Origin: Gemmatimonadota bacterium
Lineage (GTDB): Bacteria > Gemmatimonadota > Gemmatimonadetes > Gemmatimonadales > Gemmatimonadaceae
Direction: 5' to 3'
Length of the DNA stretch: 56,568 nt
NCBI GenBank assembly: GCA_003223455.1
Contig: QHVE01000029.1
Span: 3,491 to 60,058, forward strand
The translations under genes were made by a program, and so were the position numbers. The notes beneath the pieces are model-generated. The model saw nothing but the letters and a program-made list of their open reading frames with translations, had not been told where the DNA came from and did not search any database. Positions 1-56,568 of this stretch are shown here, piece after piece. The first letter of the stretch is position 1; every line of letters starts with the position of its first letter.

Positions 1-72
1 TACCGCAAGCTCATGGCGGCGCAGGCCCGGGACGAAGCCGCGAGGAAGGCGAGACGGGAGGGGCCGTCGTGA
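1..72 (+). CDS. C-terminal end of a small protein upstream of the atp genes
   Basis: Frame 1 is open from the window edge to a TGA at 70-72 and encodes only the last 23 residues, a charged Ala/Arg-rich tail. The GTG start of the next gene overlaps this stop (GTGA), so the two are translationally coupled. In many bacteria the gene before AtpI/AtpB is a small AtpZ-type membrane protein that helps ATP synthase assembly or Mg2+ supply; that identity is inferred only from position because the diagnostic part lies outside the window. Confidence 0.5.
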   Translation, partial: YRKLMAAQARDEAARKARREGPS

Positions 73-434
73 CCGAGCGAGGGCTGCGACGCGGGCTGGC
101 GTACTACGCGTTGGCGTGCGCCGTGGCGATCGGCGTCTCGGCGGGACTGTTCGTGCAGTACTACTCGGCGTCGCCCGACCGGCGGGCGGTGGCGACCAGC
201 GCGATCGTGGCGCTCGTGATCCAGCTCGTCGCGTTCGTCATTGCCCGCCGGATGTCCGACCGGGGCAACGCGATCGCTGGATGGGGGGTGGGGGCGCTGA
301 TCTGCTTCACCTCCCTCATTGCGTATGGATTCGTGTGTCGGGCGCTCGGGCTGCCGTCGAACGCAGCGCTGTTGAGCCTCGCGACCTTCTTCTTCTTGAC
401 CGAACTGATCGAACCGCCGCTGCTTACCGTATGA
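69..434 (+). CDS. AtpI-like ATP synthase subunit I / small membrane protein
   Basis: A 121-residue protein with about four hydrophobic segments (roughly residues 8-30, 42-60, 70-90 and 98-118) and little else, the size and topology of AtpI-type proteins that precede atpB and assist c-ring assembly. The start is GTG at 69, overlapping the upstream stop as GTGA; its own stop overlaps the atpB start as ATGA. Sequence conservation of AtpI is weak, so the call rests on topology and on its place immediately before atpB. It ends in a Glu-Pro-Pro motif after the last helix. Confidence 0.6.
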   Translation: MTERGLRRGLAYYALACAVAIGVSAGLFVQYYSASPDRRAVATSAIVALVIQLVAFVIARRMSDRGNAIAGWGVGALICFTSLIAYGFVCRALGLPSNAALLSLATFFFLTELIEPPLLTV

Positions 435-1378
435 AGACCGGCTCTCTCGTTTTCGCCCTGCTGCTCGCCGCCGCTCCGCTCGGAGCCCAGGAGCCCGCGC
501 CCCATGCGGCGACGCACGAAGCGTGTGGTGCGCACGATCCTGGCGACATCATCACGCCGCACATCACCGACTCGCACTGCCTCGAGGTGCCGGGCTTCCC
601 GAAGATCTGGGAGCCGCGCGAGGTCGAGTTGCCGCGCTGGGCGCCGATCCACATCGGCTCGCACGAGCTGGACATGTCGCCGACGAAGCACGTCGTCATG
701 CTCCTCGTCGCGGCAACGCTCGCCTGCCTGATCCTCATCGGAGCCGCGCGCGCGCAGGCGAGGCACACGGACGAGTCGGGGCACGCCAAGGGATTCGCCG
801 GCGGGATCGAGTCGATGGTGCTGTTCATCCGGCAGGAGGTCGCGCTTCCCAACCTCGGCCACCATGGCGAGGGCTACGCGCCCTTCATCCTCAGCCTCTT
901 CTTCTTCATCCTGCTCGCCAACCTGCTCGGTCTGATCCCGTACGGATCCACCGCGACCGGCAACATATCGGTGACGGCGACGCTGGCGATCATCACCTTC
1001 GTGGTCGTCGAGCTGGCCGGAATCCGCGCGCAGGGCATCGGCTACCTCAACACGATCTTCTACTGGAACAAGGATCTGCCGATGTGGATGCGGATCCCGA
1101 TGTTCGTCCTCATGACGCCGATCGAGATCGTCGGCAAGCTCACGAAGCCGTTCGCGCTCATGATCCGACTGTTCGCCAACATGACGGCCGGTCACATCGT
1201 CGTGCTGGCGCTCATCGGTCTGATCTTCGCCTTCAAGAGCTACCTGATCGGCACGGCTCCGCTCTTCATGGCGGTGGCGATCATGATGCTCGAGCTGTTC
1301 GTGGCGTTCCTGCAGGCGTTCATCTTTGCTCTCCTCTCCAGCGTCTTCATTGGACTGATCAGAGAGGGGGCGCACTAA
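431..1378 (+). CDS. atpB: F0F1 ATP synthase subunit a
   Basis: This 315-residue membrane protein forms the proton half-channels beside the c-ring. The essential stator arginine is Arg246 in the motif MIRLFANMTAGH, and the preceding helices (about 85-105, 150-170, 180-200) match the family. Residues 1-20 look like a cleavable signal peptide ending Ala-Gln, followed by a roughly 60-residue His- and Cys-containing segment before the first core helix; this extra N-terminus makes it longer than the E. coli protein. I chose ATG 431, which overlaps the AtpI-like stop as ATGA; longer in-frame extensions upstream merely read through that gene. Confidence 0.95.
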   Translation: MKTGSLVFALLLAAAPLGAQEPAPHAATHEACGAHDPGDIITPHITDSHCLEVPGFPKIWEPREVELPRWAPIHIGSHELDMSPTKHVVMLLVAATLACLILIGAARAQARHTDESGHAKGFAGGIESMVLFIRQEVALPNLGHHGEGYAPFILSLFFFILLANLLGLIPYGSTATGNISVTATLAIITFVVVELAGIRAQGIGYLNTIFYWNKDLPMWMRIPMFVLMTPIEIVGKLTKPFALMIRLFANMTAGHIVVLALIGLIFAFKSYLIGTAPLFMAVAIMMLELFVAFLQAFIFALLSSVFIGLIREGAH

Positions 1379-1379
1379 A

Positions 1380-1470
1380 CCGTCAAACGGTTTGACAGGG
1401 TGACGGCTCGTCAGCCGACTTCAAGACGCAGCGGCCTTACGAGGCCGGCCGTGAACCGTAAAACCGTCAA
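1380..1470 (+). repeat. Degenerate palindromic repeat, family A, between atpB and atpE
   Basis: The 257-base gap between atpB and atpE opens with GTCAAAC-g-GTTTGAC (1382-1396), then CGGCCT-tacg-AGGCCG (1432-1447), then a run of ACCGTAAAACCGTCAA type. The right part, GAGGCCGGCCGT followed by ACCGTAAAA, is shared with the better-preserved element at 3121-3210. Bases 1471-1622 show nothing I can name except a GGAG ribosome site at 1623-1626 for atpE. Confidence 0.65.
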
Positions 1471-1635
1471 GGCGACGCACAGGTTTTCCCGCGTGGATCT
1501 CGCTCTCCCACGCGCGACGTACCCGATCGAGCGATTGGGGAAGTCCGTTGAGACCCGGGTCTCGGTGACGGACGGCGGTGCGGTGAGGCCGCGGGGCGCT
1601 GATGTTCAACGAATGCACGATTGGAGATAAGCACC

Positions 1636-1911
1636 ATGACGATCCTTCCTATGCTCCAGGCGGCCGCTGATGCGGGCGTTGCGAGCCCACGCGGCCTGAT
1701 GGCCGTCGGCGCCGGACTCGGTGCCGGACTCGCCGTCATCGGCGCCGGTATCGGCATCGGCCGCATCGGCGGGCAGGCCGTCGAGGGTATGGCGCGCCAG
1801 CCGGAAGCGGCCGGCCGCATCCAGACGGCCGCGCTGATCTTCGCCGCGCTCATCGAGGGCGTCGCGCTGTTCGGCGCCGTCATCGCGTTCCAGATCCAGG
1901 GCAAGCTCTAA
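1636..1911 (+). CDS. atpE: F0F1 ATP synthase subunit c
   Basis: A 91-residue hairpin proteolipid: two hydrophobic helices (about 21-46 and 66-88) joined by the polar loop with ARQPE. The ion-binding carboxylate is Glu74 in ALIEGVALFG. The Gln plus Glu-Ser/Thr pattern of sodium-coupled rotors is not seen, so proton coupling is expected. Start ATG 1636 has GGAG 9 nt upstream; the TTG at 1621 is unlikely. The N-terminus is longer than in E. coli by about 15 residues. The gene is followed by a perfect palindrome. Confidence 0.96.
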   Translation: MTILPMLQAAADAGVASPRGLMAVGAGLGAGLAVIGAGIGIGRIGGQAVEGMARQPEAAGRIQTAALIFAALIEGVALFGAVIAFQIQGKL

Positions 1912-1922
1912 TTCAGTCGGTA

Positions 1923-1946
1923 CCCCGCCGACCCGGGTCGGCGGGG
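1923..1946 (+). terminator. Perfect 24-base palindrome between atpE and atpF
   Basis: CCCCGCCGACCC followed directly by GGGTCGGCGGGG forms a 12-bp perfect stem starting 11 bases after the atpE stop. No U-tract follows, so it is more likely a partial terminator or an mRNA-stabilising hairpin than a full stop. Such a structure could raise subunit c expression relative to b and delta, which fits the high c copy number; that role is inference. Confidence 0.6.
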
Positions 1947-1969
1947 GCCATTCATTCCACTCGATTCCG

Positions 1970-2557
1970 ATGCGTACCCTGCTTCGCTCGCTCGCACTCT
2001 CCGTCCTCCTCGCCGCGCCCGCGCTGGCGCAGGAAGAGGCGCCCAAGGCTGACCTGCTCTCGCCGAGCTACGGCCTGATGGCGTGGACGCTGATCATCTT
2101 CGTCGTACTCGCGATCATCCTCAGCCGGTTCGCCTTCGGCCCGATCACCGCGGCGGTTCGGGCGCGTGAGAAGGCGCTCGAGGAAGCGATCGCCGCCGCC
2201 AAGCGCGATCGCGAGGAGGCGGCGCGCCTGCTCGACCAGCATCGCGCCGCGCTCGACGCATCGCGCGGCGAGGCGCAGAAGCTCATCGCCGATGCGCGCG
2301 TGGCCGCAGAGCGCGTTCGCTCCGAGCTGGTGGAGCAGGCGCATGCCGAGCAGGCCACCGTGCTCGATCGCGCGCGGCAGGAGATCGAGAGCGAGAAGTC
2401 GCGCGCGATCGCGCAGCTTCGTCGTGAGGCGGTCGATCTCGCGATCGCCGGCGCCGGCAAGGTGATCGACCGGAATCTCGATCAGGCCGCGAACCGGCAG
2501 CTCGTCGAGAGCTTCCTCGCGAGCGTGACGCCGGCCGCCGTCTCGTCGAGCCGCTGA
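1970..2557 (+). CDS. atpF: F0F1 ATP synthase subunit b
   Basis: A 195-residue peripheral stalk protein. Residues 1-20 look like a signal peptide (MRTLLRS..., ending ALAQ), then a membrane helix at about 37-57, then a long Ala/Arg/Glu heptad-rich coiled coil to about residue 170 with the usual VDLAIAGAGKVI segment that contacts delta. A cleavable signal peptide on subunit b is atypical for E. coli-like enzymes and parallels the one on subunit a here. No clear Shine-Dalgarno precedes ATG 1970. The stop is 2 bases before atpH. Confidence 0.93.
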   Translation: MRTLLRSLALSVLLAAPALAQEEAPKADLLSPSYGLMAWTLIIFVVLAIILSRFAFGPITAAVRAREKALEEAIAAAKRDREEAARLLDQHRAALDASRGEAQKLIADARVAAERVRSELVEQAHAEQATVLDRARQEIESEKSRAIAQLRREAVDLAIAGAGKVIDRNLDQAANRQLVESFLASVTPAAVSSSR

Positions 2558-2559
2558 CG

Positions 2560-3102
2560 ATGCGCGACACGACGATCGCGCGGAACTACGCCGAGACGCT
2601 GCTCGTCCTCGCGACGCGCGCGAAGGATCTGCGCGGCTGGGGGAAGATGCTGACGGACGTCGCGACGGCGATGCGCGAGCAGCCCGCGCTCCGGCTCTTC
2701 CTCGAGTCGCCTCGCGTCTCGACGGCGAAGAAGAGCGAGGTGATCGGCAAGGCGTTCACGGATCGGATGCCGCGTCTCATGCTGCGGTTCATCCAGCAGC
2801 TGATCCTGAACCGTCGTCAGATGTTGATTCCCGCGATCGCCGAGGAGTATCTCAACCTCGTCGACGAGGCCGAAGGCCGCATCCATGCACGCGTGACGGT
2901 GGCGAAGGAGACCGACGATGCCGACCGCGACGCCATTGCGGCTCATCTGTCGCGCATGTTCGGCAAGGAAGTCGTGCCGCATCTCACCGTCGACCCGTCG
3001 ATCATGGGCGGCGTGGTGATCCACGTGGGCGACACGGTGCTGGACGGCTCGGTGCGGAAGCGTCTGGCGTCGCTGCGGAGGAGGATGTTGCGGGGCGCTT
3101 AA
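2560..3102 (+). CDS. atpH: F0F1 ATP synthase subunit delta
   Basis: A 180-residue OSCP/delta family protein that links the b stalk to F1. It opens with the characteristic IARNYAETL, has an all-helical N-terminal domain to about residue 105 and the C-terminal block ending in DPSIMGGVVIHVGDTVLDGSV, a strong family signature. In most bacteria atpA, atpG, atpD and atpC follow; here the next gene is an unrelated convergent one, so the F1 genes must lie elsewhere. The operon end coincides with the family A hairpin repeat. Confidence 0.95.
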   Translation: MRDTTIARNYAETLLVLATRAKDLRGWGKMLTDVATAMREQPALRLFLESPRVSTAKKSEVIGKAFTDRMPRLMLRFIQQLILNRRQMLIPAIAEEYLNLVDEAEGRIHARVTVAKETDDADRDAIAAHLSRMFGKEVVPHLTVDPSIMGGVVIHVGDTVLDGSVRKRLASLRRRMLRGA

Positions 3103-3120
3103 CGCTCGCGGTACGTCGGT

Positions 3121-3210
3121 TTTTACGGTTTGACGGTTTAACGGTTTTACGGCCGGCCTCGGGACGCAGGAGCTCCCCGAGGCCGGCCGTTTGACCGTCA
3201 AACCGTAAAA
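3121..3210 (+). repeat. Inverted repeat, family A, at the end of the atp cluster
   Basis: Two nested perfect stems: 3121-3136 pairs with 3195-3210 (16 bp, TTTTACGGTTTGACGG and its complement) and 3149-3163 pairs with 3176-3190 (15 bp, ending CGGCCTCGGG), around a 12-base loop. The outer arm is built from short tandem ACGGTTT units. It lies between two convergent genes (atpH stop 3102, minus-strand stop 3223) and may also act as a bidirectional terminator. A degenerate copy lies at 1380-1470. Confidence 0.8.
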
Positions 3211-3222
3211 GCGTTTGATCGA

Positions 3223-4617
3223 TTACCGCGCCGCAGGCGCCGCCCCACTCCCATACGTGACCCGGTAGATCCTCCCCCCCGCGTCGTCCGTCACGAACAG
3301 CGCGCCGTCGGGAGCCTGGGCCAGGCCGGTCGGGCGATGCTTGGCGGTGCCGGGCTGGATCGTCGAATCGGGAAGCGCCGCGAAGCCGCTGGCGAACGTC
3401 TCGTAGTCGCCGGAGGTGGCGCCGTTCGTCAGCGGCTGAAACACGACGCGGTAGCCCGCCTGCGGCTCCGGCGCGCGGTTCCACGAGCCATGGAACGCGA
3501 TGAACGCGCCGCTCCGATAGCGCTCCGGAAACGCGGTTCCCGTATAGAAGAGGAGCGACATCGGCGCCCAGTGTCCGGGGAAGACGGCCACGGGCCCTTT
3601 CTTCGAGGCGCAGCGATCGGTCTTCTTGCCGTCGCCGCCGTACTCCGGCGCATCGACCAGCTTCTTCTCATCGACGGCGTAGTAGCAGTAGGGCCAGCCG
3701 AAGTCGTCGCCCTGGTTCACCTGCATCAGCTCCTCGGCCGGGTTCTCCGCCGAGTACTTGGTGGTCGGGAAGATCTTCGGCCAGTTCTGGTTCAGCTGGT
3801 CGCGGCCGTGCTGCGTCGAGTAGACCTTGCCGTCCGGCGCGACGGCGATTCCCATCCCGTTGCGGATGCCGGTGGCGAAGCGAGCCTTCGCGGAAAAGAC
3901 CTGGCCGGTCTTGTTCGCGTCGTACTTCCACATGCCGGCGCGGGTCTCGAGCTCGGTGCATGGGTCGACGCCCGGAGACTCGTTGGCGCGATCCTTCTGC
4001 TGGCAGCTGTTCGTCTTCGAGCCGACGTTGAGGTAGAGGGCGCCGTCGCCGCCGATGGCGATGTTGCGGGCGCGGTGTCCGCCGCTCAGCGGGATGCCGC
4101 TCACGACGACCTCGCGCTTGCCCTCGGGTGCGAGCGCCGAGTCGCTGCGCGCGTAGCGCACGATCTGCTTTCCTTCGTCGACGTAAAGGAAGCCGTTGGC
4201 GAGCGCCACGCCCGTGTTGCCGATCGAGCCGATGCGCTTGACGATGTCGGCGCGGCCATCGTGGTTGGTGTCGCGCAGGGCGACGAACGACGCCGGCGGC
4301 GGCGCACCCTTGTCGGCGCCGGAGATCTGCTTCTCGGTGGAAGGCTGCGTCCCCTCGAGCGTGACGTAGACGTCGCCATTCGATGCGACGGCGACATGTC
4401 GTGCGTGCGTGATGCTGTCGGCGAATATCGTGGCGCAGAATCCGGCCGGCAGGGTGAGCTGCGCGGTGCCGGTGGTGCAGGCCGGCGGCGTCGCCGCGGC
4501 GCTGGACGCGCTCACGGTGTCGGGACGCTTCGCTCCCGAGTCGCCGCCGCTGCAGGCGGCAAGGAGAAGCCCGGCGGCGCAGCCGAGCGTGAGGCGAATG
4601 GTCGAGCTGTCGTGCAC
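3223..4617 (-). CDS. PQQ-type sugar (sorbosone) dehydrogenase-like beta-propeller lipoprotein
   Basis: A 464-residue lipoprotein: from GTG 4617 a hydrophobic segment leads to the lipobox LAAC, then a Ser/Ala-rich linker, then a six-bladed propeller of the soluble glucose/sorbosone dehydrogenase fold. Blade signatures such as ARHVAVASNGDVYV, GLAQAPDGALFVTDD and the DFGWPYCYY block are visible. The substrate is unknown; aldose or sorbosone oxidation with PQQ is the family expectation, with electrons passed to a periplasmic acceptor. GTG 4617 is preferred over the upstream ATG because AGGA lies about 8 nt before it. The upstream gap (4618-4846) holds only a small hairpin, CGCGTCG-cgc-CGACGCG at 4747-4763. 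Confidence 0.8.
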   Translation of the reverse strand: MHDSSTIRLTLGCAAGLLLAACSGGDSGAKRPDTVSASSAAATPPACTTGTAQLTLPAGFCATIFADSITHARHVAVASNGDVYVTLEGTQPSTEKQISGADKGAPPPASFVALRDTNHDGRADIVKRIGSIGNTGVALANGFLYVDEGKQIVRYARSDSALAPEGKREVVVSGIPLSGGHRARNIAIGGDGALYLNVGSKTNSCQQKDRANESPGVDPCTELETRAGMWKYDANKTGQVFSAKARFATGIRNGMGIAVAPDGKVYSTQHGRDQLNQNWPKIFPTTKYSAENPAEELMQVNQGDDFGWPYCYYAVDEKKLVDAPEYGGDGKKTDRCASKKGPVAVFPGHWAPMSLLFYTGTAFPERYRSGAFIAFHGSWNRAPEPQAGYRVVFQPLTNGATSGDYETFASGFAALPDSTIQPGTAKHRPTGLAQAPDGALFVTDDAGGRIYRVTYGSGAAPAAR

Positions 4618-4846
4618 TGTGTTTTCCTGTGTGGGGGTGGCGGTCCGAGCGGCAAGAAGCTCGCCCGAGGAAAGCTGCATTCCGTACTGCCGCCTCGTTC
4701 GCGTCGAGAATGGCAGACGGCCGGACCATCAGCAAGGCAGGGGTGCCGCGTCGCGCCGACGCGAATGATATTGGGGCACCGAATACGCCCTGCCCGGTGC
4801 GCTCTTTGCACGCGCATCGATCACTCGTCTCCCCCAGACCTACGTC

Positions 4847-5224
4847 ATGAGCGGTCGCACCCCGGTACGCACCGTCCCCAAGCCGTGGGGACACGAGACC
4901 ATCTGGGCCTCGAACGACCTGTACGTCGGCAAGATCCTGCACGTGAACGCGGGACAGTCGCTCTCCGTGCAGTACCACAATGTGAAGGACGAGACCGTCT
5001 ACCTCCTCAACGGAGAGATGAAGTACTGGGTGCAGGTGGAGGGCAGCGAGGAGCTGCAGGACATGCGGTTGAAGACGGGAGAGGCTTTCCGGATCACGCC
5101 GGGAACCATCCACTACATCGAGGCCGTCACCGACTGCGACGTGCTGGAAGCGAGCACGCCGCACCTCGACGACGTCGTCCGCCTCAAGGACCGCTACGGA
5201 CGCGAGGGAACGAGCGCACCATGA
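4847..5224 (+). CDS. Cupin protein related to mannose-6-phosphate isomerase type II
   Basis: A 125-residue single cupin domain resembling the C-terminal half of ManC/AlgA-type bifunctional enzymes. It has PWGHETIWA at the start, the first cupin motif in GQSLSVQYHNVKDETVYLLNGE and the second around GTIHYIEA. Expected role: sugar-phosphate isomerisation or a sugar-nucleotide-related metal-dependent step. The stop overlaps the next ATG as ATGA, so it is coupled to the nucleotidyltransferase, which supplies the other half of the ManC-type pair. The exact substrate (mannose-6-P or another) is not visible. Confidence 0.8.
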   Translation: MSGRTPVRTVPKPWGHETIWASNDLYVGKILHVNAGQSLSVQYHNVKDETVYLLNGEMKYWVQVEGSEELQDMRLKTGEAFRITPGTIHYIEAVTDCDVLEASTPHLDDVVRLKDRYGREGTSAP

Positions 5225-6207
5225 AAGTCATCATCCCGCTGGCCGGCAAAGGCACGCGCCTCCGGCCGCACACGCATCTGGTACCGAAGCCGATGCTCAA
5301 GATCGCCGGCAAGCCGGTGATGGCGTACATCCTCGAGGATCTGGAGCGACTCGGCGGCGTCGAGCAGGTCATCTACGTGACCGGCCACCTCAAGGAGAAG
5401 GTGGAGCAGTACGCGCGGACACAGTTCAAGCTCCCCGCCGCGTTCGTCGAGCAGACGGTGCAGGATGGCACGGCCGGCGCCGTGAAGCTCGCCGAGCCGT
5501 TCGTCGATCAGGACGTGTTGATCATCTTCGTCGACACGATCTTCGAGACGGATCTTTCGGTGATCAAGAAGACGGACGCCGACGGGATCATCTGGGTGAA
5601 GGAGGTCGAGGACTACAAGCGCTTCGGCGTCGTCGTCACCGACAAGGACGGCAACATGACGAAGATCGTCGAGAAGCCGGACACGCCGATCTCGAAGCGG
5701 GCGAACATCGGCCTGTACTACGTGAAGAACTGGAAGCTGCTCTACGAGGGGATCGACTGGACGCTGAAGCAGCCGAAGAACAAGGGCGAGTACTATCTGA
5801 CCGACGCCTTCCAGTACATGATCGACAAGGGCGCCAAGATCAAGGTGATCGACGTCGAGGGTTGGTACGACGCCGGCAAGCTCGACACCCTGCTCGAGAC
5901 GAACAAGATCGTGCTGGAAAAGGGCGCCGCGCGGCGTCCGAAGAACGTCGAGGCGAGCGTGACGATTCATGATCCCGTGTACGTCGAGGACGACGTGATG
6001 CTGTCGAACGCGACGATCGGCCCGAACGTGACGCTGGGGAAGGGGAGCAGGGTCGAGAGCTCGACACTCACCGACACGATCGTCGGATCGAAGTGCACGA
6101 TCAAGCATTCGACCCTGCACAATTCCCTCATCGGCGACGACGTGGTGATCGAAGGGCTGCGGGGAGAGCTCACCGTCTCGGATCACTCGGAGATCCGCGG
6201 ATCGTAA
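5221..6207 (+). CDS. Sugar-1-phosphate nucleotidyltransferase with left-handed beta-helix tail
   Basis: A 328-residue NDP-sugar pyrophosphorylase of the RmlA/GlmU-N/ManC superfamily. The nucleotide-binding signature KVIIPLAGKGTRLRPHT opens the protein and VPKPMLKIAGKP follows; the metal Asp is in IIFVDTIF. After about residue 240 come hexapeptide-like turns (VTIHDPVYVEDDVMLSN..., ATIGPNVTLGKGS) forming a short left-handed beta-helix. It transfers a nucleotide to a sugar-1-phosphate for surface polysaccharide precursors. Sequence alone does not settle dTTP-glucose against GTP-mannose, though the coupled PMI-type cupin favours a mannose route. A strong terminator follows. Confidence 0.85.
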   Translation: MKVIIPLAGKGTRLRPHTHLVPKPMLKIAGKPVMAYILEDLERLGGVEQVIYVTGHLKEKVEQYARTQFKLPAAFVEQTVQDGTAGAVKLAEPFVDQDVLIIFVDTIFETDLSVIKKTDADGIIWVKEVEDYKRFGVVVTDKDGNMTKIVEKPDTPISKRANIGLYYVKNWKLLYEGIDWTLKQPKNKGEYYLTDAFQYMIDKGAKIKVIDVEGWYDAGKLDTLLETNKIVLEKGAARRPKNVEASVTIHDPVYVEDDVMLSNATIGPNVTLGKGSRVESSTLTDTIVGSKCTIKHSTLHNSLIGDDVVIEGLRGELTVSDHSEIRGS

Positions 6208-6224
6208 GCTGTCGCTGTGCCAGG

Positions 6225-6254
6225 GCCCGCCCGGAGGTCGACCTCCGGGCGGGC
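6225..6254 (+). terminator. Perfect 30-base palindromic hairpin after the nucleotidyltransferase
   Basis: GCCCGCCCGGAGGTC is followed immediately by its exact reverse complement, giving a 15-bp perfect stem 17 bases after the stop codon, then a T-rich TTCATCATTT stretch. It fits an intrinsic terminator separating the sugar genes from the ECF42-type promoter just downstream. Confidence 0.75.
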
Positions 6255-6282
6255 TTCATCATTTGGGGCAGCACGCGTCGGA

Positions 6283-6311
6283 TGTCGATTTTCCCTCGGG
6301 ACGCTCGACGT
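6283..6311 (+). promoter_or_regulatory. ECF42-type promoter of the first YCII gene
   Basis: TGTCGA at 6283-6288 and CGACGT at 6306-6311, with 17 nt between TGTCGA and CGAC, 44 nt before the start at 6355. ECF42 sigma factors are described as recognising TGTCGA at -35 and a CGA(T/C) box at -10 before DGPF genes. The same layout recurs at 7793-7821 before the second YCII gene, and an ECF42 gene lies at 9187. Confidence 0.75.
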
Positions 6312-6354
6312 CTGGGTGAGGGTCGCTACCAACCACACACAGGGAGTTCGTCGC

Positions 6355-6783
6355 ATGCGATTCATGATCATCCGGAAGGCGGACCCGCAGACCGAGGCGT
6401 GGGCGAAGCCGAGCCAGGCACTGGTGGACGCGATGATGGCTTACAACGAGGAGATGATCCGGGCGGGGGTCATGCTGGGCGGTGACGGCCTGAAACCGTC
6501 GTCGCGGGGCCATCGGATCAAATTCTCGAAGGGAAAGCCCAAGGTGACCGACGGACCATTCGCCGAGACCAAGGAGCTCGTGGCTGGATTCACGATCATT
6601 CAGGTCGGCTCCCGTGGGGAGGCGCTGAAGTGGGTAGAGCGGTGGCCAATCGAGGATGGTGATGGCGAGGTGGAGCTCGAGCTCCGAGAGCTCTACGAAG
6701 CCGACGATTTCGGGGAGCAGTTCACCCCCGCAATCGAGCGGCAGGGAGAGCTGTTGCGGGAGCGGCAGAATTCTGCGCGCTAG
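6355..6783 (+). CDS. YCII/DGPF family protein, copy 1
   Basis: A 142-residue YCII-related protein with the family hallmark DGPFAETKELVAGF near residue 65 and the usual opening MRFMIIRKAD. The biochemical role of this family is not established; the fold resembles small dehydratase or antibiotic-synthesis-related ferredoxin-like proteins, and the genes are strongly linked to ECF42 sigma factors. The start ATG 6355 has GGGAG 8 nt upstream. It shares an almost identical promoter and about the same length with the copy at 7901. A strong hairpin terminator follows. Confidence 0.85.
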   Translation: MRFMIIRKADPQTEAWAKPSQALVDAMMAYNEEMIRAGVMLGGDGLKPSSRGHRIKFSKGKPKVTDGPFAETKELVAGFTIIQVGSRGEALKWVERWPIEDGDGEVELELRELYEADDFGEQFTPAIERQGELLRERQNSAR

Positions 6784-6794
6784 CTGAACGCTCA

Positions 6795-6827
6795 GGGGCC
6801 GGCGTCAGTGGGCTTGACGCCGGCCCC
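6795..6827 (+). terminator. Hairpin terminator after YCII copy 1
   Basis: GGGGCCGGCGTCA (6795-6807) pairs perfectly with TGACGCCGGCCCC (6815-6827) around a 7-base loop, 12 bases after the stop, followed by a short T-rich stretch. It separates the ECF42-driven gene from the ArsR-type regulator. Confidence 0.75.
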
Positions 6828-6855
6828 CGGCCATTGTATTTAACATATGCGATAA

Positions 6856-6871
6856 TTAACCCATCGGTTAA
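6856..6871 (+). promoter_or_regulatory. Palindromic operator TTAACC-N4-GGTTAA before the ArsR gene
   Basis: A perfect 6-4-6 inverted repeat lies in an AT-rich island (6832-6873) that contrasts with the GC-rich surroundings, ending 4 bases before the ArsR start. The adjoining GATAAT at 6851-6856 could be a -10 element. Placement over the promoter fits autorepression by the ArsR-type protein; binding itself is inferred. No Shine-Dalgarno is visible, so the message may be leaderless or nearly so. Confidence 0.65.
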
Positions 6872-6875
6872 CCAC

Positions 6876-7232
6876 ATGCCCGACCGTCTCAGCACGACGC
6901 TCTCCGCCCTCGCCGACCCGACCCGGCGTGCGATCCTCGCGCGCCTCGCCACTGGCGAGGCGACGGTGAACCAGCTCGCCGAGCCGTTCGACATCAGCCT
7001 CCCCGCCGTCTCGCGTCACCTCAAGGTCCTCCAGAAGGCCGGTCTGATCGCGCAGGGTCGCGAAGCGCAATGGCGGCCCTGCCGCATCACGCCAGCACCA
7101 CTCGAGGAAGTCTCCGATTGGGTGGAGGCGTATCGCGAGCTGTGGGAGCGCCGACTCGACCGGCTGGAGAGCTATCTGGACAAGCTGCAAGAGAAGAAGA
7201 AGCCGGCATCGCGACGTCGGCGGTCGACCTGA
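6876..7232 (+). CDS. ArsR-family winged-helix repressor
   Basis: A 118-residue ArsR/SmtB-fold regulator: LSALADPTRRAILARLATGEATVNQLAEPF, then the recognition helix region ISLPAVSRHLKVLQKAGLI, then the wing with REAQWRPCRI. The metal-binding ELCVCDL motif of true metal sensors is absent, so this belongs to the non-metal group usually paired with SRPBCC/AHSA1 genes. ATG 6876 is chosen over a TTG at 6834 because the latter would place the operator inside the gene. The tail is Lys/Arg-rich. It is followed after 54 bases by the SRPBCC gene, probably its co-transcribed partner. Confidence 0.88.
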   Translation: MPDRLSTTLSALADPTRRAILARLATGEATVNQLAEPFDISLPAVSRHLKVLQKAGLIAQGREAQWRPCRITPAPLEEVSDWVEAYRELWERRLDRLESYLDKLQEKKKPASRRRRST

Positions 7233-7286
7233 CCTCCGCGTCCCGCGCTTTCACAACCCCGTCGTTACACCACCAGGAGAGGAGCC

Positions 7287-7775
7287 ATGCATACCATGAC
7301 CAGCACTTCAACCACGGCCGACCGCGAGATCGTCACCACGCGCCTGATCGATGCGCCGCGTGCGCTCGTTTTCGAAGCGTGGACCGACCCGAAGCACGTC
7401 GCGCACTGGTTTGGCCCCGACGGGTTCGTGACCACGACGCACTCGATGGAGGTGCGGCCAGGTGGCATCTGGCGGTTCACGATGCGTGGACCGGACGGCA
7501 CCGACTGGCCGAACGTCGTCACCTACGAGCAGGTCGTCGCCCCGGAGCGGCTGGTCTACCTGCACGGCGATGACAAGGAGCCCGACATGTTCCATAACAC
7601 CGTCACCTTCGACGATCAGGATGGCAAGACCGCGCTGACGATGCGCGCCGTGTTCAAGACGGCCGTGGCGAAGGACTTCGTCGTCCGCGAGCGCGGGGCG
7701 GTCGAAGGCGGGAAGCAGACGATCGCGCGGCTCGATCGCTACGTCCGGGAAATGGCCCGCTCCGGCACGAATTGA
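7287..7775 (+). CDS. SRPBCC / AHSA1 domain protein
   Basis: A 162-residue START-like domain protein with the typical opening REIVTTRLIDAPRALVFEAWTDPKHVAHWFGPDGF, the MEVRPGGIWRF strand and a C-terminal helix ending in LDRYV. Members bind hydrophobic ligands or act as Hsp90-activator-like proteins; the ligand here is unknown. An AGGAG lies 7 nt before ATG 7287. Together with the upstream ArsR gene it forms the very common ArsR-AHSA1 pair. It is flanked on both sides by ECF42-type YCII units. Confidence 0.85.
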   Translation: MHTMTSTSTTADREIVTTRLIDAPRALVFEAWTDPKHVAHWFGPDGFVTTTHSMEVRPGGIWRFTMRGPDGTDWPNVVTYEQVVAPERLVYLHGDDKEPDMFHNTVTFDDQDGKTALTMRAVFKTAVAKDFVVRERGAVEGGKQTIARLDRYVREMARSGTN

Positions 7776-7792
7776 AAAATCCTCGGACGGCG

Positions 7793-7821
7793 TGTCGATT
7801 TCGGCCGCACTCGTTCGACGT
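7793..7821 (+). promoter_or_regulatory. ECF42-type promoter of the second YCII gene
   Basis: TGTCGA at 7793-7798 and CGACGT at 7816-7821 with the same 17-nt separation as at 6283-6311. The intervening bases are only partly alike, which argues that the two boxes are maintained by selection rather than by recent duplication. The 5' untranslated region to ATG 7901 would be about 75 nt. Confidence 0.75.
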
Positions 7822-7900
7822 GTCAGTAGAGCGAGGGAAATGCCCCGGCCGGATGGACCGGACGCCCGGCTCCGAACCGATCCATTGAGGAGACACGACC

Positions 7901-8338
7901 ATGCCGAAATTCATGATGCTGGTGAAGGCGAGCGCCGACAGCGAAGCCGGCGTGCTGCCCACGACGGAGCAGTTCGCCGAGATGGGGAAGTACAACGAGG
8001 AGCTCGTGAAGGCAGGGGTGATGCTCGCCGGCGAAGGGCTGCACCCGACCTCCCGGGGCGCGCGCATCGTGTTCAAGGGCAACAACAAGACGGTCGTCGA
8101 CGGACCGTTCGCCGAGACGAAGGAGCTGATCGCCGGCTTCTGGATCATCCAGGCGAAGTCGCTCGAGGAGGCGATCGAGTGGGCGCGTCGCGCGCCGAAC
8201 CCGCACTGGGGCGGCGACACGAACATCGAGGTGCGGCAGGTCTTCTCCACCGAGGACTTCGGCGAGGCGCTGACACCCGAGCTGATCGCGAAGCAGAACG
8301 AGCTGCGGGCGATGGGGGAGGCGAACCAGCGCGGCTGA
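7901..8338 (+). CDS. YCII/DGPF family protein, copy 2
   Basis: A 145-residue paralogue of the protein at 6355, with MPKFMMLVKASADSEAG at the N-terminus and DGPFAETKELIAGFW near residue 67. Its closest recognisable relatives are the DGPF proteins encoded beside ECF42 sigma factors in actinobacteria and other phyla. Biochemical activity is unknown. A GAGGAG-like site precedes ATG 7901. It ends next to a symmetrical hairpin that separates it from a convergent gene. Confidence 0.86.
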   Translation: MPKFMMLVKASADSEAGVLPTTEQFAEMGKYNEELVKAGVMLAGEGLHPTSRGARIVFKGNNKTVVDGPFAETKELIAGFWIIQAKSLEEAIEWARRAPNPHWGGDTNIEVRQVFSTEDFGEALTPELIAKQNELRAMGEANQRG

Positions 8339-8348
8339 GCTGTCACGA

Positions 8349-8387
8349 GCGAACGCCCCGCGGCCTCGAGGACCGCTGGGCGTTCGC
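8349..8387. terminator. Bidirectional hairpin between convergent genes
   Basis: GCGAACGCCC (8349-8358) pairs with GGGCGTTCGC (8378-8387) around a 19-base loop, in the short gap between the YCII stop at 8338 and the minus-strand stop at 8402. There is no clear T-tract on either side, so terminator strength is uncertain. Confidence 0.55.
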
Positions 8388-8401
8388 GTCACTCTCGAGC
8401 A

Positions 8402-8992
8402 CTAGAAGGCCATGGATGCCCGCAGACCAACCCCCTGCCCGGAACGTGGAAGGTTCAGCGAGACTCGCGACGCGCCGAGCCGGACGCGCCTCCAGCCTTC
8501 GTGTGAGCGGCCAAGGTATGCACCGATTCCCGCTCCGAGGCCGCTGAGAAGCAGGGCGTCGGCGACAAAGTCTGCGGCGCCGTCGAGCGACCCCTCCTCG
8601 TGAGGAAGGAGTTGCGCGATCCCGAGACCCACGAGGAGGCCGAACCCGGCATACTGGCTTTTGCGTCCCCGACTCGCTCCCATGCTCACATCGAGACGGG
8701 TGATCTGGCTGCGCGGGAACGCCCGCGTGATCTCGCGTCCATTCTGGTTCGTCCGCACCACGAGTGTATCCTCGCTTACCGACACGACGCGGCCAGTGCC
8801 CGTCGAGGAGTCCGGCATGGCCGTGCTGATGCGGATGCGATCCCCGCTCGAGACCGAGCCGAACGCGCTCTGCGCTGCCGCGCCGGCCGGCACGGACGAG
8901 GCCAACGCCGCCAGCATGATGAGCTTCTTCGCGCCGCGAAGGAGGGAACGCGCACTCGCCACTGCCGTGAACTGCGCCATCGGTCTTCGCAT
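8402..8992 (-). CDS. Secreted or outer-membrane-associated hypothetical protein
   Basis: About 196 residues from ATG 8992 (a second ATG at 8980 is possible). A signal peptide is visible (KKLIMLAALASSVPAGAAAQ), then a short beta-rich domain with GDRIRIS...GTGRVVSVSEDTLVVRT, reminiscent of an SH3-like barrel or KOW-type fold, then a Gly-rich hydrophobic segment (AGFGLLVGLGIAQ, LLSGLGAGIGAYLG) and a basic, beta-ending tail. This pattern of an RNA-independent 'GD-I-R' barrel followed by glycine-zipper-like helices recurs in proteins of Gemmatimonadota-like genomes, but I cannot assign a function. Confidence 0.6.
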   Translation of the reverse strand: MRRPMAQFTAVASARSLLRGAKKLIMLAALASSVPAGAAAQSAFGSVSSGDRIRISTAMPDSSTGTGRVVSVSEDTLVVRTNQNGREITRAFPRSQITRLDVSMGASRGRKSQYAGFGLLVGLGIAQLLPHEEGSLDGAADFVADALLLSGLGAGIGAYLGRSHEGWRRVRLGASRVSLNLPRSGQGVGLRASMAF

Positions 8993-9186
8993 GGGGTCAC
9001 CAGGTAGGGGCTGAAGCCAATGTGGGGACCCGTCATCCTCAGGGACATACGTCATGTTACGTAGCCATCACGCAGCCGCAGCCGGAACTGACGTACGGCG
9101 CGAACCATCCAGTATCTTGAATCGGGAATGCGCGCACGACGCAGGCGTCGCTTCGAGAATCAACTGGTGGACGGAGTCGATTGCCC

Positions 9187-10458
9187 GTGACGGTGACCGA
9201 GACGCATCGCGTGATCGAGACGGTCTGGCGGATGGAGTCCGCGAAGCTCATCGCTGGGCTCGCGCGGATCGTACGCGACGTCGGACTCGCCGAGGACCTC
9301 GCCCAGGACGCACTGCTGGCCGCGCTCGAGCGCTGGCCGCAGACGGGCGTCCCCGACAATCCCGGCGCGTGGCTGATGGCGACGGCGAAGCACCGCTCGA
9401 TCGATCAGCTGCGACGCCGCGTCATGCTGGAGCGCAAGCACGAGCTACTCGGTCACGAGCTCGAGGCACAGCAGGAGGCAGCGGTGCCTGACCTCGACGC
9501 GGCGATCGATGATCACGTCGGCGACGACATGCTCCGGTTGATGTTCACGGCCTGTCATCCGGTGCTGTCGACCGAGGGGCGCGTCGCGCTGACGCTTCGG
9601 TTGCTCGGTGGGCTGACAACCGACGAGATCGCACGCGCGTTCCTCGTTCCGGAGCCGACGATGGCGCAGCGGATCGTCCGCGCGAAGCGCACGCTCTCCG
9701 ACTCGCGCGTGCCGTTCGAGGTGCCGCGCGGTGCGGAGTTCGAGGCGCGGCTCACATCGGTGCTCCAGGTGATCTACCTCGTGTTCAACGAGGGCTACTC
9801 GGCGACGGCGGGGGACGAGTGGCTCCGTCCGGCGCTCTGCGAGGACGCGCTCCGCCTCGGGCGCATCCTCGCCGAGCTGGTACCAACGGAGCCGGAGGCG
9901 CACGGGCTGGTCGCGCTGATGGAGATCCAGGCATCGCGGGCCTCGGCGCGCGTCACCGCCGACGGTGAACCGGTGCTGCTCCTCGATCAGGATCGCTCGC
10001 GATGGGATCAGCTCCTGATCCACCGCGGCCTCGCCGCGCTCGAGCGCGCCGAGTCGCTGCGCGACGCGCGCGGCTCCTACACTCTTCAGGCGGCGATCGC
10101 CGCATGTCATGCCCGCGCGCGCACGGCCGAGGAGACGGACTGGCATCGCATCGCGGAGCTGTATCGCGAGCTCGCCGAGCTCACGCGCTCGCCGATCGTG
10201 GAGCTCAACCGGGCGGTGGCGGTCTCGATGGCGTTCGGCCCAGCGCTCGGGCTCGACCTGGTGGACGCGCTCCGCGACGAGCCGTCGCTCGCCGGATATC
10301 ACCTGCTCCCGGCGGTGCGCGCCGACCTGCTGACGAAGCTGGGCCGGCCCGCCGAGGCGCGCGCGGAGCTCGAGCGCGCGGCGTCGCTCACGCGGAACGA
10401 GCGCGAGCGCGCACTGCTGCTCGAGCGAGCCGATCGTCTCGCGGCGGCGACGACCTAG
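9187..10458 (+). CDS. ECF42-group RNA polymerase sigma factor with long C-terminal extension
   Basis: A 423-residue sigma factor. Region 2 is near residues 12-80 (ESAKLIAGLARIVRDVGLAEDLAQDALLAALERWP) and region 4 near 115-165 (LRLLGGLTTDEIARAFLVPEPTMAQRIVRAKR). A roughly 240-residue helical, TPR-like extension follows, the hallmark of ECF42, with VFNEGYSAT, DQDRSRWD and the block from YTLQAAIAACHA. No anti-sigma gene is adjacent, as typical for this group. GTG 9187 is preferred over TTG 9181 because GGAG lies 10 nt upstream. Expected targets are the two DGPF genes at 6355 and 7901. A TATCTTGA box at 9113-9120 may be its promoter -10. Its stop shares CTAG with the convergent gene. Confidence 0.92.
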   Translation: MTVTETHRVIETVWRMESAKLIAGLARIVRDVGLAEDLAQDALLAALERWPQTGVPDNPGAWLMATAKHRSIDQLRRRVMLERKHELLGHELEAQQEAAVPDLDAAIDDHVGDDMLRLMFTACHPVLSTEGRVALTLRLLGGLTTDEIARAFLVPEPTMAQRIVRAKRTLSDSRVPFEVPRGAEFEARLTSVLQVIYLVFNEGYSATAGDEWLRPALCEDALRLGRILAELVPTEPEAHGLVALMEIQASRASARVTADGEPVLLLDQDRSRWDQLLIHRGLAALERAESLRDARGSYTLQAAIAACHARARTAEETDWHRIAELYRELAELTRSPIVELNRAVAVSMAFGPALGLDLVDALRDEPSLAGYHLLPAVRADLLTKLGRPAEARAELERAASLTRNERERALLLERADRLAAATT

Positions 10459-11516
10459 CGACCGATCCGGTCGAACGGAACGTTGGTGATCGCGTACGAG
10501 CGCCACGTCGAGTAGTCGAAGTGCCACCACTCGTGGACGTTCACGGCGAATCCCTCGGCTTCCATGGCGCGGCGGAGCAGCGCACGGTGCCAGCGTTGGC
10601 GCGTCGTGCCGCCGGGGTAGTCCGCGTAGGCGCGATCGGTGCTCTCATCGTACGTGCTCGGCATCTCGACCGGTTGTCCCGTCGCGAGGTCGTAGAGCGT
10701 GAGATCGACGGCGGCGCCGCGGTTGTGCCGCGAGCCCTGCGCCGGGTCGGCGACGAGCCAGCGCGTGTCGATCGGCACGGCGTCCCAAAAGATCTTCGTC
10801 ACGTACCAGGGACGATACGCATCGTGGATCAGCAGGCCGTAGCCCTGCTTCCGAAGCGCGCGGTGCGCGCGCACGAGCGCATCGGCGGCGGGGCGCTGGA
10901 GGAAGGCGCGCGGCTCGTCGTAGACGCGCGTTCCGAGGAAGTTGTTCGTCGTCGCATAGCGGATCTCGAGCTTGATGCTCGGGTCGAGCCGCACCAGCTC
11001 GACGAGGTCGTTCGGCGTGAACGGGCCGGCCTCCATCGGCGGCGACGCCGCCAGCGCCTCGGCCCGCAGCGAGTCCACCGACCTGACGGGTGTGACGCGG
11101 AGCTGATTCGTCCCCGAGCGCGGCTCGATGGCGTTTCGCGCCAGACGGACGTCGCCGAGCTGCATCGAAGTGGCGCGGCCGCTCGCGTCGCGCGTGAACC
11201 GCACTGGAATGCCACCCGAGTCGGTGGCGAACTCCGACTCGCCGCGCTCGGTGATCGGCGTGACGTGGAGCGCCGTGTCCACCAGTCGCAGACTGCCCTC
11301 CTGCTCGGCGACGATGCGCCAGCTCGCGCCATCACCGTACTCACCGAGGAGGCCGAGCCAGCGCGAGGGAGGTGGTGGCGGAGCGTCGGCGGCGGCGAGC
11401 GTGACGCTCGGTGCGCGCGCCGGCGATGGGGTGGTCGCACTGCGCGCGCAGGCCGCGAGTGCGAGAGCGGCGACGAGTGACGCTCGCGTCGCGATGATCC
11501 GTGTGCTGAGCGTCAC
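10455..11516 (-). CDS. VanX-like D-Ala-D-Ala dipeptidase lipoprotein with N-terminal extra domain
   Basis: A 353-residue M15D peptidase cleaving D-Ala-D-Ala. The catalytic zinc site is complete: His264 and Asp271 (SRHNRGAAVDLT), catalytic Glu329 and His332 (HEWWHFDY); the spacings 7-58-3 equal those of VanX (H116, D123, E181, H184). The N-terminus is a lipoprotein signal with Cys23 (LALAAC), so it acts in the periplasm or outer membrane. Residues about 55-160 form an additional beta-rich domain resembling DUF3471. GTG 11516 overlaps the upstream M20 stop as GTGA. No VanH or VanA is nearby, so recycling of peptidoglycan dipeptide is more likely than vancomycin resistance. Confidence 0.9.
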   Translation of the reverse strand: MTLSTRIIATRASLVAALALAACARSATTPSPARAPSVTLAAADAPPPPPSRWLGLLGEYGDGASWRIVAEQEGSLRLVDTALHVTPITERGESEFATDSGGIPVRFTRDASGRATSMQLGDVRLARNAIEPRSGTNQLRVTPVRSVDSLRAEALAASPPMEAGPFTPNDLVELVRLDPSIKLEIRYATTNNFLGTRVYDEPRAFLQRPAADALVRAHRALRKQGYGLLIHDAYRPWYVTKIFWDAVPIDTRWLVADPAQGSRHNRGAAVDLTLYDLATGQPVEMPSTYDESTDRAYADYPGGTTRQRWHRALLRRAMEAEGFAVNVHEWWHFDYSTWRSYAITNVPFDRIGR

Positions 11517-12730
11517 ACCACGAGCGCCAGCTCGGCGGCGGACACGACGACCGTGAGCGCGCGCGCGACGCCGAGCGTGCCGTCGGTGTTGTCGTACCAC
11601 TCACCCGCCGTGTGCACGCCACCGCCTCGCCCACCCGCGCCGATGGCGATCGCCGGCACGCCGAGGCTGATCGGCACGTTGGCGTCGGTCGACGCCGTGG
11701 CCAGCTCCGGCGAGCGGCCGATGGCGCGCGTGGCGTCGACCGCGGCGCCGACGAGCGGGTGATCGGAGGGCAGCTCACCACACGGTCGATCGCCGATCAT
11801 CGAGATCTCGTAGTCGAGCGGCGGCGCGCCGGGCGAGCGGCGCGCGTTCTCCTCGCGCACGGCGGCACGCACCGCGTGCTCCACCTCCGACGCGCACGCA
11901 GCCAGGATGTCGGCCGAGGAGCAGCGGACGTCGACCTCGAGCCATGCCTCCGTGGGGATGGCGTTCACGCTGATCCCGCCACCGATGCGACAGACGGAGA
12001 GCGTGGTGCGGGGCGTGTACGGGAGCGGCACCGACGCGAGCTTCGCCGCCGTGGCCCCCGCGGCATGCACGGGATTCGGCGTGCCGAACGCGGCCCAGCT
12101 GTGACCTCCGCAGCCGTGAAACGCCACGTGGAACCGGCGGGCGCCCAGCGCACGATGGACGATGCGGTCGTCGCCGGCGCCGTCGAGCGCGATGCACGCC
12201 GAGGGTGTGTCGTCCAGCCGCGCGAAGAGGTGCTTCACTCCGCGCAGGTCGCCGGCGCCTTCCTCGCCGACGGTCGCCGCGAAGATCACCGGCCGCTGGG
12301 TGCGCACGCGCGTGCCGTCGATCGTCTCGGCGAGAGCGAGCATCGCGGCGAGACCGCGCGAGTTGTCGACGATCCCGGGCCCGGTCAGTTGTGCTCCCTC
12401 GCGCGCCACGCCGACGGGCGTGCCTTCCGGGAAGACCGTGTCGAGATGCGCGCAGACGAGCACGGGCGCCTGCCCGGTGGCGCCCGGACGCGATGCGACC
12501 ACGTTGCCCACGTCGTCGGTGTGGACGTCCCGCATGCCGAGGGACTGGAAGCGCTCCGCCACCATCGCGCCCCGTCGATGCTCGGCGCCGGTCGGCGCGG
12601 GGATCTCCGAGAGCGCGATCTGGGTGTGGATGACCCGCTCGTCATCGGCGGCGAGCCGAGCGCGGGCGGGCGCGAGACGCACGAAGAGATCGGTCGTCGT
12701 GGCGGAGGAGGTCACGTCGCGAGCGCTCAT
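11513..12730 (-). CDS. M20-family metallopeptidase (PepT/ArgE-like)
   Basis: A 405-residue di-zinc aminoacylase/peptidase. The first metal ligands are in VCAHLDTVF, the bridging Asp in GPGIVDNSRGLA, the catalytic Glu-Glu in ATVGEEGAGDL, and the final His in GVHTAGEWYDN; the dimerisation domain is between about residues 200 and 310 (FHGCGGHSWAAFG). No signal peptide, so cytoplasmic. It is the promoter-proximal gene of a two-gene operon with the VanX-like lipoprotein, which suggests a joint role in peptide recycling. Exact substrate (tripeptide, dipeptide, acyl-amino acid) is not predictable. Confidence 0.85.
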   Translation of the reverse strand: MSARDVTSSATTTDLFVRLAPARARLAADDERVIHTQIALSEIPAPTGAEHRRGAMVAERFQSLGMRDVHTDDVGNVVASRPGATGQAPVLVCAHLDTVFPEGTPVGVAREGAQLTGPGIVDNSRGLAAMLALAETIDGTRVRTQRPVIFAATVGEEGAGDLRGVKHLFARLDDTPSACIALDGAGDDRIVHRALGARRFHVAFHGCGGHSWAAFGTPNPVHAAGATAAKLASVPLPYTPRTTLSVCRIGGGISVNAIPTEAWLEVDVRCSSADILAACASEVEHAVRAAVREENARRSPGAPPLDYEISMIGDRPCGELPSDHPLVGAAVDATRAIGRSPELATASTDANVPISLGVPAIAIGAGGRGGGVHTAGEWYDNTDGTLGVARALTVVVSAAELALVV

Positions 12731-12876
12731 CTGCTATCTATGGCTCGTCCCTACCCATCGGCGCAAGTCCGCCGATCGGAACGAGATGGCCGGGTACCCT
12801 GCTCGCAACGCAGCGCTCATCGCACGTCGCGCACAGCGAACGAGCAGCGACCTCGTCTGCCCTCACGATTTCCTCG

Positions 12877-14064
12877 ATGACCGATCGGCCCAGGCTCGGA
12901 CGCAACGTGATGGCGCTCGCGGCGGTGAGCTTTCTCACCGACGTCTCGAGCGAGATGATCTATCCGCTGCTGCCCGTCTTCCTGACGACCGTGCTCGGCG
13001 CGAACGCAAGCTTCATCGGGGCGATCGAGGGCGCGGCGGAGACGACGGCGGCACTGCTCAAGCTGGCGAGCGGCTGGTGGTCCGACCGCGTGCGGAAGCG
13101 CAAGCCGCTGGTCTTCTGGGGCTATGCGATCGCGTCGACGATGCGTCCTCTGGTCGCCATCGCGACGAGCGCGGTGCAGGTGCTTCTCATACGGGTCGCC
13201 GATCGGGTGGGGAAGGGGATCCGCAACGCGCCGCGCGATGCGCTGATCGCCGAGTCGGTCGACCCGAGCATCCGCGGACGTGCATTCGGTTTCCATCGCG
13301 CAGCGGATCATGCGGGCGGCGTCGTCGGCCCATTGATCGCGTTCGCGGTGTTGAGCTATCACGTCGCCGAGCTGCGCACCGTGTTCTGGCTGGCCGCGAT
13401 CCCGGGCGTGCTGTCGGTGCTCGTCGTCGCATTCGCCGTGCGCGACATTCCGCGCACGGCGACGGTGAAGTCTGCGGCCCCCGATCTGAGCCAACCGCTC
13501 AGCGCGCGGTTTTGGAGAGTCCTCGCCGTGATCTTCGTCTTCACGCTCGGAAATTCGACCGACGCGTTTCTGCTGCTGCGCGCAAGCCAGCTCGGGGTAC
13601 CCGTGGCGCTCGCGCCGATCCTCTGGGCGGCGCTGCACGTGGTGAAGTCGGCGTCGAGCACACCTGGCGGAGCACTGTCGGACCGCATCGGCCGACGGCC
13701 GACGCTGGTGATGGGTTGGGTGCTGTACGCCGCCGTGTACCTCGGCTTCGCGCGCGCGACCAGCGCATGGCACGCCTGGGCGCTGTTCGCCGTCTACGGC
13801 GTCTTCTTCGGGCTCACCGAGGGATCCGAGCGCGCGCTGATCGCCGATCTCGTCGCCCTCGAGCGGCGAGGAACGGCATTCGGGTGGTACAACCTGGCAA
13901 TCGGCCTCGGAGCGCTGCCGGCGTCACTGCTGTTCGGCTACGTCTGGGATCACGCCGGTCCCGCAACGGCGTTCCTGATGGGTGCGTCGCTGGCACTCGC
14001 CGCGGCGATCGGGCTCGTCGTCGCGACGAGCGGTCAACAGCAGCGGCTGCCCGGACGGTCGTAG
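12877..14064 (+). CDS. Major facilitator superfamily transporter
   Basis: A 395-residue membrane protein with about 11-12 helices and the MFS motif A-like loop GWWSDRVRKRKPL between helices 2 and 3, repeated in the second half as GGALSDRIGRRPTLV. The start of helix 1, FLTDVSSEMIYPLLPVFL, is the signature of a group annotated as drug or sugar efflux-like MFS. The substrate is unknown. It is transcribed divergently from the M20 gene. Its last 31 bases overlap the end of the convergent YbdD-like gene. Confidence 0.85.
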   Translation: MTDRPRLGRNVMALAAVSFLTDVSSEMIYPLLPVFLTTVLGANASFIGAIEGAAETTAALLKLASGWWSDRVRKRKPLVFWGYAIASTMRPLVAIATSAVQVLLIRVADRVGKGIRNAPRDALIAESVDPSIRGRAFGFHRAADHAGGVVGPLIAFAVLSYHVAELRTVFWLAAIPGVLSVLVVAFAVRDIPRTATVKSAAPDLSQPLSARFWRVLAVIFVFTLGNSTDAFLLLRASQLGVPVALAPILWAALHVVKSASSTPGGALSDRIGRRPTLVMGWVLYAAVYLGFARATSAWHAWALFAVYGVFFGLTEGSERALIADLVALERRGTAFGWYNLAIGLGALPASLLFGYVWDHAGPATAFLMGASLALAAAIGLVVATSGQQQRLPGRS

Positions 14065-14225
14065 CGGCGCGCGAGTGCATCGCGAGAGAACTCGGCGCGC
14101 GAGAGCGGCACGCACTCGGGATGACGCTGCGCCACGTGCACCAGATACTGCTCGTAGTCCGGCGCGCCGATCACGCGGCGCGCGACGGATGCTGCGCGAT
14201 GCACGAAAGCGAGGATGGCGCGCAC
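14034..14225 (-). CDS. YbdD/YjiX family small protein
   Basis: A 63-residue protein with the family pattern: a helical N-terminus, GAPDYEQYLVH, RHPECVPLSRAEF, and the C-terminal RYDRPGSRCC. These proteins are encoded directly after CstA-type transporters and are needed for their activity as small regulatory or accessory subunits. GTG 14225 lies one base after the CstA stop, so translation is coupled. The 3' end overlaps the convergent MFS gene by 31 bases; both reading frames look genuine. Confidence 0.88.
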   Translation of the reverse strand: MRAILAFVHRAASVARRVIGAPDYEQYLVHVAQRHPECVPLSRAEFSRDALARRYDRPGSRCC

Positions 14226-14226
14226 G

Positions 14227-16326
14227 TCAGTCTCCCGCCGCGAAGGCGCGCGGCTGGAACGGCACTTCGGACGAGCGTGCCGCTTTCGCGCCGCTCACGA
14301 CCGCCCACCACTCGCGCGCGCTGTCGGCGAAGATCACGATGACGGACACGAGGAAGAACGCCGCGACGGCGGCATCGAGATAGTCGTTCGCGATCATCTG
14401 CGTGAGATCGCCGGCGCTCCTGACCCCCGGAGGAAGCGTTCCCGCCGCACGGGCCGCCTGGAGCACACGGGCATGGGCGAGGAAGCCGAGCCGTGGCTGG
14501 GGGGAGAAGAGCTTCGCCGCGCCGGCGGACATCGTGACGATGATGAGCCACGCGAGCGGCAGCAGCGTCGTCCACGCGTAGCGTGCCTTCCCCATCTTGA
14601 TGATCACCGTCGTCGCGACGCAGAGGGCCACCGCCGCGAGGAGCTGATTGGCGATGCCGAACAGTGGCCACAGCGAGTTGATGCCGCCGAGGGGATCGAT
14701 CACGCCCTGCCAGAGGAAGTGCCCCCACATCGCGACGATCATCGCGCTGGAGAGGACGACCGCGGGCGTCCAGCTCGAGCGCCCGAACGACGGCCACACG
14801 TGGCGGCCGAGGTCCTGGAGCATGAAGCGGCCGACGCGTGTCCCGGCGTCGAGCGTGGTGAGGATGAACAGCGCCTCGAACATGATGGCGAAGTGATACC
14901 ACAGTGCCATCGCCGCGCTGCCGCCGAGCGTGCGGGAGAAGAGATGCGCCATGCCGACGGCGAGGCTCGGCGCACCCCCCGTGCGCGAGAGCAGCGACGT
15001 CTCGCCGACTTGCCTGGCCAGCGCCTCGAGCTCGGCGGGCGTGACGACGAATCCCCACTTGCCGATCGCCTCGGCCGCGGTCTGTGCGGTGGGCCCGAGC
15101 GCGGCGACCGGCGCGTTGATCGCGAAGTAGACGCCAGGCGTGAGCGCGCACGCGGCGATGAGCGCCATCACGGCGACGAACGATTCCATGATCATCGCGC
15201 CGTAGCCGATCATACGCGCATCGCGCTCTCGCTCGAGAAGCTTCGGCGTCGTCCCGGACGCGATCAGCGCGTGGAACCCGCTGATCGCACCGCAGGCGAT
15301 GGTTATGAAGGCGAACGGAAAGAGCGCGCCCGCGAACACCGGTCCGGTGCCGTCGGTGAACCGCGTCAGCGCCGGCATCTGAAGCGGTGGGAGAGCGACG
15401 AGGATCCCGACCGCCAGGGCGAGCACGACACCGATCTTCACGAACGCCGAGAGATAGTCGCGCGGCGCGAGCAGCATCCACACCGGCAGCACCGATGCGG
15501 CGAATCCGTACGCCATGATGAGGATCGCGAGCGTCTTCCCGCTCAGCGTGAACGCCGCCGCGAGTGCCGGCTGCTCGGCGACCCAACGCCCCGCGTAGAG
15601 CGCCACGACCAGGAGCACGAGTCCGATCGCGCTCGCCTCGAGCACTCGGCCGGGGCGGAGCCAGCGCATGTAGAGTCCCATGAGCATGGCGATGGGGATC
15701 GTGAGTCCGATCGTCACCGTCCCCCACGGGCTCGACTTGAGCGCATTCACGACGACGAGGCCGAGCACGGCGATCAGCACGACCATGATGCCCAGTACGG
15801 CGACGAGCGCCGTGAACCCCGCGACTGGGCCGATCTCCTCCTTCGCCATCTGGCCCAGCGACTTGCCGTCGCGGCGCAGCGATGCGCAGAGAACGACCAT
15901 GTCCTGCACGGCGCCGCCCAGCACCACGCCGATCACGATCCAGAGCACGCCGGGCAGATAGCCGAACTGGGCTGCGAGCGTCGGACCGACGAGCGGGCCC
16001 GGACCGGCGATCGCGGCGAAGTGGTGGCCGAAGACGATCCACCGATTGGTCGGCACGAAGTCGCGGCCGTCGTTCAGCCGCTCCGACGGCGTGGCGCGTG
16101 CGTCGTCGAGCGCGAACACCTTGGCGGCGATGAACGCGCCGTAGAAGCGGTAGCCGATCGCATAGGTGCAGAGCGCGGCGACGAGCAGCCACGCGGCGCT
16201 GACGTTCTCGCCGCGGTGCAGCGCGAGGACGCCGAGCGCGCCCGCACCGGCGAGAGCGACGAGAAGCCAGCCGAGCGCGGCGACGACACGCAGGCCAGGC
16301 CGCGCAGGAACGACGGAGGTCGACAT
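14227..16326 (-). CDS. cstA: Carbon starvation protein A family transporter
   Basis: A 699-residue protein with roughly 16-18 hydrophobic segments. Family blocks are clear: TYAIGYRFYGAFIAAKVF, the NRWIVFGHHFAAIAGPGPLVGP loop, VLGGAVQDMVVL, GAISGFHALIASGTTPK and WPLFGIANQLLAAVAL. CstA-type proteins import pyruvate and possibly peptides under carbon limitation. The YbdD-like gene follows with a one-base gap, the standard pairing. ATG 16326 gives a short cytoplasmic N-terminus. Regulation cannot be read; no clear Crp-type site is seen before the start. Confidence 0.93.
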   Translation of the reverse strand: MSTSVVPARPGLRVVAALGWLLVALAGAGALGVLALHRGENVSAAWLLVAALCTYAIGYRFYGAFIAAKVFALDDARATPSERLNDGRDFVPTNRWIVFGHHFAAIAGPGPLVGPTLAAQFGYLPGVLWIVIGVVLGGAVQDMVVLCASLRRDGKSLGQMAKEEIGPVAGFTALVAVLGIMVVLIAVLGLVVVNALKSSPWGTVTIGLTIPIAMLMGLYMRWLRPGRVLEASAIGLVLLVVALYAGRWVAEQPALAAAFTLSGKTLAILIMAYGFAASVLPVWMLLAPRDYLSAFVKIGVVLALAVGILVALPPLQMPALTRFTDGTGPVFAGALFPFAFITIACGAISGFHALIASGTTPKLLERERDARMIGYGAMIMESFVAVMALIAACALTPGVYFAINAPVAALGPTAQTAAEAIGKWGFVVTPAELEALARQVGETSLLSRTGGAPSLAVGMAHLFSRTLGGSAAMALWYHFAIMFEALFILTTLDAGTRVGRFMLQDLGRHVWPSFGRSSWTPAVVLSSAMIVAMWGHFLWQGVIDPLGGINSLWPLFGIANQLLAAVALCVATTVIIKMGKARYAWTTLLPLAWLIIVTMSAGAAKLFSPQPRLGFLAHARVLQAARAAGTLPPGVRSAGDLTQMIANDYLDAAVAAFFLVSVIVIFADSAREWWAVVSGAKAARSSEVPFQPRAFAAGD

Positions 16327-16400
16327 GCGGCCAACTTGCGAGGCGAACGCGAGAGGGTCAACACGAGCACGCCGGCGTCGACTCGATCCTGCGCTCCCGT

Positions 16401-16409
16401 TAGCTTTCC
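16401..16409 (+). promoter_or_regulatory. TAGCTTTCC box before the 16430 lipoprotein gene
   Basis: TAGCTTTCC lies 20 bases before the GTG start of the downstream gene. Similar TA(G/T)CTTTC boxes precede other starts in this window (21141, 53717, and 41183 on the minus strand). It could be a -10 element (TAnnnT) or a relative of the FCB-type TAnnTTTG element. Confidence 0.4.
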
Positions 16410-16429
16410 GGCACTTCCACCCGACCTTC

Positions 16430-17077
16430 GTGCGGACTCTACATCGACTGCTCTGCTGTCTGCCCCTGTTGCTCGCCTGCGGGGGCCACCAGGCCTCGCA
16501 GACGCAGACGGCGCCTCCGCCGGTGAGCCGTCCGCTCGCCTGGCTCGCCGGCCAGCGCGTCGTCCTGACTCCGGTCTACCGAGTCCGCGAGGGAGACCCG
16601 ATGGGTTGGGCCGCGCAGATTCCGCGGTCCCGCGAGTTTCTGCGTGGCCTCGACAGCGCGATCGCGGGCGAGCTCGCGCAGCGCGGGCTCGAGAAGCAGT
16701 GGGTGTATCCGCCCGATCTCGCCCGCTCGATGCGAATGAGCCCGACGTACGCGGTCGACCCCTACGCGCTCGCCGTGGAGCCGCTGCGCAGTCCGAGCGT
16801 CGCGCAGGGCGGAAAGATCGGCGACCCGCTCGCCACGCAGCTGCGCACCATGATCGCGCTGCACGACTCCCGCATGGTGCTGCTGCCCGTCGAGCTTCGG
16901 TTCGACCGGGACAAGTCGGGCCAGGGAATTGCCGTCCTGCGTGCCGTGCTCGTCGACGCGCGCATCGGCGACGTCCGCTGGGTCGGCGAGGCGTCGAGTG
17001 ATCCCTCGCCGACGTTCTCGCGTGCGCTGCTGGCGAGCGTCGCGAGCCATTTCGCCGATCTGATCACCATCCGCTGA
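16430..17077 (+). CDS. Lipoprotein of unknown function
   Basis: From GTG 16430 the product is 215 residues, with a short hydrophobic leader and the lipobox LLAC-GG at about residue 20, then a Gln/Thr/Pro linker. The mature domain is alpha/beta with VVLTPVYRVREG, a segment on LAQRGLEKQWVYPPDLARSMRMSPTYAVDPYALA and LHDSRMVLLPVELRFD. This resembles proteins that sit near the ABC-type_transport_aux or GNA1162-like lipoproteins, but I do not recognise a named family. The downstream IDH gene begins 23 bases later, so they may share a transcript. Confidence 0.65.
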   Translation: MRTLHRLLCCLPLLLACGGHQASQTQTAPPPVSRPLAWLAGQRVVLTPVYRVREGDPMGWAAQIPRSREFLRGLDSAIAGELAQRGLEKQWVYPPDLARSMRMSPTYAVDPYALAVEPLRSPSVAQGGKIGDPLATQLRTMIALHDSRMVLLPVELRFDRDKSGQGIAVLRAVLVDARIGDVRWVGEASSDPSPTFSRALLASVASHFADLITIR

Positions 17078-17100
17078 CCACTGCCCCCAAGGTCTTCGCC

Positions 17101-18111
17101 ATGCCGACGCCAGTCACCCTCATCTCCGGAGACGGGATCGGTCCGTCGATCAGCAGCGCGACCGTCCGGCTCCTCGAAGCGGCGGGAGCGGACATCGCAT
17201 GGGATGCGCAGTGCGCGGGCATGGCCGGCGTGGCCCGCTACGGTGATCCGATCCCCGACGAGACGCTCGATTCGATCAAGCGCACACGCGTCGCGCTGAA
17301 GGGACCGCTCGAGACGCCGGTCGGCGAAGGGTTCCGCTCGATCAACGTGGCCCTTCGCAAGACGTTCGAGCTGTACGCGAACGTTCGGCCGGCGCACACG
17401 ATCCGACCCGGCGGCCGGTACGAGAACGTCGACATCGTGCTCATTCGCGAGAACACCGAGGGGCTGTATATCGGGATCGAGCACTACATCAAGATCGGCA
17501 GCGATCCGCGCGCGGCGGCCGAGTCCGTCGCACTGATCACCCGGGCAGGCTCGGAGCGGATCATCCGGTATGCGTTCGACTATGCCCAGAGGCACGGCCG
17601 GAAGAAGGTCACGCTCGTGCACAAGGCGAACATCCTCAAGAACTCGCAGGGACTCTTCCTCGACGTCGGCCGGATGGTCGCGCGCGAGTACTCGAACATC
17701 GAGTTCGAGGAGGTGATCGTCGACGCGATGGCGATGAACCTGGTGCTCAAGCCGGAGCGGTACGACGTGATCGTCACGACCAACCTGTTCGGCGACATCC
17801 TGTCCGACCTCATCTCGGGACTCGTCGGCGGGCTGGGGCTCGCGCCGGGTGCCAACATCGGGCTTGGCGGGGCGATCTTCGAGGCCGTGCACGGGACCGC
17901 GCCCGACATCGCCGGCAAGGGGATCGCGAATCCGGGTGCGCTGATGCTCGCCGCGTGCATGATGCTCGAGTACCTCGTCGACGAGCCGCGCGCGCAGCGC
18001 ATTCGCACCGCGATCGAGGAGACGATCCGGGAGGGCACGGTGGTGACGCGCGACCTCGGCGGCACGGCGACGACGGACCAGTTCACCGACGCGATCATCG
18101 CCAGGCTGTGA
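17101..18111 (+). CDS. NAD-dependent isocitrate dehydrogenase (decarboxylating dehydrogenase family)
   Basis: A 336-residue beta-decarboxylating dehydrogenase. It has LISGDGIGPSI at the N-terminus, KGPLETPVGEGFRSINVALRK (substrate Ser and Arg), the IRENTEGLYIGIEH block, HKANILKNSQGLF with the catalytic Lys, and the metal aspartates in TTNLFGDILSDL. The coenzyme loop reads HGTAPDIAGKGIANP: Asp-Ile replaces the Lys-Tyr of NADP-specific E. coli Icd, so NAD is predicted. The substrate loop favours isocitrate over 3-isopropylmalate, though homoisocitrate cannot be excluded. It overlaps the next gene as GTGA. Confidence 0.85.
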   Translation: MPTPVTLISGDGIGPSISSATVRLLEAAGADIAWDAQCAGMAGVARYGDPIPDETLDSIKRTRVALKGPLETPVGEGFRSINVALRKTFELYANVRPAHTIRPGGRYENVDIVLIRENTEGLYIGIEHYIKIGSDPRAAAESVALITRAGSERIIRYAFDYAQRHGRKKVTLVHKANILKNSQGLFLDVGRMVAREYSNIEFEEVIVDAMAMNLVLKPERYDVIVTTNLFGDILSDLISGLVGGLGLAPGANIGLGGAIFEAVHGTAPDIAGKGIANPGALMLAACMMLEYLVDEPRAQRIRTAIEETIREGTVVTRDLGGTATTDQFTDAIIARL

Positions 18112-18932
18112 CGACGACGGTCTTCCACTGCTCCGATCTGCACTTCGGCCATCCCGCCGTCCCCGAGCAGTACGAGGCGATGGAGGCGCTGATCCAGGAC
18201 CGGCGTTACGACGTCGTCGCCATCTCCGGCGACCTGTCGCAGCGCGCGCACTCGGGAGAGTTCCAGCGCGCGCGGGCGTTCATCAAGCACGCCGAACGGG
18301 TCAGCAAGGTCATCTGCATCCCCGGCAACCACGACGTGCAGTGGTGGAAGGCACCGCTCGGCTTCGGCGACGAGCGCGCCATGTTCGCGATGTACCGTCG
18401 GTACATCGACGACGAGATCGAGCCCGTGCTCCGCGTGCCGGGCGCCACGTTCGCCGGCCTCAACACCTCGCATGGTGTCGTCCGCCAGGCGCTGACATGG
18501 CGGCTCCGCGACATCTCGATCATCGGCATCGTGCACCGAGCGCAGATCGACCGGCTGCGCGAAGTGTTCGCGCGGTCGCCGGCGGGCGACGTTCGCGTGG
18601 TCGTCATGCACCACAACCCCGTGAAGGGGGAGCTCTCGCAGCGTCACGGCCTCAAGGACACCAAGCGTGCGCTCGGAGCCTTCGCCGACATCGCCGTGGA
18701 CCTCGTCCTGTGCGGTCACGATCATCAGGACGCCATCCACTACATCGAGCACACGAAGAAGGGCACAGTTATTTCTACTGCGGGTACCGTATCGAATCGG
18801 ATGCGCGGCGGCCGACCGTCGTCCGTCAACAGCATCAGCATCACGTCGGAGAAGATGGAAGTGTCGACGCTCGTCTGGAACGCCGCCTCCGGCGGCTTCG
18901 TGTCGGGGCCGGTGAAGTGCTTCGCGCGCTGA
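18108..18932 (+). CDS. Calcineurin-like metallophosphoesterase
   Basis: A 274-residue phosphoesterase with all five metal motifs in order: FHCSDLHFGH (D-x-H), ISGDLSQ (GD), IPGNHDVQWW (GNHD), VVMHHNP (H) and LCGHDHQD (GHDH). The closest families are CpdA-like and 3',5'-cyclic-nucleotide or DNA-repair-type exonucleases, but the substrate is not predictable. GTG 18108 overlaps the IDH stop. Its C-terminal 16 bases overlap the GTG start of the SprT-like gene, so three genes form a tightly coupled run. Confidence 0.86.
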   Translation: MTTTVFHCSDLHFGHPAVPEQYEAMEALIQDRRYDVVAISGDLSQRAHSGEFQRARAFIKHAERVSKVICIPGNHDVQWWKAPLGFGDERAMFAMYRRYIDDEIEPVLRVPGATFAGLNTSHGVVRQALTWRLRDISIIGIVHRAQIDRLREVFARSPAGDVRVVVMHHNPVKGELSQRHGLKDTKRALGAFADIAVDLVLCGHDHQDAIHYIEHTKKGTVISTAGTVSNRMRGGRPSSVNSISITSEKMEVSTLVWNAASGGFVSGPVKCFAR

Positions 18933-19681
18933 CACGGCTGTTCCGCGCCACCTGCGATCCGTCGCAGCTCGATCTGGCGCTCGACGTGACGCCTCCGCGC
19001 GATGCGGAGGAGCTGCTCGGTCTCCTGCGCGAGCTCGGGCTCGCGCGGATCGCGCGCTGCCGCCTGACGCGCAACCGCAACGTGATGGTGAGCTTCGGCG
19101 GTGGCGAGCTGCGCGTGCACGAAGGCTATCTGACCGCGCCGCTTCCCGTGCTGCGCGCCATCGTCACGTTCGTCGAGGGGCGAACGCGCGCCGAGCGGCG
19201 CGCCGCGCAGCGTGTCATCGTCTCACACCCGATCCGCTCGGCACGCCCGCAGGAGCGACGCGACCGCACCCACGCCGATGACGTCGAGATCTCCGAGAAG
19301 CTCGTCGCGTGGCACTCCCGGTACAACTCGCGGCACTTTCACGGTCGTCTCAAGCATGTGCCGATCCGCGTCTCGCGTCGGATGAAGAGCCGGCTCGGGC
19401 ATTACACGGCTGGAACGCCGCTCGGCGAGGCGGCCGAGATCGCAATCAGCCGCGCGCATCTGCGGAAGCACGGATGGGAGGAAGTGCTCCATACTTTGCT
19501 GCACGAGATGGTGCACCAGTGGCAGGATGAGACCGGGCACACCATCGATCATGGCGCGACGTTCCGTGCCAAGGCGCGCGAGGTCGGGATCGCACCGTAC
19601 GCGCGGCGCGTGCTGGCGACGCGACCCGGACGGGCCGAGGGCTCGCAGAGCCTCGGCCGTCGTGCGGCGCGCGACGACTAG
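18917..19681 (+). CDS. SprT-like zinc metalloprotease-fold protein
   Basis: A 254-residue protein. The C-terminal half carries the SprT/SPRTN-like signature: WHSRYNSRHF, RRMKSRLGHYTAG, ISRAHLRKHGWEEVLHTLLHEMVHQWQ with the zinc motif HEMVH, then GHTIDHGATFRAKAREVG giving the third ligand. The N-terminal ~120 residues are Arg-rich and resemble no domain I can name. Bacterial SprT proteins are poorly characterised; eukaryotic relatives degrade DNA-protein crosslinks. GTG 18917 lies inside the end of the phosphoesterase gene. Its stop shares a CTAG with the convergent beta-lactamase-like gene. Confidence 0.8.
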   Translation: MLRALTRLFRATCDPSQLDLALDVTPPRDAEELLGLLRELGLARIARCRLTRNRNVMVSFGGGELRVHEGYLTAPLPVLRAIVTFVEGRTRAERRAAQRVIVSHPIRSARPQERRDRTHADDVEISEKLVAWHSRYNSRHFHGRLKHVPIRVSRRMKSRLGHYTAGTPLGEAAEIAISRAHLRKHGWEEVLHTLLHEMVHQWQDETGHTIDHGATFRAKAREVGIAPYARRVLATRPGRAEGSQSLGRRAARDD

Positions 19682-21012
19682 GGCGACGTCGTCGCGGCCG
19701 CTGGCGCCCGGGCGAATCGGGGGCCGAGCTCGCCCTTGCCCCAGGTGCCCGCACCCCACTGGATCGCCGTCGCCGGCCCGGACGTCGCGCCGACGAACGT
19801 CACCGGCGCGTAGTCGGCAGTGGAGAAGAAGGTGCTGTCGGTCGTCGCGAGCAGCGCGCGGTCACCGAAGAGCATCAGCGACGGGGAGAGGAACGTCACC
19901 TTCGAGAGCTGTCCCCCACCCGTGTCGAAGTCTCCCGTGAGCCGGTCGCGCTGCGCGACGGAGAGCGCGACCGGCCTGACCGTCGGGACGACCGGCGCCG
20001 GGACCGTCTCACCCGCCGCGAGACGCGCAATGTCACCTCGCAGCAGGTCGATGGCGCCGACATGCGAGTTGCCGAAGAAGAGCACGCTCAGCGAGTCCGA
20101 CGCCCGCCAGTCGGCGAAGGCGCGGAATCCGTTCGTGACGCCGTTCCACGACAGGCCCGTAGGGCGAACGAGCGCTTCGCGTGCGGAGGCGCCGTACGCG
20201 CCGCCAAGCAGTCCCTGCATCACGGCGAAGATGTCGCGGGGTGTGGTGTACACCGAACCCGCGCCCACGAGGAACGACAGGTCGCGGAGTGGCGCGTTGA
20301 TCACCGACGTGCCGACCGGGACGACGCTCGTCGCGCGCCCGGGAAGCAGCTCACGGTGATCGAGGTGCCGGATCGTGTGGGCGCTCACGGGACGCACGAC
20401 GTGCTCCTGAAGCAGTTCGTCGTACGTCTTGCCGCTGGCCCGCTCGAGCACGGCGGCGAAGAGCGAGTATCCACCCGAGCTGTACGAGGTGCGGGTCCCG
20501 GGGTCGAACAGCAGAGGCACCGCGTTCGCTGCCCGCACCATGTCCGCCGTGGTGCGCGGCTCCTCCTGCGCGTCCTCGGCGAGGAGTCGGTGCGGCACAC
20601 CGGCGGTGTGATTCATCAACTGTTCGATCGTCATCCGCTTCCCGTACACGTACTGCGGCAGCCACCGTGAGACCGTGTCACCGAGCGAGAACCGCTTCTC
20701 GCCCAGCAGCCGCATCGCGACGATGATCGTGAGCGGCTTCGTGATCGACGCGACGTTGGTCGGCGTCGTGGGTGTGAACGGCACGCTGAGCTCGTGATTG
20801 GCGAACCCGAACGAGCGTTCCACGAGCACACGTCCGCCGCGGGCGACCAACAGCGTCCCCGAGAGCTCGTGCGCGGCGAGGGGCGCGACGTACGCGTCGA
20901 TGCGACGCACCAGCGTGGCGTCGTCGACCCGAGCGGGTGCCTGAGCGAGCGCCGTCACCGACGCGGTCGAGAGCGCAGCGGTGAATGCGACGACGCGACC
21001 GATGGTGGGCAT
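19678..21012 (-). CDS. Secreted serine beta-lactamase-like / penicillin-binding hydrolase
   Basis: From ATG 21012 the product is 444 residues with a clear signal peptide (FTAALSTASVTALAQ). The active-site motif SITK is at residues 89-92 and the second motif is at YSSGGYS, so this is a class C-type serine hydrolase (Beta-lactamase superfamily, often D-aminopeptidase or esterase). A third KTG-type motif is not obvious. The last ~110 residues form a beta-rich domain similar in style to the extra domain of the VanX-like lipoprotein. An ATG 36 bases earlier (21048) is possible. A TAGACTTTTC box lies upstream on the minus strand. Confidence 0.82.
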   Translation of the reverse strand: MPTIGRVVAFTAALSTASVTALAQAPARVDDATLVRRIDAYVAPLAAHELSGTLLVARGGRVLVERSFGFANHELSVPFTPTTPTNVASITKPLTIIVAMRLLGEKRFSLGDTVSRWLPQYVYGKRMTIEQLMNHTAGVPHRLLAEDAQEEPRTTADMVRAANAVPLLFDPGTRTSYSSGGYSLFAAVLERASGKTYDELLQEHVVRPVSAHTIRHLDHRELLPGRATSVVPVGTSVINAPLRDLSFLVGAGSVYTTPRDIFAVMQGLLGGAYGASAREALVRPTGLSWNGVTNGFRAFADWRASDSLSVLFFGNSHVGAIDLLRGDIARLAAGETVPAPVVPTVRPVALSVAQRDRLTGDFDTGGGQLSKVTFLSPSLMLFGDRALLATTDSTFFSTADYAPVTFVGATSGPATAIQWGAGTWGKGELGPRFARAPAAATTSP

Positions 21013-21140
21013 CCAGCGCTCCGGACAGAAAAGTTGGCGGTTCGGCATCGTGCTGATAATTCAGCAGCGACCGCGAAAAGTCTAGGCCTTTGTTGCGCGC
21101 GGCGGCGTGATCGCTCGGACGCGGGCGAGAGCGCCCCGGT

Positions 21141-21149
21141 TAGCTTTCG
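21141..21149 (+). promoter_or_regulatory. TAGCTTTCG box before the acyl-CoA dehydrogenase gene
   Basis: TAGCTTTCG occurs 27 bases before ATG 21176 with no strong Shine-Dalgarno between. The box matches the one at 16401-16409 except for its last base and resembles those at 53717 and 49118. Confidence 0.4.
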
Positions 21150-21175
21150 CCGACGGACCTCCATCACTCGAGGAA

Positions 21176-22348
21176 ATGCTCGACTTCTACGACATCGACA
21201 GCGCCCTGAGCGAGGAAGAGCGCGCCGTCCGCGACAGTGTTCGCCGCTTCGTCGACGAGCGTGTCCTGCCCGTCATCGGCGACGCCTACGTGCAGGGCCG
21301 CTTCCCGAAAGAGCTGATCCCCGAGATGGGCGAGCTCGGAGTGTTCGGCGCCAACCTGCCGGAGGAATACGGCTGCGCGGGGCTGAACAACGTGCAGTAC
21401 GGGCTGATCATGCAGGAGCTCGAGCGCGGCGATTCGGGTGTGCGGTCGTTCGCGAGTGTGCAGGGCGCGCTGGCGATGTATCCGATCTACGCGTTCGGGT
21501 CGGAGGCACAGAAGCGGCGATGGCTCCCACCGATGGCGAAGGGCGAGGTGATCGGCTGCTTCGGTCTCACGGAGCCCGACTACGGCTCGAACCCGAGCGG
21601 CATGATCACGATGGCCCGCGAGCAGAGCGACGGGAGCTGGGTGCTGAACGGCTCGAAGATGTGGATCACCAACGGCTCGACGGCGAACATCGCGATCGTG
21701 TGGGCCAAGACGAACGGTGACGCGAGCGACCGGTCGATTCGCGGCTTCATCGTGCCGACGGATTCGGCCGGCTTCAAAGCCAAGGACCAGAAGGGAAAGC
21801 TTTCGCTGCGCGCGAGCGACACGAGCGAGCTCTCGTTCCAGGACGTGCGACTCGAGGCAGACGCGATCCTGCCCGGCTCGGGTGGTCTCAAGAGTCCGCT
21901 CATGTGTCTCACGCAGGCACGCTACGGCATCTCGTGGGGCGCACTCGGCGCGGCGATGGCCTGCTTCGAGGAAGCGCTCGAGTACTCGAAGACGCGCGTG
22001 ATGTTCGATCGACCGATCGGCGGGTATCAGATCCAGCAGGTACGTCTGGCGGAGATGCTCACCGAGATCGTGAAGGGCCAGCTCGTATCGCTGCATCTCG
22101 GCCGGCTGAAGGACGCTGGAACGTTCACACCGCAGCAGGTCTCACTCGCGAAGCGGAACAACGTCAACATCGCCACCGAGATCGCGCGCGAGGCACGCCG
22201 GCTGCTCGGCGCGAACGGCATCCTCGCCGAATACGGCGCGATGCGACACATGGCGAATCTCGAGAGCGTGTACACCTATGAAGGAACGCACGACGTGCAC
22301 TCGCTGATCCTGGGGCAGGCGGTGACGGGGTTGAATGCTTTCAAGTAG
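21176..22348 (+). CDS. Acyl-CoA dehydrogenase, glutaryl-CoA dehydrogenase-like
   Basis: A 390-residue FAD enzyme. The catalytic base is Glu369 in YTYEGTHDVHSL, the position used by glutaryl-CoA dehydrogenase (human Glu370) rather than medium-chain enzymes. FAD and substrate blocks GCFGLTEPDYGSNPSGM, KMWITNGSTANIAIVWA and RYGISWGALGAAMACFEEAL match that subfamily. It oxidises an acyl-CoA and passes electrons to EtfAB, encoded 500 bases downstream. ATG 21176 gives a normal N-terminus; an extension to ATG 21107 would add an Arg-rich segment and is disfavoured. Glutaryl-CoA is the best guess of substrate. Confidence 0.88.
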   Translation: MLDFYDIDSALSEEERAVRDSVRRFVDERVLPVIGDAYVQGRFPKELIPEMGELGVFGANLPEEYGCAGLNNVQYGLIMQELERGDSGVRSFASVQGALAMYPIYAFGSEAQKRRWLPPMAKGEVIGCFGLTEPDYGSNPSGMITMAREQSDGSWVLNGSKMWITNGSTANIAIVWAKTNGDASDRSIRGFIVPTDSAGFKAKDQKGKLSLRASDTSELSFQDVRLEADAILPGSGGLKSPLMCLTQARYGISWGALGAAMACFEEALEYSKTRVMFDRPIGGYQIQQVRLAEMLTEIVKGQLVSLHLGRLKDAGTFTPQQVSLAKRNNVNIATEIAREARRLLGANGILAEYGAMRHMANLESVYTYEGTHDVHSLILGQAVTGLNAFK

Positions 22349-22394
22349 CATGCACGCCATGTTCATCGACCGTTCATGGAACCCCTCGAAGATC

Positions 22395-22468
22395 GGGTGG
22401 GGAGTGGGGAGCTTGGGGTGAGAAGCGTCCCGAGCGGCGCTCACAGTCACCCCCCACTCCCCACTGCC
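22395..22468 (+). repeat. Inverted repeat, family B, copy 1
   Basis: GTGGGGAGTGGGG (22397-22409) pairs with CCCCACTCCCCAC (22452-22464) around a loop containing GCGTCCCGAGCGGCG. The element matches, on the opposite strand, the one at 35687-35766 over about 75 bases including the loop. It fills most of the 183-base gap between the acyl-CoA dehydrogenase and the small ORF at 22532; the rest of the gap shows only the GGGAGG ribosome site. Confidence 0.82.
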
Positions 22469-22531
22469 AACCGTTTTTGGTATGGCACCTCGCTTGCCGA
22501 TCTATCATTGGCTCTCACGCGGGAGGTTCAG

Positions 22532-22792
22532 ATGTCGGACAAGGAGCGCAAGCAGGAGGAGCAGCAGCCGGAAGGGCATGAGCTGCCCGAGTTTCCGGCG
22601 CAGCGAGACGACAGTCCGTATGCCGCGATGGGCGACGTTCGCGGCGCCCCGGGCGGCGCGCGTCAGCACGTGCGAAGCGAGACGAGGCAGGGGGCGGTGG
22701 CACGTCCGGGGGGCGCGACGCAGAACTCCGGGGGCGCGCTCCAGAGCAACGACGAGGAGCTCGGGCACGGTCCGGGGCGCGGCGCGGACTGA
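22532..22792 (+). CDS. Small hydrophilic, probably disordered protein
   Basis: An 86-residue protein starting at ATG 22532 with a strong GGGAGG 5 nt upstream. Composition is extremely polar: runs of Lys/Glu/Gln, then Pro, Gly and Arg, no hydrophobic core, no Cys. It looks intrinsically disordered and soluble. I recognise no family. The good ribosome site and place between a repeat and etfB suggest a real gene; conservation in relatives would settle it. Confidence 0.55.
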   Translation: MSDKERKQEEQQPEGHELPEFPAQRDDSPYAAMGDVRGAPGGARQHVRSETRQGAVARPGGATQNSGGALQSNDEELGHGPGRGAD

Positions 22793-22835
22793 GCGCGCGC
22801 TCCTACCTCTCCGCCGCGCGGGGCCCTAGACTTCA

Positions 22836-22851
22836 TGTGAATTCTTTCACA
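22836..22851 (+). promoter_or_regulatory. CRP-type palindrome before etfB
   Basis: TGTGA-N6-TCACA is present exactly (22836-22851), inside a longer perfect palindrome CATGTGAA-TTCT-TTCACATG (22834-22853). It is the E. coli CRP half-site pair with the correct 6-bp spacing. It lies 15-30 bases before GTG 22866, overlapping a TAGACTTC box at 22827-22834, so a bound regulator would more likely repress than activate. A Crp/Fnr-family or FadR/TetR-like regulator could bind; none is in the window. Confidence 0.6.
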
Positions 22852-22865
22852 TGGGGGCTCCGGCG

Positions 22866-23617
22866 GTGAAAATTGCCGTCTGCATCAAGCGCACGCCCGA
22901 TTCCGAGTCGCGGTTCAGGATCGCGTCCTCGGGCGTCGCGATCGACGAGGCGGGCCTGAAGTTCGACATCGACGACTTCGCTGGCTATGCCGTCGAGGCC
23001 GCGCTCCAGATCAATGAAAAGGGCGGCGGCGGCGAGACGGTGGTCGTCGCCGTCGGGCCCGACTCGGTCCAGGAGTCTCTGCGCAAGGCGATGAGCATGG
23101 GCGCCGATCGCGCCGTGCAACTGAAGGTCGACAGCGTTCCCGCCGATGGACTCGCCGTCGCCAAGGCGCTCGCCGCCGAGCTCAAGGACGGCGGCTACGA
23201 TCTGATTCTGTTCGGCAAGCACGCGTTCGACACCTCCGCCGGTGTCGTCGGAACGGCGACGGCCGAGCTCCTCGGATTGCCGTGCGTGACCGCGGTCTCG
23301 CAGCTCGACGTCGCGAGCGGGCGCGGATCGGCGCGCCGCGAGCTCGAGGGCGCCGCGGAGCTCGTGGAGTTTCCACTTCCCGCCGTCGTGACGATCGACG
23401 AGGGCGTGGCGCGTCCGCGCTATCCGTCGCTCAAGGGGATCATGGCAGCGAAGAAGAAGCCGCTCGAGTCGAAGCCTGCCCAGTTGGGCGCCGTGCGCGT
23501 CTCGGTACAGAAGGCCGAGCTGCCGCCGGAGCGTCCCGCGGGTCGCATCATCGGGGAAGGCGCATCCGCCGTCCCCGAGCTCGTCCGGCTTCTCCAGTCC
23601 GAAGCGAAGGTCCTCTG

Positions 23618-23618
<1 letters not shown>
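22866..23618 (+). CDS. etfB: Electron transfer flavoprotein beta subunit
   Basis: A 250-residue subunit of the ETF heterodimer that carries electrons from acyl-CoA dehydrogenases to a membrane quinone oxidoreductase. It opens KIAVCIKRTPDSESRF, contains the AMP-binding segment and FGKHAFDTSAGVVG, and ends with the recognition-loop region DEGVARPRYPSLKGIMAAKKKPL, whose final part matches the family signature. GTG 22866 is preferred, with GGGGG about 8 nt upstream, over ATG 22851, which would start inside the CRP-type palindrome. The stop overlaps etfA (TGATG). Confidence 0.93.
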
Positions 23619-24607
<989 letters not shown>

Positions 24608-24614
24608 TCCAGCC

Positions 24615-25718
24615 GTGCCGCCAACGCATCCGGTCGATCGCTCACGGAATGCGTCGCGCGGCACGACGGCGCTCATTCTTGCGATCGCGTCGCTGAGCTG
24701 TGCGCGAGGCGCGCCCGTGTCCCGCGCGCCCGCGGCACCCGCGCCCGCCTGCACGTTCGTCAATCCGCTCGCGCCGGGTGCGGATCCATGGGTGGTGCGC
24801 CGCGACAGCGTCTACTACTACGTGAGGTCGCACGACAGGCGCATCTGGATCGCGCGCTCGACACGCCTGTCCGAGGTGTTCACCGCGCCGGCGCGCGCGG
24901 TGTGGAGCGCACCGGACACGGGATGGAACCGGACCAACGTGTGGGCGCCCGAGCTGCACTTCCTCGACGGACGCTGGTACATCTACTACGCCGCGGGGCG
25001 TGACGGCCCTCCCTTCACGAGCCAGCACGCCGGCGTGCTCCAATCGGCGGACGAGGACGCGTTCGGGCGCTGGGCGGATCGCGGACGCATCTACACCGGC
25101 GACAGCGCCGGCACCGGCACGGGCGACCGCTGGTCGATCGACATGACGGTCGGCCGCATCGCCGGCCGCGACTACGCGGTGTGGTCGGGGTGGGCGCGAC
25201 GCGCGTCGACCGACAAGACGCCGCAGCAGCTCTACATCGCGCCGCTCGAGAACCCGTGGACGATCTCGGTGAATCGCGTCCTGCTCAGTGCACCCGACGC
25301 GGAGTGGGAGCGCGGGCCGGAGCTGGATCTGCAGGAAGGGCCGGAATTTCTCCAGCGAGGCGGCACGGTCCTCATCGTCTACTCGACGCGTGACTCGTGG
25401 CGCAAGGAGTACGCGCTCGGACAGCTGCGGCTGCGCGACACGACGGCCGATCCGCTTGAGCCATCGAGCTGGACGAAGTCAGGACCGGTGTTCACCGGTA
25501 ACGCGGAAGTCTTCGGCGTGGGTCACGCGAGCTTCGTCACGACGCCCGACGGCGCGGAGCGGTGGATCGTGTACCACACCAAGGACGCGCCTGCTCCAGG
25601 GTGGCGGCGCAGCGTTCGCATGCAGCGCTTCGCGTGGCCGGACGCGGGGGCGCCGAGCTTCGGCAACGCGCTGCTTCGGTCCGAGCGGATTCCCCTGCCG
25701 CGAGGTGAGTGCCGGTAG
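24615..25718 (+). CDS. Glycoside hydrolase family 43-type lipoprotein
   Basis: A 367-residue protein starting at GTG 24615, 8 bases after etfA. A lipoprotein leader leads to Cys29 (ASLSC). The five-bladed propeller of GH43 shows its three acidic residues in order: catalytic base Asp57 in GADPWVVR, the pKa-modulating Asp in WSIDMTVG, and the acid Glu in LDLQEGPEFLQRGG. Substrates are likely arabinan or xylan side chains; activity needs assay. Position directly behind etfBA with no functional link is odd and may reflect a shared transcript only. Confidence 0.82.
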   Translation: MPPTHPVDRSRNASRGTTALILAIASLSCARGAPVSRAPAAPAPACTFVNPLAPGADPWVVRRDSVYYYVRSHDRRIWIARSTRLSEVFTAPARAVWSAPDTGWNRTNVWAPELHFLDGRWYIYYAAGRDGPPFTSQHAGVLQSADEDAFGRWADRGRIYTGDSAGTGTGDRWSIDMTVGRIAGRDYAVWSGWARRASTDKTPQQLYIAPLENPWTISVNRVLLSAPDAEWERGPELDLQEGPEFLQRGGTVLIVYSTRDSWRKEYALGQLRLRDTTADPLEPSSWTKSGPVFTGNAEVFGVGHASFVTTPDGAERWIVYHTKDAPAPGWRRSVRMQRFAWPDAGAPSFGNALLRSERIPLPRGECR

Positions 25719-25791
25719 GCGTGAGTTCGCTTGCAATGCGTCGATCGGTCGTCAAACGTGAGACGATACCGATTACAGCAGGAGCATGACG

Positions 25792-26649
25792 ATGGCCACC
25801 ACACTCGAAGATCGCGGCGCCGTGGCGACGGGCGCGACCGTGTACGATGTCGCGACGATCATGGGTGCACTCTACGGCGATGGCATCACGGCACTCCGCG
25901 GCGCGTTCAGCCGCGAGTGGGCGCAGACGATGCGCGAGGACATCGACGAGCTGTTCGCGGACGCACTCGCGCGTCCGGGCGGGGCCGTTGGCCGCGGTCC
26001 GAAGCGTTACTACGTGGAGACGCACCCGGAGCGCATTCGTGGCTTCGTTGATCTCGTCACCCATCCGTGGGTAGAGACCGTCTGCACCGCCGTCCTCGGC
26101 CAGGACTACCGGATCGTCGAGATCGGGTTCGACGTTCCCCTGCCGGGCGCGCTTCATCAGCCGTGGCATCGCGACTTTCCCGCTCCGGAGGAGACGACGA
26201 AGGGACGTCGTCTGAATTCGCTCGCCTTCAACCTCACGGGAGTGGACACGACGGAAGACATGGGGCCGTTCGAGATCGCACCGGGCACGCAGTGGGACGA
26301 AGCGACCGGCTTCGAGCACGGCATGTTCCCGCCGAAGTCGCTGTATCCGCGCTACGAGGCGCGCGCCCAGCGCAAGCTGCCGAAGATGGGCGACATCTCC
26401 GTGCGCTCCGCGCTCACGATCCACCGTGGCACCGTGAACCGCTCGGATCAGGCGCGCCCAGTGCTGGTGCTCGGCGTCGACGCGCCGGATGCCCGCAATG
26501 CCGAGCGGCACGACCTGCAATTCACGCGTGCGTTCTACGATTCGCTGCCCGAGCGCATACGCACGCACCTCACCTGCCGAGTGGTCGACGAGCTCGAGCC
26601 CATCGTGCAGGCACACACCATCGAGGGACTCGTGATGGGAGAGGCTTAG
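25792..26649 (+). CDS. Phytanoyl-CoA dioxygenase (PhyH) family Fe(II)/2-oxoglutarate oxygenase
   Basis: A 285-residue enzyme. The iron facial triad is visible: H-x-D in QPWHRDFPAP, and the distal His in LTIHRGTVNRSDQARPVLVLGVD with the 2-oxoglutarate Arg ten residues later. Family members hydroxylate acyl chains, amino acids or secondary metabolites; the substrate here is unknown. ATG 25792 is chosen because AGGAG at 25779-25783 gives a good 8-base spacing; ATG 25786 would leave only 2. The stop overlaps the convergent HEAT-repeat gene by 4 bases (TTAG). Confidence 0.82.
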   Translation: MATTLEDRGAVATGATVYDVATIMGALYGDGITALRGAFSREWAQTMREDIDELFADALARPGGAVGRGPKRYYVETHPERIRGFVDLVTHPWVETVCTAVLGQDYRIVEIGFDVPLPGALHQPWHRDFPAPEETTKGRRLNSLAFNLTGVDTTEDMGPFEIAPGTQWDEATGFEHGMFPPKSLYPRYEARAQRKLPKMGDISVRSALTIHRGTVNRSDQARPVLVLGVDAPDARNAERHDLQFTRAFYDSLPERIRTHLTCRVVDELEPIVQAHTIEGLVMGEA

Positions 26650-27854
26650 GCACGCACGCTAGTTCTCTTCCTTCCTCTCGCCGAGCGCTTCACGGCGGCC
26701 GGGGTTCCGATCTCACCCAGCGCCTCGACGGCATGCTGGCGAATCTCGCGACTCGCATCACCGAGCAGGTTGATGAGCGCGGGCGTCGTCGCGGGATCGG
26801 CAATCTCGGCGACGGAGCGCGCCGCATGCTCGCGCAGCTCGCTGTCGCTCGACTGAAGCGCGGCGACCAGCGCCGCGGGAGCCGTGTGCAGATCCTCCAG
26901 CTCGCCAAGCGCGACAGCCGCGGCGTGCCGCACTTCGATGTTGGCGTCGCCCACCGCACGGCCGAGCACCGTCGCCGACGATGCGGCGCTCAAATCGCCG
27001 AGCGATTCGGCAGCCGCGGCACGCACCCGCGCGTCGGGATCGCTCGACAGTGATCGCTCGAGCGGCGCGACGGCTGCCGGTGATTTGAGGTCGCCGAGCA
27101 CGTCGGCCGCCATGGCGCGAATGGTCGGATCGGCGTCGCGCAGCGCCGGGATCACCTCGGGTGCGACGTGCGCATCTTCGATCTGGCCGAGTGCCCAGAT
27201 GGCCGCCAGACGAATGCGCGAGTCCGAACCGTGCATCGCCCGCACGAGCGCGGGGACCGATGCGCGATCCTCGATCTCGCCGATCGCCCACGCGGCCATC
27301 GCGCCGACCGCCGGTACGCGATCTTCGAGCGCCGACTCGAGTGCGCCGAGCACGTCGTGCGTCTCACCGATGCCGGCGGCATGCGCCGCCGCCTCCCGTA
27401 CGATGGGCGACGGATCGCGGAGCAGGGTGCGCAGCCGCTCGGGCACGATCGCGCTGTTGCCGAGCAGCTTGCTCGCCACGCGTCGGACGCAGGTGTTCGT
27501 CGCGCTCAGCTCCGCCACGAGCCGATCGATCGCCCGCGAGTCGGTGACGCGTCCGCTGACCGAATCCTTCGCCGCGCGCAACGCCGGCGTCGTCGCGGCG
27601 AGGCGCCCGACGCCACCTCGCTCGCCTCCGTTCCAGAAGTTGCCGAGTTGATCACCGATCAGCTCACACACGACGGGATCGGTCTTGCCGAGTGCGTCGA
27701 GCAGGATCGCGACACGACCGGAGTCGGGACCAGGGCGCTGCGGGCCATCGAAGTGCGGCGACGCTGCGATCGACGGGGAGTCCAGCGTGACCGCCGCGCC
27801 GATGGCCCCCGCACCGAGCACGGCGGAGGCCAGTAGAACGGGAATCGCACGCAT
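26646..27854 (-). CDS. Secreted HEAT-repeat protein, third gene of the BlaI-type operon
   Basis: A 402-residue protein from ATG 27854 (AGGAGG 8 nt upstream; a first ATG at 27860 overlaps the stop of the preceding gene). A signal peptide (MRAIPVLLASAVLGAGAIGAAV) is followed by roughly 75 residues of linker and a helical segment, then about nine HEAT-type repeats of ~31 residues with the pattern Asp-x-Arg-Ile-Arg-x-Ala-Ala-x-x-Ala-Leu-Gly. The solenoid closely resembles the C-terminal part of the adjoining M56 protein, suggesting an intragenic or gene duplication. Being exported, it could meet the extracytoplasmic HEAT domain of that protein. No catalytic motif is seen. Confidence 0.82.
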   Translation of the reverse strand: MRAIPVLLASAVLGAGAIGAAVTLDSPSIAASPHFDGPQRPGPDSGRVAILLDALGKTDPVVCELIGDQLGNFWNGGERGGVGRLAATTPALRAAKDSVSGRVTDSRAIDRLVAELSATNTCVRRVASKLLGNSAIVPERLRTLLRDPSPIVREAAAHAAGIGETHDVLGALESALEDRVPAVGAMAAWAIGEIEDRASVPALVRAMHGSDSRIRLAAIWALGQIEDAHVAPEVIPALRDADPTIRAMAADVLGDLKSPAAVAPLERSLSSDPDARVRAAAAESLGDLSAASSATVLGRAVGDANIEVRHAAAVALGELEDLHTAPAALVAALQSSDSELREHAARSVAEIADPATTPALINLLGDASREIRQHAVEALGEIGTPAAVKRSARGRKRTSVRA

Positions 27855-27856
27855 CG

Positions 27857-29899
27857 TCATTGCCTCCTCTCACCGAGCGCTTCCGCGGCGGCGCGCCGCA
27901 CCTTGGCATCCTTCGAGGCGAGGCCCGCGCGCAGCGCATCGACCGCCGCGTCGTCGGCGATGTCGCCGAGCGCGGACACCGCAGTCTCGCGCACGTCACG
28001 GTCGGTGTCCTCGAGCATCCGCCGGAGGGACGGGATCGCGGCGATGACCGAGCGGTTGCCCGCGAGCGATGCGGCCTTGGCGCGGACGTCGGAGCTCGCA
28101 TCGCGCAGGAGGGCGAGCAGTGTGGACTCGGGGATCGAGACGTGGAGCTCGTCGAGGGCGTCGAGCGCCTGCTGCCGCACGTCCGCATTCGCGTCGCCAA
28201 GCGCGGGCAGAATCGCCGACGCATGAGCGGCGTCGTGCAGATCGGCGATCGACTCGATCGCCGCCTGTCGTACGTCGGGCGATGGATCGCGCACGAGCGG
28301 CGCGAGCGCGGAACCCGCCGAACGGTCGCCGAAACGCCCGAGCGCGTGCGCCGCCGAATGACGCAGATCCGCATCGGCGTCGGAGAGCAGACGGACGATG
28401 CCCGCCACGGGAACTCCGGACTCGTACTCCGACAACGCGTCGAGCGCTTCCTTGCGCACCTCGAGCTCCGCATCGGTGAGCAGCGAGGATAGGCCGGTCA
28501 TGGCGCGAGGATCCGAGAACTTTCCGAGTGCCTCTGCGGAGGAGGCGCGAACCTTGGCTTCACGGTCGGTGATGGCGATGAGAAGCGCCGGCACGGCGCG
28601 CGGGTCCTCCAGCTTGCCGAGCGATTGCGCGGCAGCCGCACGCACGTCGCCGTCTTCGTCCTTCAGCCGACCAATCAGCGCGACCACCACCGTGCTGTCG
28701 GCGAGCGTGCGATGGGTATCGCCTGTGGACCCGCCGTTGGACGACTGATGAACGACTGCGCTCTCGACCTGTGTCTCGTGCGCCGGTCGGACGTCCGCCT
28801 CCGGCAGGCCGAGGACGGCCGAGGCCTGAGCGGCGCGACCCGTCACGCCCGGAACCATTGCGATCGTCGCGACGACGACGGCTGCCGACGCGACGGCCAG
28901 CACTCGGCGCGGTCGCGCTTCGGATCGGCGGCCGGCGAGCAGCTTCTCGACTCGGGACACGAGCAACGACCGCTCCTCCGCCATCCCCACGACGGGTACG
29001 CCGAGTGGCGACGCCTGGATCCACTCCGCCACCTGCGCGAGGCAGCGTGCGAGCGCCACGCCTGAACCCGTCCGCCGGACCGCCCACTCGTCGCAGAGAT
29101 ATTCGGCGGAGGTGGCGATCCCACGGCGTGCGAGGCGGTTGAGCGGCTGGATCCACAGCACGCGTTCGACCACGCTGACGAACACGAGCCACACCGGATC
29201 GTGGCGCGCGAGGTGCGCGAGCTCGTGCGCGAGCATGCTCCGCTGTTGCTCGAGGTCGAGCTCCGTGAGCGCGCTCTCGGGCAGACAGATCTCGGCGATG
29301 CCGAGCGCGATCGGGCTGGAGATTCGCGCCGTCGTCGTGAGACGCGGCCGGCGACGCAGTCCCGCGTCGCGCGCGAGCTGCTGAAGTTCGGCGAGCAGAC
29401 GTCCGTCGACCACGGCACGCCGATCGCCGATGCGACCGACGAGGATCAACCGGCGTGCGGCGTAGGTGAGCGCGAGGACGAGTGCGACCAGCCCCCACAC
29501 GGTCACGACGAAGTCTCGGGTCGGACGCATCGAGTCGGGCAGAGACGCGACGGAGGAGACCGTCGAGGAAGCCGCGGGCGCTGGCGCAGCGCTCCATTCC
29601 TCGGAACGCACGTCGACAGCAGCGTGCTGCTCGGTGCGCGAGTGCGGAACCGCGGCCGGCGCAGCCGCGGGAGCCGCGCTGGCGAGCGACAGACTTCCCG
29701 CCGGCCGATACTCGAGGCCGCGTTGCATGGTCGCGCTCACCAGACCGCCGACGAGCGCCGCCTTCCAGAAGAGATCCGTCGCCGCGGGCGGCCAGACGCG
29801 CGCGCGCGTGATCGCCCACGCGAGGAGCAGCAGCGCCGTGCTGTGGATGAGGTATGTGAGCAGCCAGGCCAGCACCGCGGAGGCGAGCGTGTCGATCAT
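27857..29899 (-). CDS. BlaR1-type M56 membrane metallopeptidase fused to a HEAT-repeat domain
   Basis: A 680-residue protein from ATG 29899. Helices lie near residues 7-30, 43-58, 130-155 and 333-354. The gluzincin zinc site is HELAH (225-229) with the third ligand in AEYLCDEWAV (about 266-271), as in BlaR1/MecR1. After the last helix, where BlaR1 carries its extracellular penicillin-binding sensor, this protein has a ~45-residue linker and then about nine HEAT repeats (400-675) such as DGDVRAAAAQSLGKLEDPRAVPALL. The start overlaps the BlaI-type stop (ATGA). By analogy a signal on the HEAT side would trigger cleavage of the repressor. Confidence 0.88.
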   Translation of the reverse strand: MIDTLASAVLAWLLTYLIHSTALLLLAWAITRARVWPPAATDLFWKAALVGGLVSATMQRGLEYRPAGSLSLASAAPAAAPAAVPHSRTEQHAAVDVRSEEWSAAPAPAASSTVSSVASLPDSMRPTRDFVVTVWGLVALVLALTYAARRLILVGRIGDRRAVVDGRLLAELQQLARDAGLRRRPRLTTTARISSPIALGIAEICLPESALTELDLEQQRSMLAHELAHLARHDPVWLVFVSVVERVLWIQPLNRLARRGIATSAEYLCDEWAVRRTGSGVALARCLAQVAEWIQASPLGVPVVGMAEERSLLVSRVEKLLAGRRSEARPRRVLAVASAAVVVATIAMVPGVTGRAAQASAVLGLPEADVRPAHETQVESAVVHQSSNGGSTGDTHRTLADSTVVVALIGRLKDEDGDVRAAAAQSLGKLEDPRAVPALLIAITDREAKVRASSAEALGKFSDPRAMTGLSSLLTDAELEVRKEALDALSEYESGVPVAGIVRLLSDADADLRHSAAHALGRFGDRSAGSALAPLVRDPSPDVRQAAIESIADLHDAAHASAILPALGDANADVRQQALDALDELHVSIPESTLLALLRDASSDVRAKAASLAGNRSVIAAIPSLRRMLEDTDRDVRETAVSALGDIADDAAVDALRAGLASKDAKVRRAAAEALGERRQ

Positions 29900-30288
29900 C
29901 TGGATTCTCCCTTCGGAGCCTGAGCGTTCTCGATCATCCGCTTCACGCGGGCGAGATCGCCCGGACTCATGTCGGATGCGGAGATGAGATGCGTGACGAG
30001 AGCGGCAGCGTCGCCGGCGAAGAGCCGTTCCGTCAGCTCGCTCACCATGGAATGTTGGACATCCGCTTCGGTGATCGTGGCGCGATAGAGGAATTGTCGG
30101 TCTCGCGTGCGCCTTGCGACGATCCCTCTCCGCTGCAGGCGGGCGACGAGTGTCGCGATCGTCGTCTGCGCGAGACCGCGCTGCTCGTACATCGCCTCCC
30201 ACAGCTCGGCCACAGTCGCCTCGCCGCGCTCCCACAGGAGACGGAGGATGGCGAGTTGCAGCTCGGTGAGCTCGTGACGTTCGGGCAC
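29896..30288 (-). CDS. BlaI/MecI/CopY-family winged-helix repressor
   Basis: A 130-residue repressor starting at GTG 30288 (GGAG about 5 nt upstream). The DNA-binding domain ELTELQLAILRLLWERGEATVAELWEAM and the recognition helix region AQTTIATLVARLQRRGIVARR match BlaI; the C-terminal dimerisation segment SMVSELTERLFAGDAAALVTHLI carries the usual FaG-D-like motif where proteolysis inactivates the family. Upstream are two perfect and one near-perfect TACA-N2-TGTA operators at 30307-30343, so it should autoregulate the operon it heads. The next gene overlaps its stop. Confidence 0.9.
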   Translation of the reverse strand: MPERHELTELQLAILRLLWERGEATVAELWEAMYEQRGLAQTTIATLVARLQRRGIVARRTRDRQFLYRATITEADVQHSMVSELTERLFAGDAAALVTHLISASDMSPGDLARVKRMIENAQAPKGESR

Positions 30289-30306
30289 TGAGGCTCCAGG
30301 GTGATC

Positions 30307-30343
30307 TACAGGTGTAGATTTACACTTGTAGAATACACCTGTC
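30307..30343 (-). promoter_or_regulatory. Three tandem BlaI-type operators
   Basis: TACAGGTGTA (30307-30316) and TACACTTGTA (30321-30330) are perfect TACA-N2-TGTA dyads and TACACCTGTC (30334-30343) is one base off. Centres are 14 and 13 bases apart, so dimers would stack on roughly adjacent faces. They lie 19-55 bases before the repressor GTG in a locally AT-rich stretch. The response regulator promoter to the right, at 30417, is more than 70 bases away and may be unaffected. Confidence 0.85.
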
Positions 30344-30416
30344 AAGCGTGAGTCCGCTCGGATCGGTCGAGCGGACCCAGGCGCCGCGGGCGCGCGCCAT
30401 AGGCTCAAAGGGAACG

Positions 30417-30444
30417 TTGCACTTCAATCCAGACGATGTACAAT
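30417..30444 (+). promoter_or_regulatory. Sigma70-like promoter for the two-component system
   Basis: TTGCAC (30417-30422), a 16-base spacer, then TACAAT (30439-30444), which is five of six against TATAAT. It faces the response regulator at 30528. The remainder of the 30345-30527 gap has no other feature I can identify apart from AGGGATGG just before the start. Confidence 0.55.
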
Positions 30445-30527
30445 TGCGACCCTGGCGAACGGGGCTGCGCTCGGTGCGTACCTCGAGCTACCACTCGTCG
30501 GCACGGGAGTCGGTACCTAGGGATGGA

Positions 30528-30908
30528 ATGACCGACGTTGATCCGCTGACAGTCGCTGTCGTCGACGATGACGAAGAGGTGCGTACGGCCCTTCGGCGGC
30601 TCCTTCGCTCGATGGGCCACGACGTTCACGTTTTCGCGTCGGCGGAGGATTATGAGGAGCGCCCCGCGCTGGCGGACTGCCTCATCGTCGACCTCCGGCT
30701 CCCGGGTCTGAACGGATTCGAGCTGCGGGAACGTCTTCGGCTGCGCGGCTCCTCGATTCCGATCGTCTTCATCACGGGGGACGGCGGCCCCTCGCCCGGC
30801 GATTCCGCGGCTCACGCGGACATGCCGTCCCTCGCCAAGCCGTTCAACGACATCGACCTCATAGCGGCGATCGCGCGCGCGGTGGCCGCCGGCCCGGGCA
30901 TACAATGA
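30528..30908 (+). CDS. Single-domain response regulator
   Basis: A 126-residue receiver domain only. The acidic pair is in VVDDDEEVRTALRRLLRSMGHDV, the phospho-acceptor Asp in CLIVDLRLPGLNG, the Thr in VFITGDGG and the Lys in LAKPFNDIDLI. The sequence is of FixJ/NarL-like receiver type but lacks an output domain, so it may act as a phosphate relay or on a separate effector. ATG 30528 is chosen; a GTG/ATG upstream in frame would add an unlikely basic extension. Its stop overlaps the kinase start as ATGA. Confidence 0.9.
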   Translation: MTDVDPLTVAVVDDDEEVRTALRRLLRSMGHDVHVFASAEDYEERPALADCLIVDLRLPGLNGFELRERLRLRGSSIPIVFITGDGGPSPGDSAAHADMPSLAKPFNDIDLIAAIARAVAAGPGIQ

Positions 30909-33493
30909 ATCGGCGCACACCCGCCGCGACCAATCGACAGCTCGCCGTGCGTCTGGCCGTTGCCCGCGCGCTCGGTCGATCGCGAGATCTCGACGACGTC
31001 TACAGCGCTGCGCTGAATACGCTCGCCGAGGTCCTGGACGTGTCCCGCGCGTCCGTCCTTCTGTTCGATCCCGATGGCGTCATGCGGTTCAAGGCGTATC
31101 GCGGCTTGTCCAGCGAGTATCGGTCGGCGGTGCAGGGGCATTCTCCCTGGACGCCTGATTCGGTGGACGCGGTGCCACTCCTCGTGCCGGACGTGACGCG
31201 CGATCCATCGCTCGAGGGGTATCTGCCGGTCTTCGCGCAGGAACGGATCGCGGCGCTGGGGTTCATTCCTCTGGTCAGTCTCGGTCGCGTGATCGGCAAG
31301 TTCATGCTCTACTACGACACGCCGCACACGTTCGACGACGAGGAAGTCCAGCTCGCGGCGATTATCGCCGGCGCCGTCGCGTTTGCCGTAGAGCGTGGCC
31401 GAATGGAGGACATTGTTCGAGAGGCCGACGTCTCGCCCGTGTTCGAGCCCAATGCCGCAACGGGCAAATGGGAATGGGACGTTTCCTCCGGCGTCGACGC
31501 CGGCGACCCTGTCGACGCCCTTCCTTCCCGAACGCTGCGCCAGTTGAGACAGTGCAGCGTCGCGAGTAGTCACGACTGCCTGAAGATTCTCGACCTCGAC
31601 GGCCGCCTGATCTACATCAACCAGGCAGGACTCGAGCGGCTTGGTGTCGAAGACCCGCGCGAGCTGCTGCGCCGCCCCTTGATCGACCTGTGGCAGGAGT
31701 CGGAACGAGAAGCACTCGGGAATGCCATCGCGCGGGCGAAGAGCGGTGCAATCGCCCGATTTCAGGGAGCGTGCCGGACACCGGCCGGCGTGATGAAGTG
31801 GTGGGACATGATGATCATGCCGATCGTGGACGCCAGCGGTGCCACCGTGCAGCTCCTGGCGGTCTCGCGCGACGTTTCCAAGCCGTGGCAGGCGGAAGCG
31901 TTCCAGGCCGGTCAGCACCAGGTGCTCGAGATGATCGCGACCGGAGCGCCGCTCCACGAGGTCCTCACGCTTCTCTCACACGTCGTCGAGGATCAGTACG
32001 AGGGGATGATCTGCTCGGTCCTCCTGCTCGATGCGGACGGCGTTCACGTGCGCGTGGGCGCTGCCCCCAGCCTGCCCGACGCATATTACGCTGGCATCGA
32101 CGGGCAGCCGCTCGGTCCGCGCGTCGGATCGTGCGGCACCGCGATGCAGGTCGGACGATCGGTCATTGTCACGGACATCACGCAGGATCCGCACTGGGAG
32201 ATCCTGCGCAATGCGGCCGCGGCGAGCGGGCTGCGGGCCTGCTGGTCGGCACCGATCTTCTCTTCATCCGTGCACAAGAAGGTGCTCGGTTCGTTCACGA
32301 TGTACTGCTCGATGGGGCGCGGCCCCAGCCGCGAGGAGCTTCGCGTCGTCGAGACCGCCGCGGATCTCGCCGGTGCCGCCATCGACCACCACCGGTCGCA
32401 GGAGGCGCTGCGCCAGAGCGAGGAACGCAACCGCGCCATTCTCCGCGCGATTCCCGACTGGATGTTCGTGCTCAGCAGGGAGGGCGTATATCTCGACTGT
32501 CACATCAACAACCCTGAAGGCCTGCTGGTGCCGCCCGAGGTATTTCTCGGCAAGTCGATTCACGACGTCATGCCAGCGGCGCTTGCTGACAGATTCTGCC
32601 GGGCGTTCGAGCGCGCGCTGGCGACCAACGAGCCGGAGCGGATCGAGTACAGTCTCGAGATCGGGCACGAGCCGCGCTTCTACGAAGCGTGCATCGTGCG
32701 TTCTGAAGGCGACACGCTGCTCAGCATCGTGCGGGACACCACCGACCGCAAACGCGCCGAGCTGGATGCGGCCACGCAGCGCGAGGCGCTCGCGCATCTG
32801 AACCGCGTGTTGATTCTGAACGAGCAGTCGGGCGCACTGGCGCACGAGCTGAGCCAGCCGCTGGCCGCGATTCTGTCCAACGCACAGGCGGCGCGCCGCC
32901 TCCTCGACCGTAGTCCCCTGGACGTGGAGGAGTTGCGCGCGACGCTGGACGACGTGATCAAGAGCGACAAGCGGGCGGGCGCCGTCATTCACCGACTGCG
33001 CGAGCTCCTGAAGAAGAGTAACGTCGATCTCCAGCCGCTCGATCTGAACGAGGTCACCCGCGAGGTCCTCGACCTGACGCACAGCGACCTCCTCCTGCGA
33101 CGCATGCCGATCAGGACGGCGCTGTCGCCGGGAATTCCGCCCGTGCTGGGGGACCGCATTCAGCTCCAGCAGGTCATCCTCAATCTCGTGCTCAACGCGT
33201 GCGATGCCATGAGCACGGTCGAGCCGGCCAAGCGCGAGCTCACCCTCACCACCGCGGCCGACGCGGAGTGCGTGCAGCTCGCGATCGCCGATCGCGGTGT
33301 GGGTATTCCCGATGGTGAGCTCGACTCCGTCTTCGACCCATTCGTGACACATCGGCCCCAGGGACTGGGGCTCGGTCTCGCGATCAGCCGCTCGATCGTG
33401 CTCGCCCACCGAGGACGGATTCAGGCCGAGAACAATGCGGACCGCGGCGCGACGTTCCGCTGCTTCCTTCCCCTCGCCGACGCCAGGGCCTGA
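30905..33493 (+). CDS. Cytoplasmic PAS/GAF sensor histidine kinase
   Basis: An 862-residue soluble kinase with no obvious transmembrane segment. Order: GAF (about 25-170, [20 protein letters not shown]), PAS (about 220-330, [22 protein letters not shown]), GAF (about 340-500, with [19 protein letters not shown]), PAS (about 510-620, [19 protein letters not shown]), HisKA with phospho-acceptor His647 in [14 protein letters not shown], and a HATPase domain with N box [18 protein letters not shown] and [13 protein letters not shown]. The PAS-HisKA part is FixL/DctB-like. Coupling with the receiver (ATGA) indicates a cognate pair. Ligands of the GAF and PAS domains are unknown; no heme-axial His can be confirmed. 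Confidence 0.92.
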
Positions 33494-33609
33494 CCCCGCT
33501 GCGCCTCGGCGTGGGCCGACGCGGCTTCGGTTGTTGTGTTCTGGCCGTCCGGATACCTTCCGCTCGCGCGCGCCACCGCGCGTGCGACCACTGCCCGGAG
33601 CGCCCGTCG

Positions 33610-35682
33610 ATGACCGCAGGAAGCGCCGTATTTCTCACAGTCGTCATCCTCGCCACGGCCTTCTTCGCGCTGAACGTGCAGCGACTCGTGAGCTACCTCC
33701 GGCTGGGCTACGCCGAGGGGCGCACGGATCATCCGCTCACGCGGCTCAAGAACGTCCTCGTGATCGGGATCGCCCAGAAGAAAATCTTTCGCGATCCGAT
33801 CGCCGGTCCCATGCACGCCCTGATCTTCTGGGGATTCATGGTCCTCACCGCAGGCACGATCGAGATCGTCATCGCCGGAGTCTTCCCGCGCTTCTCGTTC
33901 ACTCTCCTCCTTCCGACCGCACTCTATCGAGCCTACTCGCTCTCGCAGGACACCTTCGCGCTGCTCGTGATCGCCGCCGTGGGCTTCGCGCTCTACCGCC
34001 GGCTCGTCGTCCATCCGAAGCGCCTCGAGGGCGACGCCCTCGAGCACACGGACGCGCTGATCATCCTCAGCATGATCATGGGGCTCATGGTCACGCTGTT
34101 GCTGTTCACGGCGTTCGAGCTCGTGGCGAATCCGGCGGCGTTCGGCGCCGAGAAGGTCGTGTCGCGCCCGCTCGCGAGCGTGTTCGGCATCGCTGTCTCG
34201 CCTGGCGCAGCGCACGAAGCGGCGCGCGTCTTCTGGTGGGCGCACGCACTGCTCATCCTCGTCTTCCTCAACTACCTGCCATACTCGAAGCACCTGCACG
34301 TCGTCTCGTCGCTCATCAACGTGTACTTCTCCAACACGAGCGGCCCGGGGCAGAAGGGCGCCATGCGGTACATGGACCTCGAGGCGGACGTCGAGCAGTT
34401 CGGCGCGAGCGACGTCGAGCACCTGTCGTGGAAGAACCTGCTCGATGGGTACTCGTGCACCGAGTGCGGCCGCTGCACCGCCGCCTGTCCGGCGAACATC
34501 ACCGGGAAGCCGCTCAGCCCGCGGAAGATCATCGTCAATACTCGACAGCGGCTGATGGAGAAGGGTCCCGTCGTCACGGGCGACCGCATGGAGTTTCTCC
34601 GTCCCGCGCTCCTCCACGGCGAAGGTGGCGACGCCGGCGCGATCACGCCGGCGCAAGTGCTCGAGCACCGACTGCTGGATACCTACATCACGGAAGACGA
34701 GCTCTGGGCCTGCACGAGCTGCCGCGCGTGTGTGACCGAATGCCCCGTGTCGATCGATCAGCTCGACGTGATCAACCAGATGCGGCGCAACCTCGTCCTC
34801 ACGGAGTCGCGATTCCCGGAGGAGCTGCAACCGGTCTTCGAATCGCTCGAGCGTAGCGGATCACCATGGGCATTCCAGGCGGCCGACCGAGCCGCGTGGG
34901 CCGACGGGATGAACATCCCGACGATGGCCGACCTCGCGGAGCGTGGCGAGCAGCCGGACATCCTGTTCTGGGTCGGCTGCATGGGGTCGTTCGACGACCG
35001 CGCGAAGAAGATCACCGTTGCCTTCGCGCGAATCCTTCAGGCGTGCGACATCCGGTTCGCCATCCTCGGCCAGGAGGAGAGCTGTCACGGCGACCCCGCG
35101 CGGCGCATGGGCAACGAATATCTCTATCAAATGCTGGCCAAGGGAACGATCGAGACGCTCGACCGCTATGCCGTGCGGACGATCGTCACCCATTGCCCGC
35201 ACTGCTTCCACCAGCTCGGCAACGAGCTCCCGCAGTTCGGCGGACATTACGAGGTGATCCACCACTCGACGTTCATCGAGCGGCTGCTCCAGGAGAACCG
35301 CGTGCCGTTGCGCGGCGAAGATGGCCGCAAGCTCACGGTCGCCTATCACGACTCGTGCTACCTCGGCCGCTACAACGACGTGTACGACGCCCCCCGCGAG
35401 ACGCTCAGGCGGGCCTTGCCCGTCGTGAACCTGGTCGAGCCTCCTCGCAGCCGCGACCGCGGACTGTGCTGCGGCGCCGGCGGCGGACGGATGTGGATGG
35501 AAGAGCGCACCGGCAAGCGCATCAACGTCGAGCGTACGGAGGAGCTTCTCGCGACCGGCGCCGAAACGATCGCCGTGGCGTGCCCCTTCTGCATGACGAT
35601 GGTCTCGGACGGCGTGAAGGCGAGCGGCTCCGACGTGCCGGTGGTGGACATCTCGGAGGTGGTGGCGGGGCAGATGAGGTGA
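33610..35682 (+). CDS. Membrane Fe-S oxidoreductase, EtfD/ETF:menaquinone oxidoreductase-like
   Basis: A 690-residue fusion of a NarI-like membrane anchor (about five helices within residues 1-250), a two-cluster ferredoxin domain with [12 protein letters not shown] and [12 protein letters not shown], and two CCG (heterodisulfide reductase B-like) domains, including [14 protein letters not shown] and [12 protein letters not shown]. This architecture matches the EtfD/EMO-type proteins that take electrons from EtfAB to menaquinone. The window also carries etfBA and a glutaryl-CoA dehydrogenase-like gene. Start ATG 33610 has CGGAG 10 nt upstream; TACCTTCCGC at 33554-33563 is a possible promoter box. 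A methanogen-type Hdr function is excluded by the membrane anchor. Confidence 0.88.
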
Positions 35683-35686
35683 ACTT

Positions 35687-35766
35687 CAGTGGGAGTGGAG
35701 CGTGGGGAGTGACTGAAAACGCCGCTCGGGACGCGGCTCACCCCGAACTCCCCACTCCCCACCGCA
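35687..35766 (-). repeat. Inverted repeat, family B, copy 2
   Basis: Read on the minus strand this element matches copy 1 (22395-22468): GGTGGGGAGTGGGGAG, then GGGGTGAG, then GCGTCCCGAGCGGCG, then CAGTCAC and a degenerate CCCCAC-type right arm. It fills the junction between the EtfD-like stop at 35682 and the convergent methyltransferase, and its left arm provides the last codons and stop of that gene. It is probably also a hairpin terminator. Confidence 0.82.
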
Positions 35767-36430
35767 GTTTCCACAGCGTCACCGTCTGCCTGATCTCGCC
35801 GTCGCGAAACGGACGCGGGTCGCTCTCGTGCTCCAGACCGAGCCTGGTGCACTCGTCGAGGAACTCTTGCAGGGCGATGCGCCCCGGGTCGGCGACGATC
35901 GCCTCTCCGCCACGGACGAGCGTCGACGCGATCGCGTTCGCCACCAGTGATGCATACCGGTGCTCGTAGAGGACGTCGGAGGCGATGACGACGTCGAACT
36001 TTCCGAGATCGGCCGGCATGTCCACCCAGTTGACCATGCGTGTCGCGATGCGAGCCCCCGTCGCATCGGCCACGTTCACGAGCGCGAACCGGGTCGCGTC
36101 CTCGTAATAGTCGGTCGCCGTGACCTCCGCGCCGCCGAGCACCGCACCCATCGATACGAAACCCAGCCCGCAGCCCAGCTCGAGCACACGCTGGCCGCGC
36201 AGCCGCATCACGGCCAACTCCTCGGCCAGTATGCGTGCCGACGGCCAGAGGTCGGCCCAATAGGGCAGCCGCTCGTCGCGGTCGAAATCGGCTTCGCTGA
36301 TCAGATCGTCCGCGTTGGCGGGCATCAGGAGCCGGATCGTGCGGCCGGCGAGCTCCAGCTCGCGGGTCGCCGTCCGAAAACGGCGCACGAGATCCGCGCG
36401 GAGCGATGAGAGGTCGGCGCGCTCGGTCAC
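35738..36430 (-). CDS. SAM-dependent methyltransferase, lysine/FAM86-like group
   Basis: A 230-residue class I methyltransferase. The SAM site is VLELGCGLGFVSMGAVLGGAEVTATDYYED (motifs I and II) with a later acidic DVVIASDVLYE, typical of protein-lysine or nicotinamide N-methyltransferase-type folds with PYWADLWPSARILAEEL before motif I. The target is unknown. GTG 36430 overlaps the moeA stop (GTGA). Its final residues WGVGSSG and the TGA come from the inserted repeat B copy 2, so the original C-terminus has been replaced or extended. Confidence 0.85.
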   Translation of the reverse strand: MTERADLSSLRADLVRRFRTATRELELAGRTIRLLMPANADDLISEADFDRDERLPYWADLWPSARILAEELAVMRLRGQRVLELGCGLGFVSMGAVLGGAEVTATDYYEDATRFALVNVADATGARIATRMVNWVDMPADLGKFDVVIASDVLYEHRYASLVANAIASTLVRGGEAIVADPGRIALQEFLDECTRLGLEHESDPRPFRDGEIRQTVTLWKLRWGVGSSG

Positions 36431-37689
36431 GCGGGAAAGAGGGCGCTGCCGCCAAGATCGCCGTCGAGCGGGATCGCTCGCAGAGTCGACCCGGCGCGGA
36501 CGGTCGCGGGCTCCGGCGGGACGACGAGCAATGCGTCCGCGGACGACATCGACGTCAGCATGCCGGAGCTCTGTCCGCCGGTGAGCCGTGCGCGCAACGA
36601 GCCGTCGTCGCCGTCGACGAGCAGGCAGCGGAGGAAGTGCGTGAGCGGCGCGCGCAGAACCACGTCCTCCTCGAGAACGACAGGCACCGTGCGCCGATGG
36701 GGCTGCGCGGCGCCGCCGAGTGTGCGCAGCAGCGGACGGCCGAACAGTTCGAACGTGACGAGCGCGGACACCGGATTCCCGGGAAGGCCGATCCAGGGGA
36801 CGCCGAACAGCCGTCCGAAACCGAGGGGTGCGCCGGGTCGCATCCGCACACGCCACAGGGAGAGCGATCCCCCAAGCGCCGCGATGACGGTGCGCGTGTA
36901 GTCGAAGTCGCCGACCGACACACCGCCCGATGTCACGATCAGATCGCACCCGTCGGCGGCGCGCAGGCGAGCGGCGAGCGCGGCGGGGTCGTCCGGCGCG
37001 ATGCCGACGACGACCGGCTCGCCTCCTGCCGCACGCACCGCGGCCTCGAGCGAGTAGGAGTTCGACGAGACGATGCGCCGTCCGGCGAGAACCTCGTCGA
37101 ACCCCTCGAGCGGCACGAGCTCGTCGCCCGTGGCGAGGATGGCGACGCGCGGGCGACGATGCACGGCGGGCCGCGCACAGCCGATGGAAGACAGCACGCC
37201 GATGTGTGCGGCGCGGAGCGTCGTGCCGGCCCGCACGACGACCGTGCCCGTGCGCACGTCCTCCCCGACGGCGCGCACGTTCGTGCCGGCGTCGCGGTCG
37301 TCCCGAATCCGGACCACGTCTTCCGTGACGGTAGTGTCCTCGACGCGTACCACACTGTCCGCGCCCGGCGGCAGCGGTGCGCCCGTCATGATGCGCGCCG
37401 CCTCGCCCGGACCGACGGCACGAGTCGAGCGGCGTCCCGCGGCGATCGTCTCGACGACGCGAAGTGACACCGGTGCATCCGTCGACGCACCACGGACGTC
37501 GGTCGCGCGCACGGCGAAGCCGTCCATGCTCGCGTTGTCCCAGAGCGGGAGCGAGACTGGTGACGCGACGTCGCGCGCCAGCACGCGACCGAGCGAGTCA
37601 CGGAGCTCGACCGTCTCCTCTCCGAGCGCAGGAACGTCCGCGAGCATGTGCGCGCTCGCCTCGCCGACGCTCAGTCGCGTCAAGCTCAC
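36427..37689 (-). CDS. moeA: Molybdopterin molybdenumtransferase MoeA
   Basis: A 420-residue enzyme that inserts molybdate into adenylated molybdopterin. Domain blocks are plain: LPLWDNASMDGFAVRA, MTGAPLPPGADSVVRVEDT, the MoCF-binding segment VAILATGDELVP...IVSSNSYSLEAAV, TSGGVSVGDFDYT and LPGNPVSALVTFELF. GTG 37689 overlaps the PBP4 stop (GTGA), so it is translationally coupled to it. It belongs to a partial Moco set with mobA and fdhE further upstream in the same strand run; the Moco-dependent target enzyme is outside the window. Confidence 0.95.
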   Translation of the reverse strand: MSLTRLSVGEASAHMLADVPALGEETVELRDSLGRVLARDVASPVSLPLWDNASMDGFAVRATDVRGASTDAPVSLRVVETIAAGRRSTRAVGPGEAARIMTGAPLPPGADSVVRVEDTTVTEDVVRIRDDRDAGTNVRAVGEDVRTGTVVVRAGTTLRAAHIGVLSSIGCARPAVHRRPRVAILATGDELVPLEGFDEVLAGRRIVSSNSYSLEAAVRAAGGEPVVVGIAPDDPAALAARLRAADGCDLIVTSGGVSVGDFDYTRTVIAALGGSLSLWRVRMRPGAPLGFGRLFGVPWIGLPGNPVSALVTFELFGRPLLRTLGGAAQPHRRTVPVVLEEDVVLRAPLTHFLRCLLVDGDDGSLRARLTGGQSSGMLTSMSSADALLVVPPEPATVRAGSTLRAIPLDGDLGGSALFPA

Positions 37690-39179
37690 GGAGACGTCAG
37701 TCGCAGCGAGGCGAGCCGCGCCGCGACCGAGTCCTGCACGCGATTCACCGTCGCCGTCGGCACGCTGTAGTTGTTGCACAGCATGCTGAAGAGGAGCATC
37801 TGTCCGTCGGCCGTGGTGACGTACCCCGACAGCGAGCGCGCCTTGTCGATGAAGCCAGTCTTCGCGTGCACGTTTCCCTGCGCCGGCGTGCCGCGCATGC
37901 GCTTGTCGATCGTGCCGTCGACGCCGGCGATAGGCAGCGCGTCGTAGAAGACGCGAAACTCCGGATGTCTGCGCATGGCGTCGAGTGCCATCACGAGCGT
38001 GCGCGGACTCACGTAGTCGTGGCGCGAGAGCCCGCTTCCGTCGCGGACGGCGAATCCGTCGGGCGCGGCGCCCCAGGCGACGAGCTGCGACTCCACGACG
38101 CGCTGTGCCGTATCCGCGCGCCCCACCCCGGTCGCACGCCGCGCGATCGTCTTGAAGAGCAACTCGCCGATCTGGTTCTGCGAGGGCTTCTCGAACGCCC
38201 GCATCACGTCGCGCAGCGGCGGAGAGCGCAACGCCACCAGTGAATCGAGCGATGACGTGCTGTCGCGAGGTGTCTCGTCGACCGCGATGCCGCGCGACCG
38301 CAACGCCTCTCGCAGCGCGGCGACGTACGCCGCCGATTGATCGCGGAACGCCAGCTCGAGCACGGCGGTGTCGCCCGCGGCGATGGTCCCACCCACCCGA
38401 ACGCCGGTGTGCGACGAGTCGTACCCGGCCGTCAGGCGTGGTCGGCGCTGCGCGCTGTCGGCGGCCGTGATGGGTCGTGCGATCGTCGTCGCGTGCACCA
38501 GGAGCTGCGGATAGGTCGATGCTGGACGCGTCGTCGCGCGCACGGGATCACCGGGCCGTGCGCCCCCCCGCACGAGGATCTGTGTGAACCCCTCGTTGAA
38601 GTACAATGCGTCGACGCCTGCCGAGTAGGGCTCGTCGAGATCGTCCCACGCCCACCCGAGTCCGAGCGGCGCGTCGGTGAACGGAGATGGCGCGGCGACG
38701 ACGCGGCCGCGGATGCGCGTGATCCCTCGACCGCGAAGCGAATCCGCCAGATCGCGCAGCGGCGAGAGTGCGTCGCCACGCATGCTCGTGCTGATCGAGG
38801 GGTCGCCGTCGCCGCGCGCCACGAGGTCCCCGTCGAGCACGCCCTTTCGAATCGGTCCGCGCGCGAGCAGGGTCGTGGTCCATCGGAAGTCGGGGCCAAG
38901 CTGAGCGATGGCCACCGCCCCAGTCACGATCTTCTGGTTCGAGGCGGGCATGAACAGCTTGTCGGCGTTGCGCGTGTAGAGCGTCTCGCCCCGTGCGGGA
39001 TCGACGATCAGCACTCCCCAGTGTGCGTTGCGAAACTCCGCCGTGCCGACGTTGGAGTCGATGAACGCGCGAAGCGCCGTTCGTGCATCGGGGAAGACGG
39101 CGGGCGCGGCCGGCGGTGCGACGCGCGCGCCGCCGCAGGCGGCGAGGATGAGGGCGACCGTCGGTCGGAGAGCGCGCAT
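37686..39179 (-). CDS. D-Ala-D-Ala carboxypeptidase / PBP4-type penicillin-binding lipoprotein
   Basis: A 497-residue S13 enzyme. The lipoprotein leader ends at LILAACGG (Cys15). Catalytic motifs are SxxK at Ser80-Lys83 (PASNQK), SxN-like in DGSGLSRHDYVSP and KTG in HAKTGFIDKA. Long inserts between SxxK and SGL match the PBP4 class-C LMM type, acting as a DD-carboxypeptidase or endopeptidase on crosslinks. It sits between mobA and moeA in the same run, with the stop overlapping the moeA start, an unusual coupling of cell-wall and Moco genes. Confidence 0.9.
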   Translation of the reverse strand: MRALRPTVALILAACGGARVAPPAAPAVFPDARTALRAFIDSNVGTAEFRNAHWGVLIVDPARGETLYTRNADKLFMPASNQKIVTGAVAIAQLGPDFRWTTTLLARGPIRKGVLDGDLVARGDGDPSISTSMRGDALSPLRDLADSLRGRGITRIRGRVVAAPSPFTDAPLGLGWAWDDLDEPYSAGVDALYFNEGFTQILVRGGARPGDPVRATTRPASTYPQLLVHATTIARPITAADSAQRRPRLTAGYDSSHTGVRVGGTIAAGDTAVLELAFRDQSAAYVAALREALRSRGIAVDETPRDSTSSLDSLVALRSPPLRDVMRAFEKPSQNQIGELLFKTIARRATGVGRADTAQRVVESQLVAWGAAPDGFAVRDGSGLSRHDYVSPRTLVMALDAMRRHPEFRVFYDALPIAGVDGTIDKRMRGTPAQGNVHAKTGFIDKARSLSGYVTTADGQMLLFSMLCNNYSVPTATVNRVQDSVAARLASLRLTSP

Positions 39180-39249
39180 GCGTCGGGAAGAGGGGTCGGC
39201 CGCGTGCGTGCGCACGCGAGGAAGGGCCGAAAGATGGCCGCGCGCGCCC

Positions 39250-39885
39250 TCAGCGTCGAGCGGTGTCCTCGCCGTCCGGAAGTCGGCCTCCGAGCGCCGT
39301 GAGACTCTCGAGCGTGTCGACGCTGAGGAGCAGACGGGCCGGCTCGCCGAGGGTTGCGAGCGCCTGCTCGCCAAGCGTGGTCGCGCGAGGGAGCGCCTCG
39401 TACAGAGCGGCGGCGCGCCGTTCGCCGCGCTCGAGCAGCAACGCACACGCCACGAGCGCGTCCGCGCCATAGTATGCGCAGAGCGGCTCGGGGCGCGGCG
39501 GCCTGCCCGAGACGGGCACGACCGCCTCCGCGCCACGCTCGCCCACCGCGCGCAGCAACGACAGGAGCGCCGTGGTGACGAATGGCATGTCCCACGCGAC
39601 GACCAGCACCGGCGCCCCCTCGGCGGCTTCGAGCGCGGTATGCAGACCGTACAGGGGACCGAGTCCTGCCTCCGCATCCGGGATGGTTCGCAGTCCGGGA
39701 AACCAACGCGCGGCGCGCGGATCGTTGGCGACGACGATCTGCCGCTCGGTGGCACCACGCAGCGCGGCGAGCGCACGGTCGGCGATGCGCAGGCCGTCCA
39801 CGAGCGCCAGGCCTTTCGGCATGCCGCGGAACCGCCGCGCGGCGCCGCCAGCGAGCAGCACGCCGACGCACCGCGACGGGGTCAT
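39250..39885 (-). CDS. mobA: Molybdenum cofactor guanylyltransferase
   Basis: A 211-residue nucleotidyltransferase transferring GMP from GTP to Mo-molybdopterin. It has the hallmark VLLAGGAARRFRGMPKGLALVDG at the N-terminus and VAWDMPFVTTALLSLLRAV for the metal Asp. Slightly longer than E. coli MobA. It lies 46 bases after fdhE, probably co-transcribed. bis-MGD-dependent enzymes such as formate dehydrogenase would use the product, and FdhE next door fits that. Confidence 0.9.
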   Translation of the reverse strand: MTPSRCVGVLLAGGAARRFRGMPKGLALVDGLRIADRALAALRGATERQIVVANDPRAARWFPGLRTIPDAEAGLGPLYGLHTALEAAEGAPVLVVAWDMPFVTTALLSLLRAVGERGAEAVVPVSGRPPRPEPLCAYYGADALVACALLLERGERRAAALYEALPRATTLGEQALATLGEPARLLLSVDTLESLTALGGRLPDGEDTARR

Positions 39886-39931
39886 GACACGTTTAGATGC
39901 GGAGGCCGCGGTGCTCGGCCGCGAGATCCAG

Positions 39932-40693
39932 CTACGTCGTGAGCGCCCGCTCGACGATGAAGCTCTCGATCCCGCGACGCGGCCGCTCCTTGAGGAAGCG
40001 CCCGCACCCGTTGCACATCACCAGATCGTAGCCGACGTCGGTGTTCGCGATGCGCGCGATCGTCGGCGCCTCGGCCACCCGGCAGCTCAGGCAGCCCTGG
40101 TGCGCGGTGCGCCACTGCGAATCGCAGCGGGCGCAGACGAGCGTGCGGCCGGTGCCGCGCTCGCGGAGCGCAATGTCCGGAAAGCCGCCGCAGCACGGAC
40201 ACACGATGCGCGGCCACTCGCGCCAGACTGACGACGGCTCGATCTGCGCGCTCGCGGCGCGCAACAGCGCGTTGCCGACGACGATCGCGGCGAGACGCGC
40301 CATGCGTCGTGTGGCGTCGCGCGGCGTGCGGTCGCCCGTGAACCAGCCGCTCACGAGATCGTCGACGTCGAGCTCACTCTGGAGAAGCTCGCGTCGATCC
40401 TCGTTCGAGAGGAATCCAGCGACCTCGAACGCGTCCAGCACGCGCGCATAGCGCGGCATCGGATCACCGCACGAGCGCAGGACGCGCAGCGCGTCGTAGC
40501 CGACCTGCCCGTTCCGAATGCGCGATTGCGCGTGCTCGACGTCGACGAGCGGCATGCACTCCGCGCGGATGTCGGCGTGTGCGCGCAGCACGGGGGCATA
40601 CTGTTCGGCGAGCGTGCTACGGACGGTGGTCGGGCGAGGGGTATCGAGTGTCGGCACGGCGGGGGTGACGTCGGTGTCGCCGGTGGGCATCAT
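39932..40693 (-). CDS. fdhE: Formate dehydrogenase accessory protein FdhE
   Basis: A 253-residue protein starting at ATG 40693 (GGAG 7 nt upstream; a longer start at 40723 is disfavoured). The C-terminal half carries rubredoxin-like cysteine pairs: CPCCGG, CARC, CLSC and CNGC, the two CxxC pairs of each knuckle characteristic of FdhE. FdhE assists maturation and export of formate dehydrogenases. No fdhGHI or fdhD genes occur in the window, so its client is elsewhere or the copy is orphaned. The run continues to mobA after 46 bases. Confidence 0.88.
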   Translation of the reverse strand: MMPTGDTDVTPAVPTLDTPRPTTVRSTLAEQYAPVLRAHADIRAECMPLVDVEHAQSRIRNGQVGYDALRVLRSCGDPMPRYARVLDAFEVAGFLSNEDRRELLQSELDVDDLVSGWFTGDRTPRDATRRMARLAAIVVGNALLRAASAQIEPSSVWREWPRIVCPCCGGFPDIALRERGTGRTLVCARCDSQWRTAHQGCLSCRVAEAPTIARIANTDVGYDLVMCNGCGRFLKERPRRGIESFIVERALTT

Positions 40694-40750
40694 GCCCGCA
40701 CTCCGACGCTCCGCTCGTAGCACGACCGAGCGCCGTGAACGTCACTTGGC

Positions 40751-41170
40751 TCAGTCTGGCTCGTACACCGCGGTGAGCGTGGCATCTTCCGACACGGCCA
40801 CGCGCGTGACGCGCGTCAGCTCTCCGAGTGCGTGCTGCACGTTCTGACAGATGAACCGCGCCAACTCCTCGCCGGTCGGCATGAGCCCGCCATCCCCGAA
40901 CTCGGGGACGTCGAGGTTGATGTTCGCGTGATCGAATCGAGCGCGAACCTCGCGTTGCAGTACCTCGTCGAGCACGCCGAGATCGACGATGAAACCGGTG
41001 ACCGGATCGATCGCACCGGTGACCGTCACGTCGCACACGTAACTGTGACCGTGGAAGTTCGGTCGCGCACACGCACCGAACACGGCCGCATTCCGCTCGT
41101 CACTCCACTCGGCGATGCGGTATCGGTGCGCCGCAGCGAAGGAGACGCGGCGGGTCAGGAAGGAGGGCAT
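40751..41170 (-). CDS. queD: 6-pyruvoyl-tetrahydropterin / 6-carboxy-tetrahydropterin synthase family
   Basis: A 139-residue PTPS-family enzyme starting at ATG 41170. The zinc ligands are His15 (FAAAHRYR), His40 and His42 (NFHGHSYVC), the catalytic Cys34 precedes them (FGACARPN), and the C-terminal Glu is near ISEDATLTAVY. Length and spacing match QueD-type enzymes of queuosine and pterin synthesis; Glu/His details for PTPS-I/III cannot be settled. A TATCTTCC box lies 6 bases before the start. No other queuosine gene is in the window. Confidence 0.85.
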   Translation of the reverse strand: MPSFLTRRVSFAAAHRYRIAEWSDERNAAVFGACARPNFHGHSYVCDVTVTGAIDPVTGFIVDLGVLDEVLQREVRARFDHANINLDVPEFGDGGLMPTGEELARFICQNVQHALGELTRVTRVAVSEDATLTAVYEPD

Positions 41171-41175
41171 GACGA

Positions 41176-41183
41176 GGAAGATA
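41176..41183 (-). promoter_or_regulatory. TATCTTCC box just before the queD-like start
   Basis: On the minus strand TATCTTCC ends 5 bases before ATG 41170, with no room for a Shine-Dalgarno site, mirroring the arrangement at 53717 and 49118. If it is a -10, transcription would begin at or near the ATG (leaderless). Confidence 0.45.
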
Positions 41184-41208
41184 GGGGTACCGGCGCGCCT
41201 TCGGCGCG

Positions 41209-41724
41209 CTAATGCTGCTCCCCGAAATCCTCCGGCGCGGCATCCGTGCCCGACATGCCCTCCTGCGTCGGGCTCTCGGGCGGGTTCCATGACGCGGCGC
41301 CCTCGATCGCGTCCTGCACGTCGCTGGTGCCGGCGAGGTCGGCGTCCGCGTCGTCGGCGAGGTGCTCGGCCTCCGGGCTCAATGGAACCGCCCGGTCGCC
41401 GAGCAGGAGGCCGGAGGTACGATCCTCCTCCTCGAGATGCTCATCGATGTCCAACGGGCTCTCGGCGCGCCGGATCGGATCCACGACGAGGTCGTTCGTG
41501 AATTGCTGCACGCCGAGCACGTCGGTCAGGATGTGGTCGGCGATACGGCGCTCCCCCTCCGTGCCCACCCGCCCCGACAGCGCGATCGCACCGTTCTCGA
41601 CGTTCACGACGATGTCGTCGATGTCGAGGCCATTGTGCGCGGCGAGGCGCTCGCGCACGAGGTCGCGAATCTCGCGATCGTCGAGCTGGTCCAGGTTCTG
41701 AAGATCTTCGTAGTCGCGCGCCAT
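41209..41724 (-). CDS. BON-domain protein with acidic tail
   Basis: A 171-residue protein. A BON domain spans about residues 16-80 (REIRDLVRERLAAHNGLDIDDIVVNVENGAIALSGRVGTEGERRIADHIL), followed by VVDPIRR, then a long Asp/Glu-rich low-complexity tail. BON domains bind phospholipids or hydrophobic ligands, often at the envelope, but there is no signal peptide here, so the protein may be cytoplasmic. The Asp-rich tail resembles extreme-stress or DNA-protection proteins of the same type. Function unknown. Confidence 0.75.
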   Translation of the reverse strand: MARDYEDLQNLDQLDDREIRDLVRERLAAHNGLDIDDIVVNVENGAIALSGRVGTEGERRIADHILTDVLGVQQFTNDLVVDPIRRAESPLDIDEHLEEEDRTSGLLLGDRAVPLSPEAEHLADDADADLAGTSDVQDAIEGAASWNPPESPTQEGMSGTDAAPEDFGEQH

Positions 41725-41761
41725 CGCTCACCGCCGGCTGAAGGTGTCCGGCGGCTCCGGC

Positions 41762-42445
41762 TCAGCGATCGAAGAGGAACGAGACGCCCAGCGTGAGGAG
41801 GCCGTGATTCGTCCAGTACGATTTGGGCGTGTCCGTGAGTACCGCCGTGTTGTCGCTGGCCGTCTTGTAGTACGAATCGGGGTACTTCTGCTTGAACAGC
41901 CGCTCTCCGGCGTCGGCGCGCAGTTGCAGTCGGCCCCCGGTCACGAACTTCAGTCCGGCGCCGAAGCTGATTGCAAAGGGGGTGCCGAATTTGTACCCCT
42001 CGGGTTCGTCGGCCGCCTTGCTCGTGGCGACGCCGGCTCCGGCGCGCAGTTGCGGGACCAGTCGGTGCCAGCTCCGCCGACCGGTGAGTCCCAGCGCGAG
42101 GCCGACGTCGAGCGAGTACACCGGTGTGCTCTCGGTGCCGACGACGCGCTGCGCTCGCGGCTTCGTCGGATCGAGCACGGTGCGATCGGAGAAGAGCTCC
42201 GAGAAGTCGCTCGTCAGCGACACGGGACCGCCGAGGTACAGCTCGTAGCGCAGACCCACGAGTGAGCCGCCCTGCGGGGTGACGCCCGCTGGATCCAGTC
42301 GCGTGTAGCCGTAACCGCCGTACGGCGTGAGCTCCTGCCGGTACTCGAGGTCCTGGAACGGGCTCGACGCGGGATCGTGCCCCACCTGGGCCAGAGCGGG
42401 GGAAGCGACGATCAGCGCGAGCGCTGCGAACGAGAGTGCCTTCAC
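41762..42445 (-). CDS. Outer-membrane beta-barrel protein of unknown function
   Basis: From GTG 42445 (GGAG 7 nt upstream) a 227-residue protein with a signal peptide VKALSFAALALIVASPALAQ. The mature part alternates aromatic and polar residues with Gly-rich turns (TPYGGYGYTRLDPAG, LVGLRYELYLGGPVSL) and ends in LGVSFLFDR, a C-terminal phenylalanine-type beta-strand signal for BAM. It would form an 8-stranded barrel. A longer GTG start at 42484 would overlap the gpmI stop (GTGA) and is possible. No specific function can be proposed. Confidence 0.72.
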   Translation of the reverse strand: MKALSFAALALIVASPALAQVGHDPASSPFQDLEYRQELTPYGGYGYTRLDPAGVTPQGGSLVGLRYELYLGGPVSLTSDFSELFSDRTVLDPTKPRAQRVVGTESTPVYSLDVGLALGLTGRRSWHRLVPQLRAGAGVATSKAADEPEGYKFGTPFAISFGAGLKFVTGGRLQLRADAGERLFKQKYPDSYYKTASDNTAVLTDTPKSYWTNHGLLTLGVSFLFDR

Positions 42446-42480
42446 GCGGAAGCTCCAGAGGTGTGCAAAGAGGTGCCCGG

Positions 42481-44025
42481 TCACGCGAGCCGCAGGTCGC
42501 GCCCATCCATCTCGGCGGGGCGCTCGAGGCCCAGCATCCGAAGGAGGGTCGGTCCGACGTCCCGGAGCGCGCCGCCATCGCGCAGGCGCTGCGTCTCGCC
42601 GCCGTCCACGACGAGGAAGGGGACAGGGTTCGTCGTGTGCGCGGTGTGAGGACCGCCCGTCGCAGGATCGACCATCATCTCGCAGTTGCCGTGATCCGCC
42701 GTGATGAGCAGCCGCGTTCCCGTCTGCTCGGCCGCCGCGATGACCCGCGCCAGACACTGATCGACCGTCTCCACCGCCTTGATCACGGCGGGGATGTTTC
42801 CCGTGTGACCGACCATGTCCGCGTTCGCATAATTGCAGAGAAGAAAGTCGTGCTCTCTCGACGTGATCGCCGAGCAGAGCACGTCGGTGATTCCGGGAGC
42901 GCTCATCTCGGGCGCCAGATCGTACGTCGCCACTTTCTGGCTGGGCACGAGCCGGCGGTCCTCCCCCTTGAACGGTGTCTCGATACCCCCGTTGAAGAAG
43001 TAGGTCACGTGCGCGTACTTCTCGGTTTCCGCCGTTCGCAGCATCGTGAATCCCGCGTCCGACACGACCTCGCCGACGATCCTTGCCATCGATTGCGGTG
43101 GGAACGCGACGCGAACGCCGAAGGTCTGATCGTACACGGTCATCGTCACGACGGTCACATCGGGACGATCCGCGACGTCGAACCCGTCGAACCCCTCCAC
43201 CGTGAGCGAGCGCACGATCTGCCGCATCCGGTCGGAGCGATAGTTGAAGCAGATGACGGCGTCGCCATCGCGCATCGGCGCGACGGGCTGACCGCTGGCA
43301 TCGACGATCGCCGTCGGGACCACGAACTCGTCGGTCACGTCCCTGGCGTAGGCGTCACGCACGACCTGCAACGGTTCCGTCGCGCTCGGCCCGACGCCGC
43401 GCACCGCGCTGTCGAACCATTTCTCGGTGCGATCCCAGCGGCGGTCGCGGTCCATCCCGTAATAGCGGCCGCCCACGCTCCCGATCGTCGCGCGTCCCTT
43501 CGCCGCCGCGATCAACTCCTCGAGATAACCGAGGCCCGAGCGGGGCATCGTGTCGCGCCCGTCGAGCATGACCTGGATCGCGACTCGCGGCACCTGCTGG
43601 CGCTCGGCGAGATCGAGCAGCGCGAGCAGATGGGTGTCGATCGCGTGCACGCCGCCCGCACCGATCAGCCCGACGAGATGCAGTGTGCCACCGGTTGCCT
43701 TCACGTGACGGCACGCGTCGACGAAGACCGGGTTCTCGAAGAAGTTCCCCTCCTTGATCGCATCGTTGATGCGAACGAGGTCCTGCTTCACCACGCGTCC
43801 GGCGCCGAGGTTCAGGTGACCGACTTCGCTGTTACCCATCTGACCGCACGGCAGCCCGACCGCCTCCTCCGACGCCGCGAGCAGCGTGCGCGGCGCGCGC
43901 GACCAGAGCTTGTCCCAGGTCGGTACGTTCGCCATCGCGATCGCGTTGCCCTCGCGCTCGGGGCGATGGCCCCAGCCGTCGAGGACGAGGAGAACAACAG
44001 GTGCAGGGCGAGACGTGGTGGCCAT
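42481..44025 (-). CDS. gpmI: 2,3-bisphosphoglycerate-independent phosphoglycerate mutase
   Basis: A 514-residue alkaline-phosphatase-superfamily enzyme interconverting 3- and 2-phosphoglycerate with Mn2+. The catalytic serine is Ser66 in GQMGNSEVGHLNLGAGR; metal ligands are visible in VVLLVLDGWGHR and, near the C-terminus, NYANADMVGHTGNIP and LITADHGNCEMM. Length is that of the family. Start ATG 44025 lacks a clear Shine-Dalgarno. It heads a long minus-strand run; the following barrel gene begins inside its 3' end if GTG 42484 is used. Confidence 0.95.
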   Translation of the reverse strand: MATTSRPAPVVLLVLDGWGHRPEREGNAIAMANVPTWDKLWSRAPRTLLAASEEAVGLPCGQMGNSEVGHLNLGAGRVVKQDLVRINDAIKEGNFFENPVFVDACRHVKATGGTLHLVGLIGAGGVHAIDTHLLALLDLAERQQVPRVAIQVMLDGRDTMPRSGLGYLEELIAAAKGRATIGSVGGRYYGMDRDRRWDRTEKWFDSAVRGVGPSATEPLQVVRDAYARDVTDEFVVPTAIVDASGQPVAPMRDGDAVICFNYRSDRMRQIVRSLTVEGFDGFDVADRPDVTVVTMTVYDQTFGVRVAFPPQSMARIVGEVVSDAGFTMLRTAETEKYAHVTYFFNGGIETPFKGEDRRLVPSQKVATYDLAPEMSAPGITDVLCSAITSREHDFLLCNYANADMVGHTGNIPAVIKAVETVDQCLARVIAAAEQTGTRLLITADHGNCEMMVDPATGGPHTAHTTNPVPFLVVDGGETQRLRDGGALRDVGPTLLRMLGLERPAEMDGRDLRLA

Positions 44026-44192
44026 CGATGCAGAGCGAGGGGAAGGTGCTTGCCGAGTGACAGCGCCGGGACGAGCTTCGTCCAGCCCGCGAAATGTAAC
44101 CCGAGCGGCATCGCCGCGACCAAGGGAGTGACGTGCTCGGCACCGCGCCGCCCTGCCGGGGTATCACGCTCGCGCACCTCTCCCCACACACC

Positions 44193-44951
44193 ATGACCGA
44201 CGCCTTCAGGCAGGATGAATGGGATCGCGGGCGCCGCAGCGATGCGTCGCGTCCACGCACCGACCGCCGCCGGCTCGGCTGGCGGGAGTTCCGTCACAAC
44301 TATCGCGGCTTCGTCACCACGCTCACGCTCGCCGTGGCGCTCTTCCTCGCGCTCGACGCTTGGCTCTTCACGCGCTATCAGCGCTACCAGCGGGAGACGC
44401 GAGAGCTTCGCGCCTCGATGAGCGACGTCGAGCGAAAGCGAACCGACGAGATTCTCGCCCAGAACGAGAATCGTCTGAAGGTCATGGTGGAGCTGTTCAA
44501 GCGGCAGGCGAAGGTGGATCCCTCGTTGCACCTCAGCGTCTCGCTGGACAGCAGCGTGATGTACCTCGAGCGCGAGGGTGCGCTCCTGCGCGAGATGCCG
44601 ATCACCGTGGGGCCCGAGCGCCGCGTCGGCACGGCTCCCGACACCGTCCACATCGCCGCACCGCGAGGAAGGCGCACGGTCGAAGCGCTCCTCGGCGAGC
44701 AGGACGCGTGGGAGGTGCCGGCATGGGTGTACGCCGATCGCGGGATCCCGGTCGGTCAGACTCGCCTCGCCGGCGCGCTGGGTCCGGCCGCGATCCGTCT
44801 CGATGGAGGCACGGTCATCTACTCGCTCCCGTCGGTCGGTCCGCTCAACGATTCGAACTACGTGCTCCCTGGCGCCATCCGCGTTCGAGCGAATGACCTC
44901 AAGGCAATCGCGCCGAACCTCCGCCCTGGCGTGGCGGTCTACTTCTACTGA
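44193..44951 (+). CDS. Catalytically degenerate L,D-transpeptidase-fold membrane protein
   Basis: A 252-residue protein with one N-terminal helix (about 40-60), a coiled-coil-like stretch and a C-terminal beta domain that aligns with the intact L,D-transpeptidase of the next gene over its whole length. At the aligned active site it has YVLPGAIRV (Pro226, Ala228) where the neighbour has SVSHGCVRL (His262, Cys264), and YSL replaces HGT. Both proteins end exactly 25 residues after that position. It cannot catalyse transpeptidation and may regulate, anchor or dimerise with its partner. The stop is 18 bases before the next ATG. Confidence 0.75.
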   Translation: MTDAFRQDEWDRGRRSDASRPRTDRRRLGWREFRHNYRGFVTTLTLAVALFLALDAWLFTRYQRYQRETRELRASMSDVERKRTDEILAQNENRLKVMVELFKRQAKVDPSLHLSVSLDSSVMYLEREGALLREMPITVGPERRVGTAPDTVHIAAPRGRRTVEALLGEQDAWEVPAWVYADRGIPVGQTRLAGALGPAAIRLDGGTVIYSLPSVGPLNDSNYVLPGAIRVRANDLKAIAPNLRPGVAVYFY

Positions 44952-44969
44952 TCACCGGCCGACGCACCG

Positions 44970-45836
44970 ATGGGGATGCTGAATTTTTTTCGCAGCGGAG
45001 GAAAGATCGCCTGGGGTCTGATCGGGGCGATCCTGCTGCTCATGCTCGCGAGCACGGCACTCTTCGCGCGCACGGCGCTCGTGCGCCACGAGCGTGACGT
45101 GAGCCGCATGGTGTTCAACGACAACGTCCAACTCCTCGACGAGGTGCGGAAGAGCACCGGCGCCCTCGGCGACAGTCTGGCGAAGGTTTCGACGTCCTCG
45201 ACGAGCGACGCCATCCCGACCAATCGACCCTACCTCGTGGTCAGCATCGAGGACCACCGCCTCTGGTACAAGCAGGGCGACAGCGTGCTGTTCACCACCC
45301 AGGTGGCAACGGGAAGCGGCAAGGTGCTGGAGGCCACCGGCGGCCAGTCGCACTGGAAGTTCGAGACCCCGCGTGGCCGGCTGGTCATCCAGTCGAAGGA
45401 GGAGGACCCGGCATGGATCCCTCCCGATTGGCACTTCGTGGAGCAGGCGAGGAAGCGTGGACTGGGCATCATTCGGCTGAACCGCGGGCAGTCGGTGCCG
45501 GCGAGCGACGGGTCGACCATCACCGTCGAAGGCACGGACATGGTCCGCAAGTACAAGGACGGACGGGTGGTGCCGATCGAGCCGGGCGTCGAGGGGCGTG
45601 AAGTCGTCGCGGGGGGCAACATCGTGATTCCGCCGTTCGGCACGAACCAACGGAAGTACAAGGGCGTACTCGGTACGCATCGCCTCAACATGGGCGACGG
45701 CTACGCGCTGCACGGCACCGACCAGCCGGAGAGCATTGGCCGCTCGGTCAGTCATGGGTGCGTCCGTCTCCGAAACGAGGACATCGAAACCCTCTACCAG
45801 ATGGTTCCCGTCGGGACCCCGGTCTTCATATATTGA
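44970..45836 (+). CDS. L,D-transpeptidase (YkuD), membrane-anchored
   Basis: A 288-residue protein with an N-terminal signal anchor (IAWGLIGAILLLMLASTALF) and a YkuD catalytic domain. The active-site signature is complete: HGTDQPESIGRSVSHGCVRLRNED, with nucleophile Cys264 and His262 and the substrate His in YALHGTDQ. It would form 3-3 crosslinks or anchor lipoproteins in the periplasm. It shares a strand and short gap with the degenerate paralogue and is followed by two M15-type peptidase genes, giving a four-gene peptidoglycan locus. Start ATG 44970; no strong Shine-Dalgarno but a good hydrophilic leader. Confidence 0.92.
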   Translation: MGMLNFFRSGGKIAWGLIGAILLLMLASTALFARTALVRHERDVSRMVFNDNVQLLDEVRKSTGALGDSLAKVSTSSTSDAIPTNRPYLVVSIEDHRLWYKQGDSVLFTTQVATGSGKVLEATGGQSHWKFETPRGRLVIQSKEEDPAWIPPDWHFVEQARKRGLGIIRLNRGQSVPASDGSTITVEGTDMVRKYKDGRVVPIEPGVEGREVVAGGNIVIPPFGTNQRKYKGVLGTHRLNMGDGYALHGTDQPESIGRSVSHGCVRLRNEDIETLYQMVPVGTPVFIY

Positions 45837-45850
45837 GAATCGGCCGGATC

Positions 45851-45870
45851 GACTGACCGTCCAGTCAGTC
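45851..45870 (+). promoter_or_regulatory. Inverted repeat GACTGAC-N6-GTCAGTC
   Basis: A perfect 7-6-7 dyad 15 bases after the L,D-transpeptidase stop. The sequence resembles a TetR-type operator, but no TetR gene is in the window, and it could be a hairpin. Without a T-tract it is not a convincing terminator. The rest of the gap to 46054 has no feature besides AGGGGAAA before the next start. Confidence 0.45.
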
Positions 45871-46054
45871 TCGCTTGCCGACAGATGTTGCGCCGTGGAC
45901 GCCCCGCTCGTTGGCCTCATGGAGGGTTGTGGGTCCGCGGTGATGCCGCCAGCTGAACTTTGGTGGGTCGGCTCACCGCTTTCGGGGGCACTTTTGGCCA
46001 CTCTGTAGTGTCTGACGCACTGCCGGCTAGACCGACTTCAGAAAGGGGAAACTC

Positions 46055-47005
46055 GTGAGGGATGCGCGACTGCTGCGCGACCGTCTGCTCGGTCGCGCCA
46101 GGGTCTTGTGCGTAATGGTCGCCAGCGCTGGTTTGCTGGCGGCCGTTCCCGCGCGCGTCGCTCACGCCGGAATCCCGGACTCCGTTCGGGCATCGAGCGC
46201 GCTGCCGAAGGCCGAAGACGATTCCCTGCGAGGTCGAAGTGGCAAGCTGCGGGCGGTCCTCGTGCCTCCGTCGGAGCGACGGGTCGGCATCCTCGAGCGG
46301 CTGTTCGGCGACTCGCTGCTCCGGACGCCCGGGGTCTACTCCGTCATGGACAGCAGTGCGGGGATGAGCGTCGCCCTCATCACGATGCGCGCCTTCGCCG
46401 AGAAGCTGGGCGGGAAGATCGGCGCCTATCGGATGGGCTTCTGGCCCGGTGAGCGCAAGAAGCTGCTCGCGACCGCGTACGCGTATCCCGAGGGATTCAT
46501 CGAGGTCACTCCCGAGAACGCCGAGACCCACGTTTCGGAGCACTTCCGCCTTAGTGATTTCCTGACGCACGATCAGGAGGGCGTCTGGCCCAAGTACCTC
46601 GTTCTGCGGGCGCCCCTTGTGGACAAGCTCGAACTCGTGATATCTCAACTCGAGGCGCGGGGCACTCCGGTGCGCCACATGAGCGTGATGAGCGGGTTCC
46701 GCACGCCGCAATACAACGCGCGGAGCGGCGAACGCGGCGGCCGGTCCAAGGTGAGCCGACACATGTACGGCGACGCCGCGGACGTATTCATCGACAACGA
46801 TGGGGACGGACGGATGGACGATCTGAATCGCGATGGTCGCATCGACTATCGCGACGCGCAGGTGATCCTGGACGCGGTGGAGCAGGTGGAGCGGACGTAC
46901 GGCGACCTCGTGGGTGGCGTCGGCGTCTACCGTGCCACGCGCTCTCACGGTCCGTTCGCGCACGTGGACGTGCGCGGCAGCCGCGCGCGTTGGGGCCGAC
47001 TGTGA
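46055..47005 (+). CDS. Secreted M15-type D-alanyl carboxypeptidase-like protein with EF-hand-like loop
   Basis: A 316-residue protein from GTG 46055 with a signal peptide (MVASAGLLAAVPARVAHA). The N-terminal third is beta-rich. The C-terminal domain matches the M15_3/DUF882 family: SGFRTPQYNA, SRHMYGDAADVFID with the zinc His and Asp, and AHVDVRG for the second His. Inserted directly after the zinc motif is a calcium-loop-like DNDGDGRMDDLNRDGRIDY, two Asp-x-Asp-Gly loops, which suggests calcium-dependent folding. It is coupled to the paralogue at 47002 (GTGA). Exact cleavage specificity is unknown. Confidence 0.8.
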   Translation: MRDARLLRDRLLGRARVLCVMVASAGLLAAVPARVAHAGIPDSVRASSALPKAEDDSLRGRSGKLRAVLVPPSERRVGILERLFGDSLLRTPGVYSVMDSSAGMSVALITMRAFAEKLGGKIGAYRMGFWPGERKKLLATAYAYPEGFIEVTPENAETHVSEHFRLSDFLTHDQEGVWPKYLVLRAPLVDKLELVISQLEARGTPVRHMSVMSGFRTPQYNARSGERGGRSKVSRHMYGDAADVFIDNDGDGRMDDLNRDGRIDYRDAQVILDAVEQVERTYGDLVGGVGVYRATRSHGPFAHVDVRGSRARWGRL

Positions 47006-48024
47006 GCACGGACCTTTCGCCAGGCCACCGCTTTGGCGTCATCGGCGCGGCGCTCTTCTTCGGGCTCGCGACGATCGGCGCCGCGCAGTTCCTCCGTCCC
47101 GAGGGAGTCCTCGCCACCGATCCGCTCTCGCACCTCAGCGCGGCGATCGGTCCGGCGCGTGCTCTGCCGCCGTCGGCGTCGCCGACGCTCGACGCGTTCG
47201 GTCGGAGCGGCGCCGTGAACGTCCGGGTGGCGCTGCCGCTCGAGCAGGTAGAGTTCCCGATCTCCATCGCCGGCGGCGGCGACTCGCTTTCCTATCAGTG
47301 GGTGTCGGCACTGGACTCGACGGCGGCCGGACCGGCGCGCGTGCTCACCGCGGCACCGACGATCGCGCCGGCGCGGCCCGGATTCTACCATCTCGTGGTC
47401 ATCCGCGGCGCCACGCGCGAGCTCCTCGCCGAGCCGTCGCTCGTCGTCATGGTGCCGTTCTCGCGCAAGCTGGGCGATCAGGTGAACGGCTATCGCATCG
47501 GGTGGTATCTCGCCGAGCGCCTGGGCGCCGGCTACGACCATCCCGCCGGGTTCGTCGAGGTGCGCCCGGAGATGCTCGACCTCGCGATCACGAAGCATCT
47601 CAAGCTCGCCGACTTCGTCACGCACGACGATCAGCGCGAGGTGTGGCCGAAGTACGTTGCGCTCAATCCCCGCCTGCTCGACAAGCTCGAGCTGATCTTC
47701 GCCGACCTCGGCTCGCGCATGCGCCCGGGGCTCGTCGTGGACGTGCACTCCGGCTTTCGCTCGCCGTCGCACAACTCGCAGGTGGAGAACGCGGCACGCG
47801 ACAGCAGGCACCAGTACGGTGACGCGGCAGATCTGGCCGTGGACGCCGACGGTGACGGTCGAATCACCATGACCGACGAGCTGCTCGTGATGCTCGCCGT
47901 CGAGCGCGTCGAGGCGCAACATCCCGATCTCGTGGGAGGGCTCGGGATGTACACCAGCCGAAGGTTCCGCACGCCGTACGTGCACATCGACGCACGAGGG
48001 AAGCGGACACGCTGGCAGGGGTGA
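47002..48024 (+). CDS. Second M15-type peptidase with EF-hand-like loop
   Basis: A 340-residue paralogue of the 46055 protein. GTG 47002 overlaps the upstream stop. It has a membrane-anchoring or signal segment (FGVIGAALFFGLATIGAA), an Ala/Pro linker with an Ig-like beta domain (LPLEQVEFPISIAG), and the M15_3 core: HSGFRSPSHNS, SRHQYGDAADLAVD, the calcium-type DADGDGRITMTDEL loop and VHIDARG. The pair gives two peptidases with related cores but different N-terminal domains. A longer TTG start at 46990 is possible but less convincing. Confidence 0.8.
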   Translation: MSTDLSPGHRFGVIGAALFFGLATIGAAQFLRPEGVLATDPLSHLSAAIGPARALPPSASPTLDAFGRSGAVNVRVALPLEQVEFPISIAGGGDSLSYQWVSALDSTAAGPARVLTAAPTIAPARPGFYHLVVIRGATRELLAEPSLVVMVPFSRKLGDQVNGYRIGWYLAERLGAGYDHPAGFVEVRPEMLDLAITKHLKLADFVTHDDQREVWPKYVALNPRLLDKLELIFADLGSRMRPGLVVDVHSGFRSPSHNSQVENAARDSRHQYGDAADLAVDADGDGRITMTDELLVMLAVERVEAQHPDLVGGLGMYTSRRFRTPYVHIDARGKRTRWQG

Positions 48025-48118
48025 CCGCAGCGGACTACCCAGCGAAGGCACGGGCGCACATACTCTCAGTGGTGCGCCCGACGTGTTTCCGGCGCCGCCA
48101 GCTCATGGAGTCCGGACG

Positions 48119-48589
48119 ATGAATGCCTATCTGCGCGACAAGCTGCTCCAGAAGCTCGAGACGATGGCCGATGAGCGCGGCTATCAGGTGCTCGACTACG
48201 TGGAGTTCCTCGAATCGAAGTACGCCGAGCGGCAGTCGCCCGCCGCGGCTGCGGCGGCGGGAAATCCCCTCAGTCGCTTCGCCGACGCGGTGGAGGAGAA
48301 GCTGCGCGCGGGGCGCGTCAGCGCGTCGACGATCGCCGAGACGATGAACCTGATGAACAAGGCCGTCGGCGTGCTGAACGGCGCGGCCGCCGCCGGGAAA
48401 TCGGTTGCGTCCGACCTGATGAGTGCCACGTCGCGTGTCGTCGATGCGGCGACGGCTGCCGCCTCGAGCGCCGCGGCCCCGGCGAGCGGCACGACTGCTG
48501 CGACTGGTGCCCCCGGGACGCCGCCGGCGGGGACCACGGGTGCCACGCCCCCGGCCGCCGGCTCGACCGACGGATCCACCTCGACCTAG
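48119..48589 (+). CDS. Helical protein with Ala/Thr/Pro-rich tail, unknown function
   Basis: A 156-residue protein from ATG 48119 (GGAG about 9 nt upstream). The N-terminal ~70 residues look helical with KLLQKLETMADERGYQVLDYVEFLESKYAE, similar to the start of toxin-antitoxin-like or DUF2281-type proteins, but the fit is weak. From about residue 100 the sequence becomes Ala/Ser/Thr/Gly/Pro-rich low complexity. It is followed 11 bases later by a DUF1232 gene on the same strand, perhaps co-transcribed. I cannot name the family. Confidence 0.6.
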   Translation: MNAYLRDKLLQKLETMADERGYQVLDYVEFLESKYAERQSPAAAAAAGNPLSRFADAVEEKLRAGRVSASTIAETMNLMNKAVGVLNGAAAAGKSVASDLMSATSRVVDAATAAASSAAAPASGTTAATGAPGTPPAGTTGATPPAAGSTDGSTST

Positions 48590-48599
48590 AGAGTTCAGC

Positions 48600-49067
48600 G
48601 TGACGCGATCCACCGGAGCAGAGGCCCGACGCAAGCGGAGCGGTGCGAACGCGAGCGCCGCGCGCAGTCGCGAGTCCGTGACGCCGCGCACTGGCGCCAA
48701 GCGCACGGTGATGTACTACATCAAACAGCTGCCGGCGTACATGCGTCTGCTCGGCGGATTGCTGATGGATCGTCGGGTCAACGCGATCGACAAGCTGCTC
48801 GTCGCTGGCGCCATCGCGTACATCGCGATGCCGATCGACTTCATCCCCGACTTCATCCCCTTCCTCGGCGAGGTGGACGACGTCTTCCTCCTCGTGATCG
48901 CCCTGCAGCGGCTCGTCGCGAACGCGGGACGGCCGGTTCTGCTCGCGCACTGGACGGGCGCCATGGAGGATCTGGCCGATCTGAATCTCAAGGAGGCGCT
49001 CGCGGCGGCGGCATTCTTTCTCCCGCGCAACATCCGGCGCAAGCTGAAGATGATCGGACGCGGCTGA
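48600..49067 (+). CDS. YkvA/DUF1232 small membrane protein
   Basis: A 155-residue protein from GTG 48600. After an Arg/Ser/Ala-rich N-terminus it contains the DUF1232 signature AIAYIAMPIDFIPDFIPFLGEVDDVFLLVIALQRLV, a hydrophobic helix hairpin with the Pro-Ile-Asp-Phe-Ile-Pro motif. Function of this widespread family is unknown. Its GTG lies 11 bases after the preceding stop with GAGAG between. No signal peptide. Confidence 0.82.
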   Translation: MTRSTGAEARRKRSGANASAARSRESVTPRTGAKRTVMYYIKQLPAYMRLLGGLLMDRRVNAIDKLLVAGAIAYIAMPIDFIPDFIPFLGEVDDVFLLVIALQRLVANAGRPVLLAHWTGAMEDLADLNLKEALAAAAFFLPRNIRRKLKMIGRG

Positions 49068-49080
49068 GCGCACGCGCTAA

Positions 49081-50676
<1,596 letters not shown>

Positions 50677-50754
50677 TCGAAGTTAGGATGCGCTTCAGCT
50701 GGGTGTCGTGCGCTTGACAAGCTCGACATCCACGACGAAGTTTTGCCCCTTCTG

Positions 50755-50762
50755 TATACAAT
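50755..50762 (+). promoter_or_regulatory. TATACAAT -10-like element before the permease
   Basis: TATACAAT in an AT-rich stretch 52 bases before the start at 50814. TTGACA at 50714-50719 is too far (35 bases) for the classical spacing, so the -35 partner is unclear. The same stretch ends with TAGTTTC. AGGAGA at about 50801 provides the ribosome site. Confidence 0.4.
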
Positions 50763-50813
50763 AGTTTCTTCGCAGGACTTTTTCCCTCGCTAGCGCGCTC
50801 AGGAGATCATCGC

Positions 50814-52280
50814 ATGGGCTTGTGGTCACGAAAGAGCATCACCGAGATTCAGCGTGAGGCTGCGGCGGAGGGTGAAGGCGGGCTGCGCCGGACCCTCACC
50901 GCCACGAACCTCACCCTGCTCGGGATCGGCGCGATCATCGGCGCCGGGATCTTCGTCCTGACAGGGAATGCGGCGGCACAGTACGCGGGGCCAGGCGTCG
51001 TCTGGTCGATGGTACTGGCGGGCGTGGCCTGCGGGTTCGCCGGCCTCTGCTACGCGGAGTTCGCCAGCATGATCCCGATCGCCGGATCGGCGTACACGTA
51101 CGGCTACGCCACCCTCGGCGAGCTGATCGCGTGGATCATCGGCTGGGATCTGATGCTCGAGTATCTGTTCGGCGCGGCAACGGTCGCGGTCGGGTGGGGC
51201 GGCAACTTCGTCGCCTTCCTCAAGGAGTTCGGGCTCGTGATCCCGCCGGCGCTGACGAACGCGCCCTTTGCGGTGGACGCGGCGAACAACTTCAGCCGAA
51301 CGGGCGCGACGCTGAACGTGCCGGCGGTGGTGCTGACGATCCTCATGACGATCATCCTCGTGATCGGGATCAGGGAGTCGGCGCGGTTCAACAACATCAT
51401 CGTCTTCATCAAGCTCGCGATCATCTTCCTGGTGATCGGCGTCGGGTTCATGTACGTGAACACCGCCAACTGGCACCCGTTCATCCCGGCCAATACGGGG
51501 AAGTTCGGCGAGTTCGGCTGGAGCGGGGTACTGCGCGGCGCCGGCGTGATCTTCTTCGCTTATATCGGCTTCGACGCGGTGAGCACCGCGGCGCAGGAAG
51601 CGCGAAATCCGCAGCGCGACATGCCGATCGGCATCCTCGGCTCGCTGTTCGTCTGCACGATCCTCTACATCCTGATGGCGCTCGTGATGACCGGGATGGT
51701 GCACTACTCGAAGCTCAACGATCCCGCACCGATCCTCGTCGCCGTGCAGGCCGCGGGGTCGTCGCTCGCGTGGCTCCGGTACGCGGTGGAGCTCGGGTCG
51801 CTGGCGGGTCTCGCGTCGGTGGTGCTCGTGATGCTCATGGGACAGCCGCGCGTGTTCTTCTCGATGGCGCGCGACGGACTGCTCCCGCCGACGTTCGCGA
51901 AGGTCCATCCGAAGTTCAAGACGCCGTACATCACGACGATCCTCACCGGCAGCGTCGCCGCGGTCGTCGCCGGACTGTTCCCGATCGGCCTGCTGGGTCA
52001 GCTCGTGAGCATCGGGACGTTGCTCGCCTTCGTGATCGTCTGCGGCGGCGTGTGGATCCTGCGCGTGCGGTCGCCCGAGATCCCGCGGGCGTTCAAGACA
52101 CCGCTCGTCCCGCTCGTGCCGCTCCTCGGTATCATCAGCTGCTTCGGTCTGATGGCGGGACTTCCGGGGGACACGTGGATCCGGCTGATCGTGTGGCTGG
52201 TCATCGGGCTCGTCGTGTACTTCGCCTACGGCAAGAGCCACTCGCACCTGGGCCGCGGGATCGGGACGTCGCCGACCTGA
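50814..52280 (+). CDS. APC-superfamily amino acid permease (CAT/YfnA-like)
   Basis: A 488-residue membrane protein with about 12-14 helices. The unwound helix 1 motif reads [20 protein letters not shown] and helix 6 [20 protein letters not shown], both typical of cationic-amino-acid transporters; the last helices include the [26 protein letters not shown] region. Substrate selectivity cannot be assigned. Start ATG 50814 follows AGGAGA with 7-nt spacing. A textbook terminator follows at 52306. Confidence 0.9.
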
Positions 52281-52305
52281 TCGCGACGCGACGATCCGAT
52301 AACTT

Positions 52306-52340
52306 CCGAGCGGCGTCCGTGAGGGCGCCGCTCGGTTTTT
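52306..52340 (+). terminator. Intrinsic terminator after the amino acid permease
   Basis: CCGAGCGGCG (52306-52315) pairs perfectly with CGCCGCTCGG (52326-52335) around a 10-base loop and is followed at once by TTTTT. It ends the permease transcript 26 bases after its stop and is the clearest rho-independent terminator in the window. Confidence 0.93.
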
Positions 52341-52354
52341 CGGCCGAGATTTCG

Positions 52355-52617
52355 CGGTGGGGCTCGAATGACGGAACGCGGAAACAACGGATGACGCGGA
52401 AAAGGCCGGATCTACTGCTCTCCAAGTCGAGCCGCGTACTCCCGCGCACCACTCCTCTCCATCCACGGCCCCAAATTCTTTTTTTGCTGCGGCGCATGGA
52501 TCTGTGCGCGTGGGATCCGGCCGTTTCCGCGTCATCGCCGATCAAGATCCGCGTTCCGTCGTTCGGGGCGCCAATCGAACCCCACGTTCCGTCGTTTCAA
52601 GCTCCGCGTTCCGTCGT
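52355..52617 (+). repeat. Large imperfect inverted repeat, family C (363-base gap before NrnA)
   Basis: Arms 52390-52412 and 52514-52536 are reverse complements over 23 bases with one mismatch, and the outer pair TGGGGCTCGAATG (52358-52370) matches 52572-52584 at 11 of 13 positions. The right arm contains three exact copies of CGTTCCGTCGT (52552, 52585, 52607), and GACGGAACG in the left arm answers them. The ~100-base loop is CT-rich with a T8 run (52478-52485) and no ORF of interest. It looks like a degraded MITE or intergenic palindromic element. Confidence 0.7.
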
Positions 52618-52643
52618 CGATCGACGCTGCTCCATTTCAATCC

Positions 52644-53669
52644 ATGCCCACTGATCTGACCTCCGTTCCTCCCACACGTCGCGCCGCGATCGAGCGGCTG
52701 GCACCCGAGCTGATCGCTGGCCGGCGCGTCGCGATCAGCACGCACCTGAACGCCGACGGCGACGGGTGTGGCTCGGAGAGTGGGCTCGCGCGCCTGCTCG
52801 CCGCGCAGGGACTGGTGCCACGCATCGTGAACCCGACGCCGTGGCCGGACATGTTCGATTTTCTCCTCGGCGACGACGTCGACGATCAGACGTCGCGCGG
52901 CTCGAAGGCACTGCGGGACGTCGATCTCCTGATCGTGCTCGACATCAGCGACGTGAAGCGCCTCGGCAACCTCACGGAGACCGTGCGCGGCCTGACGGTG
53001 CCGAAGCTCGTGATCGATCACCACCAGCCATCCGACGACCCGGCCGGAACGCTCAGCGTCTCCGATACGGCGGCGTGCGCCACGGCGGAGCTGGTGTATG
53101 ACCTCGCGACCGTGTTGGGCTGGGAGATCCGCCCCGCCGTCGCGCGCTCGCTGTACACGGGGATGCTCACCGACACCGGTGGGTTCCGGTTCAGCAACAC
53201 GTCGCCACGTTGCCTGAGCGTCGCGGGGCAGCTTCTCGCGTGCGGCGTCGATCCGGAGGAGATGTACACCCTCATCTATGCGTCGGCGCCGGCGGGCCGA
53301 GTGCGGCTGATGGCCGAGGTCCTCGGGACACTCCAGGTGGACGAGTCGCTCGGGCTGTCGTGGCTGACGATGGGACCGGACGCACTGGAGCGGCATGGGG
53401 TGAAGGCGGAGGATCTCGACGGGATCGTCGAGCACGCGCGGTCGATCGCCGGAACGCGGATGGCGCTGCTGTTCCGCGATCTCGGCCACGGCAAGGTGAA
53501 GGTCTCGTTTCGTAGCGTGGGAGGGACCGACGTGAACGCATTCGCGAAGCGCTTCGGCGGCGGTGGTCACGCGAAGGCGTCGGGAGCCATGCTGCCTGGC
53601 ACACTGGACCAGGTACGTGATCTCGTAGTCGAGGCGGCGCGGGTCATGTTGCAGGGCGGTCTCGCGTAG
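52644..53669 (+). CDS. DHH-family oligoribonuclease / pAp phosphatase (NrnA-like)
   Basis: A 341-residue DHH-DHHA1 phosphodiesterase. Metal motifs: HLNADGDGCGSE (motif I), a LIVLDIS acidic motif, DHHQPSDD (DHH motif), and the C-terminal DHHA1 signature GGGGHAKASGAM. It likely degrades nanoRNA and 3'-phosphoadenosine-5'-phosphate; substrate preference is not visible. No Shine-Dalgarno precedes ATG 52644. It is separated from mrp by 59 bases that include the TATCTTTCC box. Confidence 0.92.
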   Translation: MPTDLTSVPPTRRAAIERLAPELIAGRRVAISTHLNADGDGCGSESGLARLLAAQGLVPRIVNPTPWPDMFDFLLGDDVDDQTSRGSKALRDVDLLIVLDISDVKRLGNLTETVRGLTVPKLVIDHHQPSDDPAGTLSVSDTAACATAELVYDLATVLGWEIRPAVARSLYTGMLTDTGGFRFSNTSPRCLSVAGQLLACGVDPEEMYTLIYASAPAGRVRLMAEVLGTLQVDESLGLSWLTMGPDALERHGVKAEDLDGIVEHARSIAGTRMALLFRDLGHGKVKVSFRSVGGTDVNAFAKRFGGGGHAKASGAMLPGTLDQVRDLVVEAARVMLQGGLA

Positions 53670-53716
53670 CGGGACTCCGGTTTCACGGTTCGACCGAACA
53701 ACCGCTCGTGACCCGT

Positions 53717-53725
53717 TATCTTTCC
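53717..53725 (+). promoter_or_regulatory. TATCTTTCC box directly before mrp
   Basis: TATCTTTCC (preceded by T, giving TTATCT as a -10) ends 3 bases before ATG 53729. No Shine-Dalgarno fits between, so transcription of mrp may begin at its start codon. The box matches TATCTTCC before the queD-like gene. Confidence 0.45.
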
Positions 53726-53728
53726 ACG

Positions 53729-54838
53729 ATGCCCTCCACGCTTCAGGAACGCCTCGCCGAGTTGCTCTCCCGCCTGAGAAATCCGCGCACCGGCGCGGAC
53801 CTGTTCAGCACGCAGCAGGTGCGCGACATCGCGACGTCGACGTCCGGGCGGGTGCGACTCACGCTGCTGCTCGACGAGGGCGACGATCCTGCGCTCGCGC
53901 GAGCGGTGCGCGAAGCTGTGACGCGCGTGCAGGGCGTGACCGACGTCGAGCTCGACGTACAGGGCGCGGCGGGAGCACGATCGCCGGTGCGCGGAGGAGG
54001 AGGCCGCTCGCTCCCCGTGGTCGACCAGGCCCCGGCCGCGCCGACGCGTCCCGCCGCCCCGACACCGAAGCACTTTCCCAACCTCGGTCGCGTGATCGCG
54101 GTCTCGTCGGGGAAGGGCGGGGTCGGGAAGTCCACCGTGGCGGTGAACCTCGCCGTCGCGCTCGCGAAGAGCGGCGCCAGAGTCGGGCTGATGGATGCCG
54201 ACATCTATGGGCCCAACATCCCTCGAATGATGGGGGTCAGTGGCGCGCCGCCGGTGGTGCGCGAGAAGATCGTGCCGCTCGAGGCGCACGGGGTGAAGCT
54301 CATCTCGCTCGGCATGATGATCGAGCCCGATCAGCCGGCGATCTGGCGTGGCCCGATCGTGATGAAGATCATCAACCAGTTCCTGCAGGACGTCGCGTGG
54401 GGACAGCTCGACTATCTCCTCGTCGACATGCCGCCGGGCACCGGCGACGCGCAGCTCTCACTCGTGCAGGCGACGCAAGTGGACGGGGCGATCATCGTCA
54501 CGACGCCGCAGGAGGTCAGCGTGGGCGACGCGCTGCGTGGCGCCAAGATGTTCCAGCGCGTCGGCGTGCCCGTGCTCGGCATCGTCGAGAACATGAGCTG
54601 GTTCGAGTGCCCGCACTGCGGCAAGCCGACGGCGCTATTCGGCTCGGGTGGCGGAGAGCGGCTGGCGAAGGCGCTGGATCTTCCGCTGCTCGGCCAGGTG
54701 CCGTTGTATCCGCGCGTGATGGAAGGCGGCGACACGGGCGCGCCGATCGTCAGCGCCGACGCGGGCTCCTCCGCAGCGCGAGCGCTGAGTGCGATCGCCG
54801 ACAAAGTCGCGTCGCTCGCCGGAGCCGCTCGCGCCTGA
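53729..54838 (+). CDS. mrp: Mrp/ApbC iron-sulfur cluster carrier ATPase
   Basis: A 369-residue P-loop protein. The deviant Walker A SGKGGVGKST lies at 127-136; DADIYGPNIPRMMG is the switch I region and VDMPPGTGDAQL the Walker B. The CxxC that binds the bridging cluster is in FECPHCGK. An N-terminal MIP18-type domain (about 1-80) and an Ala/Pro linker precede it. It transfers [4Fe-4S] clusters to apo-proteins. GTG 53708 is an alternative start 21 bases upstream. Its last 50 bases overlap the MATE start. Confidence 0.94.
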   Translation: MPSTLQERLAELLSRLRNPRTGADLFSTQQVRDIATSTSGRVRLTLLLDEGDDPALARAVREAVTRVQGVTDVELDVQGAAGARSPVRGGGGRSLPVVDQAPAAPTRPAAPTPKHFPNLGRVIAVSSGKGGVGKSTVAVNLAVALAKSGARVGLMDADIYGPNIPRMMGVSGAPPVVREKIVPLEAHGVKLISLGMMIEPDQPAIWRGPIVMKIINQFLQDVAWGQLDYLLVDMPPGTGDAQLSLVQATQVDGAIIVTTPQEVSVGDALRGAKMFQRVGVPVLGIVENMSWFECPHCGKPTALFGSGGGERLAKALDLPLLGQVPLYPRVMEGGDTGAPIVSADAGSSAARALSAIADKVASLAGAARA

Positions 54839-56246
54839 GCCGGTACGGGAAGCCGGCCCGGCGTCCCTTCCGCTCGAGCCACACGACGGCCTGACTCCCG
54901 TCGCGATCACGAGCGAATGGGAGGCCATTCACCTCGTCTCCGATCCGCTCCCGCGCACGATCGCGCGCGTCGCGCTTCCCGCCGTCGCGTCGTCGCTGCT
55001 GATGACGCTCTTCTTCTCCGTCGACACGTACTGGATCGGCACGCGCGTCGGCGCGAGCGGACTGGCCGCCGCATCGATCGCCGTCTTCTGGATCTGGCTC
55101 ATCGTGTCCGTCGCCGAGATGGTGAACGTCGGCGTGACGGCGGTGGCATCGCGGCGGCATGGCGAGGGACGTCCGGACGCCGCGGCGCGTGCGGCGGGTG
55201 ACGCGCTCCTGCTCTCGCTGGTGCTCGGCGTGCTGTGCGCCGCGATCGGATTTCCCCTCGTGTCGCGGATCTTCGCGCTCATGCACGCGCCTCCCGACGT
55301 CGCGACGCTCGGCGCGCGGTACCTCGGGACCTATCTGCTGGGCGCACCGCTCATCTTCGGCTTCTTCGCCGTGGACGCCGCATTCCGCGCCGGCGGCGAC
55401 ACGCGCACGCCATTCGTGCTGCTGCTCTCGTCGGTGGCCGTCACGCTCGTGCTCGATCCGCTGCTCATCGTCGGGTGGGGACCGGTGCCCCCACTCGGTG
55501 TGGCCGGCGCCGCGATCGCGACGATCTGCACGCGAGCGGTCGCGTTCGTGCTGGGACTCGCGATCATCGGCCGCCGTGGCGTGGTGCGATTCGGACGACC
55601 GGACCTCCGCACACTGGCGTCGGTGGTGCGCATCGGACTGCCGACCGCGGTGACCGGTGTCGTGTTCTCGCTGATCTATGGAGTCGTGACGCGCACGGCG
55701 ACGCCGTTCGGCACGCCGGCGCTCGCCGCGCTCGGCATCGGGCATCGTGTGGAAAGCTGGCTGTACATGGTGGGTGTCGGGTTCGGCGCGGCGACGGCGG
55801 CGATCGTCGGCCAGAACATGGGAGCGGGAAGGACCGACCGCGCGGAGCGTGCGGGGTGGATCTCCGTCGCGTTCTGCTCCGTGTTCGGCGTGCTTGCGTG
55901 CGTCGTCGAGCTGATGGTGCCCGAGCGCTTCGCCGCGGTGTTCAGCCACGATCCCGCGGTGATCGCCGAAGGGACGCGCTACCTGCGCATCGCCGCGCTC
56001 TCCCAGGTCGGCATCTGCGCCGAGATCGTGCTGGAGGGCGCGCTCGGCGGCGCTGGGGCGACACTCCCGCCGATGCTCACGTCGACCGTGATCACGGCGA
56101 GCCGCATCCCGCTCGCGATCTGGGCCACGGCGCGGTGGGGGATCGAGGGGCTGTGGTGGACGATCTGCATCACGGCGCTGCTGCGCGCCGTCGGGATGCT
56201 CGCCATCTGGCGCGCGGGGCGCTGGAAGCGGAGCTTGATCGCGTAA
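54789..56246 (+). CDS. MATE-family efflux transporter
   Basis: A 485-residue protein with 12 hydrophobic helices in two related halves: the first starts PLPRTIARVALPAVASSLLMTLFFSVDTYWIG, the second near LGIGHRVESWLYMVGVGFG. It is similar to NorM-type multidrug/Na+ or H+ antiporters; the substrate is unknown. The start chosen is GTG 54789, which overlaps mrp by 50 bases; no other start codon is available before the first helix. Upstream codons would extend a Pro-rich hydrophilic segment. Confidence 0.85.
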   Translation: MRSPTKSRRSPEPLAPEPVREAGPASLPLEPHDGLTPVAITSEWEAIHLVSDPLPRTIARVALPAVASSLLMTLFFSVDTYWIGTRVGASGLAAASIAVFWIWLIVSVAEMVNVGVTAVASRRHGEGRPDAAARAAGDALLLSLVLGVLCAAIGFPLVSRIFALMHAPPDVATLGARYLGTYLLGAPLIFGFFAVDAAFRAGGDTRTPFVLLLSSVAVTLVLDPLLIVGWGPVPPLGVAGAAIATICTRAVAFVLGLAIIGRRGVVRFGRPDLRTLASVVRIGLPTAVTGVVFSLIYGVVTRTATPFGTPALAALGIGHRVESWLYMVGVGFGAATAAIVGQNMGAGRTDRAERAGWISVAFCSVFGVLACVVELMVPERFAAVFSHDPAVIAEGTRYLRIAALSQVGICAEIVLEGALGGAGATLPPMLTSTVITASRIPLAIWATARWGIEGLWWTICITALLRAVGMLAIWRAGRWKRSLIA

Positions 56247-56305
56247 CGCCCGGCTCTGCCGCGGCCGCACGTCGTCGTGCCGAACCGCATCGGCCTCGAG
56301 GATCC

Positions 56306-56568
56306 ATGTCACGCCTGATCACCCTGCTGACCGATTTCGGGACCGCGGACGGCTACGTGGGCGAGGTGAAAGCCGTGCTCGCGACGCTGGCGCCGAGTGC
56401 GACGATCGTGGACGTCGCCCACGACGTGAGCCCGCACGACGTGGACGGCGCGCGACTCGCCCTCGCGCGCTACTGGCGACGATTCCCGGAGGGGACGGTG
56501 CATCTCGTCGTCGTCGATCCGGGGGTCGGCAGTGCGCGCGGCGCGTTGGCGACGTCGAGCGAGGGACG
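56306..56568 (+). CDS. SAM hydroxide adenosyltransferase (DUF62), 5' part only
   Basis: The gene runs off the window; 87 residues are seen. The opening RLITLLTDFGTADGYVGEVKAVL, DVAHDVSPHDVDGARLAL and VHLVVVDPGVGS are the DUF62 family signature. Members hydrolyse S-adenosylmethionine to adenosine and methionine, or catalyse chlorination in fluorinase/chlorinase relatives. GAGGA lies a few bases before ATG 56306. The chloride-binding insert of halogenases lies downstream of the visible part. Confidence 0.9.
   Translation, partial: MSRLITLLTDFGTADGYVGEVKAVLATLAPSATIVDVAHDVSPHDVDGARLALARYWRRFPEGTVHLVVVDPGVGSARGALATSSEG

Follow-up and report, generated by a model that had tools for sequence, protein, structure and literature searches.

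The window, by which is meant the whole 56,568-nucleotide stretch of Gemmatimonadota DNA analysed, carries on its minus strand three genes read in succession. The first (29896..30288) encodes a blaI-type repressor of 130 amino acids, starting with the GTG at 30288 and ending with the TGA at 29896 (Penicillinase_R, PF03965, E=2e-27). The second (27857..29899; ATG at 29899, TGA at 27857) encodes a 680 amino acid M56 metalloprotease receptor with a C-terminal HEAT solenoid (PF05569, E=4e-20, and HEAT_2, E=1e-44), and the third (26646..27860), with its ATG at 27860, a secreted HEAT protein of 404 amino acids (HEAT_2, E=3e-64). Stop and start overlap as ATGA at both junctions, blaI/M56-HEAT and M56-HEAT/third gene, and in this, as in the naming of a BlaI-type repressor, the original prediction is borne out. 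The terminator scan found no terminator inside the three-gene operon, and the window has no Rfam match.

At 96 bits against a curated cut-off of 22.6 for PF03965, the repressor is, on this match, a member of the BlaI/MecI family. Its best NCBIfam match is CopY_TcrY, at 66 bits under the cut-off of 122, and TACANNTGTA, of which there are copies before blaI, is the cop operator (PMC7253601). Both would favour a CopY-type copper system in which metal is sensed directly by the repressor, with the M56 and HEAT genes having no part in it. However, CopY requires C-terminal CXC motifs (PMC7253601) and the present repressor lacks them, having no cysteine at all, so that it is not a CopY system; with no copper exporter in the operon and the M56 site intact, the copper reading is left with hardly any probability.

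A putative -35 element of the operon promoter, TTGACA (30340..30345, minus strand), was recognized from the sequence and is at nearly the same distance in the orthologues L055-L060; it is absent from the list given by a generic promoter scan. Then come two exact TACANNTGTA dyads, operator dyad 1, TACAAGTGTA (30321..30330, minus strand), and, 14 bp from it, operator dyad 2, TACACCTGTA (30307..30316, minus strand), where 0.03 would be expected in the window and two were seen in none of 100 shuffles. The orthologues keep both, in position and 14 bp apart. Three TACA-N2-TGTA dyads had been predicted: these two stand, but the third, GACAGGTGTA (30334..30343, minus strand), which overlaps the TTGACA, has one mismatch and no conserved counterpart in the orthologues. 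The tandem operator of blaI is the sole tandem pair in the source genome when up to 3 mismatches are allowed, and the secreted HEAT protein is consequently the clearest output there. Such a tandem operator is present in 37 of 395 Gemmatimonadota genomes, mostly directly upstream of the BlaI/M56-HEAT operon. Single copies of TACANNTGTA occur elsewhere in the source genome, on contig C90 before an ABC ATPase gene and on contig C116 before a transglycosylase-like gene; these were rejected as targets and treated as chance since the reversed control pattern is commoner than TACANNTGTA itself.

The receptor and the secreted HEAT protein

By its score against PF05569 (72.7 bits; cut-off 31) the receptor is a member of the M56 family, and the intact HELAH reported for it earlier is indeed there, as the zinc motif H225-E-L-A-H229 (29213..29227, minus strand), with D234 and E266xxxD270. 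H225, E226, H229, D234, E266 and D270 are invariant among 19 relatives and correspond to H201EXXH, D210 and E242xxxD, the gluzincin signature of BlaR1 (PMC9834060). Searched as a profile, the M56 part hits BlaR1 8exp at E=1.5e-5, with residues 128-274 aligned.

The AlphaFold model of the receptor, for which the 19 relatives were used, has four long predicted membrane helices (residues 2-33, 38-61, 128-156 and 331-348), a protease domain and, after the last of these helices and a disordered linker, nine HEAT helix pairs at residues 402-677 (27869..28696, minus strand), in agreement with the ‘about nine’ repeats counted earlier. The stretches 62-127 and 349-400 are disordered in the model. Its HEAT part has a pLDDT mostly above 95, and the placement of the domains relative to one another is not to be trusted because pTM is 0.48. 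The best VIA-align match of the HEAT part is the alphaRep 4zv6 (Z 28.3, 277 residues, rmsd 3.5), the Foldseek/VIA-align list being filled by HEAT/ARM proteins and uninformative on the protease part.

On which side of the membrane do the repeats lie? BlaR1 is N-out/C-out with its active site towards the cytosol (PMC9834060), and since the receptor is homologous to it, the HEAT domain is most likely outside the cytoplasm. The receptor's TM2-TM3 loop is A/P-rich and its positive loops are on the protease side. The original prediction had staked its sensing model on this topology, and BlaR1 homology together with the loop charges supports the placement outside. What the receptor carries there is not a sensor for beta-lactams. 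Pfam gives no beta-lactamase or transpeptidase domain that would hold the SxxK of a beta-lactam-binding site, and only HEAT repeats after the last transmembrane helix; the match to NCBIfam blaR1_generic is 33 bits against a cut-off of 400. With the sensor domain absent, this is not a BlaR1 beta-lactam receptor.

The model of the third protein and its HEAT_2 match point to tandem HEAT repeats with a solenoid fold, and its N-terminus is hydrophobic, in keeping with the signal-peptide-bearing HEAT protein that had been foreseen. Between signal peptide and solenoid lies an N-terminal module (residues 44-136; 27453..27731, minus strand), peculiar to the third protein, in which Cys65 and Cys124 are invariant in 19 class A/B members and in 18 class A members (the classes are described below). 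With a profile of this two-cysteine module, 32 genes were recovered from 60 genomes; 29 of them adjoin an M56-HEAT gene (two of the 29 being cut by a contig end). For the others, at G059:C13 (L357), G024:C4 (L359) and G055:C125 (L361), no M56 gene was found in the surrounding sequence covered, which makes them orphan partners. The third protein and its relatives constitute a separate family.

Compared with its orthologues, the third protein of the window is missing its last repeat and its C-terminus is out of frame. At 26646-26720 it ends in KRSARGRKRTSVRA; another frame of the same segment reads EALGERKEEN followed by a stop, resembling the ends of relatives. One repeat appears to have been lost with a change of frame, either natural or a fault of assembly.

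A family with several classes

Relatives searched for with the M56 part, as M56 proteins with C-terminal HEAT repeats, form a family, widespread in Gemmatimonadota, whose orthologous members (approximately 50-70% identity) have the same three genes. A scan of GTDB contigs yielded 57 named loci, with the HEAT-tailed form present in Gemmatimonadota and in three Myxococcaceae MAGs (Myxococcota). The comparison covered 88 complete M56 genes, all distinct and each with over 500 bp of sequence downstream. A HEAT tail is present in 46 of them, and in 45 of these the very next gene is a HEAT gene on the same strand, L040 being the sole exception; none of the 42 genes without such a tail has a HEAT gene in that position. 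The neighbourhood check that had been proposed thus shows the third gene to be strictly co-conserved with HEAT-tailed M56. Fisher's p for this comparison, approximately 2e-24, overstates the case as the rows are related rather than independent, and class A counts include many loci of one clade.

On a quick tree of M56 the HEAT label changes approximately five times (gains or losses), four of these changes being forced by well-supported branches. Class A, the class of the window, is one clade of 32 HEAT rows, and class B, represented in the source genome on contig C69, forms another; amid a mostly non-HEAT clade stands a further HEAT receptor, L044, and there too the partner gene is present. 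Class B receptors and partners have similar P/W-rich C-terminal tails, for example PWPRPWPEPRPFP and PWPWPWPRPRPFP; in class A neither receptor nor partner has one. Taken with the adjacency of the two-cysteine module genes, the class B tails argue that receptor and partner change together.

Class B operons share with that of the window the repressor-protease pair, the HEAT tail and the secreted HEAT partner, but their operator, TGYTGA-N4-TCARCA, is different, and in those of G030 and G045 the third gene has a further operator of its own. The BlaI / M56-HEAT / secreted HEAT set is thus a family comprising no fewer than two classes, with an operator particular to each. Gemmatimonadota also have class C operons, which share the repressor-protease pair and differ in operator (TGCTA-N6-TAGCA), in having a C-terminal repeat of another kind and in lacking both HEAT and a HEAT partner. 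One of these, at L071:4580-7132 on contig C69 of the source genome, has an M56 protein with a C-terminal repeat IPSSxD..., for which Pfam gives no match in that part, and its operator TGCTA-N6-TAGCA also precedes a nearby DUF5916 gene (C69:12221).

What the circuit may do

The reading we prefer, which we would put at about an even chance, is of a BlaI-M56 operon with an extracytoplasmic HEAT solenoid as sensor and a secreted HEAT protein as controlled product, both binding one ligand. A BlaI-type dimer on the two tandem dyads over the promoter, an operator recognized by its conservation, would repress the three genes. By homology and by the model, the receptor would have the topology of BlaR1, N-out with four membrane helices, the zinc protease facing the cytoplasm and the HEAT domain outside. 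Binding of a periplasmic protein or peptide ligand to the solenoid may then, by analogy with BlaR1, lead the protease to cleave BlaI; derepression would yield more of the secreted HEAT protein, and the secreted copy may clear or buffer the ligand, so closing the loop. Of these steps, the action as a ligand sink is the most tentative. The original prediction of HEAT-based sensing outside the cytoplasm, with the third gene's product as partner, agrees with topology and neighbourhood to this extent.

The expectation of one ligand comes from the bla system, where the sensor of BlaR1 is related to class D beta-lactamases and a product induced is a beta-lactamase (PMC9834060). Here too the receptor's tethered domain is related to the product under its control, and both would be expected to bind the same ligand. 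Consistent with the preferred reading are the co-conservation (45/46 versus 0/42), the adjacency of the two-cysteine module genes (29/32), the invariant catalytic residues, the BlaR1 match, the topology, the tandem operators, the class B tails and the operators of the third genes in G030 and G045. Against it, HEAT repeats are all alike, so that similarity of the solenoids says little on a shared ligand; no receptor gene was found next to three of the partner genes; TACANNTGTA alone predicts binding poorly (PMC7253601); and translational coupling in class A implies synthesis at approximately 1:1, which fits a co-receptor equally.

A co-receptor is in fact the main rival. The secreted HEAT protein would be the primary ligand-binding subunit, presenting the signal by HEAT-HEAT contact to a receptor that is silent without its partner. 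The near-perfect co-conservation of the two, the stop-start overlap in class A and the confinement of the Cys module to the partner all speak for it, but some class B partners have an operator of their own and so can be made in excess, and we consider it distinctly less probable, at somewhat under one chance in three. Does the secreted solenoid then remove the ligand or present it? The data separate the two poorly, and by the logic of bla, with receptor and product both HEAT solenoids, we favour a sink or buffer over a co-receptor. To the more specific proposition of a single periplasmic protein or peptide recognized by both tethered solenoid and secreted partner, the former signalling via M56/BlaI and the latter removing or presenting the ligand, we would give a little over one chance in three.

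There is also the matter of genes outside the operon. Class A dyads precede genes for DUF5916 (PF19313, with a CBM9-like domain) in G056, G005 and G045, and the most convincing class A target beyond the operon itself is in G056 (L162:2533-2570), where three dyads in series, TACAAGTGTA, TACAGGCGTA and TACACTTGTA, stand before a DUF5916 gene. Class B operators precede DUF5916 genes in G045 and G005, and class C ones do so in G000, G005 and G007. By a rough count a DUF5916 gene is near the class A operon in 6 of approximately 22 genomes versus approximately 1 expected (Poisson 8e-4). These cases favour an envelope stress or uptake regulator that would mainly control DUF5916/CBM9-like proteins and periplasmic hydrolases, with the secreted HEAT protein as their chaperone or adaptor. 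However, in a held-out test on 15 further genomes none of approximately 26 non-operon class A dyads was at a DUF5916 promoter, and the DUF5916 genes of the source genome have no exact class A dyad. Such a regulator is improbable. DUF5916 as a general class A target, with its three cases in the first genomes and none in the 15 held out, has been downgraded; we take the link, sporadic as it is, to be genuine in some lineages but not the general function.

At L360 (G014:C20) a BlaI / M56-HEAT / secreted HEAT set is immediately preceded by a DUF5916 gene in the same orientation. The source genome has a single exact class B operator (reversed control 0), and it is in the window: TGCTGATAATTCAGCA (21051-21066), with its start 3 bp ahead of the ATG of a gene for a class C beta-lactamase-like serine hydrolase (19678-21048, minus strand; PF00144, E=4e-47). 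Class B/C operators are also upstream of other genes at L214, L206, L216, L218 and L209, which encode an S41 peptidase, an M16 peptidase, two proteins with a carboxypeptidase-regulatory-like start and one without a Pfam match. These five loci suggest that classes B and C have a wider, envelope-related regulon.

Relation to known systems

BlaI-M56 pairs are common in genomes and, to our knowledge, understood almost solely for beta-lactams. The present ones are a large and well-bounded subfamily whose sensor is a solenoid of a protein-binding type with a dedicated secreted partner. If one ligand proves common to receptor and partner, bla would become an instance of a general design, with the sensor as the tethered relative of the product, and the secreted protein could serve as bait in a direct search for the ligand. 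In the open-access literature we found no paper on BlaR1 together with HEAT repeats or with DUF5916, and no description of an extracytoplasmic HEAT-HEAT signalling pair; the M56-HEAT architecture is probably already in domain databases, unremarked.

With CopY/CopR copper repressors the system has in common the repressor family and the TACANNTGTA operator, but its operon has neither the CXC metal motif nor a copper exporter, and its repressor is paired with a protease. Sensor and partner have the fold of HEAT/alphaRep and importin-type solenoids (for the sensor, VIA-align Z 28 with alphaRep 4zv6); those, however, are designed or intracellular, whereas the present two form a secreted pair linked with a membrane protease. 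Closest are BlaI-BlaR1 and MecI-MecR1 of S. aureus and B. licheniformis, which share the PF03965 repressor, dyads of the TACA-N2-TGTA type, an M56 gluzincin bearing HEXXH, D and ExxxD and, as predicted for the present receptor, four transmembrane helices with the C-terminal domain outside. A HEAT solenoid here replaces their class D beta-lactamase-like sensor, and a secreted HEAT protein is encoded where theirs is a beta-lactamase or PBP2a. The system is thus a variant of BlaI-M56 signalling and not a separate class.
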